NCBI GenBank assembly: GCA_017649325.1
Contig: JAGCHA010000096.1
Span: forward strand, 1-45,278
DNA: 45,278 nucleotides
DNA from: Ruminococcus sp.
GTDB lineage: Bacteria > Bacillota > Clostridia > Oscillospirales > Ruminococcaceae
Direction: 5' to 3'
The position numbers and the translations under genes are program-made. Below the pieces are notes generated by a model. That model ran no database searches, was not told the DNA's origin, and worked only from the letters and a program-made list of their open reading frames with translations. Shown here piece by piece: positions 1 through 45,278 of this stretch; the stretch's first letter is position 1; each line of letters opens with the position of its first letter.

Positions 1-69
1 AAGTTTGTGACTGATGTTATTCCTGATGACAATGAGAAGATGGAGTATCTGCAAAAGGCATTAGGTTAA
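1..69 (+). pseudogene. 3' remnant of a phage/plasmid (P4/D5-type) primase-like gene
   Basis: The frame open at base 1 reads KFVTDVIPDDNEKMEYLQKA then LG and stops at 67-69. The pattern of a hydrophobic stretch, then PDD, then a short helix ending YLQ..LG resembles the start of the helicase part of P4-family primases, where the sequence normally goes on (GY.LTG) for some 200 residues. If that match is right the gene is truncated. The match rests on 22 residues only, so this is a weak call. The rest of the gene is outside the window. Confidence 0.3.
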
Positions 70-199
70 ATGGTCGAACTGAACGTAATGTTATTGTTGG
101 CTACAAATTACGAAGTGTGAATTATTCACGGGACTATTTTGAATAATCCAGTATTAAATAGTTTACAATGAGAATACACATTTTTCACGGTAGCGTAAG

Positions 200-254
200 G
201 TGTACAATAACAGTGTACACTTATGATATCACTCAGTTTTGTAAGTGATATCAT
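200..254. repeat. Two adjacent inverted repeats at the 3' end of the 67-residue gene
   Basis: GTGTACA (200-206) pairs with TGTACAC (214-220) across 7 bases. ATGATATCACT (223-233) pairs with AGTGATATCAT (244-254) across 10 bases and covers the stop codon of the minus-strand gene at 229. Neither arm is followed by a clear T run on either strand, so they are not convincing terminators. They may be protein-binding or transfer sites of the element. Confidence 0.5.
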
Positions 255-432
255 CGACTGTGACTTTGAGATTTCCATCTGCGGTGACAGCTACTTTCAA
301 ATCGCAGTTTTTAAGCTGCTTAATCTCTGCAAGAAGCTCCTTAATCTTTTCCACGGATACAGTTTGAACTCCGGTAACGCCGCTAATATCAGTAGCAGCA
401 CAGATGTTGCGCTTTCTTATAAGTCTGATCAT
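229..432 (-). CDS. Small hypothetical protein of the element (67 aa)
   Basis: The frame is open further upstream, but the start at 432 is chosen because GGAGGTGATT lies directly before this ATG. The protein begins MIRLIRKRNICAATDISGVT, then has a charged amphipathic helix (EKIKELLAEIKQLKNC) and a beta-rich end (KVAVTADGNLKVTVDDITYK). No known family is recognised. The helix next to a short beta hairpin could be a dimerisation unit. It lies within the AT-rich end of the integrated element together with two other small genes and the recombinase. Accessory roles such as directionality factor or regulator are possible but not shown. Confidence 0.65.
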   Translation of the reverse strand: MIRLIRKRNICAATDISGVTGVQTVSVEKIKELLAEIKQLKNCDLKVAVTADGNLKVTVDDITYKTE

Positions 433-599
433 ACAATCACCTCCATAATAGTAATTATAAAACAACTGAATCCAGGTTAGATCCTGCTTAGTCAGATGCA
501 TATACTACGGTTTAGTATTTGCATTTGACTTTGCGGTGCTCTTATATTATTATATAAGGTTAAACAATACGAATCAGGTTTATGAATACATTTATAACA
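433..599. other. AT-rich intergenic stretch with two stem-loops
   Basis: No gene is seen. ATGCATATACTA (496-507) pairs with TAGTATTTGCAT (513-524) with one mismatch, and CTTATAT (541-547) pairs with ATATAAG (552-558). The stretch lies between two small minus-strand genes. Terminator or promoter roles are not resolved. Confidence 0.4.
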
Positions 600-809
600 T
601 CAATGAGGTTTGATGTTTTCAATCAGAAGATCTTCAGTGGCTTGATACAGGTCCGTTTCTCCTGACAGAAAATAAACGACTTTACGTTTAGGATCTTGCA
701 CACTTTTCCGTATCTGAGCAGTTAGTTGATGAAGATCCAGTTGCTCTTGTTCTTCGTTTGTTAGCCAAACGGTAATTGGCTTTTTACTTCCGTTGTTGAT
801 AATTTCCAT
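600..809 (-). CDS. Small hypothetical protein (69 aa), paralogue of the gene at 918-1142
   Basis: The ATG at 809 is preceded by AAGGAGTTGTTACT, a good ribosome site. The protein reads MEIINNGSKKPITVWLTNEE at its start and has a conserved-looking end around VVYFLSGETDLYQATEDLL. It aligns over nearly its full length with the divergently transcribed gene at 918-1142: VWL against IWL, EQ, RK, F.SGE, L...TE.LL..N. The two are therefore diverged paralogues facing away from each other. No named family is recognised. It belongs to the element's accessory genes. Confidence 0.65.
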   Translation of the reverse strand: MEIINNGSKKPITVWLTNEEQEQLDLHQLTAQIRKSVQDPKRKVVYFLSGETDLYQATEDLLIENIKPH

Positions 810-880
810 AGTAACAACTCCTTGTATAGTATTGCTGAGAGAAAGCTGTTCCTCAGTTACATATATATAAGGTTGTTTTG

Positions 881-896
881 TATTCCGACCGGAATA
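881..896. promoter_or_regulatory. Candidate operator: perfect palindrome between divergent paralogues
   Basis: TATTCCG (881-887) and CGGAATA (890-896) form a perfect dyad with a 2-base centre. It lies in the space between the two divergent small genes, about 20 bases before the plus-strand start, which is where a repressor site would be expected. No promoter boxes are clear beside it. The binding role is inferred. Confidence 0.4.
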
Positions 897-917
897 ATAC
901 GAATATTAAAGCCCAAA

Positions 918-1142
918 ATGAAGAATAGGGAGGCGATAGCTATCGAAGTTTATGTAAATGATGTCGGTAAGAGAGTAGAAATATGGCTGAGTCACAGCGA
1001 ACAGTCTGACGATGAAGTAACAGAATTAGTTGATGAGATTTGCGGGAACTATTCTGAGCGGAAGTATCGCGCGGCTGTATTCATTTCGGGGGAATGTTCG
1101 TTGGAAGAATGCACTGAGTATTTGCTGTGCAGTAATCTATGA
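918..1142 (+). CDS. Small hypothetical protein (74 aa), paralogue of the gene at 600-809
   Basis: The frame is open from 822, but homology to the paralogue begins only near the residues IEVYVNDVGKRVEIWL, so a late start is preferred. ATG 918 is the last ATG before that block, and no ribosome site precedes it. GGGAGG lies just after it (929-934), followed by an ATA where an ATG would give MAIEVYV. The start is therefore doubtful and may be weakened by mutation. The conserved end is AAVFISGECSLEECTEYLL. Function is unknown. The gene is followed closely by the recombinase promoter region. Confidence 0.55.
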   Translation: MKNREAIAIEVYVNDVGKRVEIWLSHSEQSDDEVTELVDEICGNYSERKYRAAVFISGECSLEECTEYLLCSNL

Positions 1143-1154
1143 TAAAAGGACGAA

Positions 1155-1221
1155 AAATATCGCTTTGCTCTTGATTTTTGTATTATAATATGATACAATG
1201 ATAATGAGCGAAGCGATATTT
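1155..1221. repeat. 16-base inverted repeat enclosing the recombinase promoter
   Basis: AAATATCGCTTTGCTC (1155-1170) and GAGCGAAGCGATATTT (1206-1221) are inverted copies with a single mismatch. The 35 bases between them contain exactly the promoter of the recombinase gene, so the right arm begins about where transcription should start. It could be a pair of repressor sites, a long-loop hairpin ending the upstream gene, or an invertible promoter segment, although 35 bases is short for inversion. Confidence 0.7.
1171..1199 (+). promoter_or_regulatory. Promoter of the serine recombinase gene
   Basis: The -35 box is TTGATT (1171-1176) and the -10 box TACAAT (1194-1199), with a 17-base spacer. 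Both lie inside the 16-base inverted repeat. Confidence 0.6.
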
Positions 1222-1249
1222 ATGTTTTAATATTGAAGGAGATGAGGCA

Positions 1250-2992
1250 ATGGATTATAAATACAAGGTTGCAGGTTACTGCCGTATCTCGGTGGACGAG
1301 GATCTTGACCGTGACAACACCTCCATCGAGAATCAGAAGGAGATAATCCGTGACTTCGTTCAGCGTAAGTTCCCGGGTTGTCCGCTCGATTTCTACGAAG
1401 ACCGTGACCGTTCAGGCTACACATTCGAGCAGCGTGAGGGCTATCAGGAGCTCCGCAAAAAAATGCTGCGACTGGAGTATGATATACTTATCGTCAAGGA
1501 CTTCTCACGTTTCAGTCGTCGTAACAGCAAGGGACTTGTCGAGCTTGAGGATCTCCGTGACGCTGGAATGCGTATCATTTCAATAGGCGACAGCATAGAC
1601 TATCCTACCTATGATGACTGGACGGCGATACAGTTCCGTTTCCTTATCAATGAGATGCCTGTTACGGACACTTCAAAGAAGGTCAAGTCTGTGATCAAGC
1701 GGCGTCAGGAGGAAGGCAAGTGGATATGTGCTGTTCCATATGGGTATATCATGCAGAATGCCAAGACACAGAAGTTCATAGTGGACGAGCCAGCAGCAGA
1801 GATAGTACGTGAGGTTTTCAATCTCTACGTTCAGGGGTGGGGGTATCAGAAGATAGCACATTACCTGACCGACAAGCATATCCCGACTCCGAATATGGCA
1901 GAGAAAATGCGCCGTGAGGCAAACGGAGAGGAGTGCCATATCAAGGCAAAAGAGGCGTGGAGCGCTGTTACGATAAGCGAGATGCTTTCCAATGATTTCT
2001 ACATCGGCACGCTCAGGCAACGCAAGTACAGGCGGAAGAAGATAAACGGAGAGCCGGAAAAGCTTCACGAGACGGAGCATCTTGTATTTGAGAATAATCA
2101 CGAAGCGATAGTTGACTACAGGCTCTTTTCACAGGCTCAGGAGCAGCTTGAAAAGCGTTCGAAGTCTAATTACCGCGGTGTGAAGAAATATGAAAATGTG
2201 TACTCAGGCTGTATTTACTGCGGCGACTGCGGAGCTCCGATGTTCGCAATGAGCCGTTCAACACTGTCGCCTGCATATCGCTGCGGAACATACCACAGGC
2301 AGGGCGTGAAGGGCTGCACCTCGCATCATACGAGAGTAGATATGCTTGACGGGTTGCTAAAAGAGTATATCAGGAAGGTTCGTGATAACTCTTCGGATAT
2401 GCTTAAACAATTGCAGGAAGCAATTGACAAGACTCAGACCGAAACTGATTCCAGTAAGAACCTTATTGATACTTTGGAACAGCAGATTGATGATGCAAGG
2501 CTTGAAATAAAAATGCTGACCCGTCAGCAGGCGAGGGAAACTATACTCCACCCGGAGCGTGAAGAAATCCTCGATGAGATATACACCGAGCAGATAGATG
2601 AGTTGACATTACGTATAGAGGGATTGAGAAATCAACTCCAAATGGCTGCGGACAAGCATAATACATTTATCAAGACTAATCGTATTGCGAAGAGAGTAAT
2701 TGAGGTATTCGACGACATACTTGCAAAGAAAAGTTTATCAAAGAGCGATGTCGGCTTCATTATCGATAAAATAGTTGTTTACAATGACCGCATAGAGATT
2801 CGCTTGAAAGCAGATATAGACAGGCTGCTCCGCTGCGGAATACCTGCCGAAGCCGTTCTCGTTGCGGCAGGAGAAAACGCAAATTTTGAGCAAGGCACGG
2901 AAACAACCGAAATGAGCCGTTTATCGCCCATATACGGAATAAAAAGGGCGATATTTTCCGTGTCAATGTGGTCAGTGACGGCGACCCCTTAG
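1250..2992 (+). CDS. Large serine recombinase (TndX/TnpX-type site-specific recombinase)
   Basis: This enzyme cuts and rejoins the element's attachment sites through a serine-DNA link. The N-terminal resolvase domain (about 1-150) has the motif GYCRISVDED with likely catalytic Ser14, and RSGYTFEQREGYQELRKKML plus KDFSRFSRRN typical of the family. A recombinase domain follows (about 160-280, with PYGY and SNDFYIGTLRQ). A zinc ribbon (CIYCGDCG near 320, then YRCGTYH and GCTSHHTR) comes next, then a coiled coil near 380-480. The start has AAGGAGATGAGGCA before ATG. The last residues and the stop (2990-2992) lie in DNA that, in the next frame, already encodes spoVT. The C-terminal tail is thus probably completed by host sequence. 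Confidence 0.95.
   Translation: MDYKYKVAGYCRISVDEDLDRDNTSIENQKEIIRDFVQRKFPGCPLDFYEDRDRSGYTFEQREGYQELRKKMLRLEYDILIVKDFSRFSRRNSKGLVELEDLRDAGMRIISIGDSIDYPTYDDWTAIQFRFLINEMPVTDTSKKVKSVIKRRQEEGKWICAVPYGYIMQNAKTQKFIVDEPAAEIVREVFNLYVQGWGYQKIAHYLTDKHIPTPNMAEKMRREANGEECHIKAKEAWSAVTISEMLSNDFYIGTLRQRKYRRKKINGEPEKLHETEHLVFENNHEAIVDYRLFSQAQEQLEKRSKSNYRGVKKYENVYSGCIYCGDCGAPMFAMSRSTLSPAYRCGTYHRQGVKGCTSHHTRVDMLDGLLKEYIRKVRDNSSDMLKQLQEAIDKTQTETDSSKNLIDTLEQQIDDARLEIKMLTRQQARETILHPEREEILDEIYTEQIDELTLRIEGLRNQLQMAADKHNTFIKTNRIAKRVIEVFDDILAKKSLSKSDVGFIIDKIVVYNDRIEIRLKADIDRLLRCGIPAEAVLVAAGENANFEQGTETTEMSRLSPIYGIKRAIFSVSMWSVTATP
2922..2953. repeat. 8-base inverted repeat beside the element/spoVT junction
   Basis: TATCGCCC (2922-2929) and GGGCGATA (2946-2953) pair perfectly across 16 bases and are followed by TTTTCC. 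It lies inside the last codons of the recombinase and 15 to 20 bases before the spoVT sequence. It could be an arm of the recombinase attachment site or a weak terminator. Confidence 0.5.
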
Positions 2993-3432
2993 AGATATAC
3001 ACAAACAGTGAGGGCGAGGTAATATTCAAGAAATACTCGGCTATGAGCGAGCTCAGCGAGAACGCGGCAAACGTGGCGGAGGTAATGTACAAGACGGCGG
3101 GGTGTCCCGTGGTGGTGTTTGACAAAGACCACGTAGTCGCGTCGGCAGGAGTACCGAAGCGCGAGTTTGCGGAGCGTCGCGTTACTGCGCAGTTGGAGGA
3201 GCTCATGGACAGCCGCCGGCAGTTTTTCTGTCCCGACGGGCGGAGCAACAGTTTCTTTCCTGCGGAGGGCGTGGAGCGCACGGCTATCGCCGCTGTGCCG
3301 ATAATCACGGCGGGCGATGTGTCAGGAGCTGTAGCCTTTATGACGTCGGACAAGGGCTCGGAGGCGACAGATCTGCAAAAGAGCCTGATCACGGCGGCGG
3401 CGCAGTTCCTGTCGAAGCAGATAGAGGGCTGA
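2968..3432 (+). pseudogene. spoVT: spoVT, 5'-truncated by element insertion (rest of hinge and GAF domain)
   Basis: SpoVT is a transcription regulator with an AbrB-like swapped-hairpin DNA-binding domain followed by a GAF-like domain. Here the frame begins only at SDGDPLEIYT, which corresponds to about residue 30 of the family, and continues GEVIFKKYSAMSELSENAAN into the GAF-like part (VVFDKDHVVASAGVPKREF, AAVPIITAGDVSGAVAF) to a normal end. The first half of the AbrB domain, including the RIDDLGRVVIPKEIRR-type core known from the family, is missing. The recombinase occupies that place in another frame. There is no ribosome site at the GTG of 2968, so the fragment is probably not made as such unless the element is excised. 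The identification is firm; loss by insertion is a strong inference. Confidence 0.85.
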
Positions 3433-3450
3433 TTACCCGATAAAACGAAT

Positions 3451-3493
3451 AAGCCCCGAGGCTGGATGCCACGGGGCTTGTGTTTGCTTTTTA
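3451..3493 (+). terminator. Terminator after spoVT
   Basis: AAGCCCCG (3451-3458) pairs with CGGGGCTT (3472-3479) and is followed by a T-rich run (GTGTTTGCTTTTT). Confidence 0.8.
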
Positions 3494-3538
3494 GTAATCA
3501 GACACGAACCGCCGCGCGGTCAATCCCAGCGGTTTTAG

Positions 3539-3567
3539 TTGACATATTTTCATTTTTGATGTATACT
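3539..3567 (+). promoter_or_regulatory. Promoter of the GNAT acetyltransferase gene
   Basis: TTGACA (3539-3544), a 17-base spacer and TATACT (3562-3567) give a near-consensus sigma-A promoter. Transcription should begin near 3574. Confidence 0.8.
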
Positions 3568-3596
3568 AGAATATATCATTGAAAGACGGTGCAACT

Positions 3597-4064
3597 ATGG
3601 ACATAAGAAGATTCCGCGAAGACGACGCCGAAGCCGTCTCCGCACTTGTAATAAAAACGCTCAGGATATCCAACGTGAAGGACTACACTCCCGAGCTGAT
3701 GGAGGAGGTCGTCAAGAATATGCAGCCTGCAAACATACTTGAGCGTGCGGGCTGGACCCACTTCTACGTCGTTGAGGATGAGAGCAGGATCATCGGCTGC
3801 GGAGCGATAGGACCGTACTGGGGCAAGACTGACGAAAGCAGCCTGTTCACGATATTCGTGCTGCCCGAGTATCAGGGCAGGGGAGTCGGCAGGCTCATAA
3901 TCGAAACGCTCGAGCAGGACGAGTTTTTCCTGCGTGCGAAGAGGATAGAGATACCGTCATCGATAACGGCAGTGAACTTCTACCGCCGCTTTGGCTATGA
4001 CTACAAGAACGGTATAGCGGAGGTCGACGACGAGCACGTATACCGCTTGGAGAAGTTCAGATAA
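3597..4064 (+). CDS. GNAT family N-acetyltransferase
   Basis: The 155-residue protein has the GNAT fold: MDIRRFREDDAEAVSALV at the start, a central strand HFYVVEDESRIIGCGAIG, and the acetyl-CoA loop VLPEYQGRGVGRLI with Q93 and the RGVG turn. It ends with SITAVNFYRRFGY, typical of the last helix and strand. The start at 3597 is preferred over an upstream TTG because the promoter places transcription start at about 3574; the ribosome site is weak (GAAAGACGG). The substrate cannot be told. The next gene follows after 25 bases, so the two may be co-transcribed. Confidence 0.88.
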   Translation: MDIRRFREDDAEAVSALVIKTLRISNVKDYTPELMEEVVKNMQPANILERAGWTHFYVVEDESRIIGCGAIGPYWGKTDESSLFTIFVLPEYQGRGVGRLIIETLEQDEFFLRAKRIEIPSSITAVNFYRRFGYDYKNGIAEVDDEHVYRLEKFR

Positions 4065-4089
4065 TTGGAGACAGAAAGGAAATCAGACA

Positions 4090-5046
4090 ATGAAAAGATG
4101 CATAATATGGGCAGTGATAATGCTTGTGGTACTGGCAGTTCTCAATATTATAGGGACTGTAGTCCACAAATTCGTGGTCTGCGATATGCTTACGCCGACC
4201 ATGACGGGCTACGTGGCAAAGAGCGAGGAAATGCTCCACCCGCAGCTTAAGGAAAACGGCAAGACCAACGGTCTTGAGCGCCTTTACATACGCCAAATGC
4301 TTGACAACAGCCGCATCGAATCGGACGGCAGTATAATCCCCACCCTGCTTTTTATCGACATCAAAGCAGACCAGTCTATCATCTTGTTTGACGGTGATGG
4401 CATGAACCAGTTCTCGAAGGGCACGTTCGCCGCAGCCTACGAGGAGACCGAGGAAAAGCTGGACGGTATCAAGCGCACGATAGGACTTGTCTCCGTGGAC
4501 GAGCTGTGCGGCTATGACGAGTCGAAGGAGCTCTGCGACGTGCTTGAAAAGCATATTGACGCAAATTTGCGGCTGGACTCCTACACCATCGACGACTATC
4601 TGGTAACGCCCGTGAAGGTAACGGTCATCGACGGCAGCGGCAGCGAGCTGAAGAGCATCGAGTTCCCGAGCAGCGGCGAAGTCATCGAGCGCGAGAACAT
4701 CTACATTTACGGCGGTTCAGACCTTGATTCCGAGGTGGACAGGTCTGAGAGAAACAGCCTTTACACTGACATGAAGACCGCGTATCTCGGGGAGAGACGT
4801 GCCGATAAAATCGCTGAGAAGCTTGCAAAGAAGGTCGACCTGAGCCGCGACGAGACAGTGACGAAGTACAGGCTCGGCTTCGGACACGTCGCAACGCGGA
4901 GCTATGAAGTAGCGGACGGCAGAGCAATGGTATGGGTGTTCGACAGCAGCTACATGAAGAGCATACTGATATGGGCAGGGATAATATGTGTGCCCGTGAC
5001 TCTGCTCGTTTTCCTGCTCGGACGCAGAAAGAAGAACGATTATTGA
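4090..5046 (+). CDS. Unknown membrane protein with two end-anchoring helices
   Basis: The 318-residue protein starts after AAAGGAAATCAGACA. It has a membrane helix near residues 4-26 (IIWAVIMLVVLAVLNIIGTV) and another near 293-312 (SILIWAGIICVPVTLLVFLL), followed by the positive tail GRRKKNDY. The large middle part (about 30-290) is mixed alpha/beta, rich in acidic residues and probably outside the cell. No family is recognised. It may share the promoter of the acetyltransferase upstream. A terminator follows. Confidence 0.75.
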   Translation: MKRCIIWAVIMLVVLAVLNIIGTVVHKFVVCDMLTPTMTGYVAKSEEMLHPQLKENGKTNGLERLYIRQMLDNSRIESDGSIIPTLLFIDIKADQSIILFDGDGMNQFSKGTFAAAYEETEEKLDGIKRTIGLVSVDELCGYDESKELCDVLEKHIDANLRLDSYTIDDYLVTPVKVTVIDGSGSELKSIEFPSSGEVIERENIYIYGGSDLDSEVDRSERNSLYTDMKTAYLGERRADKIAEKLAKKVDLSRDETVTKYRLGFGHVATRSYEVADGRAMVWVFDSSYMKSILIWAGIICVPVTLLVFLLGRRKKNDY

Positions 5047-5053
5047 CAGATAC

Positions 5054-5089
5054 GGACCTGTCCCCTCGGGGGCGGGTCCTTTGCTTTTT
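5054..5089 (+). terminator. Terminator after the membrane protein gene
   Basis: GGACC (5054-5058) with the C-rich strand pairs with GGGG.CGGGTCC (ending 5079), with one bulge, followed by TTTGCTTTTTG. Confidence 0.7.
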
Positions 5090-5120
5090 GTGGAGTGAAT
5101 GCCGTATGCTCATTTTTTTC

Positions 5121-5149
5121 TTGCTATTTTCAGAAAAATATGGTATCAT
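5121..5149 (+). promoter_or_regulatory. Promoter of the GH74 / GH25 pair
   Basis: TTGCTA (5121-5126), a 17-base spacer and TATCAT (5144-5149). A small stem-loop (GCGGAC...GTCCGC, near 5166-5182) lies in the leader. Confidence 0.5.
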
Positions 5150-5198
5150 ATTACTGTATGGATTGGCGGACGCGACGTCCGCAGAACAGGAGCTTGCT

Positions 5199-7388
5199 AT
5201 GAACATCAGAAAATCTCTCGCAATGCTTGCGGCTATGGCAGTTTTAGGTGCTGCTGCGGCGGGCTGCGGCAAGAGCGGCGGTGATAATGTGGAATATGAA
5301 TGGAGTAACGTCGCGATAGGCGGCGGCGGTTACATAACAGGTATCGTTTACAATCCCACCGAGGAAGGGCTTGCCTACGTGCGCACGGATATCGGCGGAG
5401 CGTACCGCTTCGACAAGGCTCAGGACAAGTGGCTCCCGATAACCGACCACCTCGGCGGCGACGAGTGGAACCTCATCGGTATCGAGAGCATTGCCACCGA
5501 CCCCGTCGAGCCCAACCGCGTGTATGCGGCTTGCGGCACATATATGGGTGAAAACGGCGCTATCCTCTCCTCCGAGGACTACGGCAAAACGTGGAAACGT
5601 TTCGACCTCGACTTCGGCTGCGGAGGCAACTGCTCGGGGCGCGGAGTCGGTGAGAGGCTGAAGGTAGACCCGAAGGACAACAAAAACGTGTACTTCGGCT
5701 CGCGTACCCGCGGACTGTGGAAGTCAGAAGACTATGGTGCTACGTGGAAAAAAGTGGAGAGCTTCCCCGTGCAGGGAGACTACTATCAGGAAGGCAACGC
5801 CATCGGCGTGATGTGGGTGGAGTTCGACCCGACGAGCGGTGACGTCTATGCCGGAGCCGCGCAGATGAACGGCGAGTGCGTGTACAAGTCATCGGACGGC
5901 GGCGTAACGTGGAAGGCTCTGCCCGCGAATAATGCGGGACTTTACCCGCTTCAGGCTGTCATCTCCGAGAATGGGCATATGTACCTCGCCTATTCGGATA
6001 CGGCAGGTCCAAACACCGACCCGAAAAACGGTGCAGTCTCCGCACTCGACCTTAAATCGGAAAAGTTCGAGGACATCACTCCCGATGTCGGCGACGGCAG
6101 ATACGGCGGCTTCGGAGGCATAACGCTCGACGCTCAGGCTCAGGACACCATAGTCGTGACCTCTATGAGCTTCTGGGACGACAAGGGACACAACATCTAC
6201 CGCTCGCAGGACGGCGGCAGAAGCTGGAGCTCGCTCTACACGCGCACGGAAAAGAACTATACAATGGACGTGTCCGAAGCCGACTGGCTCACATGGGGAC
6301 GCGAGGAGGCATCTATCGGCTGGTGGACGGCGGCTGTAGCGCTCGACCCGTTCAATTCCGATAAGGTCAGCTACGGCACGGGAGCCACGCTCTACTCGAC
6401 CGTCAACCTTACCGACCTCGGGAGCGGCACGCCCGTGACCATAGAATTCGACGCAAAGGGAATAGAGGAGACCGCTGTATTCGACATCGTTGCGCCTCCC
6501 TATGAGGACGGCAAGCCGCAGATGTACTCGATAATGGGAGACCTTACGGGCTTTTCGCATCTTGATGTGGAGACTCCGCCCGACGATGCCCACTTTATGA
6601 AGAACGGCAATGCTGCGTCGGTCGCGTGTGCATGGCTCGACAGCAATTACGGCGTGTATACGACCGAGTCTAAGAAGTCGCTCAACTATACGACCGACGG
6701 CGGCGCAACGTGGAACAATATCCGCTTTCTTCCCGATAAATCGCAGGGCGGCAGTGCGTGTATGTCTGCGGACGGAAAGACCATAATCTGGCGTCCGTCG
6801 GCTCTCAGCGGCAAGTCGTATATGACACCCGACTACGGAGAGAAGTGGTACAACTGCGAGGGCCTCAGCCTTGGCGCAACTGTCATAGCGGACAAGGTGA
6901 ACCCCAAGAAATTCTACGCCGTCAGCAGCGGCAGCTTCTTCGTATCCGAGGACGGCGGCTACAATTTCAAGTCTACAGGCGCGGTACTCACCGATAACAG
7001 CAAGCTTGTTGCTGTCGGAGACCACGAGGGACACGTCTGGGCGTACAACGGTTCGCACCCGATGTACAGCGAGGATGGCGGAGAGACTTTCACCCTGCTG
7101 AAAACAGTGAATGCAAAGGCTCTGGGATTCGGTGCTCCCGAGAAGAAGGGCGGCTATCCCGCGATATATATCATCGGCAACGACAACGTTGAGGGCAACT
7201 CCGCTCCTCACGGCGACGGCATCTACCGCTCGACCGACAAGGGCAAGACGTGGCAGCGCCTCAACGATGAGCAGCACCTTTTCGGCAACATCACCCCCGT
7301 CATCACTGGAGACAGCGAGGTTTTCGGCAGAGTTTACTTCGCCACGAACGGCAGAGGAATAGTTATGGGAGACGAAAAGGCTGAATGA
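5199..7388 (+). CDS. GH74 xyloglucanase, lipoprotein
   Basis: The 729-residue protein begins with a lipoprotein signal (VLGAAAAGC, lipidated Cys23) and is therefore expected on the outer face of the cell membrane. The rest is a two-lobed seven-bladed beta-propeller of GH74, which cuts xyloglucan backbones. VRTDIGGAYR gives the likely catalytic Asp64, and GDLTGFSH gives the second acidic residue, Asp448. BNR-like repeats (SSEDYGKTW, KSEDYGATW, SSDGGVTW, SQDGGRSW, STDKGKTW) recur through the chain. The start is fixed by AGGAGCTTGCT and the signal peptide, though the frame is open earlier. There is no dockerin or CBM, which is unusual for a cellulosome producer. The stop overlaps the next gene by 4 bases. 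Endo or exo mode cannot be told. Confidence 0.93.
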   Translation: MNIRKSLAMLAAMAVLGAAAAGCGKSGGDNVEYEWSNVAIGGGGYITGIVYNPTEEGLAYVRTDIGGAYRFDKAQDKWLPITDHLGGDEWNLIGIESIATDPVEPNRVYAACGTYMGENGAILSSEDYGKTWKRFDLDFGCGGNCSGRGVGERLKVDPKDNKNVYFGSRTRGLWKSEDYGATWKKVESFPVQGDYYQEGNAIGVMWVEFDPTSGDVYAGAAQMNGECVYKSSDGGVTWKALPANNAGLYPLQAVISENGHMYLAYSDTAGPNTDPKNGAVSALDLKSEKFEDITPDVGDGRYGGFGGITLDAQAQDTIVVTSMSFWDDKGHNIYRSQDGGRSWSSLYTRTEKNYTMDVSEADWLTWGREEASIGWWTAAVALDPFNSDKVSYGTGATLYSTVNLTDLGSGTPVTIEFDAKGIEETAVFDIVAPPYEDGKPQMYSIMGDLTGFSHLDVETPPDDAHFMKNGNAASVACAWLDSNYGVYTTESKKSLNYTTDGGATWNNIRFLPDKSQGGSACMSADGKTIIWRPSALSGKSYMTPDYGEKWYNCEGLSLGATVIADKVNPKKFYAVSSGSFFVSEDGGYNFKSTGAVLTDNSKLVAVGDHEGHVWAYNGSHPMYSEDGGETFTLLKTVNAKALGFGAPEKKGGYPAIYIIGNDNVEGNSAPHGDGIYRSTDKGKTWQRLNDEQHLFGNITPVITGDSEVFGRVYFATNGRGIVMGDEKAE

Positions 7389-8107
7389 CAGACAAGAAGA
7401 AAACGGCAATACTTGCGCTCGGAGCGCTTATGACAGTGGCGGCAGTCGGCGTATCGGCAGTGCTGTCGACGGCGGTGGTCAACCACAAACGCTACCCTGT
7501 GTTCGGCGTGGACGTCTCGAACTATCAGGGCGAGGTCGACTGGCGCCGCCTCGAGGAACAGGGCGTGCAGTTCGCATACATCAAGGCTACCGAGGGCAGC
7601 GGACATGTTGATGAATCCGCGCGCCGCAACATTGAGAGCTCCGCAGAAACGGGCATCAAGCGCTCCTGCTACCACTTTTTCAGTTTTGACAGCAGCGGAC
7701 ACACTCAGGCGCAGAATTTCATCTCGACAGTCGGCAGGGACGAGATAGACCTTCCGCCCGTGGTCGACATCGAGTATTACGGCGACAAGCTCATTGACAA
7801 GCCGAGCCGCGACGAGGCGGAGGAGATACTGCTTCCGCTGCTTGACGAGCTTGAGGACTATTACGGCACAAAGCCCGTGTTATATACGACTCTGCCCGTG
7901 TACTACCGCTATGTCAAGCCGATATGCGGCAGCGAGTATCCACTGTGGATACGGTGCGTGCAGACCGAACCCGAGTTTGTGGACTGGACGTTCTGGCAGT
8001 ACGACGACCACGGTGAGCTCGACGGCTACTACGGCGACGAGCGATATATTGACTTCAACGTGTTCAGCGGCACAGCCGAGGAGCTGGAAGAGCTGACTAT
8101 TAAGTGA
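7385..8107 (+). CDS. GH25 lysozyme-like muramidase, membrane-anchored
   Basis: The 240-residue protein has a short cytoplasmic end (MTDKKK), a hydrophobic helix at about 7-32 serving as anchor or signal, and a GH25 barrel. GVDVSNYQGEVDW (Asp43) begins the barrel. VVDIEYYG gives the catalytic pair Asp128 and Glu130. YIDFNVF closes it. GH25 enzymes cut the N-acetylmuramyl linkage in peptidoglycan. The gene begins in the ATGA overlap with the GH74 gene, so its translation is coupled to it. A wall-opening role that helps place the xyloglucanase is conceivable but unproven. Confidence 0.9.
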   Translation: MTDKKKTAILALGALMTVAAVGVSAVLSTAVVNHKRYPVFGVDVSNYQGEVDWRRLEEQGVQFAYIKATEGSGHVDESARRNIESSAETGIKRSCYHFFSFDSSGHTQAQNFISTVGRDEIDLPPVVDIEYYGDKLIDKPSRDEAEEILLPLLDELEDYYGTKPVLYTTLPVYYRYVKPICGSEYPLWIRCVQTEPEFVDWTFWQYDDHGELDGYYGDERYIDFNVFSGTAEELEELTIK

Positions 8108-8111
8108 TAAA

Positions 8112-8194
8112 AAAGCGGCGAAGCCGCAAATCATGGGGAAGTCCCCAACGTAAAAAGCAGACCAAGCATCCACAGAAGAGTCTGCGCGGCAAAT
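8112..8194. other. Short intergenic stem-loops before manA
   Basis: Three small hairpins are seen: GCGGC.GAA.GCCGC, GGGGA.AG.TCCCC and GCAGAC...GTCTGC. GCGGCAAATCAT is nearly repeated (CGCGGCAAATCAT) near 8188. No T run follows, so none is a clear terminator. No promoter was found for manA. Confidence 0.3.
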
Positions 8195-8215
8195 CATCAA
8201 CCACAGGAGGTCAGA

Positions 8216-9193
8216 ATGAGACCATTTGAACTGGACCCCACCATAAAGGACTATATATGGGGCGGAACGAAACTCCGCGAGGAGTACGGCAAGGAAAGTG
8301 ACCTTGAACGCCTCGCCGAGAGCTGGGAGCTGAGCTGTCATAGGGACGGCGTCAGCGTGATAAAGGGAGGGGAGTTCGACGGCATGACGCTCCCCGACTT
8401 CATCGCGGAGCACCCTGAAGCGCTCGGCAAAAACTGCGGAAGATTCGCGGACTTCCCCGTGCTGATAAAGCTGATAGACGCGAGGAATGACCTCTCCGTG
8501 CAGGTACACCCCGACGACGCGTACGCAATGCGCGTCGAGGGCGGATACGGCAAGACGGAGGTATGGTACGTCGTCGACTGCGACGAGGGCGCGGAGTTGA
8601 TATACGGTTTCGCGGAGGAGACCGACTCCGAGACCTTCCGCCGCGCGATAGAGGAGGGGACACTCCTTGATATCGTCAATCGCGTGCCGGTGAAAAAGGG
8701 CGACGTTTTTTTCATCGAAGCGGGAACGCTCCACGCGATAGGCAAGGGCATACTCATCGCGGAGATACAGCAGAATTCCAACACTACCTACCGCGTCTAC
8801 GATTACGGCAGGCTCGGAGCCGATGGCAAACCGCGCGAGCTCCACATAGAAAAGGCGCTCGACGTCACGAGGTGTACACCGCCGACCGTGAAGTACGGTC
8901 AGCCGCAGAGCGTTAATATGGCGGGTATGTGGCGGACTCCGATAGCGGAGTGCGGCTACTTCTCCACCGAGAAGTACGATATCTTCCGCAGTATGACGGT
9001 CGGCAGTCCCGACAGCTTCACTCATCTCCTCTTCCTCGGTGGAGAGGCGGATATTGTGTATGACGGTGAGACCGTCCTGCACGCTGAAAAAGGCTCAAGC
9101 GTATTTGTTCCCGCGGGAGCGGATACGTGCGATATAAAGGGCAGATGCTCAGTAATAATCACAAAGGAATCCAGAGGAGGAAATCAAAAATGA
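8216..9193 (+). CDS. manA: Mannose-6-phosphate isomerase, class I
   Basis: The enzyme interconverts mannose 6-phosphate and fructose 6-phosphate. The 325-residue chain shows the type I cupin metal site: VQVHPDD (Gln96, His98), GKTEVWYV (Glu115) and AGTLHAIG (His173). The N-terminal DYIWGGTKL and the substrate-side block QQNSNTTYRVYDYGR are also typical. It is the short Firmicutes form. ACAGGAGGTCAGA precedes the start. The stop overlaps the glucokinase start by 4 bases, so the two form an operon feeding hexoses from hemicellulose (such as glucomannan) into glycolysis. Confidence 0.95.
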   Translation: MRPFELDPTIKDYIWGGTKLREEYGKESDLERLAESWELSCHRDGVSVIKGGEFDGMTLPDFIAEHPEALGKNCGRFADFPVLIKLIDARNDLSVQVHPDDAYAMRVEGGYGKTEVWYVVDCDEGAELIYGFAEETDSETFRRAIEEGTLLDIVNRVPVKKGDVFFIEAGTLHAIGKGILIAEIQQNSNTTYRVYDYGRLGADGKPRELHIEKALDVTRCTPPTVKYGQPQSVNMAGMWRTPIAECGYFSTEKYDIFRSMTVGSPDSFTHLLFLGGEADIVYDGETVLHAEKGSSVFVPAGADTCDIKGRCSVIITKESRGGNQK

Positions 9194-10155
9194 AATATTA
9201 CGTAGGAATCGACCTCGGCGGAACAAACATCGTCGCAGGCGTAGTTGACGAGCAGTACAACATCGTTTCCAAGGCAAGCACCAAGACCAACTGTCCGCGT
9301 CCCGAGAAGGAGATAGCGGAGGACATGGCAAAAATGGCGTTACAGGCTGTCGAGAATGCTAACCTTACGCTCGACGACATAGGCTGGATAGGTATCGGAA
9401 CTCCGGGTATTGCAAACAGCTCCACAGGCATTATCGAGTACTCCAACAACCTCGGTTTTAAGGACACGCCCATGGTGAAGTACATCAGCGAGTTCGTCGG
9501 CAGGAGTGATATCCCGGTATTCATCGAGAACGATGCTAATGCGGCGGCATACGGCGAGTACGTTGCGGGAGCCGCAAAGGGCGCGACAAATGCGGTATGC
9601 ATCACGCTCGGCACAGGCGTAGGCGGCGGTATCATCATCGACGGCAAGATATACGCAGGCTCCAACTTTGCAGGAGCAGAGATAGGACACACAGTTATCG
9701 AGGTTGACGGAGCACAGTGCTCCTGCGGACGCAAGGGCTGTTTTGAAGCATATTCCTCGGCTACGGGACTCATCCGCATGACCAAGGAAGCTATGGCTGA
9801 GCACCCCGACAGCATCATGAACAAGTCTGCAGAGGAGAAGGGCAAGGTCACAGCCCGCACTTCATTCGACTGCATGAGAGCGGGAGACATCTACGCGAAG
9901 GCAGTCGTTGACAAGTACATAAAGTACCTCGCGGCAGGCATCACGAACACTATCAACATCTTCCAGCCCGACGTACTCTGCATAGGCGGAGGCGTATGCA
10001 ACGAGGGCGACCCGCTTCTCCTGCCGATGAAGGCACTTGTGGAGAAGGAAGTCTATACACGCAACTCACCGAAGAATACAAAGATAGTGATAGCGGAGCT
10101 TGGCAACGACGCAGGCATCATCGGAGCGGCATTCCTTGGAAGAGCAAACGCATAA
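9190..10155 (+). CDS. glcK: ROK family glucokinase
   Basis: The 321-residue protein phosphorylates glucose with ATP. The phosphate loop GIDLGGTNIVAGVVD is at the start, and LGTGVGGGIIIDG lies in the middle. The ROK signature follows, with His167 (EIGHTVIE) and the zinc cysteines in CSCGRKGC (Cys177, Cys179, Cys184). Start at 9190 is chosen for GAGGAGGAAATCAAAA and the clean N-terminus, although the frame is open from 9127. It overlaps manA by 4 bases. The C-terminal FQPDVLCIGGGVCNEGD is a normal family end. Confidence 0.95.
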   Translation: MKYYVGIDLGGTNIVAGVVDEQYNIVSKASTKTNCPRPEKEIAEDMAKMALQAVENANLTLDDIGWIGIGTPGIANSSTGIIEYSNNLGFKDTPMVKYISEFVGRSDIPVFIENDANAAAYGEYVAGAAKGATNAVCITLGTGVGGGIIIDGKIYAGSNFAGAEIGHTVIEVDGAQCSCGRKGCFEAYSSATGLIRMTKEAMAEHPDSIMNKSAEEKGKVTARTSFDCMRAGDIYAKAVVDKYIKYLAAGITNTINIFQPDVLCIGGGVCNEGDPLLLPMKALVEKEVYTRNSPKNTKIVIAELGNDAGIIGAAFLGRANA

Positions 10156-10166
10156 GATGAGGTCAT

Positions 10167-10271
10167 AATGCAGGGAAACGCGGTATCGCTGCTGCGTCTG
10201 CATTAAAGATAATGATAAAATTGGCTATATGTACCAAAAGCGAGAATAGCTATTTGTGCATATAGCCAATT
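10167..10271 (+). terminator. Two hairpins after glcK, the second a probable terminator
   Basis: The first (10167-10204) pairs AATGCAG and ACGC with GCGT and CTGCATT, with a 4-base bulge. The second pairs AATTGGCTATATG (10219-10231) with CATATAGCCAATT (10259-10271), 13 perfect pairs, extendable by three more including one G-T. It is followed by ATTATTTCC. The T run is weak, so the second could instead be a regulatory structure upstream of the sigma factor gene. Confidence 0.5.
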
Positions 10272-10344
10272 ATTATTTCCGAGTGCAACAATTTCTACCT
10301 TTCCCGACACCTTATTTGTGAATCGATTCAAAGGAGGGATTCGC

Positions 10345-10851
10345 ATGAATGATTTCTCCACAGATGTGAAGCTCGCGAGAAATGGCGATACAGAAGCCTT
10401 TGCGCGGCTCTATTCTCTGGTATATAAGGACTTGTACCACATAGCTCTGTACAGTCTGAGAAGCTCCCACGACGCCTGCGACGTTGTCAGTGATACTGTC
10501 CTCGATGCATTCACCACGATAGGCAAGCTCAAGGACGAAAAGGCTTTCCGCGGGTGGATAATGAAGATACTCTCGGCGAAGATAAAGCGCAAGCAGAGAG
10601 AATACTTCGCGAATACCGCCGAGCTGACCGACGATGAGCTCCCCGAGGAGGAATTCGGCTATGAGAATGTCGAACTCAGGGAAGCTGTCGGGCGGCTCGA
10701 CCCGCAGTCGCGGCTGATACTGTCGATGTCGGCGCTCGAGGGCTACACGGGCGACGAGATAGCGCAGATATGCGGCATGAACGCCGCAACGGTGCGTTCG
10801 CGGCTGTCGCGCATCAAGGAGCGGCTCAGACTTGAGCTGTCGGGTACATAA
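10345..10851 (+). CDS. ECF-type sigma-70 factor
   Basis: The 168-residue protein directs RNA polymerase to a specific set of promoters. Region 2 (about 8-80) reads KLARNGDTEAFARLYSLVYK, then the helix DACDVVSDTVLDAF and FRGWIMKIL. Region 4 (about 110-165) reads LDPQSRLILSMSALEGYTGD, then EIAQICGMNAATVRSRLSRI, a helix-turn-helix. Start 10345 has AAAGGAGGGATTCGC before it. The earlier ATG at 10318 has none. The next gene, 36 bases on, encodes the probable membrane anti-sigma factor. Confidence 0.92.
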   Translation: MNDFSTDVKLARNGDTEAFARLYSLVYKDLYHIALYSLRSSHDACDVVSDTVLDAFTTIGKLKDEKAFRGWIMKILSAKIKRKQREYFANTAELTDDELPEEEFGYENVELREAVGRLDPQSRLILSMSALEGYTGDEIAQICGMNAATVRSRLSRIKERLRLELSGT

Positions 10852-10887
10852 TGTCCGAACTTGCGGATAACAGAAAGGTGATGCACT

Positions 10888-13116
10888 ATGAGAGAAAATG
10901 ATGAGAAGCTGAGAGAGATGCTCACGAGCGAGGAAGTCCCCGAGCAGCTCAGCCCCGAGAATATGAAGAAAATGCTCGACGAGAAGGCTCCGAAGAAGAA
11001 GCGGAGCGGCATCTCAATGGTGGGCAGGATAGCGGCAGGAGCGGCAGCCTGCGCGGTAGTAGCGGGCTCGTATGCGGGAACGGCTCATATGATGAAGGCT
11101 CACAAGGACAGCGGCAGCTCGTCCGTAAGCACACTTGACGGAAAAGGCACGACAAAGGTCAGCGGCAAGCGTGTCGAGGCTCCGTACATGAACGGCGCGG
11201 AGAGTTACGAGGAAGTCTACGAGCTTATGGAAAAATCGGCAAAGAAGTATGAGCGGGCGCAGAAAAGGAATCAGCGCAAGGGATTAATTACAGGCGGTGT
11301 CAAATACGAGGATGAAGTTTCGGCGATAGCTGATGAAGCCGTAGCCGAGGAAGCAAACTCCGACGGCGAGCTCGCTCCTGCCACGAACGGCACTGCGGAG
11401 GCAGCTCCCGAATACTCCGACACCTACGACCAGGAGGAGGGTGTCCGCGAGGCTGACATCGTCAAGACCGACGGCAATAACATCTACTATCTCTGGAATG
11501 AACGCGTAGATTACTACTATGACGAAAAAAAAGCGGCATATGTGAACAGCTTTGACCAAAACTTTCCGAAAATGAACATAGCATCGGTCAAGGACGGCGA
11601 ATTTATCGACTCAACTACCATTGACCTCACTCCCGACCTCAGCGGCTTCGATATACAGGGCAGATTTGACGTTACCATCAGTGATATGTACGTATACAAC
11701 GATATGATAGAGGTCATCGGCTCTGTCAGCACAATGGATTCATATTACTATGGACAGTATAACCAAAGAGCTTACTATATCGACGAAAACGGCGATTACC
11801 ACCCGCCTGTGAGCAGCACTTTCGTCTCCTTCTACACTAAGGGCGACGAGCCGGAGCTCATCGGTACGTATTTTCAGGATGGCTGGTACAACGACGTAAG
11901 GATAGCACCCGACGGCTGTATGTACCTTATATCCACGTATAACACGGTCGACTTCAACAGCGTACAGGACGCTGACAACATCGAGCGCTATATACCCTGC
12001 TGCGGCACAGACGACAAAATAGAGTGCATACCTCCCGAGGACGTGCTGCTCCCGACCGACTACAACGAGCAGAAAACGTTGCTCAGCTACACGGTGATAA
12101 GCGGCATAGACCTCAACGAGCAGGGAGACTATACAGTAGTTGACAGTAAGGCTCTTGCAGGCTTCACTGGAACGATATACAGCTCGGCAGACAACATCTA
12201 CGCAGCGGTATACAACAACGGCGACAGCGACATCACACGCATAGCAGTAAGCGGCGGAACTATAGAGCCTATGGCATCTGGAACGGTCGAGGGCTACGTG
12301 CTCAATCAGTTCTCGATGAGTGAGTACGACGGCTACTTCCGCATAGCGACCACTATCAACAAGTACCACGACAACAGCTCGGTAATAGGCGACATATTCG
12401 GCACAAACGAGCCCTCATACACTGAGCGTTGCAATGCGGTGACAGTTCTTGATATGGACATGAACACCGTTGGCAAGATAAAGGACTTCGGAGCGGACGA
12501 GCAGATAAAGTCGGTGAATTTCAGCGGAAATATGGGCTATGTAGTCACATTCAGACAGACCGACCCGCTGTTCGCTATCGACCTCTCCGACCCTACAGAG
12601 CCCGTTATTCTCGACGAGTTCAAGATAAACGGTTTCAGCACATATATGCAGAAGTGGGACGACGGACTGCTTCTCGGCTTCGGAGTTGACGCCGACAGCT
12701 CGGGAAGACAGTCGGGCGTGAAGATCGTAATGTTTGACAACTCCGACCCGAACGAGCTGAAACAGGTGGGTATAACCTCGATAAACGAGTACAATGGCTA
12801 TGTGTACTCCACAGCGACAGTCGAGCGCAAGGCATTGCTGATAGCACCCGAGAAGAACCTCATAGGTTTCCCGATAACAGTGACTAATTATGATGCATAT
12901 GACCCGAAGAACGCATATGTATTCTATTCCTATGAGAATGGAGAGTTTGTAAAGCGCGGCGAGCTGAGTCTGAGGCGTTCAGACCTTGAAAGCGGGAGCT
13001 ATATCGCAGACAGAGCGCTGTACATCGGCGACTACGTGTACATCATGTCAGGCAAAGAGTTTGTGTCAGCGGACATAGAGAATATAGAACTTGTCGACAG
13101 AGTAGATTTTGAGTGA
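10888..13116 (+). CDS. Membrane-anchored beta-propeller protein, probable anti-sigma factor
   Basis: The 742-residue protein has a cytoplasmic end with the LSPENMKKML element often seen in clostridial anti-sigma proteins (about 20-30). A lysine-rich border and one membrane helix (about 43-63) follow. A charged linker (70-180) leads to a C-terminal beta-propeller domain of the Beta_propel type (about 185-742; EGVREADIVKTDGNNIYYL marks its start, LFAIDLSDPTEPVILDEFKI a later blade). Position directly after an ECF sigma gene suggests that it holds the sigma factor and senses an outside ligand or polymer through the propeller. The ligand is unknown. GAAAGGTGATGCACT precedes the start. Confidence 0.85.
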   Translation: MRENDEKLREMLTSEEVPEQLSPENMKKMLDEKAPKKKRSGISMVGRIAAGAAACAVVAGSYAGTAHMMKAHKDSGSSSVSTLDGKGTTKVSGKRVEAPYMNGAESYEEVYELMEKSAKKYERAQKRNQRKGLITGGVKYEDEVSAIADEAVAEEANSDGELAPATNGTAEAAPEYSDTYDQEEGVREADIVKTDGNNIYYLWNERVDYYYDEKKAAYVNSFDQNFPKMNIASVKDGEFIDSTTIDLTPDLSGFDIQGRFDVTISDMYVYNDMIEVIGSVSTMDSYYYGQYNQRAYYIDENGDYHPPVSSTFVSFYTKGDEPELIGTYFQDGWYNDVRIAPDGCMYLISTYNTVDFNSVQDADNIERYIPCCGTDDKIECIPPEDVLLPTDYNEQKTLLSYTVISGIDLNEQGDYTVVDSKALAGFTGTIYSSADNIYAAVYNNGDSDITRIAVSGGTIEPMASGTVEGYVLNQFSMSEYDGYFRIATTINKYHDNSSVIGDIFGTNEPSYTERCNAVTVLDMDMNTVGKIKDFGADEQIKSVNFSGNMGYVVTFRQTDPLFAIDLSDPTEPVILDEFKINGFSTYMQKWDDGLLLGFGVDADSSGRQSGVKIVMFDNSDPNELKQVGITSINEYNGYVYSTATVERKALLIAPEKNLIGFPITVTNYDAYDPKNAYVFYSYENGEFVKRGELSLRRSDLESGSYIADRALYIGDYVYIMSGKEFVSADIENIELVDRVDFE

Positions 13117-13134
13117 AGAACAAAGAAATAACGG

Positions 13135-13164
13135 ACAGGGCGGATACTTTCCGCCCTGTTTTTT
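13135..13164 (+). terminator. Terminator after the beta-propeller gene
   Basis: ACAGGGCGGA (13135-13144) pairs with TCCGCCCTGT (13150-13159), followed by TTTTT. Confidence 0.9.
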
Positions 13165-13182
13165 CGAGCACTGAACTAATGG

Positions 13183-13211
13183 TTGCAAAATCCTTCAAAA
13201 CATAGTATAAT
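13183..13211 (+). promoter_or_regulatory. Promoter of the glycerol-1-phosphate dehydrogenase-like gene
   Basis: TTGCAA (13183-13188), a 17-base spacer and TATAAT (13206-13211). Confidence 0.7.
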
Positions 13212-13245
13212 CATATCAGCACATAATAATGCAGGAGGTGTTTGC

Positions 13246-14310
13246 ATGAACCAGCACACACGATTCAATCTGCCTATCTGTCTTGCCGTCGAGGAGGATG
13301 CTTTCTTCTACTCCGACGAGATAATCAGGCGTTATATCCCCGACATCATCGGTAAGAAGACCCTCGTGATATCCGAGGAATTCCTCATCGGCATATACAA
13401 GGAGAAGATAACTGACATCAGCCGCGATTTCGGCAATGCCGAGATATACGCAATGGGAAGCGCGAGCTTCGACGAGGCTGTAGCTATTGCTAAAAAAGTC
13501 TGCATTGAGGACATAAAGGTCATCATCGGCATCGGAGGCGGCAGAGTGCTTGATACGGCGAAGTACGCAGCTCATATAAGCAAAGCTGTATATATTTGTA
13601 TGCCGACCTCGCTCAGCAACGACTCTCTCGCTTCTCCGTTTGCAGTTCTCGAGATTGAGGGCAGCGCCCGCAAGACCCTCGACTGCAAGATACCGACAGC
13701 GATAATCGTCGATACCAATATGATAATCAACGCTCCCGAGACTCAGACTCTCTCGGGCATAGGCGATACAATTGCCAAGCACACCGCCCTCTACGACTGG
13801 AAGCTCTCGGCGGCGCGCACGGGCACTCAGGTTGACGACTTCGCCTACGCCCTCAGCCGCATGAGCTACGACTCCGTCTACCACTGCGACGAGCAGGACA
13901 TGAAGAGCCGCGTGTTCATACGCATACTCTCCCGCGCTCTCGTTATGGGCGGACTCGCAATGGAGATAGCTGGCTCGTCGAGACCGTGCAGCGGCAGCGA
14001 GCACCTCTTCGCGCACGCTATCGAGGAATACTACCCCGAGATAAAGATATCCCACGGACTGGCAGTCGCTCTCGGAAGTGTGCCCGCGTGTATTTTTCAG
14101 GGGCAGGACCCGAGCGGCATGATAAGCTTCTTTGCAGCGCATAACCTCGTTATCGACCCGAAGGCTTACGGTATCACGGAGGATATGTTTGCGGATATGT
14201 GGGAGAAGGCACGCACTGTCAGAACGGGCAGGATAACCATACTCGACGACGTAAAGCATGACCGTGTGCAGCTGAATGATATATATGCAAGAATGACGGA
14301 GGGCAAATGA
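13246..14310 (+). CDS. Glycerol-1-phosphate dehydrogenase-like enzyme (EgsA/AraM family)
   Basis: The 354-residue protein belongs to the iron/zinc dehydrogenase fold. The nucleotide loop is VIIGIGGGRVLDTAKYAA. The family block MPTSLSNDSLASPFAVL matches the PT..S.DG.ASP pattern of sn-glycerol-1-phosphate dehydrogenases, with Asn-Asp where Asp-Gly is usual. Metal-binding histidines are likely in GSEHLFAHAIE and KISHGLAVALG. Such enzymes reduce dihydroxyacetone phosphate to glycerol 1-phosphate. The substrate of this one is inferred. GCAGGAGGTGTTTGC fixes the start. The stop overlaps the next gene (ATGA), so it is coupled with a HAD phosphatase. Confidence 0.8.
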   Translation: MNQHTRFNLPICLAVEEDAFFYSDEIIRRYIPDIIGKKTLVISEEFLIGIYKEKITDISRDFGNAEIYAMGSASFDEAVAIAKKVCIEDIKVIIGIGGGRVLDTAKYAAHISKAVYICMPTSLSNDSLASPFAVLEIEGSARKTLDCKIPTAIIVDTNMIINAPETQTLSGIGDTIAKHTALYDWKLSAARTGTQVDDFAYALSRMSYDSVYHCDEQDMKSRVFIRILSRALVMGGLAMEIAGSSRPCSGSEHLFAHAIEEYYPEIKISHGLAVALGSVPACIFQGQDPSGMISFFAAHNLVIDPKAYGITEDMFADMWEKARTVRTGRITILDDVKHDRVQLNDIYARMTEGK

Positions 14311-14942
14311 AAACAGGACTGATATTTGATATGGACGGCACGCTCTGGGATTCCTCCGAGGGCGTAGCTGCATCGTGGACCGAAAAGGTGCGGGAGCTTG
14401 GCTATGACCGCCCCGCGATAACGAAAGAGGACGTTATGTCTATAATGGGGCTGACCATGGACAGGATAGCCGATATCATCTTCGCTGACCTGCCCAAGGA
14501 CGAGCGTATGCGTCTCCTTGACCTCTGCTGCGCACACGAGAACGACTATCTCCGCGAGCACGGCGGAGTGCTCTACCCCAACCTCGAAAAAACGTTCAAG
14601 GCACTGAAAAAGGCAGGCTATGAGCTGTACATCGTCAGCAACTGTCAGAGCGGCTATATCGAGGCTTTTCTGGAGCATTACGGTTTCGGACATTACTTCT
14701 CGGACATCGAGTGCTATGGAAACAACCTCAAAGGCAAGGGCGAAAACATCGCACTTCTTGCGGAGCGCAATTCTCTTGAAAAAGCCTGGTACATAGGCGA
14801 CATACAGGGGGACTATGACGCAACGATGCAGGCGGGACTTGAGTTTATCCATGCCGCCTACGGCTTCGGCACGATAGAACAGACAGTCCCCGAGCTTGAG
14901 CGCTTCAGCGACCTGCCGAGGCTGCTGAAAACACTGAAATGA
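14307..14942 (+). CDS. HAD superfamily phosphatase (phosphoglycolate phosphatase-like)
   Basis: The 211-residue protein starts with the HAD nucleophile motif FDMDGTLWDS (Asp8, Asp10). It continues with a helical cap (about 20-80), motif II YIVSNCQSGYIE, and the acid pair in WYIGDIQGDYDAT. It is a HAD-IA type phosphatase. The 4-base overlap with the dehydrogenase gene suggests action on a related phosphate ester, possibly glycerol 1-phosphate, but HAD substrates cannot be read from sequence. Confidence 0.88.
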   Translation: MKTGLIFDMDGTLWDSSEGVAASWTEKVRELGYDRPAITKEDVMSIMGLTMDRIADIIFADLPKDERMRLLDLCCAHENDYLREHGGVLYPNLEKTFKALKKAGYELYIVSNCQSGYIEAFLEHYGFGHYFSDIECYGNNLKGKGENIALLAERNSLEKAWYIGDIQGDYDATMQAGLEFIHAAYGFGTIEQTVPELERFSDLPRLLKTLK

Positions 14943-14965
14943 CCTAAAGCGAGCATAATTCGCAC

Positions 14966-14998
14966 AAAAAAGGCAGTCCTCGCAGGACTGCCCTTTTT
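14966..14998. terminator. Bidirectional terminator after the HAD gene
   Basis: GGCAGTCCT (14972-14980) pairs with AGGACTGCC (14984-14992) across CGC. A runs precede it and CTTTTT follows. Confidence 0.88.
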
Positions 14999-15042
14999 AT
15001 GTTTCTATTCATCAATCTCTATCAGATTTTGTTTTTCAGGGA

Positions 15043-15094
15043 GCGCGGCTTACGCTGTTTATCCTTAGCAGCGGATAGTCAGCGTAAGCCGCGC
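15043..15094 (-). other. Long perfect hairpin downstream of the Ala/Glu-rich protein gene
   Basis: GCGCGGCTTACGCTG (15043-15057) pairs with CAGCGTAAGCCGCGC (15080-15094), 15 perfect pairs, and TATCC pairs with GGATA inside. No T run follows on either strand. It begins about 20 bases after the stop of the minus-strand gene. It may be a 3' stabilising or processing structure, or a small repeat unit. Confidence 0.6.
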
Positions 15095-15113
15095 GATATA
15101 GGAAAGGAGGTAG

Positions 15114-15767
15114 TTATTCGGCTACAGCTTCTGTTGCCTCTTCTACAACTTCCTCAGCAGCCTTCTCGTGAGCCTTGGGTCCCTTAGGTCCCTTCTCATC
15201 CTTCTCGTGAGCCTTGGGAGCCTCGGGAGCTACGGGCGGAACGGGCTTCTCAGCCTCGTCGAGCTTAGCGGGTTTCTCGGGAGCTACAGGCGGCTCGGGC
15301 TTAACCTTGTCGTCCTTCTCGGGAGCCTTGGGAGGCTTGGGCTCAAGACCTTCCTTGATGAAATCGAACCATGAAGCCTTAGCGTCAGCGCTCTTGAAAT
15401 CCTGAGCGTCGATGTCGAAAGTCTCGTCGATCTTCTCGCAGATCTCGTGCTTGCCAACGTGCTTCTTCGGAGCGGGCTTCTCAGCCTCTTCCTTCTCCTC
15501 GGGCTTTACGAGCTCGGGAGCTGTGGGCTTCTCAGCCTCCTCAGCGGGAGCAGCAGCCTCTTCCTCAGCAGCAGGAGTCGCCTCGTCCTCGGCAGCCTCT
15601 GTAGCCTCAACAGTCTCAGCCTCTGTAGCAGCCTCAGTTGTTACCTCAACTGTCTCAGCGGGCTTGTCGTCGGAAAGAGTGATAGCAGCGAACGATGTCA
15701 CGCCTGTTGCTGTGGAGAGGATGGATACTGCTGCGATAGCAGCGATGATTGACTTCTTGTTTTTCAT
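15114..15767 (-). CDS. Secreted low-complexity Ala/Glu/Pro/Lys-rich protein
   Basis: The 217-residue protein has a clear signal peptide (MKNKKSIIAAIAAVSILSTA, cleavage probably after VTSFA). An acidic Ala/Glu/Thr stretch follows (about 35-95). A short ordinary segment with HEICEKIDETFDID and ASWFDFIKEGL (about 102-143) comes next, then a Lys/Pro/Glu repeat region (PPVAPE, PEAPKAHEKDEKGPKGPKAH). It ends with EEVVEEATEAVAE. The last base composition resembles other wall- or surface-spanning linkers. No enzyme or anchor motif is seen. GGAGTAATTCATC precedes the start. Function is unknown. Confidence 0.75.
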   Translation of the reverse strand: MKNKKSIIAAIAAVSILSTATGVTSFAAITLSDDKPAETVEVTTEAATEAETVEATEAAEDEATPAAEEEAAAPAEEAEKPTAPELVKPEEKEEAEKPAPKKHVGKHEICEKIDETFDIDAQDFKSADAKASWFDFIKEGLEPKPPKAPEKDDKVKPEPPVAPEKPAKLDEAEKPVPPVAPEAPKAHEKDEKGPKGPKAHEKAAEEVVEEATEAVAE

Positions 15768-15931
15768 GATGAATTACTCCTTTTTTAAAAATTTTCAGTG
15801 TTGCTTTAGCTCTTTTCGAGCTTCTGTTAGTAGTTTACGGAGCACATTTCCAGAAAGTGGGGTAGTTGAAAAAATTTTTTGAAGTTTTTTTGAACAGAGC
15901 AAATAATAAGCCGAAAAACAAGAAATATCCG

Positions 15932-15972
15932 AAAAAACAGGCGGCAGAGTGGAGCTTCCTCTCTGCCGCCTG
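15932..15972 (-). terminator. Terminator of the ior/paaK/ACT gene group
   Basis: CAGGCGGCAGAG (15938-15949) pairs with CTCTGCCGCCTG (15961-15972). On the minus strand it is followed by TTTTTT. Confidence 0.9.
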
Positions 15973-15981
15973 AAAATATTG

Positions 15982-16416
15982 TCACATTTCGGAGATGTCA
16001 TTGGCTGTGAGCCTGATGATACCGCCGTTTTCGAGAGCCGCATATGCGGCGTCGTTGTCGTCGACGCGGATAACGAAAGATACCGACCTGTCAGACTTTC
16101 CGAGGAAAGCGTAGAGGTATTCGATATTGACGTTCTGTTCGCCGAGAATGTCGAGCACGCGGCTGAGCTGTCCGGGAGTATCGGGGATAGTGATAGCAAC
16201 TATCTCTGTCTCGGCAACGGCGTAGGACGCCTCTCTCAGAGTGTCGACAGCCTTGTCCGTATCATCGACTATCATTCTGAGTATCCCGAAGTCCTTAGTA
16301 TCTGCTATGCTGAGGGCTCTTATGTTGATCCTATGGTTTTTGAGCAGCTTCATTACGCCTGTGAGCTGATTCGGTTTATTGTCCAGGAATACTGAGATCT
16401 GTTTTACATATGCCAT
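15982..16416 (-). CDS. Tandem ACT domain protein
   Basis: The 144-residue protein is two ACT domains: 1-70 (VKQISVFLDNKPNQLTGVMK) and 72-144 (VAITIPDTPGQLSRVLDILG). ACT pairs bind amino acids. Free-standing pairs like this are commonly found beside indolepyruvate oxidoreductase and phenylacetate-CoA ligase genes, as here, where an aromatic ligand is likely. GCAAGGAGGAACTTCA precedes the start. It is the last gene before the terminator at 15932-15972. Confidence 0.9.
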   Translation of the reverse strand: MAYVKQISVFLDNKPNQLTGVMKLLKNHRINIRALSIADTKDFGILRMIVDDTDKAVDTLREASYAVAETEIVAITIPDTPGQLSRVLDILGEQNVNIEYLYAFLGKSDRSVSFVIRVDDNDAAYAALENGGIIRLTANDISEM

Positions 16417-16453
16417 TGAAGTTCCTCCTTGCAGATTATTTATGTATCGGAGC

Positions 16454-16669
16454 TTACTTCTCCTCGTACATTACGAGAGCAGAGAAGTCCTCGATGAACT
16501 CGTTTACGTGAGTCTGAGCGTCATGGCAGAGACCTGCCGCAGTGCTGTACTTTATGTCGATGACTTTAACAGTAGCGATAAACTCGTTGATATCGTTCTC
16601 GAAGTTAGCATACTTCTCGTATTTCTCCTGAGCGGGCTGGAAGCTTGTTGAAAAGATTTTTACTTTCAT
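16454..16669 (-). CDS. Small Cse60-like protein (71 aa)
   Basis: The start at 16669 follows AAAGGAGAAATTATC. The chain begins MKVKIFSTSFQP, then ENDINEFIATVKVIDIKYST and EDFSALVMYEEK at the end. The order K-V-K-.-F, INEF, V.DIKYST and SALV.Y resembles the small family of B. subtilis Cse60, a sporulation-associated protein of unknown role. The match is by eye. It lies between paaK and the ACT gene and so is probably co-transcribed with them, but no link with aromatic acids is known. Confidence 0.65.
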   Translation of the reverse strand: MKVKIFSTSFQPAQEKYEKYANFENDINEFIATVKVIDIKYSTAAGLCHDAQTHVNEFIEDFSALVMYEEK

Positions 16670-16730
16670 GATAATTTCTCCTTTAGTATAAAAATGTATA
16701 ATTCGCGGCAGAAGCTCTGCCTGAATCACG

Positions 16731-18053
16731 TTACTTCTTGGCGGGCGCGTCGTGGAGTTTGCGCTTGTCTATGACGCGGACTGCCTTGCCTTCACTTCTT
16801 GCGATGGACTTGGGTGACACAAGGTGAACCTTGGGATTTATGCCGAGCATGGTCTTGATAGCGAGAGCAAGAGCGCGCTCCTGATCCTGCATATCCTTAA
16901 CCTTGTCCGAGAACTGCTCGGGCTTCATCTCGACGCTGATGTCGAGGGTGTCGCTGTTGTTTACGCGGTCGACCTCGATGATATAGTTGGGAGCATAGCC
17001 CTCAGCGATGAGTACGGTCTCTATCTGCGACGGGAAAACGTTTACGCCGCGGATTATCATCATATCGTCGCTTCTGCCCATAGGCTTGGTCATCTTGACG
17101 AGTGTACGTCCGCATGAGCACTTGCCCCTGCTGAGCACGCAGAGATCGCGTGTGCGGTATCTGAGGAGCGGGAACGCCTCCTTGGTGATGCTTGTGAACA
17201 CGAGCTCGCCGACCTCACCGTCGGGGAGCACCTCACCAGTATCAGGGTCGATTATCTCGGGAATGAAGTTGTCCTCGTTGATGTGCATACCCGTCTGCTC
17301 CGAGCATTCGAACGCAACGCCGGGACCGCTTGTCTCGGTGAGTCCGTAGATGTCGAACGCCTTGATTCCGAGTGACTTCTCGATAGTCTGACGCATCTCC
17401 TCAGTCCACGGCTCGGCTCCGAAGATACCGGCCTTGAGCTTGAGGTCGTCGGGAGATATACCCATTTCAGCGACTGTCTCGCCGATATACGCCGCATAGG
17501 AGGGCGTACAGCAGAGTATAGTAGCTCCGAGGTCCTGCATGAACTGTATCTGTCTGTCGGTATTTCCCGACGACATAGGCAGCGTCAGACAGCCCACCTT
17601 GTGCGAACCTCCGTTGATACCTGCACCGCCCGTGAAGAGACCGAATCCGTAAGCGACCTGAACGACGTCTTCATCGGTGCCGCCTGCCGCAGTTATAGCT
17701 CTTGCCACGCAGTTGTCCCACATATCGATGTCGTTCTGCGTATAGAAGGCAACAACGCGCTTGCCGGTGGTACCGCTCGTGGAGTGTATGCGCACACAGT
17801 CCTTCAGCGGAACAGCGAGCATGCCGTACGGATAGCCGTCGCGGAGGTCAGCCTTGCTGATGAACGGAAGCTTGTGAAGGTCGTCGACGCTCTTGATATC
17901 CTCGGGCTTGACGCCCTTCTTATCCATGAGGTCGCGGTAATACTTCACGTTGTCATATACGTGCTTGACTTGCTTTACGAGGCGTTCGCTCTGGAGAGCC
18001 TTCATGTCCTCGCGTGACATCGTTTCGATGTCCTTGTCCCAATATTTTTCCAT
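16731..18053 (-). CDS. paaK: Phenylacetate-CoA ligase
   Basis: The 440-residue adenylate-forming enzyme joins an aryl acid such as phenylacetate to CoA with ATP. It shows the phosphate loop HSTSGTTGKRVVAF near residue 90, the aryl pocket region AYGFGLFTGGAGINGGSHKVG, FDIYGLTETSGPGVAFEC, and the C-terminal hinge RSDDMMIIRGVNVFPSQIE. CSCGRTL near 310 is a common cysteine motif in this family. Start follows AAGGAGTATGAAGTCCA. With iorAB and the ACT protein it fits the anaerobic interchange of arylacetyl-CoA and aryl pyruvates. Confidence 0.93.
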   Translation of the reverse strand: MEKYWDKDIETMSREDMKALQSERLVKQVKHVYDNVKYYRDLMDKKGVKPEDIKSVDDLHKLPFISKADLRDGYPYGMLAVPLKDCVRIHSTSGTTGKRVVAFYTQNDIDMWDNCVARAITAAGGTDEDVVQVAYGFGLFTGGAGINGGSHKVGCLTLPMSSGNTDRQIQFMQDLGATILCCTPSYAAYIGETVAEMGISPDDLKLKAGIFGAEPWTEEMRQTIEKSLGIKAFDIYGLTETSGPGVAFECSEQTGMHINEDNFIPEIIDPDTGEVLPDGEVGELVFTSITKEAFPLLRYRTRDLCVLSRGKCSCGRTLVKMTKPMGRSDDMMIIRGVNVFPSQIETVLIAEGYAPNYIIEVDRVNNSDTLDISVEMKPEQFSDKVKDMQDQERALALAIKTMLGINPKVHLVSPKSIARSEGKAVRVIDKRKLHDAPAKK

Positions 18054-18131
18054 TGGACTTCATACTCCTTGTAAATAAGATATTATGCATATCCTAAGAT
18101 GTTTGGATCACTGTGTATATTATACAGGGTA

Positions 18132-19646
18132 TCAGTTTCCCGTACCCTCGTATTCGATGATATTGCTGACACGTATATATGTACCGTTGATATATGCGAC
18201 GAGGTATATAGTGTGCTTACCCTCGCTGCCTCGGTGCCATTGATACTGCGTTTCAAGCGTAAGCTCGGGCTCGCCCGTATGTACATTTTCCGTACTTCGC
18301 TCAAGTATCACCGCTTCGTCAAGCTCGATGTGCCAGCAGAGGTTTCGGAAGCCGTCGTGCTCGTCGCGTGTGATAGTGCCGTCAGCGTTTCGGGTGAGGT
18401 GGAATGTCTCCACGACCTCGACCTCATCTATGCGTTTCTGCCTGTAGGAGAGGTAATCGAAAGGCTTACCGTCGACGGTCACGTCTGCGGCGCAGTTTTT
18501 GAAGGTTATAGACGTCTCTCTGCCGATTATAGCACCGTAGTCCTCACTGCCGCCCATGACTCTGCCCTGCGCGCGGACGTTCGTCCACGTAGTAGTGAAA
18601 TAGATCTCACCGCCCGCGATACCCGTACAAGCCGTGCCGCTTACGTCGGCATTCGTGAAGCTTATATCGTGCATCACCACGTCGGTACCGTAGCCGATGA
18701 AGCCGCAGTCCTTGTAGTCGAGTGCTATCTTCATGCCGTTTATGTTATGACCTTTGCCGTCGACCTCGCCCGAGAACTGGTGAGTTCCCGCATTTGACCA
18801 GCCTATCGGCATCCAGTCGTAGCCCGTGAGGTCGATGTCGTTCTCGAGGGTTATACTCACGGGAGCACCATCCTTGTTGATGCCGTTTACGTAGTAGACC
18901 ACAGATGCGAGCTCCTCAGGAGTGGATACGTGGAAATCGGGAGCATTGTCCTTCGCCCACTGCTTGTCGGCGAGCTCCATGATACTGCCCGTATCCCATT
19001 CGCGCTCCCAGTCGGTCTCGTAAGCGGTCGCATCGGCATCATAGGCGTATTTTGAAACGTCAAAGCCCCATGTCCCATACCACTGATAGGCATCGGCGAG
19101 GAGGTAAACTCCCTGTTTGTCTATGTATGCGGAGACCATACAGCCGTCGGTATCGAGCTTGAAGCCTTCTACAGTGTCGTAGGACTGTTCGTCCTCGTTA
19201 TAGTAAAGCATCACGAGGTTTTTCTCGGGGATCCCGCGGAGCTGCTCCTTGTCGTAGACAAAGCACAGCTCGGGTTCAGTCACGGAGGTATCATAGCTCA
19301 CCTGTATCGGCGGACCGACAAGTCCGACCACACCGCTTGAGATGTAATCCAAACCGTATACGTCGGTAACGTTCGCGTGCTTCTTGATATTGCCGTCGTA
19401 CAAGCCCGAAAAGCGTATCTTGACCACCTCAGGCTTCTCCTTGTTGTTGAGGGTCTTGGAGCAGGTCTGACGCCCCTCATAACCGTCCGGAAGGTCGCTC
19501 TCGGAGATCACGGACGTCGTATCCGCCGCAGTTTCCTCGGTCGAGGGCTCCTCGTAGTATTCTATCATATCGGACTGGAATGGTCCGCAAGCTGTAAGAG
19601 AAGCCGCCAACAACAGTGAAAGTATAAATGTGCCAAATCGTTTCAT
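18132..19646 (-). CDS. Lipoprotein with a GLUG-like beta-helix segment
   Basis: The 504-residue protein begins with a lipobox (LTAC, Cys20). A middle part near 255-415 (VSTPEELASVVYYVNGIN, ENDIDLTGYDWMPIG, FSGEVDGKGHNINGMKI, GYGAI-type turns) resembles GLUG-repeat, beta-helix surface proteins. The C-terminal part (about 430-504) looks like a beta-sandwich. GGGGGATTGCT precedes the start. It sits between iorB and paaK although its product is an exported surface protein, so it is either a recent intrusion or a passenger of the operon. Function is unknown. Confidence 0.8.
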   Translation of the reverse strand: MKRFGTFILSLLLAASLTACGPFQSDMIEYYEEPSTEETAADTTSVISESDLPDGYEGRQTCSKTLNNKEKPEVVKIRFSGLYDGNIKKHANVTDVYGLDYISSGVVGLVGPPIQVSYDTSVTEPELCFVYDKEQLRGIPEKNLVMLYYNEDEQSYDTVEGFKLDTDGCMVSAYIDKQGVYLLADAYQWYGTWGFDVSKYAYDADATAYETDWEREWDTGSIMELADKQWAKDNAPDFHVSTPEELASVVYYVNGINKDGAPVSITLENDIDLTGYDWMPIGWSNAGTHQFSGEVDGKGHNINGMKIALDYKDCGFIGYGTDVVMHDISFTNADVSGTACTGIAGGEIYFTTTWTNVRAQGRVMGGSEDYGAIIGRETSITFKNCAADVTVDGKPFDYLSYRQKRIDEVEVVETFHLTRNADGTITRDEHDGFRNLCWHIELDEAVILERSTENVHTGEPELTLETQYQWHRGSEGKHTIYLVAYINGTYIRVSNIIEYEGTGN

Positions 19647-19687
19647 AGCAATCCCCCAAGAATTGATATTTCTGATTTGGAATCAGC

Positions 19688-20269
19688 TCAGACCGATTTT
19701 GCGTTGAGTCCGAGCTCGAAAGCCTTCTTGTTGAGTTCGAGGAACTTAGCGGGTACGCGCTCCTCGATAGCCTTCTGCCAGAGCTCCATGGGATAGTCCA
19801 TGCGAGCTGCGAGTACACCCATAAGCACAACATTTGAAGCCTTTGCTGTGCCTGCCTGCTCAGCGAGGGAGAGTGCGTCTACCGCCACGAGCTCCGCGCC
19901 TGCAGCTCTGAGCTTGCCGACGAGGTCTGCGGGATACTCAGCCGCGCCTGTGATTACAGGCATGGGGTCTATCTGTTGTGTGGAGGTTATAAGATGACCG
20001 CCCTTTTTGAGGTAGGGGAGACATCTTGCCGCCTCGAGCAGCTCGAACGAGATAACAGCGTCAGCCTCGCCCTTTTCAATAACGGGAGAGTATACCTTGT
20101 CGCCGTACTTTACGTATGTAACTACCGAGCCGCCGCGCTGGCTCATACCGTGCACCTCGCTGACTTTTACGTCATAGCCCTGTGCGAGAAGCACATCTCC
20201 GAGCAGTCTTGAAGCGAGCAGTGAACCCTGTCCGCCCACGCCGACTATCATGATTGATTTCGTTTCCAT
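19688..20269 (-). CDS. iorB: Indolepyruvate:ferredoxin oxidoreductase, beta subunit
   Basis: The 193-residue subunit starts METKSIMIVGVGGQGSLLAS, the gamma-type fold of 2-oxoacid oxidoreductases with its GVGGQG loop. It goes on with VSEVHGMSQRGGSVVTYVKY and ADAVISFELLEAARCLPYLK, all characteristic of IorB. With IorA it converts aryl pyruvates to arylacetyl-CoA, reducing ferredoxin, or runs backward as a reductive carboxylase. AAAGGAGTAATATAA precedes the start. Two small genes separate it from iorA, where the two are usually adjacent. Confidence 0.94.
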   Translation of the reverse strand: METKSIMIVGVGGQGSLLASRLLGDVLLAQGYDVKVSEVHGMSQRGGSVVTYVKYGDKVYSPVIEKGEADAVISFELLEAARCLPYLKKGGHLITSTQQIDPMPVITGAAEYPADLVGKLRAAGAELVAVDALSLAEQAGTAKASNVVLMGVLAARMDYPMELWQKAIEERVPAKFLELNKKAFELGLNAKSV

Positions 20270-20288
20270 TTATATTACTCCTTTGATG

Positions 20289-20690
20289 TTATTTCGTATG
20301 AAGCATTTGCAGCTCTCCGTCCACGAAGCCCGCCGCAACGCCCTTGCTGTCAGTGAGGATATGACCGTACCTGCCGTTTTTGAGATACTCCTCTATCATC
20401 TCGCAGAAGAGTTCCTGAGCGTGCTTCCAACCTGTATCATCCTCGTCGGAGGTATCAACGATGAAGATGTTTTCCTCACAGCTCCATATCTCCTCGCAAG
20501 CCCATTCACCCTCTTCGTCGTCGGGGTCAAACTGGTCGGAGGCAATGAGCTGAGCGGCATACAGGTGTTCCTCGTCGGACTCCTCATATAGATTGAAGCA
20601 GAAAGCCACTGTATCTTCGGGCATATCGTTGTTTTCGAGGAGGTCGTCCAGCCAGTGGGCGAATTCCTCATATATCGGTAACTGTAACAT
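20289..20690 (-). CDS. Acidic hypothetical protein (133 aa)
   Basis: The protein is strongly acidic (EESDEEHLYAAQLIASDQFD, then DPDDEEGEW) and has several cysteines and tryptophans. It contains an amphipathic helix KHAQELFCEMIEEYLKNGRY near 88-107. No family is recognised. It resembles the small acidic cytoplasmic immunity-like proteins of Firmicutes only in composition. The start follows GAGGTAAGAAA, 10 bases after the zinc-ribbon gene. It lies inside the iorA-iorB interval. Confidence 0.7.
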   Translation of the reverse strand: MLQLPIYEEFAHWLDDLLENNDMPEDTVAFCFNLYEESDEEHLYAAQLIASDQFDPDDEEGEWACEEIWSCEENIFIVDTSDEDDTGWKHAQELFCEMIEEYLKNGRYGHILTDSKGVAAGFVDGELQMLHTK

Positions 20691-20699
20691 TTTCTTACC

Positions 20700-20891
20700 T
20701 CATTTTTTGTATCTGAAAAATTCAAGCTTCAAGCACTTGGGACATTCGTAGATGCTCACAGGAAGTGCTCCGGAGAGGAGATTATCCCAGTCACCTATTA
20801 TCCAGCCTGTGCGTCCGAGCTGTATACGTTTTGTACTAATGTATTTCATTTCTATATTGCAGTACGGGCAGTTGATTTTTCTGACTTTCAT
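20700..20891 (-). CDS. Small zinc-ribbon protein (63 aa)
   Basis: Two CPxC knuckles (INCPYCNIEM near 7-16, YECPKCLKLEFF near 48-59) make a zinc ribbon. The intervening loop has IQLGRTGWIIGDWDNL. AAGGAGAATTATAT precedes the start. It lies 31 bases after the iorA stop and is followed within 10 bases by the acidic protein gene. It could bind nucleic acid or protein; its role is unknown. Confidence 0.75.
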   Translation of the reverse strand: MKVRKINCPYCNIEMKYISTKRIQLGRTGWIIGDWDNLLSGALPVSIYECPKCLKLEFFRYKK

Positions 20892-20922
20892 ATAATTCTC
20901 CTTATTGCGGCGTTCCCTGCAG

Positions 20923-22653
20923 TTATTCTATCGCTCCGACCTTGCACTGCTCCTTGCAGATTCCGCAGCCTACGCACTGAGTATGGTCGATGACTGCCTT
21001 GCCGTCTCTCATAGAGATAGCGGGACATCCGAGTTTCATGCACATCTTGCAGCCTACACACTTCTCGGTGTTTACCTTGAAGGGCGGGTTGTGCTTGACG
21101 TATTTCAGCAGAGCACACGGTCTGCGTGAGATTATAACGGAAGCCTCGTCTGCTGCGAGTTCCTCCTTTATCGCTGCCTCGGTCTCAGCAAGCTTGTACG
21201 GGTCGGTCACACGTACGCGCTTGATACCGATAGCCTTGCAGAGCTCCTCGAGGTTGACAGCCGCAGCAGGGTCGCCCTTGAGGTTCTTGCCTGTTGTGGG
21301 GTTCTGCTGATGACCTGTCATACCGGTGATGGAGTTGTCGAGTATGATAACAGTTGAATTGGAGTTGTTGTATGCGATGTTGACAAGACCCGTCATACCG
21401 CTGTGCATGAACGTTGAATCACCGATAACAGCGACGGTCTTGTGCTCGGACTCAGCTCCGCGAGCCTTGTTGAAGCCGTGGAGTCCCGAGATGGAAGCTC
21501 CCATACAAATAGTAGTGTCGATAGCGTTGAGGGGAGCGGCAGCTCCGAGAGTGTAGCAGCCGATATCGCCCGAAACGGTAACACCGAGCTTCTTGAGGCA
21601 GTAGAACAGTCCGCGGTGAGGACATCCGGGGCACATTACAGGCGGACGAACGGGGATGTTGTCCTCGAGAGCCGCGAATTCCTTCTTCTCGCCGAGAAGC
21701 TTCTCAGCGATGACGGACTGCGGGAGCTCGCCTATGTAGCCGAATATCTCCTTGCCCTTTACGTTTGTGACGCCGATATTGCGGCAGTGCGCCTCGATTA
21801 TGCCGTCGAGCTCCTCGATGACGTACACCTGCTCGTACTTGGCGGCGAAGTCCTGTATCAGCTTCTCGGGGAGGGGGTTCACCATACCGAGCTTCAGTAC
21901 GGAAGCCTTCTCGCCGAGAGCCTCCTTGACATACTGATAAGCGGCGCCGTTGGTGATAACGCCGAATTCAGCCTTGTCGGATATCTCGACTCTGTTGAGG
22001 GGAGTTGTCTCTGCATACTCGATGAGCTTCTTTGTGCGCTCCTCGACGAATACGTGTCTGCCCTTTGCGTAAGCGGGCATCATAACGAATTTCTGGGGGG
22101 TTTTCTCGTAGGGCTTGAGGTCAAGCTCCTTTCTGTCCTCTATCTCAACAATGCTCTGCGAATGAGCGACACGAGTGGACATTCTCACGATGAACGGAGC
22201 GTCATACTGCTCGGAGAGCTCGAATGCGAGCTTGACGAATTCCTTGCACTCGGTCGAATCCGAGGGCTCGAGCATGGGCACCTTCGATGCGATAGCGTGG
22301 TGACGGCTGTCCTGCTCATTCTGAGAGGAGTGCATACCCTGGTCGTCGGCAACAGCGATGACCATACCCGCGTTTACGCCTGTATAACCTGCTGTATAGA
22401 GCGGGTCGGCGGCAACGTTGAGACCGACGTGCTTCATTCCGCAGAAGCTTCTTGCGCCTGCGATAGAAGCGCCTAGAGCGGTTTCCATAGCGACCTTCTC
22501 ATTTGGAGCCCACTCCGCGTAGACCTCATCGTACTTAGCGACCTCCTCGGTTATCTCTGTCGAGGGAGTGCCGGGGTAGCTTGATACTACCTTACATCCC
22601 GCTTCGTATAAGCCTCTTGCAAAGGCTTCGTTTCCAAGCATGAGTTTCTTCAT
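20923..22653 (-). CDS. iorA: Indolepyruvate:ferredoxin oxidoreductase, alpha subunit
   Basis: The 576-residue subunit has the pyrimidine-binding part (MLGNEAFARGLYEAG, SSYPGTPSTEITE) and a transketolase-like middle domain. The thiamine diphosphate domain follows (CPGCPHRGLFYCL, then GDIGCYTLG and GDSTFMHSG...NNSNSTVIILDNS). It ends with two 4Fe-4S clusters (CVGCKMCMKLGCP, CVGCGICKEQC). This is the standard IorA layout and length. AAAGGAAATACATAAAA precedes the start. It follows the HAD gene by 28 bases on the same strand. Confidence 0.96.
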   Translation of the reverse strand: MKKLMLGNEAFARGLYEAGCKVVSSYPGTPSTEITEEVAKYDEVYAEWAPNEKVAMETALGASIAGARSFCGMKHVGLNVAADPLYTAGYTGVNAGMVIAVADDQGMHSSQNEQDSRHHAIASKVPMLEPSDSTECKEFVKLAFELSEQYDAPFIVRMSTRVAHSQSIVEIEDRKELDLKPYEKTPQKFVMMPAYAKGRHVFVEERTKKLIEYAETTPLNRVEISDKAEFGVITNGAAYQYVKEALGEKASVLKLGMVNPLPEKLIQDFAAKYEQVYVIEELDGIIEAHCRNIGVTNVKGKEIFGYIGELPQSVIAEKLLGEKKEFAALEDNIPVRPPVMCPGCPHRGLFYCLKKLGVTVSGDIGCYTLGAAAPLNAIDTTICMGASISGLHGFNKARGAESEHKTVAVIGDSTFMHSGMTGLVNIAYNNSNSTVIILDNSITGMTGHQQNPTTGKNLKGDPAAAVNLEELCKAIGIKRVRVTDPYKLAETEAAIKEELAADEASVIISRRPCALLKYVKHNPPFKVNTEKCVGCKMCMKLGCPAISMRDGKAVIDHTQCVGCGICKEQCKVGAIE

Positions 22654-22681
22654 TTTTATGTATTTCCTTTCGTGTTAATGA

Positions 22682-23503
22682 TTATCTATAAGCGGAGGCA
22701 AGCCATTCGGCTACCCCGTTGTCAGCGTTTGTACCTATAACTATGTCTGCAGCGGCTCTGAGCTCCTCCTTGGCGTTTCCGACGGCTATTTTAACGTCAG
22801 CCTCCTCAAACAGGCTGAGGTCGTTGAGGTTGTCCCCGAAAGCGACAACTTTGTCAAAGCCGTACCTTTCGCGAAGGAAGCGTATACCGTTCGCCTTTGA
22901 AGCTTTATCAGAGAATACCTCGAGATACCACTCACCGTTGTACACATCGAGGTAGAATGCGTGACTCGCGCCACGAATCTTTTCTATCTCGCATTTCAGC
23001 GGAAAGAGGTCGTCGTGCGGACCCGTGGTCGTGAAGTATACCGTGTCGCCGTTTGCGAAGTCTGCAAGGCGCGGAACCTGTACGAACGGCTTTTTGTACT
23101 CGTGCTTCCTTACCTCCGCAAAACTGCGCATGACCTTTGTAGTCAGTTCGGAGTAGTAGCAGGTGAGCCATTCGCCGTCAATCCTGTACATAAAGCACCG
23201 TATGCCGTGCCGTTCGAATGCGGCGAGCACTTCCGCCGAAGCTTCGGTAGATATGTATTCGCTTTTTATATAAGCTCCCGCCGCGATATCGTACACGCTG
23301 ACTCCGTTCATCAGCAGGCACGGGACATTGATATCCAGAGCCGAGGTGATCGGCAGAGCAGAATAAATGCTTCGCGCGGTGGCAAAAGTGAAGTGCATAC
23401 CCTTTGTGGTGAGAGAGTTGATGACCTCCGCAGTATGCTTCGTTATCGCAGGCTCGGGACTTAAAAGAGTTCCGTCAAGGTCGGAAACATACAGCGTTTT
23501 CAT
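22682..23503 (-). CDS. Cof-type HAD-IIB phosphatase
   Basis: The 273-residue protein has nucleophile motif VSDLDGTLLS, motif II FTFATARS, a C2B cap in the middle (about 85-185), and the terminal VVAFGDNLNDLSLFEEADV with AVGNAKEELRAAAD. These are the marks of Cof/YidA-type sugar phosphatases. CAAAGGAGAAAAGAAA precedes the start. It could be the first gene of the ior operon, with a possible -10 TATACT on the minus strand at 23542-23547. The substrate is unknown. Confidence 0.9.
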   Translation of the reverse strand: MKTLYVSDLDGTLLSPEPAITKHTAEVINSLTTKGMHFTFATARSIYSALPITSALDINVPCLLMNGVSVYDIAAGAYIKSEYISTEASAEVLAAFERHGIRCFMYRIDGEWLTCYYSELTTKVMRSFAEVRKHEYKKPFVQVPRLADFANGDTVYFTTTGPHDDLFPLKCEIEKIRGASHAFYLDVYNGEWYLEVFSDKASKANGIRFLRERYGFDKVVAFGDNLNDLSLFEEADVKIAVGNAKEELRAAADIVIGTNADNGVAEWLASAYR

Positions 23504-23736
23504 TTTCTTTTCTCCTTTGGCGCATAGTTAGACACAATAACAGTATAGCACACTTTTATTAAAAAATAAAGAATTAAATGCTCACGCCTCCGAGATTCGT
23601 TATTTTTTACGAATATATTCGTTTATTCATGTGTATACTGCCCAAAGGAGACGAATTTTGCTGCTTTGCACTGTTTACAAAAAAACGTTGTCAAAAATGT
23701 GCAAATCGTACACAATAACAATTTTTGTCACGACTA
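23504..23736. other. Divergent intergenic region with an ATTCGT/ACGAAT palindrome cluster
   Basis: No certain gene is seen. ATTCGT (23595-23600) is followed by the perfect palindrome ACGAATATATTCGT (23609-23622). A TATACT box lies at 23634-23639 on the plus strand, but its -35 is poor. AAAGGAG (near 23645) precedes a possible TTG-started 45-codon leader ending near 23796. This leader is not supported well enough to call as a gene. Confidence 0.35.
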
Positions 23737-23765
23737 TTGACTTGTTTCTCAGCGTATCGTATAAT
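23737..23765 (+). promoter_or_regulatory. Promoter of the folT-folC unit
   Basis: TTGACT (23737-23742), a 17-base spacer and TATAAT (23760-23765). Transcription would start near 23772, at a small hairpin (CGGTGAA...TTCACCG, 23771-23790). Confidence 0.85.
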
Positions 23766-23795
23766 AATAACGGTGAAAGTAACTTCACCGCAAGC

Positions 23796-23893
23796 TGAAG
23801 AGTAAAAGCGAGTTCGTTAAGTGCCTGCCGGACGGGGAGTTGCCGGTGGGACGAAGGTATCATACCGCGGTTCGCGCTTTGCATCCCGCTTCA
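23796..23893 (+). ncRNA. Tetrahydrofolate (THF, folT-type) riboswitch aptamer
   Basis: The pattern AGAGTAAAAGCG...TTCGTTAAGTG near the start and CGGTTCGCGCTTTGCATCCC near the end matches the THF riboswitch core known from folT leaders. P1 can be read as TGAAG (23796-23800) with CTTCA (23889-23893). P2 is AAAGCG (23805-23810) with CGCTTT (23875-23880). A G/C-rich P3 region containing CCGG and GCCGG lies between. It precedes folT directly, which fits folate-dependent repression of folate uptake. Pairing of the inner arms was judged by eye. Confidence 0.88.
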
Positions 23894-23915
23894 TAGGACA
23901 ACCTACAAGAGGTAC

Positions 23916-23957
23916 TCCTCCTTTTCTTGTCGTATGATGTGGAAAAGGAGGTTTTTT
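23916..23957 (+). terminator. Riboswitch expression platform: terminator that also hides the folT ribosome site
   Basis: CCTCCTTTTC (near 23917-23926) pairs with GAAAAGGAGG (23942-23951) and is followed by TTTTTT and then ATG. The 3' arm is itself the folT ribosome site, so one hairpin could stop transcription and block translation. Confidence 0.8.
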
Positions 23958-24551
23958 ATGTATACTTCAAAAACAAAAAACACGCCCGTGAACAACCTCA
24001 AGCTGTTCGGAAATATCCGCGTACTCATCATTGCGGCTTTCCTTACCGCTCTCAGCGGTGCTGTCGGAAAGGTATTTTCCATTGACATCATGCCGTTCGC
24101 GAGAATAGGCATCGAGAACCTTCCCATCGTTATGGCAGGTATATGGTTCGGACCGTTCGTCGGTGCGGCTGTCGGCTTTGGCGCAGATTATTTCGGCTGC
24201 TTCCTCAAGGGCTACGCTCCGAATCCCGTAACGACGCTCGGCTTCGTCGCCATCGGTTTTGTTTCGGGACTCGTCTCGATGTATATGTTCAAGACTAACA
24301 AGACTCTTGCTGTTGTCCTCGCTGACCTTGCCGGACATATCGCAGGCTCTATGATAATCAAGACTATCGGACTGTATTACCTCTTTGGCGGACAGTACCC
24401 GATAGCGATAATGTTCGCGTGGCGTATACCGCTGTATATAGGCATCGTAGCTGTTGAATCCTTTCTCATCGCAATTATTATGAAAAACGAGGCATTCTCA
24501 CGCAGCCTCGACAGGATATGTAATCATGGAAAGACACGCACAAACGCTTGA
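23958..24551 (+). CDS. folT: Folate ECF transporter substrate-binding subunit
   Basis: The 197-residue membrane protein is an S component that binds folate and works with a shared ECF energising module encoded elsewhere. About six membrane helices are seen (RVLIIAAFLTALSGAVGKVF, IVMAGIWFGPFVGAAVGFGA, TTLGFVAIGFVSGLVSMYMF and others). The FADYFGC-like turn and a long loop KGYAPNPVTTLG are typical of FolT. Start at 23958 follows AAAAGGAGGTTTTTT. Two earlier in-frame ATGs lie in the loop of the terminator. THF riboswitch control fits. folC overlaps its end by 26 bases. Confidence 0.92.
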   Translation: MYTSKTKNTPVNNLKLFGNIRVLIIAAFLTALSGAVGKVFSIDIMPFARIGIENLPIVMAGIWFGPFVGAAVGFGADYFGCFLKGYAPNPVTTLGFVAIGFVSGLVSMYMFKTNKTLAVVLADLAGHIAGSMIIKTIGLYYLFGGQYPIAIMFAWRIPLYIGIVAVESFLIAIIMKNEAFSRSLDRICNHGKTRTNA

Positions 24552-25806
24552 CTACTTAAAAAACGCCGCCAAGAGGGGCAGTAAGCTCGGGCTCGAACGC
24601 ATAACGGAGCTCTGTCGCCTTCTTGGCGACCCGCAGAACGAAACAAAGATAATACACGTGGCAGGAACTAACGGAAAAGGCTCGTTTTCCGCTATGCTCA
24701 GCCATATTCTCCGCGCAGCGGGTTACGTGACCGGGAGCTTTTCCTCGCCCGCACTCACGGGTGTTACCGACAGCTTCCGCATAAACTGCCGCGAAATATC
24801 CCTCAATGTCCTCGACTGGGTGATGTGTGACGTCATCCCTGCGGCTGAGTCCATGGACGATAAGCCGACCGAATTCGAGGTGCTCACCGCCGCGGCATAC
24901 GAGCTCTTCCGCCGCGTGGACTGCAATGTCGCGATAATCGAGTGCGGCATGGGCGGAGATACCGATTCTACGAATGTTGTGGAGTCGCCGCTGCTCTCCG
25001 TCATCACCAATGTAGCCATTGACCACACAGCCTTCCTCGGCGAGACTGTCCGCGAGATAGCCCGCCACAAGGCAGGCATCATCAAGGAGGGGCGTCCCGT
25101 CCTCTACGGCGGCACCGACCTCGACGCTTTCGAGGTCATAACGGCGGCTGCCTTCGAGAAGAATGCCCCCCTCAGCGTCACCGACCACTTCCGCACACTC
25201 GGCACCTCTACGGGCATAAACGGCACTGAGGTCGAGTTTGACGGCTTCGGCAAGGCGCGCGTGCCGCTTATCGGTACATATCAGATATACAATATCGCAA
25301 ACGTCCTCACCGCTGTTGAGCTTCTCCGCCGCGAGGGGCTGGATATTTCGGACGAAGCCGTCCGCAGAGGTCTCTCCGAGACCAAGTGGCACGGCAGATT
25401 CGAGCTCCTGAGCACCGACCCCGTTGTCATATTCGACGGCGCACACAATCCCGACGGCATACGTCAGGCGGCGGCGAGCATTCGTCAATGCTTCGGAGGC
25501 GGAAAGGTTGCTCTGCTTGTCGGCGTGATGGCGGACAAGGAGTACGGACTCTATCCGTCGATACTCGGACAGTACGTCAGCCGCGCATTTACGGTCAAGC
25601 CCGATAATCCGCGTGCTCTCGAGAGCAATGTTCTCGCCCATGAATTCAACCGCGCGGAGATAGAAGCGCAGAGCTTCACCGACCTCGGCGAGGGCGTCAG
25701 GGCAGCTTACTCCTATGCTAAGGAGAGCGGACTGCCGCTGGTGGCACTCGGCTCGCTGTATATGTACAGGGAGTTCTGCGAGGAGTTGGAAAAAATCGAA
25801 AAGTAA
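24526..25806 (+). CDS. folC: Folylpolyglutamate synthase / dihydrofolate synthase
   Basis: The 426-residue Mur-ligase-type enzyme adds glutamate to folates and so traps imported folate in the cell. The ATP loop VAGTNGKGSFSAML is near 45-58. FSSPALTGVTDSFRIN, ECGMGGDTDSTNV and ITNVAIDHTAFLG are further family blocks. FDGAHNPDG and the C-terminal domain with LLVGVMADKEY follow. Overlap with folT by 26 bases shows that they are one unit under the riboswitch. No folate biosynthesis genes are near, in keeping with salvage. Confidence 0.95.
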   Translation: MERHAQTLDYLKNAAKRGSKLGLERITELCRLLGDPQNETKIIHVAGTNGKGSFSAMLSHILRAAGYVTGSFSSPALTGVTDSFRINCREISLNVLDWVMCDVIPAAESMDDKPTEFEVLTAAAYELFRRVDCNVAIIECGMGGDTDSTNVVESPLLSVITNVAIDHTAFLGETVREIARHKAGIIKEGRPVLYGGTDLDAFEVITAAAFEKNAPLSVTDHFRTLGTSTGINGTEVEFDGFGKARVPLIGTYQIYNIANVLTAVELLRREGLDISDEAVRRGLSETKWHGRFELLSTDPVVIFDGAHNPDGIRQAAASIRQCFGGGKVALLVGVMADKEYGLYPSILGQYVSRAFTVKPDNPRALESNVLAHEFNRAEIEAQSFTDLGEGVRAAYSYAKESGLPLVALGSLYMYREFCEELEKIEK

Positions 25807-25849
25807 GGCGGGCGTTTTGTATAGCACTGACACCCGCGGAAGCAGACTT

Positions 25850-25913
25850 GCAGTTCGTACATAGCGAGCTCGCGAGCGGCAGCGCGAACTGCCGGCGGGG
25901 GCTCCCTGCCGCT
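25850..25913. repeat. Two interlocking inverted repeats after folC
   Basis: GCAGTTCG (25850-25857) pairs with CGAACTGC (25885-25892). AGCGGCAG (25875-25882), lying in its loop, pairs with CTGCCGCT (25906-25913), so the two stems have a pseudoknot order or are alternatives. The palindrome GCGAGCTCGC (25864-25873) lies in the first loop. GCAAAAAAA follows. The function is unknown. Confidence 0.5.
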
Positions 25914-25944
25914 GCAAAAAAATTGCAAATTCTCGGCTGTTTTG

Positions 25945-25973
25945 TTTACAAATGCCGAATTTTATGGTATCAT
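25945..25973 (+). promoter_or_regulatory. Promoter of the second GH25 gene
   Basis: TTTACA (25945-25950), a 17-base spacer and TATCAT (25968-25973). Confidence 0.65.
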
Positions 25974-26002
25974 AGAAAAAAAGAAACAAAACGGAGGACA
26001 AA

Positions 26003-26989
26003 ATGGCTTCGGCAAACAGAAAAAGCGCTCTCTTCAAGGTCATAGCGCTCCTTGAAGCGATGATAATACTCTTTATGGCAGTCGTTTTCGTCGGCTTTAT
26101 ATTCATTCGCGGAAGAAAAGATGCTGTCGCTGCTGCCGCGCAGGACCCCGAGGTCCGCACCCGTGCGGTCATAGAAAAAGAGGAGACCTACTACCAGCTC
26201 GACGGAAAGAAGATACTCATGCACGATACAACGCTCGGAGAGGTGTTCGTGCCTGTATACAGCGATGTGCCCGCCAGCGACATCGACACCGATAAGATAG
26301 TCACCCGCAACGGCTACTCTTTCTATATGGAAGGAGACACGGTCAAGTCCACTACTGGCGTTGACATCTCCGAGCATCAGGGCGAGATAGACTGGGGCAA
26401 GGTCAAGGGCGCGGGTATTGACTTCGCGATAATACGCGCAGGATACCGCACATATGGCGGCGGAGTAGTCACCATGGACGAGAGCTTCACCGACAACCTT
26501 GAAAAAGCACACGCCGCAGGTATCGATACGGGAGTGTACTTCTTCTCACAGGCGACCACCACCGACGAGGCTATCGAGGAGGCTGACGCAGTTCTCGATG
26601 CGATATCGGGCTATGACATAAAGTACCCCGTTGTATACGACTGGGAACTCATTTTCGACGACCACGCCCGCACCGATGAAGTCGGCGTAGAAACGCTTGC
26701 TGACTGCTGTATCGCGTTCTGCGAGCGCGTCAGGTCAGCGGGATATACACCGATGATATATCAGAACAAGTCCACCGCGATGCACAAGCTCGACCTCCCG
26801 CGCCTGAAGGACTACGGCTTTTGGCTCGCGGAGTACGGCGATAAGCCTACATATTACTACAGGTACGACATCTGGCAGTATTCGAGTGATGGCACAGTCC
26901 CTGGAATAAACGGCAGAGTCGACCTAAACATTTGCTTCCGCGACTATTCGGGAGCAGAACAAACAGCTTTGGAAGATGGATTAACGTAA
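26003..26989 (+). CDS. GH25 lysozyme-like muramidase with N-terminal membrane anchor
   Basis: The 328-residue protein has a membrane helix at about 12-36 and an extracellular spacer domain (about 45-115). The GH25 barrel follows: GVDISEHQGEIDW (Asp121), the catalytic pair in VVYDWELIF (Asp213, Glu215), and WQYSSDGTVPGINGRVDLNI at the end. It hydrolyses peptidoglycan. The barrel is closer to the standard GH25 form than the copy at 7385-8107. AACGGAGGACAAA precedes the start. It has its own promoter and terminator. Confidence 0.93.
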   Translation: MASANRKSALFKVIALLEAMIILFMAVVFVGFIFIRGRKDAVAAAAQDPEVRTRAVIEKEETYYQLDGKKILMHDTTLGEVFVPVYSDVPASDIDTDKIVTRNGYSFYMEGDTVKSTTGVDISEHQGEIDWGKVKGAGIDFAIIRAGYRTYGGGVVTMDESFTDNLEKAHAAGIDTGVYFFSQATTTDEAIEEADAVLDAISGYDIKYPVVYDWELIFDDHARTDEVGVETLADCCIAFCERVRSAGYTPMIYQNKSTAMHKLDLPRLKDYGFWLAEYGDKPTYYYRYDIWQYSSDGTVPGINGRVDLNICFRDYSGAEQTALEDGLT

Positions 26990-26994
26990 CACAA

Positions 26995-27030
26995 AGCCCG
27001 AGAAGTTCATACTTCTCGGGCTGTTTTGTT
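26995..27030 (+). terminator. Terminator after the GH25 gene
   Basis: AGCCCGAGAAG (26995-27005) pairs with CTTCTCGGGCT (27012-27022), followed by GTTTTGTT. Confidence 0.9.
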
Positions 27031-27454
27031 ATACTGCTTCACTTTTTCCGATGCTGAGTGCGAGTGCCGAGGCGAGAAAGAGCATTCCGATGACGAGACA
27101 ATACGCTGCCGACAGTCTGACGTGGGTATCGTAGAGGAGCATATATGTCCCTGCGAAGAGCATATTCACGAGCAGCCCTCCGAAGAGGAAGAGACAGCTC
27201 ATCAGAAGACCTTTTTTGCGTCCGACGGTGAGAAAGAGCACAAGCAGGGCGGTATCCGTGCCCTGCAAAGCGACGGTCAGAGCCGAAAAAAACAGATCGA
27301 AGCAGAAGGTTATCGCAGGGACGGTGTCGCTGACGCGCTCACGGGTCATCAGAGATATTATAAGCGATACACCCGGCGGTATCAGTGCGAGGAACATCAG
27401 CGCTCCGAGAGTCGTTCCCGCAAATCCGACAACTCTGTTGACAGTAGTTTTCAT
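27029..27454 (-). CDS. Small integral membrane protein (141 aa)
   Basis: Four membrane helices are evident (GFAGTTLGALMFLALIPPGV, TVPAITFCFDLFFSALTVAL, LLMSCLFLFGGLLVNMLFAG, YCLVIGMLFLASALALSI). Start at 27454 is chosen for AAGGGGGAGATAAA, though the frame runs further upstream. No family is recognised. Its promoter contains a dyad between -35 and -10, which suggests dedicated regulation. The end of the gene runs into the terminator of the GH25 gene opposite. Confidence 0.75.
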   Translation of the reverse strand: MKTTVNRVVGFAGTTLGALMFLALIPPGVSLIISLMTRERVSDTVPAITFCFDLFFSALTVALQGTDTALLVLFLTVGRKKGLLMSCLFLFGGLLVNMLFAGTYMLLYDTHVRLSAAYCLVIGMLFLASALALSIGKSEAV

Positions 27455-27475
27455 TTTATCTCCCCCTTTGCAAGT

Positions 27476-27504
27476 ATTATACCCCATTTCGGAGTGGGGG
27501 TAAA
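27476..27504 (-). promoter_or_regulatory. Promoter with internal dyad for the small membrane protein
   Basis: On the minus strand the -35 is TTTACC (27504-27499) and the -10 TATAAT (27481-27476), with a 17-base spacer. TACCCC...GGGGTA arms face each other within and beside the spacer, a plausible binding site for a dimeric regulator. Confidence 0.7.
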
Positions 27505-27511
27505 GATTGAA

Positions 27512-27541
27512 AATGTCACTACAGCAGTGACATTTGTCACA
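27512..27541. promoter_or_regulatory. Candidate operator cluster with TGTCAC half-sites
   Basis: AATGTCACT (27512-27520) and AGTGACATT (27526-27534) form a 9-base dyad, and a third half-site TGTCACA follows at 27535-27541. It lies between the divergent promoters of the membrane protein and zinc-ribbon genes. Confidence 0.5.
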
Positions 27542-27652
27542 GGTTGTATCGGCAAAGCTGTCTTTGCGGACGATATTTCTGCTCGGTGAGTTGATTTGTC
27601 AGAAGTCATTTTTGTAAAACAATAGACAAAATCAGAAAAAATTTGAAACCCC

Positions 27653-27681
27653 TTGACATTTTTTTAGAGAAATTGTATAAT
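27653..27681 (+). promoter_or_regulatory. Consensus promoter of the zinc-ribbon protein gene
   Basis: TTGACA (27653-27658), a 17-base spacer and TATAAT (27676-27681) match the sigma-A consensus at all twelve positions, suggesting strong expression. Confidence 0.92.
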
Positions 27682-27755
27682 AGATATGCAGAGGCAGTGG
27701 GAGCCGAGGCTCGCTGCTGCACGTTCGGCATATAATACAATAGGAGTGATGTTCA

Positions 27756-28190
27756 ATGGGTCTTCTCGATAAGATCGGTGACGCGAGCAAGGGCTTGACT
27801 GATAAGACCAAAAGTATCTCTGAGGCTAATAATCTGAAGAGAAAGATACTGTACGAGGAGGAGCGTATCGTAGAGATATTTACCGATATCGGTAAGAAAT
27901 ACTACAAGAATCCCAACGAGGATCCCGCTAACCTCAAGGTGCTTTGTGATGACATTGATACAAGACGCAGAAGAATAAAGAAGATGAGATTCGAGCTCAA
28001 CGGCATCAGAGGTTACAAGATCTGCCCCAAGTGTGACGCTGAGGTCAACGAGCGCTTCCAGTTCTGCGGACGCTGCGGAGCAAGACTTCCCGACATGGAG
28101 GACGATGATTTCATGTCGCTCGAGCCCAACGATTATTATACAGAGAGCAGCAATCAGTTCTTTAATGCGGATTCTAACCAGAATTACTAA
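27756..28190 (+). CDS. Zinc-ribbon protein with coiled-coil front (144 aa)
   Basis: The first part (1-85) is charged and helical (NNLKRKILYEEERIVEIFTD, then DIDTRRRRIKKMRFELNGI) and probably a coiled coil. A zinc ribbon follows, with Cys90, Cys93, Cys104 and Cys107 (CPKCDAEVNERFQFCGRCGA). The tail is acidic and Asn/Tyr-rich. Such ribbon proteins are common in clostridia and have no assigned role. AATAGGAGTGATGTTCA precedes the start. It has a perfect promoter and a strong terminator and so stands alone. Confidence 0.88.
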   Translation: MGLLDKIGDASKGLTDKTKSISEANNLKRKILYEEERIVEIFTDIGKKYYKNPNEDPANLKVLCDDIDTRRRRIKKMRFELNGIRGYKICPKCDAEVNERFQFCGRCGARLPDMEDDDFMSLEPNDYYTESSNQFFNADSNQNY

Positions 28191-28198
28191 TACCAATT

Positions 28199-28235
28199 GG
28201 ACTGTTGCACACAGGTGCAGCAGTCCTTCTTTTTT
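28199..28235 (+). terminator. Terminator after the zinc-ribbon gene
   Basis: GGACTGTTGCAC (28199-28210) pairs with GTGCAGCAGTCC (28215-28226), with one G-T pair and an ACAG loop. TTCTTTTTT follows. Confidence 0.92.
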
Positions 28236-28241
28236 ATAATT

Positions 28242-29561
28242 ATGAGATTTTTAGACCTTATTTTACTACTTGTATTTTACAATCTTGTCCCATTGTGGAC
28301 AACGTTCACAGGCGTGCCTGTCGCGGCGAGAGTGATATTCACCGTCGCAATCAGCATAGCCTACCTTGTCATTCTGCTGCGTGGCGAGAAAACGCCGCTG
28401 AAAAGCTTCCGTATGAGGTCGCTGCGGCGCGGACTCAGCCTCACGTGGCTTACGGGCGCCTCGATACTCTGCGAGTGGATGATAATCGCGGTTTACATTA
28501 TCCTCACGCCGCGCGGAGCTGTCGCAAAGACGTTCTCGGTGGTGATGCCTGTACTTTCAGTACTGCTGACGTTCACCGTCGCGATTATACGCACGGCGAT
28601 AGGCTCAAAGCAGATGAAACTGCTTGATTACCTGCTGCTGTTCATTTTCTGGTGGGTGTTCCCGATGAATCTCATCCTCCTCGCCCACTTTTTCAGGAAA
28701 GCAAGGCGCGAATACTGGTTCGAGGCGGACAAGGCGGAGCTTGACAACTCCCGCGCGGAGAACGAGATATGCAGGACGAAGTACCCGATAGTCATGGTGC
28801 ACGGGATATTCTTCCGTGACTGGCAGTTCTTCAACTACTGGGGCAGAGTCCCCGCGGAGCTCAAGCGCAACGGCGCGGATGTCTACTACGGCAGGCAGCA
28901 GTCAGCCCGCTCGGTACATGACAGCGCAGTGGAGCTGAAAGCCGCTATAATGCAGGTCATCGAGGCGACGGGTGCAGAAAAAGTAAACATCATCGCACAC
29001 TCCAAGGGCGGCCTTGACTCGCGCTATGCGATAAGCTGTCTGGGACTGGATAAGTACGTGGCGACCCTCACGACGGTAAATACGCCGCATAAGGGCTGCG
29101 ATATGGTGGACTATCTTCTCGGGAAGATACCCGAGAAGATAGCTGACGGCATTGCCCGCAAGTATGACGGGATATTCGGCAGACTCGGAGACAGCCGCCC
29201 CGATTTTATGGCAGGCGTACGCGACCTCAGCGCTGTGCGGATGAAGTCGCTGAACGAGGAGATGCCCGATTCTCCTGCGGTCTCCTACAGGAGCTGTATG
29301 TCGGTGATGAAGTGCTTTTTGTCGGCGGGATTTCCGCTGTGTATAAGCTACCTTATAATTAAGAAGCTCAACGGGCGCAACGACGGGCTTGTGTGGGAGG
29401 AGAGCGCGAAACACGGGCGGTATAAGCTTGTGGATACGGGACATATCCGCGGAATAAGCCACGGCGACGTCATCGACCTCATGCGCGAGAATATTGAAGA
29501 TTACGACGTCCGCGAGTTCTATACTGAGCTCGTAGCGGAGCTGAAGAGCGAGGGCTATTGA
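28242..29561 (+). CDS. Lipase / esterase with N-terminal membrane domain
   Basis: The 439-residue protein starts with about four membrane helices (1-135; LDLILLLVFYNLVPLW, VAARVIFTVAISIAYLVILL and others), then an alpha/beta-hydrolase domain. The oxyanion motif is VMVHGIFFRDW (His187 after Val). The nucleophile elbow is IAHSKGGLD (Ser254). The acid lies in NDGLVW (Asp381) and the base in ISHGD (His407). It looks like a bacterial lipase of the AHSxGG type. The start is uncertain: ATG 28242 follows directly on the T run of the terminator and has no ribosome site, and the frame is open from 28197. Lipid substrates are not determined. Confidence 0.82.
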   Translation: MRFLDLILLLVFYNLVPLWTTFTGVPVAARVIFTVAISIAYLVILLRGEKTPLKSFRMRSLRRGLSLTWLTGASILCEWMIIAVYIILTPRGAVAKTFSVVMPVLSVLLTFTVAIIRTAIGSKQMKLLDYLLLFIFWWVFPMNLILLAHFFRKARREYWFEADKAELDNSRAENEICRTKYPIVMVHGIFFRDWQFFNYWGRVPAELKRNGADVYYGRQQSARSVHDSAVELKAAIMQVIEATGAEKVNIIAHSKGGLDSRYAISCLGLDKYVATLTTVNTPHKGCDMVDYLLGKIPEKIADGIARKYDGIFGRLGDSRPDFMAGVRDLSAVRMKSLNEEMPDSPAVSYRSCMSVMKCFLSAGFPLCISYLIIKKLNGRNDGLVWEESAKHGRYKLVDTGHIRGISHGDVIDLMRENIEDYDVREFYTELVAELKSEGY

Positions 29562-29574
29562 GCCGCGCGGGCGA

Positions 29575-29952
29575 TCATGCCAGTTGGCGGGCAATGTGTC
29601 GACACAGAAAGTACGCAGGTATGCACAGCACGAACCACAGCAGACTGAACAGCGGACATACCTGTCCGAGGACATTCAGCGGGATATCAGAATAATCCCA
29701 CACCTGCCAGCCCATGATGATATTGTCGAATACCCCGACAGCAAACTCTATCGCGGTTATCGTGACAGTCCCGAGCATACAGGTTCGTATCAGCGATGTC
29801 GCAGGCCTGCTGCTGAGAGTATACATTACCGCGAGGACTATACCTCCCGTTATACACATTGTCCAGTGAGTATAGCCTCTCCCCGCGACCTCAATAAATG
29901 CATACAGAAAGAATCCCATTAAAAACACAAAAACATAGTGCGAAAGCTTCAT
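29575..29952 (-). CDS. Membrane protein of the CmpB-like putative ABC-transporter family (pfam06541 type)
   Basis: The 125-residue protein has four membrane helices and the family block GWQVWDYSDIPLNVLGQVCP followed by LFSLLWFVLCIPAYF. These are the marks of the small family named putative ABC-transporter type IV. No ATPase partner is near, and the family role is unproven. AGAGGTGTATT precedes the start. The gene converges on the lipase gene, with 13 bases between stops. Confidence 0.78.
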   Translation of the reverse strand: MKLSHYVFVFLMGFFLYAFIEVAGRGYTHWTMCITGGIVLAVMYTLSSRPATSLIRTCMLGTVTITAIEFAVGVFDNIIMGWQVWDYSDIPLNVLGQVCPLFSLLWFVLCIPAYFLCRHIARQLA

Positions 29953-30022
29953 AATACACCTCTTTACGGATAGTATTTGCAGCCGCGCCTTGATTATACA
30001 TTATACATTTAGGAGTGAATAT

Positions 30023-31495
30023 ATGAGAAAAAGCTGCATAATAATGCATATATCGAGTCTTCCGTCTGAGTACGGAATCGGCAAAATGGGGCGTCACGCT
30101 TTCGCCTTTGTCGACTTCTTGAAAAGCGCGGGCGTGAAGTGCTGGCAGATACTGCCGCTCTCGCCGACGAGCTACGGCGACTCGCCCTACCAGTCGTTCT
30201 CCGTGAATGCGGGCAACCCCTACTTCATCGACTTCGAGGTGCTCGAGGGCGACGAACTGCTCGAAAAGCACGAGTATTCGAGCTTTACGTGGGAGAGTGA
30301 GCCTGACAAGGTCGACTACAGCCTCATCTACGAGCACTGCTTCAAGGTGCTGAGGATAGCGTATTCGCGCTTCAAGCCGTCGAAATTCCCTGAATACAGG
30401 CGCTTCTGTGACGAGAACAAGGACTGGCTCGATGAGTACGCGCTCTTCATGGCGCTCAAAGCGAAAAACGGCGGCAAGGCGTGGTACGAGTGGGAAAACG
30501 ACCTCGCGATGCACAAGGGCAAGGCAGTTTCCGCTGCGAAAAAGGAGCTCAAAAACGAGATAGGCTTTTACAGATTTATGCAGTTCGAGTTTTCGCGTCA
30601 GTGGTCTGAGCTAAAAAAGTACGCCAACGACAGCGGAATAGAGATAGTCGGAGATATACCGATTTACTGCGCTCTCGACAGCGTCGAGGCGTGGGCGGAC
30701 CACAAGCTCTTCTGGTTTGACCGCAAGCGCCGCCCCGTATGCGTGGCAGGTTGTCCGCCCGACGAGTTCTCGCCAACGGGACAGCTCTGGGGCAACCCGC
30801 TCTACGACTGGGACTACCACAAAAAGACGGACTATAAATGGTGGATAGGACGTATCAGAGCCGCCGCGGAGCTTTACGACATCGTGCGCATCGACCACTT
30901 CCGCGGCTTCGAGAGTTACTACACCATTCCCTACGGCAGCGAGGACGCGACAGTCGGCGAATGGAAGAAAGGACCTGATTACGAGCTGTTCAGGCTCGCG
31001 GAGGAGAAGCTCGGCAGGCTGAACATCATTGCCGAGGACCTCGGTTTCCTTACTCCCGAGGTACACGTAATGCTCGATAAATGCGGATATCCGGGAATGA
31101 AGGTCTTGCAGTTCGGCTTCTCTGACGGCGAGAACGACTACCTCCCGCACAATTTCACGACCACCAACTGCTTCGCATACACGGGCACTCACGACAACGA
31201 GACGCTTGTAGGCTGGGTGGAGTCGATGGACAAGAAATCGCTTAAATTCGCGAAAAAGTACCTGAACGTCAAGAAAAAGAGCGATATCCCCGAGGCTGTG
31301 ATACGCGCCGCATGGGGGAGCGTCGCAATGGTCGCGGCGGCACAGATGCAGGACTTCCTTGGAAGCCCTAAGGAGGACAGAATGAATACCCCATCAACTC
31401 TCGGCTGCAACTGGCAGTTCCGCACCAAGGAGAGCGATTTCACGCCCGAGCTTGCCAAGAAGATACACAAACTCAATAAGATGTATAACAGATGA
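30023..31495 (+). CDS. malQ: 4-alpha-glucanotransferase (amylomaltase)
   Basis: The 490-residue GH77 enzyme transfers alpha-1,4-glucan chains between maltodextrins, releasing glucose. The N-terminal HISSLPSEYGIGKMG and CWQILPLSPTSYGDSPYQSF are standard. Catalytic residues are Asp291 in VRIDHFRGF (nucleophile), Glu338 in IAEDLG (acid/base) and Asp391 in GTHDNE. TTTAGGAGTGAATAT fixes the start, although the frame is open from 29990. glgP follows by 24 bases: a maltodextrin/glycogen degradation pair. Confidence 0.96.
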   Translation: MRKSCIIMHISSLPSEYGIGKMGRHAFAFVDFLKSAGVKCWQILPLSPTSYGDSPYQSFSVNAGNPYFIDFEVLEGDELLEKHEYSSFTWESEPDKVDYSLIYEHCFKVLRIAYSRFKPSKFPEYRRFCDENKDWLDEYALFMALKAKNGGKAWYEWENDLAMHKGKAVSAAKKELKNEIGFYRFMQFEFSRQWSELKKYANDSGIEIVGDIPIYCALDSVEAWADHKLFWFDRKRRPVCVAGCPPDEFSPTGQLWGNPLYDWDYHKKTDYKWWIGRIRAAAELYDIVRIDHFRGFESYYTIPYGSEDATVGEWKKGPDYELFRLAEEKLGRLNIIAEDLGFLTPEVHVMLDKCGYPGMKVLQFGFSDGENDYLPHNFTTTNCFAYTGTHDNETLVGWVESMDKKSLKFAKKYLNVKKKSDIPEAVIRAAWGSVAMVAAAQMQDFLGSPKEDRMNTPSTLGCNWQFRTKESDFTPELAKKIHKLNKMYNR

Positions 31496-31519
31496 AAAAT
31501 CACATTAAGGAGTAAAAGG

Positions 31520-33904
31520 ATGAAACAGTCTATAGAAAATTTTTATAACGATAATATTCATATGGACAAGAAAGCTTTTATCGAGAAATTCACGGGCAGG
31601 CTTCCCGGCGATATCAAGTCTGCGACGCCGCAGCAGATCCACAACGCGCTCGGCGAGACAGTCATGGAGCTCTACTCCGAGCGGTGGAGCAAAGCACGCG
31701 AGGAGCACCTCTCCAAGCGCCGCGCTGCCTATCTTTCTATGGAGTTCCTTGTGGGACGCGCAGTGTTCAATAATCTGCTCTGCCTCGGCATTTACGGCGA
31801 GGTCAATGACGCTTTCAGGGAGCTCGGGCTCGACCTTGCCGACCTTGAGGTCATCGAGGACGCCGCCCTCGGAAACGGCGGTCTGGGACGACTTGCTGCC
31901 TGCTTCCTTGATTCTGCGGCAACTCTCTCTCTGCCCCTTGACGGCTACGGCATACGCTACAAGTACGGACTTTTCAAGCAGTCCATCGTTGACGGTTTCC
32001 AGCGCGAGGACATCGACGACTGGACGAAGTACGGCGACCCGTGGTCACGCCGCTGTGACGAGGATACCGTCCTCATTGAGTACAGCGGACAGACCGTTAA
32101 AGCTGTGCCATACGATATGCCGATTTTCGGCTGTAGGACGGAAAATGTCGGCACTCTCCGCCTGTGGCAGGCAGAGCCCGTCAAGGAGTTCGACTTTGAC
32201 ACCTTCAACAAGCAGGACTACCTTGAAGCCTCGAAGGAGAAGATATACGCGGAGGACATCTCCCGCGTACTCTATCCTAACGACGACACCAAGGAGGGCA
32301 AGAAGCTACGGCTGAAGCAGCAGTATTTCTTCAGCTGTGCGTCACTGACGGACATTCTCCGCAAGCACAAGGCTCGCTTCGGCACACTCGACAACCTCGC
32401 GGACTACATCTCTGTTCAGCTCAACGACACCCACCCTGTAATCTCTATCCCCGAACTTATACGCCAGCTCGTCGACAACGAGGGCTGGACATTCGAGAAA
32501 GCGCTTGCTGCAGCCAAGAAGGTGTTCAACTACACCAACCACACTGTAATGCAGGAAGCGCTCGAGAAGTGGTGGACGGGACTTGTTGAGGAAGTCCTGC
32601 CGCGTATCTACGAAATAATCATACAGATAAATGAGGAGCTCATCGCCGAGATGTACGCAAACGGCGTACAGAAAGACAAGATGAACCGCATAAAGATAAT
32701 CAAGGGCGAGCTCATCCACATGGCGGACATGGCTTGCTACGCTTCGAGCCACATCAACGGAGTAGCGGAGATACACACGCAGATACTGCGCGATTCCGTG
32801 CTCGCGGACTGGTACAGCCTCTACCCCGAGCGCTTCCGCAACGAGACCAACGGCATCACCCAGCGCCGCTGGCTCGCGCTCTGCAACACTGAGCTCTCGC
32901 AGCTCATCACCGAGAAGATAGGCGACGGCTGGCTGACAGACCTCTCGCAGCTCCGCGAGCTGAGCAAGTACGCGGACGACGGCGCAGTACTCGACAGCTT
33001 CATCAAGGTCAAGCAGACCAAGAAGCAGCAGCTCGCCGACTTCATCAAAGAGCGCGAGGGCGTGGAAATAGACCCGAATTCCGTGTTCGACATACAGATA
33101 AAGCGCCTCCACGAGTACAAGCGTCAGCTTCTCAACGCCTTCTCGATACTGTGGATATACTACGGCATCAAGGACGGCAGCATCACGAATTTCAAGCCCA
33201 CCACCTTCATATTCGGCGCGAAGTCTGCTCCGGGATACAAGCGAGCGAAGGCTATAATCAAGTATATCAACGAGATAGGACGCATCGTGTCCTCAGACCC
33301 CGACACGCGTGACCTTATCAAGGTGGTGTTCGTGCAGAATTACAATGTCTCCTACGCGGAGAAGCTCGTTGCGGCGGCTGATGTCTCCGAGCAGATATCG
33401 ACTGCGGGCACTGAGGCGAGCGGTACAGGCAATATGAAGCTCATGCTCAACGGCGCGGTGACTCTCGGCACATATGACGGCGCAAATATCGAGATAGTGC
33501 AGGAGGCAGGCGAGGAAAACAACTACATCTTCGGCGCAAGGGTGGAAGACCTTGCGCGTATCGTCCCCGAGTACGACAGCCGCCGAGCTTTCGCGGAGGA
33601 CAAGATGATAAAGCGCGTGGTATCATCGCTCATAGACGGCACGGTATCGGACGGCGGCAGCGGCGACTTCCGCGAGCTGTATATGTCCCTGCTCGACGGC
33701 GCGAGCTGGCACGCTCCCGACCATTACTACCTTCTCGGCGATATCAGAAGCTACGTGGAGACGAAGCTCCGCTGCATAAGCGACTACAGCTCCGACAGAA
33801 CAGCATTTGCGCGTAAGCAGTGGCTTAATATGTGCAATGCGGGCAAGTTCAGCTCTGACAGAACTATCGCAGATTACGCAGAGAATATCTGGAACATCAA
33901 GTAA
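31520..33904 (+). CDS. glgP: Glycogen / maltodextrin phosphorylase
   Basis: The 794-residue GT35 enzyme cleaves alpha-1,4-glucans with phosphate to glucose 1-phosphate, using pyridoxal phosphate. YLSMEFLVGRAVFNNLL, EDAALGNGGLGRLAACFLD and LNDTHPVISIPELIR are family blocks. The cofactor lysine is Lys640 in EASGTGNMKLMLNGA, followed by LGTYDGANIEI. The length is normal. ATTAAGGAGTAAAAGG precedes the start. It forms an operon with malQ and ends at a strong terminator. Confidence 0.97.
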   Translation: MKQSIENFYNDNIHMDKKAFIEKFTGRLPGDIKSATPQQIHNALGETVMELYSERWSKAREEHLSKRRAAYLSMEFLVGRAVFNNLLCLGIYGEVNDAFRELGLDLADLEVIEDAALGNGGLGRLAACFLDSAATLSLPLDGYGIRYKYGLFKQSIVDGFQREDIDDWTKYGDPWSRRCDEDTVLIEYSGQTVKAVPYDMPIFGCRTENVGTLRLWQAEPVKEFDFDTFNKQDYLEASKEKIYAEDISRVLYPNDDTKEGKKLRLKQQYFFSCASLTDILRKHKARFGTLDNLADYISVQLNDTHPVISIPELIRQLVDNEGWTFEKALAAAKKVFNYTNHTVMQEALEKWWTGLVEEVLPRIYEIIIQINEELIAEMYANGVQKDKMNRIKIIKGELIHMADMACYASSHINGVAEIHTQILRDSVLADWYSLYPERFRNETNGITQRRWLALCNTELSQLITEKIGDGWLTDLSQLRELSKYADDGAVLDSFIKVKQTKKQQLADFIKEREGVEIDPNSVFDIQIKRLHEYKRQLLNAFSILWIYYGIKDGSITNFKPTTFIFGAKSAPGYKRAKAIIKYINEIGRIVSSDPDTRDLIKVVFVQNYNVSYAEKLVAAADVSEQISTAGTEASGTGNMKLMLNGAVTLGTYDGANIEIVQEAGEENNYIFGARVEDLARIVPEYDSRRAFAEDKMIKRVVSSLIDGTVSDGGSGDFRELYMSLLDGASWHAPDHYYLLGDIRSYVETKLRCISDYSSDRTAFARKQWLNMCNAGKFSSDRTIADYAENIWNIK

Positions 33905-33910
33905 AACAAA

Positions 33911-33955
33911 AAGCCTGAATGAGCGTTCTCATTCAGGCTTTATCATTATTTTGCG
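33911..33955. terminator. Bidirectional terminator between glgP and the dockerin gene
   Basis: AAGCCTGAATGAG (33911-33923) pairs with CTCATTCAGGCTT (33928-33940). T-rich sequence follows on the plus strand and TTTTTGTTTT on the minus strand. Confidence 0.9.
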
Positions 33956-36096
33956 TTCTGATTTGCCGTAAGTCCGTCAACGCTGTAAAAAGCGTATTTG
34001 ATGTCCTCATTGATGGCTTTGAAGCTCTGCGTAGACACCGTGAACTCGTATGAACCTACAGACTGACTTTTTCCGTTGTCCTCATTGTGGAGTAAGACGG
34101 AAATCTTGAAATCTCCTCTGTCGGTTTTGAAGTAGGTCGTATAGGAGTTAAGTGCGGGAACAGTGAGGAGCGAGGTCGTACGGCGCTGAGTCTCGTCCTC
34201 GTAGCTGATGATGTATTCCAGTGTGAATCTGCCCTTGCCGTTTACGGGGAAGGGAGTACAGAATGCTATCCTGTCTTCATCGGAGTCCTCTTCGACGATA
34301 TAGCTTTCAATCGGTACATTCTCGGGGGCATCCGTGGGGACAACCTTAACCTTTATCTCAGCCTTAACATCGGGATTATCCACGCTGTAAACTGTAACTA
34401 CGCATTCGCCTACGCTCTTGGACGTTATCCAGCCCAGATTATCAACAGTTGCAATACTTGTATCCGAGCTCACCCACAGCTCGTCCTTGTTTGCGGCAGT
34501 GGCGGGGAGCATTGTGACGAACGATATCGCTTTATTGCCGAGCTCTATTTCCAGCTCGGTAGAAGTGAGGTTTATCTTGCGCACCTTATCCTTGGGGAAG
34601 ACCTTTACGCTGACATCAGCCTTGACGTCGAGGTTATCGGCGCTTCTGACGGTGACGACGCATTCGCCCACACTGACAGCGGAAATGTTGCCGTATAAAT
34701 CGACAGTTGCGACCTTCGGGTCGTTCGATGTCCATATCTCGTTTTTGTTGAGAGCGGTCTTTGGGAGCATCGTAACGTATGAAATGCCCATTTCGCCGAC
34801 GCTCAGCTCTATTGAAGTCACGCTCAGCTCTATTGCTGAAACGCGGCTGGCATCGAGTGTGGTGGAGACAGTAGTTGTTGACGGCTCGGTAGTTGAAGCG
34901 GCAGTAGTCGTAGTCTCAGCTGTCGTTGCCTCAGTGCTCGCAGTTGCGGACTCTGTTACAGTGGAAGCTACAGTAGTTGCAGTCTCTGCAGATGTCGTCA
35001 CCGTCGTTGTATCGGCAGTGCTCGTTGTTTCCGAGATAGTAGTTGTTCCGCCCGTGACCGTTACATCCACAGTAGCCTTTACATCGGGATTATTTGCACT
35101 CTGTACGGTTATCGTAGCAGTACCCTCTGCTTTGGCGATGACCCAGCCCACGTTATCGACCACCGCTACATTCTCGTCGCTGCTCGACCATATCTCGCGC
35201 TTGTCCGTAGCTGTGGCAGGGAGCATGGTCACATTAGCCGACAGCGCACCCATTCCGACCTCAAGCGTGAGAGCAGTACGGTCGAGTCGGATCTCCTTGA
35301 CCTTTTTTGTGTCAGTGACGGTGAGTTCTACAGTCGCCTTAACATCGGGATTATTCGCACTTACAACAGTAATGACGCAGCTTCCCTCGCTCTTGCCCGT
35401 GACCCAGCCCTGCGAGTCAACAGTCGCAACGCTTTCGTCGCTGCTTATCCATATCTCACGCCTGTCAGTGACTGTGAGCGGGAACATTGTTACAGTAGCG
35501 GACAGCTTACCCTCATCGACCTCAACGCTGCATTCGGTATTGCTGAGCCGAATCTCCGACACCTTGTCAGGGGCGGCGGCAGTAGCAGTCGTAGAAGCGG
35601 GAGCTTCTGTTGTGGCTGCCGCAGTGGTGGATACAGTCTCGGGAGCCGATACTGCGGTCGAAGTTACTGCTGAGGCAGTCGTTGTGTCCGCAGGAGCGGC
35701 CGCAGTCGCAGTAGTCGTGGTCGCCGTACCTGTTTCCGACTGCTTCGGTGCCGCAAGGTAAGCGGCAAAGTCCTTGTCTCCGCCGGTGGAGACATAGGAA
35801 TAGAAGCGGAGAACGTCAGAAGCGTCGGAGGAGTCTATCTTTCCGTCCTTGTTGACGTCCGCAGCCTCGGCACGCGAGCCCTTGAAGTACCCCTCCTGAC
35901 TTGTCGAGAGCCGTGAATACTCGGCGAGTATTTCGGAAGCGTCCTTAGCGTCGACGATACTGTCGCCGCTGGTATCACCGAGGGCGAAGGTCACCCCGCC
36001 GTCGTTTGCGTAGGAGACGAGCCCTGAGCCCGTCGTGAGATTTCCGACAGCCATAGCAAAAGCGAGCAGGGCTGCCGTCAGATTCTTTCTTTTCAT
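33946..36096 (-). CDS. Dockerin protein with four Big_2-like Ig repeats
   Basis: The 716-residue secreted protein has a signal peptide (about 1-30). An N-terminal dockerin lies at about 38-105, with two Ca-binding repeats: DTSGDSIVDAKDASEILAEY and DVNKDGKIDSSDASDVLRFY, the second ending YSYVSTGG. A Thr/Ala/Ser linker (about 115-177) follows, then bacterial Ig-like (Big_2) repeats at about 179-261, 266-347, 419-500 and 505-585, with a second Thr/Ser linker at 348-418 between the pairs. A unique C-terminal beta-rich domain (595-716) ends the chain. Dockerins plug into cohesins of the cellulosome. No catalytic domain is recognised, so this is a structural or binding component. GAGGGAATTTACC precedes the start at 36096. 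Confidence 0.9.
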   Translation of the reverse strand: MKRKNLTAALLAFAMAVGNLTTGSGLVSYANDGGVTFALGDTSGDSIVDAKDASEILAEYSRLSTSQEGYFKGSRAEAADVNKDGKIDSSDASDVLRFYSYVSTGGDKDFAAYLAAPKQSETGTATTTTATAAAPADTTTASAVTSTAVSAPETVSTTAAATTEAPASTTATAAAPDKVSEIRLSNTECSVEVDEGKLSATVTMFPLTVTDRREIWISSDESVATVDSQGWVTGKSEGSCVITVVSANNPDVKATVELTVTDTKKVKEIRLDRTALTLEVGMGALSANVTMLPATATDKREIWSSSDENVAVVDNVGWVIAKAEGTATITVQSANNPDVKATVDVTVTGGTTTISETTSTADTTTVTTSAETATTVASTVTESATASTEATTAETTTTAASTTEPSTTTVSTTLDASRVSAIELSVTSIELSVGEMGISYVTMLPKTALNKNEIWTSNDPKVATVDLYGNISAVSVGECVVTVRSADNLDVKADVSVKVFPKDKVRKINLTSTELEIELGNKAISFVTMLPATAANKDELWVSSDTSIATVDNLGWITSKSVGECVVTVYSVDNPDVKAEIKVKVVPTDAPENVPIESYIVEEDSDEDRIAFCTPFPVNGKGRFTLEYIISYEDETQRRTTSLLTVPALNSYTTYFKTDRGDFKISVLLHNEDNGKSQSVGSYEFTVSTQSFKAINEDIKYAFYSVDGLTANQNAK

Positions 36097-36144
36097 GGTA
36101 AATTCCCTCATCATTGATTTTGTTTCAAAAAACGTACAGAAAAA

Positions 36145-36173
36145 ATTATACATCTAAAGTGTAAAAAAATCAA
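36145..36173 (-). promoter_or_regulatory. Promoter of the dockerin gene
   Basis: On the minus strand TTGATT (36173-36168), a 17-base spacer and TATAAT (36150-36145). Confidence 0.78.
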
Positions 36174-36213
36174 TAGATTTTACGTAATAGAAGCACATTT
36201 TCAGAGAATCGCA

Positions 36214-36246
36214 CAAAAAAAGCACCCGCTCAGCGGGTGCTTTTTT
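36214..36246. terminator. Bidirectional terminator after cdaR
   Basis: AGCACCCGC (36221-36229) pairs with GCGGGTGCT (36233-36241) across TCA. An A run precedes it and a T run follows. Confidence 0.92.
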
Positions 36247-36253
36247 ATCAGCC

Positions 36254-37540
36254 TTAGTTTGTTTTTGTACGTTTAACGGATACCTTTGAGTTTGTAGTTA
36301 CCCATACGTTGTCGTACTTACACGAGAACCTCGCGTTCCAGCTGAACGAATCCGAAGTGATATTCGCGTTCAGGAGGTCGATATCCACCATGATATCCTC
36401 AGGGGTCACTTCAGCGAGCACATCCTCGGGACCCATTATGGTTATCTCGAGACGCTGGCTCTGCACCTCGTACTTGTAGTTCGAGGCATCTGGCTCATTG
36501 CTCGTATTTATGCGGCTCTTATCGAGTATCATCGGCTTCTCCACGAAGTCGGAGTCATTGAAAGTAACGGTTATCGCCTCAATATTTGATACGTTCTCGT
36601 AATCCGTACCCTCGAGCCTGCTGCTGAGCAGGAAGGTCTTGCTGAATCCCTTCTTTAACTCACTGAGCGATACCTTGCCGATATCGAGCTTGTCGGGGAT
36701 CTCGGTCTGAGTGTTATTGCAGGCGAGGACCACCGATTCAGCCGAGAGGTCGAAGTTGATTATGCTTGCATCGAAGTTCTCGGGAGCGTCGATTATCGAG
36801 ACGAACAGCTCAACTTCCTTCTGCGTGAGCACAGGTACAGTGATATCGAACCGCGACTCATTGATCTTGAGCCCGCTCTGGTCGATGAGGGCGTTATCCT
36901 CGGTATAGAGCTGTATCTCGTCAGCGGAGACGACATAGGTTCTGTCGAGGCTGAACTCTTTGTTTGCGACAGCATAGCACTTGGATATCTTGTCAAGCTG
37001 TGAGGAAGGACCTGTTATGCGTATTACCGAGGGGTCGCAGGTCATATCGTTCTGATCGACAGCCTTGCCCTCGACCACGCGGACATTCGGTACCTTCGGT
37101 ACAACGTCGAATTCACGGGTATCCATCTTATCGAAGACGACGTTGGCGGTAGCAGGCTTTATGGACTTTATTTCGTAGTTGATATTGCTCGCGCCCTTTA
37201 TTTTAATTGTGAGGTTGCGCGTGCCTGCGCTCGAAACGGAGTCGGCGTCGATGTAAGCTTCAAGGTTCTCGTTGTTGAGGTTGCCGACTTGGAGCTTATT
37301 GCCGAGCAGCTCGACCGTCACCTCTTCAACATCCGAGGAGATGAAGCTGAGACCGTTGCTTTCTGCGACCGAGCCCGAAATATTGCGCGAGAGCGGGATA
37401 TGCTCTATTGTCTTCTGTGAATCGGGGTACTGCGTGAGCGAGATTATCAGCCAGACGAACATGGCGATTATGACCGAGAGTATCGCGAGTGCGAGGTTGC
37501 TCTGCATATGCTTCTCGCGGAATTCTTTGAGAAATCTCAT
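36254..37540 (-). CDS. cdaR: YbbR-domain regulator of diadenylate cyclase
   Basis: The 428-residue protein has a short cytoplasmic end, one membrane helix (about 16-36, NLALAILSVIIAMFVWLIIS) and a run of extracytoplasmic YbbR repeats (for example VEEVTVELLGNKLQVGNLNN and VIRITGPSSQLDKISKCYAV). It binds CdaA and adjusts c-di-AMP synthesis. Its start overlaps the cdaA stop by 4 bases. A terminator follows at once, so glmM, the usual third gene, is absent. Confidence 0.92.
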   Translation of the reverse strand: MRFLKEFREKHMQSNLALAILSVIIAMFVWLIISLTQYPDSQKTIEHIPLSRNISGSVAESNGLSFISSDVEEVTVELLGNKLQVGNLNNENLEAYIDADSVSSAGTRNLTIKIKGASNINYEIKSIKPATANVVFDKMDTREFDVVPKVPNVRVVEGKAVDQNDMTCDPSVIRITGPSSQLDKISKCYAVANKEFSLDRTYVVSADEIQLYTEDNALIDQSGLKINESRFDITVPVLTQKEVELFVSIIDAPENFDASIINFDLSAESVVLACNNTQTEIPDKLDIGKVSLSELKKGFSKTFLLSSRLEGTDYENVSNIEAITVTFNDSDFVEKPMILDKSRINTSNEPDASNYKYEVQSQRLEITIMGPEDVLAEVTPEDIMVDIDLLNANITSDSFSWNARFSCKYDNVWVTTNSKVSVKRTKTN

Positions 37541-38415
37541 TTTTTCTTCCTCCTTTCAAATAAGGAGGATATCTTTTTCTTACGCCCTGTTCTCTCCTCG
37601 TTCACAGCGAAGAGCTCCTTTTCGAGCAGAGCCTTTAGCTTATCGCGGGTGAAGTCGCGGGTGAGCACGCCGTTCATCGCGACGGATATCTGACCCGTTT
37701 CCTCGGAAACGACGATTACCACAGCATCGGAGTTCTCGCTCATGCCGATAGCGGCACGGTGGCGCGAGCCGAGCTTTTTGTTGATAGCCGCATCGTTCTG
37801 CGGCTTCGGAAGGAAGCACGCCGCCGCGAGTATCATACCGTCGCGCATTATCACAGCTCCGTCGTGGAGCGGAGTCTTAGGGTAGAAGATGTTGCCGAAC
37901 ACCTCTTTGCTTGGGGTAGCGTTTAGTATGGTGCCTGTCTCTATTTGTTCACCGAGGCGTGTCTGCCTCTCACAGACTATGAGTGCGCCCGTACAGCTTG
38001 CCGAGAGCTCCACGCAAGAATCGCAGATAGCATCTATCGCAGTCTCCCATTTCTGCTTGACGTCGCCCGAGAGCGTACCTATGCCGAGTAGAGTAACTCC
38101 GAAGCGGGTACGTCCGAATTTTTCGAGGGCGCGCCTGAGCTCTGGCTGGAAGAGGATTATCATTGCGATGAGACCGATGTCGAGAGCGTGACCGAGGATA
38201 TATTTCATCACCTTCAGCTGGAAGAAGCTGCTGGCGAAATAAGCTGCTACAAGCAGGAGGATACCCTTTACGAGCTGACCTGCGCGGGTCTCGCGGATGA
38301 GCTTCATCAGAAGATAGACTATGTACGCGAGAGCAGCGACATCGACGATATCTTTCAGCTCAATTGTGCTGATGAGGCTGAAGAACGCATGCTGCATTTC
38401 ATTGAACGAGGGCAT
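37537..38415 (-). CDS. cdaA: Diadenylate cyclase
   Basis: The 292-residue enzyme makes c-di-AMP from two ATP. Three membrane helices come first (about 20-90; VDVAALAYIVYLLMKLI, VKGILLLVAAYFASSFFQL, LDIGLIAMIILFQPELR). The DisA_N domain follows, with the two signature motifs PLHDGAVIMRDG and LGSRHRAAIG. The basic tail GRKKKISSLFERRKKK is notable. GAAAGGAAGTGGAAAG precedes the start. The 5' leader is about 145 bases and structured. Confidence 0.95.
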   Translation of the reverse strand: MPSFNEMQHAFFSLISTIELKDIVDVAALAYIVYLLMKLIRETRAGQLVKGILLLVAAYFASSFFQLKVMKYILGHALDIGLIAMIILFQPELRRALEKFGRTRFGVTLLGIGTLSGDVKQKWETAIDAICDSCVELSASCTGALIVCERQTRLGEQIETGTILNATPSKEVFGNIFYPKTPLHDGAVIMRDGMILAAACFLPKPQNDAAINKKLGSRHRAAIGMSENSDAVVIVVSEETGQISVAMNGVLTRDFTRDKLKALLEKELFAVNEERTGRKKKISSLFERRKKK

Positions 38416-38595
38416 CTTTCCACTTCCTTTCTTTTGCGGAGCCTGCCTTGGGAAGATAAGCTCCTGTATTCTACATTATATTTATGTACGTCCCCCGACC
38501 GAACGAGGGACATCTCCTGCGGACATATCTCTCGCGTCCGCAGCGGCATACGCTGCCTATCATATATATTGTACCACAAATCGAGAATTTTTCAA
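38416..38595 (-). promoter_or_regulatory. cdaA promoter and structured leader
   Basis: On the minus strand TTGAAA (38595-38590), a 16-base spacer and TACAAT (38573-38568) form a promoter. The leader of about 145 bases can form several hairpins (GCAGCG...CGCTGC, GTCCC...GGGAC, GGAGC...GCTCC). No known riboswitch class was recognised. Confidence 0.55.
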
Positions 38596-38622
38596 TAGTT
38601 TTTTTCGATTATCACGTAATCA

Positions 38623-39744
38623 TCACATTTTTTTTATTAATTCGGTGAGCTTGTCGGCGTCCTCACCGCGGCTGAAATACGAGGGTGAGAAGCGTACAGT
38701 GCCGTTTTCGGTGCCGAGAGCGGTATGCGCGAGCGCCGAGCACTGGTAACCCGCCCGCAGGCAGTAGCCCTCCTCGGCGAGCCGTGCAGCGACATCAGCC
38801 GAGGTCAAGCCCACGATGTTGAAGGACACTATCGGCACATAGCGCGCGGCTGGGGAGCGGTATACGGTTATGCGGCTGTCTCCCGAGATACCGCGCAGGA
38901 AGCGGCGGCACACGGCGTCCTCATGACGGCGTATATTCGCGATACCCGTCCGCTTTACGAAGCCGACTCCCGCCTTGAGCGACATAATGCCGATGACACC
39001 GACAGTGCCGCTTTCGAGACTTTCGGGCGGCAGTTCGGGCTGACGCAGGCTCATCGAGTCTGTACCCGTACCGCCCTGGATTATCGGAGCGATAGGGAAG
39101 CGTCCGTCCGTGATGAGCAGCCCTGTCCCCGTGATGCCGTAGAGCCCCTTGTGCCCCGCCGTGCAGAGGATATTGATGCCGTCCGAGAGTTTCACGTCTA
39201 TTACTCCGCACGCCTGTGCTCCGTCTGCGATGAAGCAGATACCGTGCTCGCGGCAGAGCCGTCCTAACCCGCGGAAGGGGAGTATCTGTCCCGTGACGTT
39301 GCTCGCGAGTGTACAGACTATCGCCTTTGTATCGGGACGTATGAGGCTGCGGAAGCTCTCGAGCGTACGTTCGTCCTCGGGGTACACCTCCGCGACCGAT
39401 AGCGTTATCCTGCCCTCGGCAGCGAGCTTAGCCGCAGGACGAGCCGAAGAATTGTGCTCAAGGCTGCTGATTATGAGGTGACCGCCTTCTGCCATAACGC
39501 CCTGTATCGCCATATTGAGCGCGTGGGTGCAGTTCATGGCAAAGACGGTATTTTCGGGCTCTGCACCGAAGAATGCGGCTATCTCCTCGCGTGCGGAGTA
39601 CACCGCCTCGGAGGTCTCAGCCGCGAGCGCGTGTCCGCCTCTGCCCGCATTGCCGCCGTATCTTTCCATAGCCTCCCATACCGCCGTTTTTACGCAGTCG
39701 GGCTTGGGGTAGGTGGTAGCCGCGTTGTCGAAATTGACTGTCAT
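38623..39744 (-). CDS. Cysteine desulfurase-like class V aminotransferase
   Basis: The 373-residue PLP enzyme starts VNFDNAATTYPKPDCV. The cofactor lysine is Lys199 in CTAGHKGLYG, and ISSLEHNSS and ADGAQACGV are family blocks. Cys335 in GYQCSALAH stands where SufS-type desulfurases carry the persulfide cysteine. Such enzymes take sulfur (or selenium) from cysteine. It overlaps the DUF3343 gene by 4 bases, and DUF3343 proteins are thought to be sulfur/selenium carriers, so the two probably hand sulfur on. The cofactor or tRNA served is unknown. Confidence 0.9.
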   Translation of the reverse strand: MTVNFDNAATTYPKPDCVKTAVWEAMERYGGNAGRGGHALAAETSEAVYSAREEIAAFFGAEPENTVFAMNCTHALNMAIQGVMAEGGHLIISSLEHNSSARPAAKLAAEGRITLSVAEVYPEDERTLESFRSLIRPDTKAIVCTLASNVTGQILPFRGLGRLCREHGICFIADGAQACGVIDVKLSDGINILCTAGHKGLYGITGTGLLITDGRFPIAPIIQGGTGTDSMSLRQPELPPESLESGTVGVIGIMSLKAGVGFVKRTGIANIRRHEDAVCRRFLRGISGDSRITVYRSPAARYVPIVSFNIVGLTSADVAARLAEEGYCLRAGYQCSALAHTALGTENGTVRFSPSYFSRGEDADKLTELIKKM

Positions 39745-39953
39745 GGCGAGCTGCCGTTTTCCCTCAGGACATACGGTATGCCGTACCTGTCAAGTATATG
39801 TGCCGCCGTGCGGCACTCCGCCCCGACGTGCAGGGCGTACCCGCAGCCTGTACTGCGCCGTTTGATATCGCTTGGTATCCCCTTGGTCCTCAGCAGACGT
39901 TCAGCCTTCTGCGCGTAGGTGTAGGAGGGCATCTCCAGAATACACTTGTTCAT
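39741..39953 (-). CDS. DUF3343 putative sulfur/selenium carrier (70 aa)
   Basis: The short protein reads MNKCILEMPSYTYAQKAERL, then IPSDIKRRSTGCGYALHVGA with a cysteine after it, and a helix ending YGIPYVL. The CGYAL region with its cysteine is the DUF3343 mark. Start 39953 follows AGGGGTGATAAT. The frame is open further upstream without a ribosome site. It is coupled by a 4-base overlap to the desulfurase-like gene. Confidence 0.85.
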   Translation of the reverse strand: MNKCILEMPSYTYAQKAERLLRTKGIPSDIKRRSTGCGYALHVGAECRTAAHILDRYGIPYVLRENGSSP

Positions 39954-40088
39954 ATTATCACCCCTGACGGGAGGCAGCGCTGTCGGTATTGCGGTACACC
40001 TCATTATATGACTGCGTGAGCTGACGCGTGATAGACAAGCTGCTGTTTAGTGCGGATTTGATAAAAACAGCGGAACTTATCTGAATAA

Positions 40089-40117
40089 TTGACAAAGAAG
40101 TATATGTGTGATATAAT
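40089..40117 (+). promoter_or_regulatory. Promoter of the cohesin/dockerin gene
   Basis: TTGACA (40089-40094), a 17-base spacer and TATAAT (40112-40117) form a full-consensus promoter. A small hairpin with a cTTCGg tetraloop (TGTCAC...GTGATA) lies in the leader near 40131-40146. Confidence 0.9.
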
Positions 40118-40177
40118 AAAATATAAGTATTGTCACTTCGGTGATATGCGAAAAAGCCTTCAAAGGAGGTATTACAA

Positions 40178-41353
40178 ATGAACATGAAAAGAATACTCGC
40201 ATCGGCTATGGTAACAGTATGTGTATTAGGCAGCGGTGTATTCACGTCGGCTCCCGCGGCTATGGCGGCTGACCCTGCTGACCACTACGTCTCCCTCGAG
40301 CCTATGTCCTACTACGTCAAGGCAGGAGATATCATCGTTATCAAGGTCAAAGTCAGCAACTACAGCGATAACGGGTTCGGCGGAATGCAAGTAAAGGTAG
40401 ACCAGACCACCGGCGATAAGCTCACGCTCAACGCTGTCGGTTCATACAACTATTTGACGGGAAATATCGAGGCAGGCGAGGCGGCTGTCATTTTCAATGA
40501 GAATGATTCCGATTACGTCGTAGAGTACCAGTATCAGATACCCGACAATGCCGCTGTCGGCACGAGCTATGCGTTCAGGTTGAACGACGCCTTCACTTTT
40601 GCCTGCGACCCTGACGGCAACGAGGTAGCTCTCAGCGGTCTGGGCTCTGAGACGTATATAACCGTTGACGATAAGGGACAGAAGGACGTTGCTTTCGCGG
40701 CTTCTCCCGTAACTATCGTTGCAGAGCCGGGACAGGAATTCAGCGTTGATATCACTTCGCTCGGTGCTGACCTGAATGCTGTTTCGGGCTTCCAGTTCAA
40801 GATAAAAATGCCCGAGGGCATCGAGTGCCTCGGACTCGCAAAGAACACCACAGACGAGGGCGCAGACCTCGTCTTCAACAAGGATACGCTTGAATTAGCC
40901 ACAGTTCAGCAGAAGGGCGCTCCTATCGGCTTGAAGGAGAACGAGGTCGTTGCTACGGTCAAGTTCAAGGTGCCCGATAACTTCAAGGAGGGCGACTACA
41001 GCTACAGTGTCAACGAGGCATACATCTCCGATGAGAACGGCACGATTTCTACTCCCGTGACCTCCACATCGCTCAAGCTTTCTGTAGGCAAGGACACTCC
41101 TGCGGGCGGCAAACTCGGCGACGCTGACCTCAATGGCGTTGTTGACGCCAAGGACGCTTCCAAGGTTCTCGGTGAGTACGCGCTCCTCTCAACGGGTGCG
41201 GAGGGTACGTTCAACGATCAGCAGAAGGAAAACGGCGACGTGAACTTCGACACCAAGGTCGACGCAAAGGACGCATCAAGGATACTCGCATATTACAGCT
41301 ACCTCTCAACAGGCGGCAGTGACATAATGGAAGAGTGGGTCAAGACTAACTGA
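40178..41353 (+). CDS. Secreted cohesin-like / dockerin protein (scaffoldin-type)
   Basis: The 391-residue protein has a signal peptide (about 1-31, ending AAMAA). Two beta-sandwich modules follow: about 36-165 (VSLEPMSYYVKAGDIIVIKV, with GFGGMQVKVD) and about 168-303 (SPVTIVAEPGQEFSVDITSL, SGFQFKIKMPEGIECLGL, EVVATVKFKVPDNFKEGDYS), whose layout is that of cohesins. A dockerin at about 313-380 ends it (GDADLNGVVDAKDASKVLGE and GDVNFDTKVDAKDASRILAY). Cohesin plus dockerin marks an adaptor scaffoldin like ScaC that changes which enzymes a cellulosome accepts. The second module is the better match; the first could be a carbohydrate-binding or Ig-like module. CAAAGGAGGTATTACAA precedes the start. 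Confidence 0.85.
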   Translation: MNMKRILASAMVTVCVLGSGVFTSAPAAMAADPADHYVSLEPMSYYVKAGDIIVIKVKVSNYSDNGFGGMQVKVDQTTGDKLTLNAVGSYNYLTGNIEAGEAAVIFNENDSDYVVEYQYQIPDNAAVGTSYAFRLNDAFTFACDPDGNEVALSGLGSETYITVDDKGQKDVAFAASPVTIVAEPGQEFSVDITSLGADLNAVSGFQFKIKMPEGIECLGLAKNTTDEGADLVFNKDTLELATVQQKGAPIGLKENEVVATVKFKVPDNFKEGDYSYSVNEAYISDENGTISTPVTSTSLKLSVGKDTPAGGKLGDADLNGVVDAKDASKVLGEYALLSTGAEGTFNDQQKENGDVNFDTKVDAKDASRILAYYSYLSTGGSDIMEEWVKTN

Positions 41354-41362
41354 TAAATGCAG

Positions 41363-41396
41363 ACCGCTGTCGGGTGCTCCGACAGCGGTTTTCTGT
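41363..41396 (+). terminator. Terminator after the cohesin/dockerin gene
   Basis: ACCGCTGTCGG (41363-41373) pairs with CCGACAGCGGT (41379-41389), followed by TTTCTGTTT. Confidence 0.9.
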
Positions 41397-41407
41397 TTGA
41401 ATATGTA

Positions 41408-41436
41408 TTGACTTTGTGTCTGAAATGTTATATAAT
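41408..41436 (+). promoter_or_regulatory. Promoter of tepA-spoIIIE
   Basis: TTGACT (41408-41413), a 17-base spacer and TATAAT (41431-41436). Confidence 0.85.
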
Positions 41437-41501
41437 AATAATGTATACTTTGACGCTTCTCGGAGATAATAGCTTTACAACATTTTATCGGAGCGTGAAG
41501 T

Positions 41502-42164
41502 ATGGAAAATGAGAAAAATATCCCGTCTTCCGAGGAAAACGGTGGCCAGAACACCAAGCATCTTATCCACTGTCTGACAGTCATCGGGCAGATAGAGGGA
41601 CACTACGTCCTTGCCGAGCAGAACAAGACGACCCGCTATGAGCACATAATCCCCGCGCTTGTCGCCGTAGAGCAGGACAGGAGCGTTGAGGGGCTGATGA
41701 TAATCCTCAACACGGTCGGCGGAGATGTCGAAGCAGGGCTCGCAATAGCCGAACTCATCGCAGGCATGAAGACTCCGACGGTCTCGCTTGTGGTGGGAGG
41801 AGGACACTCCATAGGCGTCCCGCTCGCAGTCAGCGCGAAGAAGTCGTTCATCGTGCCGTCGGCGTCGATGACTATACACCCTGTCAGGATGAACGGGACA
41901 GTGCTCGGCGTACCGCAGACCCTTTCCTACTTTGACAAGATGCAGGACAGAATAATCGGCTTCATCACGCGAAACAGCCGCGTCCCCGAGGAGGAGCTGC
42001 GGCGGCTGATGATGAATACCGAGGAGCTCGTGCTCGATGTGGGCTCGGTGGTGGACGGTGCGAAGGCTGTAGATATCGGGCTGATAGACAGCCTCGGCAG
42101 TCTCGGTGACGCCATGGACAGCCTGTACGAAATGATAGAGAGCTCAAACGAGCGCTACAGATAG
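41502..42164 (+). CDS. tepA: TepA, ClpP-like serine protease
   Basis: The 220-residue protein belongs to the ClpP/crotonase fold. MIILNTVGGDVEAGLAIAEL forms the core. The nucleophile is Ser103 in GGGHSIGVPLAVS, and His126 in MTIHPVRM is the base. In B. subtilis TepA aids protein export or degrades small proteins, and its gene lies directly before spoIIIE, as here. CGGAGCGTGAAGT precedes the start. The gap to spoIIIE is 28 bases, so the two are one operon. Confidence 0.92.
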   Translation: MENEKNIPSSEENGGQNTKHLIHCLTVIGQIEGHYVLAEQNKTTRYEHIIPALVAVEQDRSVEGLMIILNTVGGDVEAGLAIAELIAGMKTPTVSLVVGGGHSIGVPLAVSAKKSFIVPSASMTIHPVRMNGTVLGVPQTLSYFDKMQDRIIGFITRNSRVPEEELRRLMMNTEELVLDVGSVVDGAKAVDIGLIDSLGSLGDAMDSLYEMIESSNERYR

Positions 42165-42192
42165 AGAAAGAACAATTAAGGAGAACAAAGCA

Positions 42193-44766
42193 ATGCCCGC
42201 AAAGAAGAAAAAAGCACCTATGGGCGCGGATTTCCGCGACGAAGACCTCACGCCCAAGGGCAAGCCCAGAAAGAAAAAGGCAAACGAAGCAATTGCCGAG
42301 CCTGAAGACGACAGGGAGCAGAACCGCATATGGTCGGTGATACTGTTCGCACTTGGCGTACTCATAGCCCTCATGACCTTTATCCCCGGCACCGCAGGGT
42401 GGCACGGGATACATACATTCATGCTCGGATTGTTCGGCATATCGGCATTTCTCGTACCCGTGGTGCTGATATACACCTCAGTGCTCATCGGACTTGAAAA
42501 GAGCCGTGACAACGTCGCGGGAAAGGCGATACTCGGCATCGTGATGACCCTGCTCATATGTTCGGCGATACAGGTGTTCATGGTCGGAGAGATACCGGGG
42601 CATTCGCTCGGTGAGCACATCTCCAAGGTCTATCGCGACGGCACTCAGCTCAAGGGCGGCGGACTCGCAGGACTGCCCATATCAGGACTGCTCCTGTCGG
42701 TGATGGGCAAGCTCGGAGCGCGCATACTCACGGTGATACTCTTCTTCGTGATAGCGCTTCTGCTGACGGGCAAGAGCCTTATCGAGTTCCTTGAAATGCT
42801 CGCATCGCCCGTGATATATGTGTACAAGCTGTTCACAGGTGAGGATGAAGAGCTTGCCGATGTGGAAGAATCCGCTCCCGTGCCAACTGTCGAGAAGACG
42901 GTAAGGATACGAAAGACGACCGAACGTCCCGAAGTGAACTCCGCAGAGGACCTCGAAGCTGTTGCTATGATAAATACGCAGGCTGCTGCTCCGACAGAGC
43001 AGACAGCACAGTCCGCTGCCGAGACAAAGGTCGGCGAGGACGAATTCAGTATGTTCTTTGATATACCGCTCCCCGATGAGAACAGGGAAGCGCCCGCACC
43101 CGCCGCTCCCGCACCTGCTGCGGAGAAGGCACCGACTTTCGATAAGCCTGCCGCTGACGGTGACGATATCGACATAGACATCGACCTCGAGAACCTCATC
43201 ACCAAGGCAGCCGAAGAAAAGGCAAAGCGCGACGGCGAGACCGCAAACGAAGAAGTTGAGGAGGATAAGCCGCCCGTTCAGCAGCAGCTCTACATACTCC
43301 CCGGTATAGACCTTCTCACGCCGCCCGAGGTGCGCTCCAACACAGCGGAGGCAGCCGCAGAGATGCGCGAGAAGGCTGACAACATCGTAAACACGCTGAA
43401 AAGCTTCGGCATAGACGTAAAAATACGCAACATCTACCGCGGACCTTCAATAACCCGCTACGAGATACAGCCTGGCGCAGGAGTCCGCGTCTCGAAGATA
43501 AAGGGACTCGAGGACGATATCTGCCTCAGCCTCGCGGCTCAGGGCGTGCGTATCGAAGCACCTATCCCGGGCAAGGCTGCCGTGGGTATCGAGGTGCCGA
43601 ACATCAACAAGGATACGGTAACGCTCCGTGAGATACTCTCCTCGTCCGAGTTCCGCAGTTCGCAGAGCAAGCTCGCATTCGCGGTCGGCAAGGACATCAC
43701 AGGCAACGCCGTAGTCGGCGACATCACGAAGATGCCTCATGTTATCATCGCGGGAACTACAGGTTCGGGTAAATCGGTCTGCACCCGCTCGATAATCATG
43801 AGCATACTCTACAACGCCAAGCCCGACGAGGTCAAGCTCATACTCATAGACCCGAAAATGGTCGAATTCAAGGTGTTCGAGGGTATACCTCATCTGCTCA
43901 TCCCCATAATCACACAGGCTGAAAAGGCGGCGGGTGCGCTCAACTGGGCAGTACTCGAGATGATGCGCCGCTACAACATCTTCGCCGAGGTGGGCGCGAA
44001 CGACCTCAAGTCGTACAACGAGCTCTCCGAGGAGGACGAGGAGCTTGCCTTCATGCCGCAGATAGTGATATTCATCGACGAGCTCGCCGACCTCATGCTC
44101 GTTGCGGGCAAGGAGGTCGAGGACTACATCTGCCGTCTCGCACAGATGGGACGAGCGGCGGGTATGCACCTTGTAGTTGCTACTCAGCGTCCTACCACGG
44201 ACGTCATCACAGGTCTTATCAAAGCCAATATCCCGAGCCGTATCGCGCTCTCGGTAATGTCTCAGGTCGACTCGCGAACCATTATTGATATGGCGGGCGC
44301 GGACAAGCTCCTCGGCAACGGAGATATGCTCTATATGCCGATAGGAAGCGGAAAACCCGTCAGAGTACAGGGCTGCTTCGCGTCGAGCAGAGACATAAAC
44401 GAGACGCTCACCTTTATCCGCTCGCAGATGTCGGAGGAGTACGACAGCAACATCATCGAGGCTGTCGAGAACTATGTTCCCCAGACGGGCAAGGGCGACA
44501 AGAGCGGCTCGACCGACAGCGGATTCGAGGTCGGAAGCGACGAGGATTACATCATCAGAGCGGCGGAGGTCGCTGTCAATAATGGTCAGCTTTCAACGAC
44601 CATGCTCCAGAAGAAGCTGAAGCTCGGCTATGCAAGAGCTTCGCGCATAATCGACGAGCTCGAAGAGCGCGGTATCATCGGACCGAGCGAAGGCTCGAAG
44701 CCGAGAAAGGTCTTGATGTCGAAGATGCAGTTCGACGACTGGAAGCTCAGAATGCAGGAGGATTGA
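42193..44766 (+). CDS. spoIIIE: DNA translocase SpoIIIE/FtsK
   Basis: The 857-residue motor pumps DNA across a closing septum. Four N-terminal membrane helices lie at about 45-205 (IWSVILFALGVLIALMTFIP and others). An acidic, Ala/Pro-rich linker follows (about 220-370). The alpha/beta motor starts at about 375, with GRSITRYEIQPGAGV-like sequence (here RGPSITRYEIQ), Walker A GTTGSGKS near 520, Walker B IVIFIDELADLMLV and ATQRPTTDVITGLIKANIPS. The C-terminal winged-helix gamma domain (about 780-850, DYIIRAAEVAV, YARASRIIDELEERGIIGP) reads orienting DNA sites. AATTAAGGAGAACAAAGCA precedes the start. Confidence 0.97.
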   Translation: MPAKKKKAPMGADFRDEDLTPKGKPRKKKANEAIAEPEDDREQNRIWSVILFALGVLIALMTFIPGTAGWHGIHTFMLGLFGISAFLVPVVLIYTSVLIGLEKSRDNVAGKAILGIVMTLLICSAIQVFMVGEIPGHSLGEHISKVYRDGTQLKGGGLAGLPISGLLLSVMGKLGARILTVILFFVIALLLTGKSLIEFLEMLASPVIYVYKLFTGEDEELADVEESAPVPTVEKTVRIRKTTERPEVNSAEDLEAVAMINTQAAAPTEQTAQSAAETKVGEDEFSMFFDIPLPDENREAPAPAAPAPAAEKAPTFDKPAADGDDIDIDIDLENLITKAAEEKAKRDGETANEEVEEDKPPVQQQLYILPGIDLLTPPEVRSNTAEAAAEMREKADNIVNTLKSFGIDVKIRNIYRGPSITRYEIQPGAGVRVSKIKGLEDDICLSLAAQGVRIEAPIPGKAAVGIEVPNINKDTVTLREILSSSEFRSSQSKLAFAVGKDITGNAVVGDITKMPHVIIAGTTGSGKSVCTRSIIMSILYNAKPDEVKLILIDPKMVEFKVFEGIPHLLIPIITQAEKAAGALNWAVLEMMRRYNIFAEVGANDLKSYNELSEEDEELAFMPQIVIFIDELADLMLVAGKEVEDYICRLAQMGRAAGMHLVVATQRPTTDVITGLIKANIPSRIALSVMSQVDSRTIIDMAGADKLLGNGDMLYMPIGSGKPVRVQGCFASSRDINETLTFIRSQMSEEYDSNIIEAVENYVPQTGKGDKSGSTDSGFEVGSDEDYIIRAAEVAVNNGQLSTTMLQKKLKLGYARASRIIDELEERGIIGPSEGSKPRKVLMSKMQFDDWKLRMQED

Positions 44767-44770
44767 TATT

Positions 44771-45278
44771 ATGCTGCTTGTCATACTTTGCGGTATAGCG
44801 GCGTTGTTCGCGGCGCTGGCGGCTTTTGCCGCATACAGGAAGCGCAAGTTCTACCGTGAGCACACACAGAAGATGTCGGCGAAAGTGACGTCCCACAGGC
44901 AGGTCACGCTCATGGGCGACAAGGCTTACGAGCTCATAGTCCTTGCCGAGAACTGCTTTACCTACAAGATAACCACCACCTGCCGCGCGGCGAAGAATCT
45001 CGTGGCAGGCAAGAGCGTGGATATCCTTGTGCCCGACCGAGCCGAGCCCGATACGGGAGACATCATCATGGAGGACCTCCAGAACAAGGAGGCAATGGGA
45101 ATACTCCGTCCCGACGAGGCAGAGACTCTCGCTCTCCTGCGCGAGCTTGCCGAAGTGACGAGCAGAATGGGCAGCATGGCAGTTCCCGAGGAAAAGCGCG
45201 TTATACTTTGTCAGGAAAGCGTGTCATCGCTCGCATTCTGGCGTAATGTTGCTGTTTCTGCCGTGTTCATGATGTTCA
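44771..45278 (+). CDS. Unknown membrane protein, 5' part (runs off the window)
   Basis: ATG 44771 follows CAGGAGGATTGATATT inside the end of spoIIIE, 4 bases after its stop. The frame is open to the last base (169 codons seen). It has a membrane helix at about 2-21 (LLVILCGIAALFAALAAFAA), a basic border YRKRKFYREH, and a soluble domain with beta strands (VTSHRQVTLMGDKAYELIVL, KSVDILVPDRAEPDTGDI) and a helix. It then enters what looks like a second membrane helix (WRNVAVSAVFMMF). No family is recognised. Translational coupling with spoIIIE is likely. Confidence 0.8.
   Translation, partial: MLLVILCGIAALFAALAAFAAYRKRKFYREHTQKMSAKVTSHRQVTLMGDKAYELIVLAENCFTYKITTTCRAAKNLVAGKSVDILVPDRAEPDTGDIIMEDLQNKEAMGILRPDEAETLALLRELAEVTSRMGSMAVPEEKRVILCQESVSSLAFWRNVAVSAVFMMF

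Follow-up and report, generated by a model that had tools for sequence, protein, structure and literature searches.

Islands carrying their own large serine recombinase interrupt the sporulation gene spoVT at one exact spot in Ruminococcus relatives from gut and rumen, which, judged by the genomes compared here, makes the phenomenon much more general than a first, sequence-only reading of a single contig could reveal. Comparative sequence evidence demonstrates the split in relatives, its site and phase, a conserved coding tail, att-like element ends and horizontal spread. We consider it probable that a recombinase-bearing island resides in spoVT, that its attP lies within the recombinase gene, that integration exchanges the ends of the two genes reciprocally and that excision would restore both.

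Layout of the spoVT junction in the window

The window, i.e. the whole stretch of DNA analysed (45,278 nucleotides), is the entire contig G000:C73 from base 1 and belongs to a draft genome of 143 contigs that is 84% complete. The following features were identified near its beginning:

1..2985 (+): integrated element, right end; boundary from comparison with 30 attL/attR pairs of relatives; the contig begins within the element
229..501 (-): ORF of 90 aa inside the element; matches to Pfam, PHROG and NCBIfam all sub-threshold
600..809 (-): second member of the small-ORF family, in opposite orientation; no significant Pfam, PHROG or NCBIfam family
918..1142 (+): small ORF of ~74 aa, candidate recombination directionality factor; no significant Pfam, PHROG or NCBIfam family
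1171..1199 (+): putative sigma-A-like promoter driving the recombinase gene, TTGATT - 17 - TACAAT, its second hexamer preceded by TG
1250..2992 (+): large serine recombinase ORF of 580 aa; Resolvase 7-158, Recombinase 182-303, Zn ribbon 318-375; phrog_95 integrase
2960..2968 (+): att arm on the recombinase side, GTGTCAATG; contributes one of the two halves of the inverted repeat predicted for attP
2980..2987 (+): att core GGCGACCC, whose inner GA is invariant on either side in 30/30 pairs
2980..3432 (+): spoVT from codon 31 through its stop (3' part), encoding the SpoVT_C (GAF-like) domain

The presence of Resolvase, Recombinase and zinc-ribbon domains places the window recombinase among the large serine recombinases. 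Upstream of it, the ORFs at 600-809 (-) and 918-1142 (+), the latter with a start codon picked by the analyst, encode members of the same unnamed small-protein family and point apart.

The initial observation that spoVT resumes right behind the recombinase near residue 30 was confirmed: GDPLEIYT begins at 2980, which corresponds to codon 31 of the spoVT family as counted on intact relatives, and the stop codon lies at 3430-3432. The SpoVT_C profile is covered over its full 128 positions (E 8.9e-35), and TIGR02851 is matched from model position 27 through its end. Also as described before, the N-terminal AbrB-type DNA-binding part of SpoVT is absent from the window; in the rest of the genome, the N-part search gave no match besides the 2980 junction itself, and a MazE/AbrB profile search gave nothing above cut-off. 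The lack of a 5' part had been named beforehand as counter-evidence to the split, but it is taken as neutral, because the genome is incomplete and, with a single SpoVT_C match, yielded no full-length spoVT copy either. As the contig starts inside the element and the draft shows no 5' part, we infer the split in the window genome from its relatives only. The window recombinase and spoVT are in different frames, since the window differs by one base in length near 2910 from R. flavefaciens YRD2003, in which the fused recombinase-spoVT frame is open. Compared with the fused ORF in that strain, the last ~23 residues of the window recombinase ORF are read in another frame.

Split spoVT genes in relatives

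In the genus set of 36 genomes (G000-G035), a SpoVT_C match was obtained in 29. The C-part lies behind a recombinase in seven of them (G000, G002, G008, G011, G015, G019 and G021), and the other 22 encode an intact spoVT reading MKATG or MRATG; G008 contains an intact copy besides the split form. When named genomes were searched for relatives of the window recombinase, 43 loci were obtained, some of which belong to the same genomes as the genus set. SpoVT_C lies directly behind the related recombinase in 38/43 loci: the recombinase reads in frame into spoVT in 36 (35 to the stop codon and L093 to the contig end), and the frame is broken in L087 and L117. The separate spoVT frame described after the recombinase holds for the window, whereas one continuous frame was found in these 36 loci. 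No SpoVT_C is present directly behind the recombinase in L090, L109, L118, L126 and L128. L109 is not a spoVT insertion, as it lies elsewhere and its genome has an intact spoVT. In L128:1091-3419, an intact spoVT is preceded, at a distance of 0.8 kb, by the small ORF together with a recombinase truncated at ~214 aa, which might represent a remnant or an earlier insertion.

A separate N-part was identified in 29 of the 40 genomes with such loci, an intact gene in three and neither in eight, so that the predicted upstream 5' part, lacking with neutral weight in the 84% complete window genome, is found in many of its relatives. N- and C-part are located on one contig and strand in 8/29 genomes, with the N-part 11.6-57.3 kb upstream. 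They are R. bicirculans 80/3, whose chromosome II is complete (NZ_HF545617.1; cores 20.2 kb apart), R. flavefaciens strains ATCC 19208 and 007c, with 18.2 kb and 54.3 kb between the cores, respectively, and five metagenome-assembled genomes (11.6, 12.9, 24.4, 25.0 and 57.3 kb). Outside the genus, at least eight frames over 700 aa occur among the matches listed, and all eight, from eight genera, are recombinase-SpoVT_C fusions; the catalytic-domain motif was read in 6/8, and the other two were judged from their tails. N-parts are present in six of these eight genomes, three of which have them on the contig and strand of the C-part (14.1, 19.4 and 20.7 kb), one being a one-contig genome (G242). 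G354 has the same contig coordinates as G479 and is probably the same genome.

Chance adjacency of recombinase and SpoVT_C is excluded by the 38/43 named loci together with the 8/8 fused frames elsewhere. An assembly or binning artefact, in which two unrelated contig pieces were joined, might be suspected of a window that comes from a 143-contig draft and begins inside the element. The same junction, however, occurs in isolates, on the complete chromosome of R. bicirculans 80/3 with the N-part 20.2 kb away, and in the one-contig genome G242; the complete chromosome and the one-contig genome refute an artefact for the relatives, and we regard this explanation as extremely improbable. The originally proposed splitting of spoVT by a serine-recombinase element is thus firm in relatives, where 8 + 3 genomes carry the two parts on a single contig in the same orientation and with a common core, and by these comparisons both the split and the insertion site can be considered settled there.

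Insertion site and predicted attP

Among 30 N/C pairs, whose att sequences were anchored by codon, the attL core is GGCGACCC in 19/30 and a one- to three-base variant of it in 11/30. When the element ends are joined, the core becomes flanked by the arms of an inverted repeat (GTGTCAAYG...CATTGACAC), and this junction represents the predicted attP; in G008, the joined ends form a perfect 16-base inverted repeat. The best 14-mer match of the joined ends is at least 11 in 26/29 pairs vs 1.4% of shuffled right arms, with lower values in G478 (10), G474 (7, arm lost) and G008 (8, but 14 in the correct orientation). The recombinase-side att arm is kept in 28/30 pairs and lost in G452 and G474.

Two loci deviate from the common arrangement. 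In G474:C20 (L110, L168, L169, L263), the right att arm is deleted and the recombinase-spoVT frame is still open. Nearby are a second N-like part, which is degenerate, and part of a second tail, and the element is perhaps locked. In G389:C25 (L261, L262), an attL-like unit made up of spoVT promoter, N-part and tail occurs twice, at a distance of 20.6 kb; the two copies share 248 bp at 95% identity, and one of the tails looks decayed.

We propose that the island's own large serine recombinase would insert it, in one orientation, at GGCGACCC, i.e. spoVT codons 31-33. After integration, spoVT would retain its forespore-type promoter with the initial ~31 codons at one end of the element, and codon 31 to the stop would follow the recombinase at the other; SpoVT would be off while the element is integrated.

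Predicted exchange of gene ends upon integration

Because the predicted attP falls within the 3'-terminal part of the recombinase gene and is in phase with the spoVT target, integration would be a reciprocal swap of gene ends. The recombinase would lose its own last ~28 residues and acquire the spoVT C-domain, the spoVT stub would acquire the recombinase tail, and precise excision would restore spoVT and the recombinase gene together. Such a swap is strongly supported by the sequences flanking the core. Behind the core at the far end of the element, 29/29 readable tails are open in the spoVT/recombinase phase and reach a stop within 41 codons, and G452 has none. Twenty-five of the 29 tails were aligned and share GDPSLTxLTxExxFCxAxxxIAxRLxI; of the four omitted tails, those of G474 and G486 resemble the aligned ones, and those of G467 and G483 (2/29) match the common motif poorly. 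Beyond the att arm, pS is 0.60 vs a pN of 0.094 in close pairs (18 pairs from 27 tails, which are not independent), and the alternative frames are interrupted by stops in 27/27 (+1) and 17/27 (+2) tails. The recombinase side of the core is also coding, with a linker dN/dS of 0.35 over 15 pairs. A recombinase gene running without interruption into its own tail was not found. The simplest reading is that the far-end tail and the recombinase constitute one gene, which would be split at attP by integration, and the tail would hence presumably belong to the recombinase.

The recombinase-SpoVT_C protein might itself be under selection as a working fusion, with the SpoVT sensor tuning the recombinase and restoration of spoVT being secondary. 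The frame kept into spoVT in 36/43 loci, the linker dN/dS of 0.35 and L110, which lacks the att arm yet has an open fused frame, are consistent with this. However, the recombinase's own tail needs the same phase, so the fusion may be a by-product, and the frame is broken in the window, L087 and L117; we regard selection for the fusion as unlikely.

If the gene ends are indeed swapped, integration could potentially rewrite the integrase, which would carry its own tail on the circle and the SpoVT sensor (GAF-like domain) in the chromosome. These forms might differ in activity or direction, and the state of the DNA would therefore be remembered in the enzyme. Excision acting on a forespore gene would then be inherited by the spore, resulting in a heritable and reversible on/off switch of sporulation that mobile islands would spread from species to species. 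We put this extension forward only tentatively.

Probable excision and constraint on the split gene

The G008 assembly contains an intact spoVT on a 294-kb contig plus two contigs ending in spoVT that represent both element junctions; the first 95 bases of the attL contig, and the last 158 bases of the attR contig from the core on, are identical to the intact gene. This suggests that two forms of one spoVT locus are present in the sequenced DNA, with a strain mixture as an alternative. Searches with a pattern that fits 16/29 predicted junctions yielded no attP junction in viral contigs (0) or in 396 family genomes (0). This absence is not strong evidence, because the pattern fits only these 16; it does fit the predicted attP of G008, yet no attP or circle junction was found in that assembly. 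The earlier suggestion that excision restores spoVT is backed indirectly by the intact gene and both junctions of G008, the attP-like ends and a spoVT promoter kept in 26/29 split genomes, and lacks an attP junction. Live excision appears likely on the strength of one assembly (G008), and any link of excision to sporulation timing would be putative.

Between the window and R. flavefaciens YRD2003, both of which have a split gene, dS is 0.38 for the recombinase and 0.49 for spoVT_C, and dN/dS of spoVT_C is 0.046, which would fit selection acting on the split spoVT. Split genomes have a median spoVT_C dN/dS of 0.19 (43 pairs) vs 0.10 in intact ones (14 pairs); the split spoVT_C seems constrained, perhaps slightly relaxed, and part of this signal may stem from the history before insertion. 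As proof of selection while split, the dN/dS argument is weakened, because the islands evidently spread horizontally.

The slightly relaxed-looking split spoVT_C (median dN/dS 0.19 vs 0.10) would also be expected of a one-way parasite that enters spoVT and effectively never leaves, whereby its carriers would no longer sporulate normally and both pieces of spoVT would be decaying. Such a parasite is consistent with the lack of a circle junction in viral contigs and the 396 family genomes, with the loss of the right arm in G452 and G474, and with recombinases younger than the host genes, so that intact-looking pieces may only mean recent insertion. Nevertheless, G008 shows both forms, the window and YRD2003 are both split with similar dS (0.38 and 0.49) and a spoVT_C dN/dS of 0.046, the promoter is kept in 26/29 and the att arms in 28/30, which makes permanent residence improbable in our view.

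Promoters and a candidate directionality factor

A forespore-type promoter (G[ACT]ATA and an AAATA[AC]TA-like element) was identified upstream of spoVT in 47/51 genomes, including 21/22 intact and 26/29 split ones. Spacings of 12-18 were allowed in this search and all 47 took one same spacing; a few matches are far from the start codon and may be due to chance. By the general consensus of such promoters, it is a putative sigma-F/G promoter. Because spoVT keeps its forespore-type promoter, excision in the forespore would be inherited by the spore.

The sigma-A-like promoter of the window recombinase is weak on its own (1 found vs 0.7 expected from shuffles), and relatives have similar -10 boxes. 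Half-sites resembling the att arm are present in 26/37 recombinase leaders vs 1.2 expected, with a pattern chosen after viewing the sequences, which suggests that the recombinase might bind its own control region (autoregulation). These half-sites lie between promoter and start codon, e.g. in L092 and L107.

Members of the small-protein family (~70 aa) were matched in 42/51 loci searched, several of which represent the same genome counted twice. The nine loci without a match comprise the intact-spoVT contig L036, short contigs, and also L086, L118, L121 and L125, for which >1.7 kb of upstream sequence is available. A small ORF is located 96-322 bp upstream of the recombinase in 30/35 loci listed. 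We infer that this protein is a candidate directionality factor, which would control the direction of recombination.

A sporulation-controlled directionality factor combined with a constitutive recombinase would restrict excision to sporulation, as in a skin-like developmental element. C. difficile skin is described as having a similar layout, with the recombinase under sigma-A and a directionality factor that limits excision to the mother cell (PMC5025042). The sigma-A-like recombinase promoter in the window and the small conserved ORF upstream of the recombinase agree with this, and the hosts encode Spo0A (Spo0A_C in 24/26 genomes) and SpoIVA (25/26). In contrast, a forespore promoter for the small ORF is weakly supported, since a spoVT-type promoter precedes it in few cases (6/34 upstream regions reach at least 9 bits and 8/34 pass a shuffle p of 0.05), and spoVT looks forespore-expressed, so timely excision would be heritable, unlike that of skin. 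A strictly skin-like mode is thus conceivable but doubtful.

Mobility and cargo of the islands

The recombinases are much closer to each other than the host spoVT genes in 14/15 pairs, e.g. dS 0.44 vs 2.66 (L102/L104); these pairs were chosen for recombinase similarity and overlap, and one of the 14 has a saturated spoVT. The reverse pattern, with spoVT closer than the recombinase, was observed for L091/L095. G455 contains an 18.6-kb island (L090, G455:C11:1384525-1403093), of which 3.8 kb show 93.6% identity to the R. bicirculans right end. It is inserted at a secondary core outside spoVT, just past the end of another ORF; as the spoVT of this genome is intact elsewhere, L090 is ruled out as a free form. 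The closer relationship of the recombinases than of the host spoVT genes, together with the G455 insertion, indicates that islands move and can use secondary sites.

Thirty loci with recombinase relatives were identified in viral contigs, eight of which were read: L175, L176 and L177 run into spoVT, L195 is a fragment, and L179, L180 and L189 are distant. L178, on a viral-collection contig, ends inside the att core just past the recombinase arm; such ends may mark mixed forms. A phage collection gave 504 records, all with <60% identity, the two best being one integrated in spoVT and one ending before the site. Likewise, all 318 recombinase-related plasmid records show <60% identity.

The cargo differs in each element read. 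A radical-SAM/ABC/methyltransferase set is present in ATCC 19208, proteins with PP2C and von Willebrand domains together with a tyrosine integrase and a transposase in R. bicirculans, type I restriction and adenylating enzymes in 007c, and dockerin proteins and a GH3 enzyme in Horse_feces202. In the two largest elements (73/84 listed ORFs), no structural phage or conjugation family occurs among the 25/67 PHROGs and 25/102 Pfam families listed, and the cargo looks non-viral. The 57-kb element of G463:C1 (L170-L172) encodes dockerin proteins, a GH3 enzyme and a glucuronyl esterase-like protein; fibre-degradation genes may thus travel by such islands.

Comparison with known systems

According to one survey, sporulation intervening elements cut sigK, spsM, spoVFB, gerE and yabG (PMC10747680), and spoVR is described as a further split sporulation gene (PMC5025042). 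With spoVT joining these few genes, the gene-intervening theme is extended to Ruminococcus and relatives from gut and rumen, a type of bacteria said to have been regarded as non-sporing until recently (PMC5814915). In a literature search by title and abstract start, mostly without subscription journals, we found no spoVT-intervening element and no paper pairing spoVT with a serine recombinase. The new aspects are the predicted attP in the recombinase gene with its exchange of gene ends, the retained forespore-type promoter and the varied, non-viral-looking cargo. As spoVT of C. difficile is reported to be controlled by forespore sigma factors, with a mutant that lacks heat-resistant spores (PMC3789822), spore formation in Ruminococcus would depend on excision in the inherited cell line.

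Similar to skin (sigK), vfbin (spoVFB), SP-beta (spsM), gin (gerE) and yin (yabG), as these are described, the spoVT island cuts a sporulation gene at a short core, carries its own large serine recombinase beside one junction and would be expected to encode a small directionality factor. Phage-related genes are usual in such elements, although gin is described as being without them (PMC5595907); for the spoVT elements, no phage structural family occurs among the families listed. In contrast to these elements as described there, its target has a forespore-type promoter, whereas sigK, gerE and the SigK-controlled yabG are mother-cell genes; furthermore, its predicted attP lies inside the recombinase gene, the ends would be swapped in frame and the cargo varies by genome.

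As in active lysogeny and other phage regulatory switches, the host regulator would be turned on and off by an insertion that is reversible. Unlike in active lysogeny, no phage structural families occur among those listed in the spoVT islands, and reversibility is putative here.

Staphylococcal cassette chromosome (SCC) islands have their chromosomal site in rlmH. They share with the spoVT islands, whose cargo looks non-viral, a variable cargo of non-viral kind, a fixed chromosomal site and a large serine recombinase, but the spoVT element cuts its host gene. The window recombinase does not qualify as a Ccr protein (score vs cut-off in bits: CcrB 115.3 of 900, CcrC 94 of 900, CcrA 68 of 700).

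Finally, archaeal SSV-type suicidal integrases are characterized as tyrosine recombinases that are exclusively archaeal and are left as inactive halves (PMC8371274). The spoVT islands resemble them in having a predicted att site within the integrase gene, which would be split by integration. They differ in that the enzyme is a bacterial serine recombinase, which keeps its catalytic, recombinase and zinc domains and would lose a short tail. The spoVT islands would thus represent a bacterial equivalent of these archaeal systems that is based on a serine recombinase, and they provide dozens of natural sets of recombinase, attB and att ends for studying how such enzymes choose direction.
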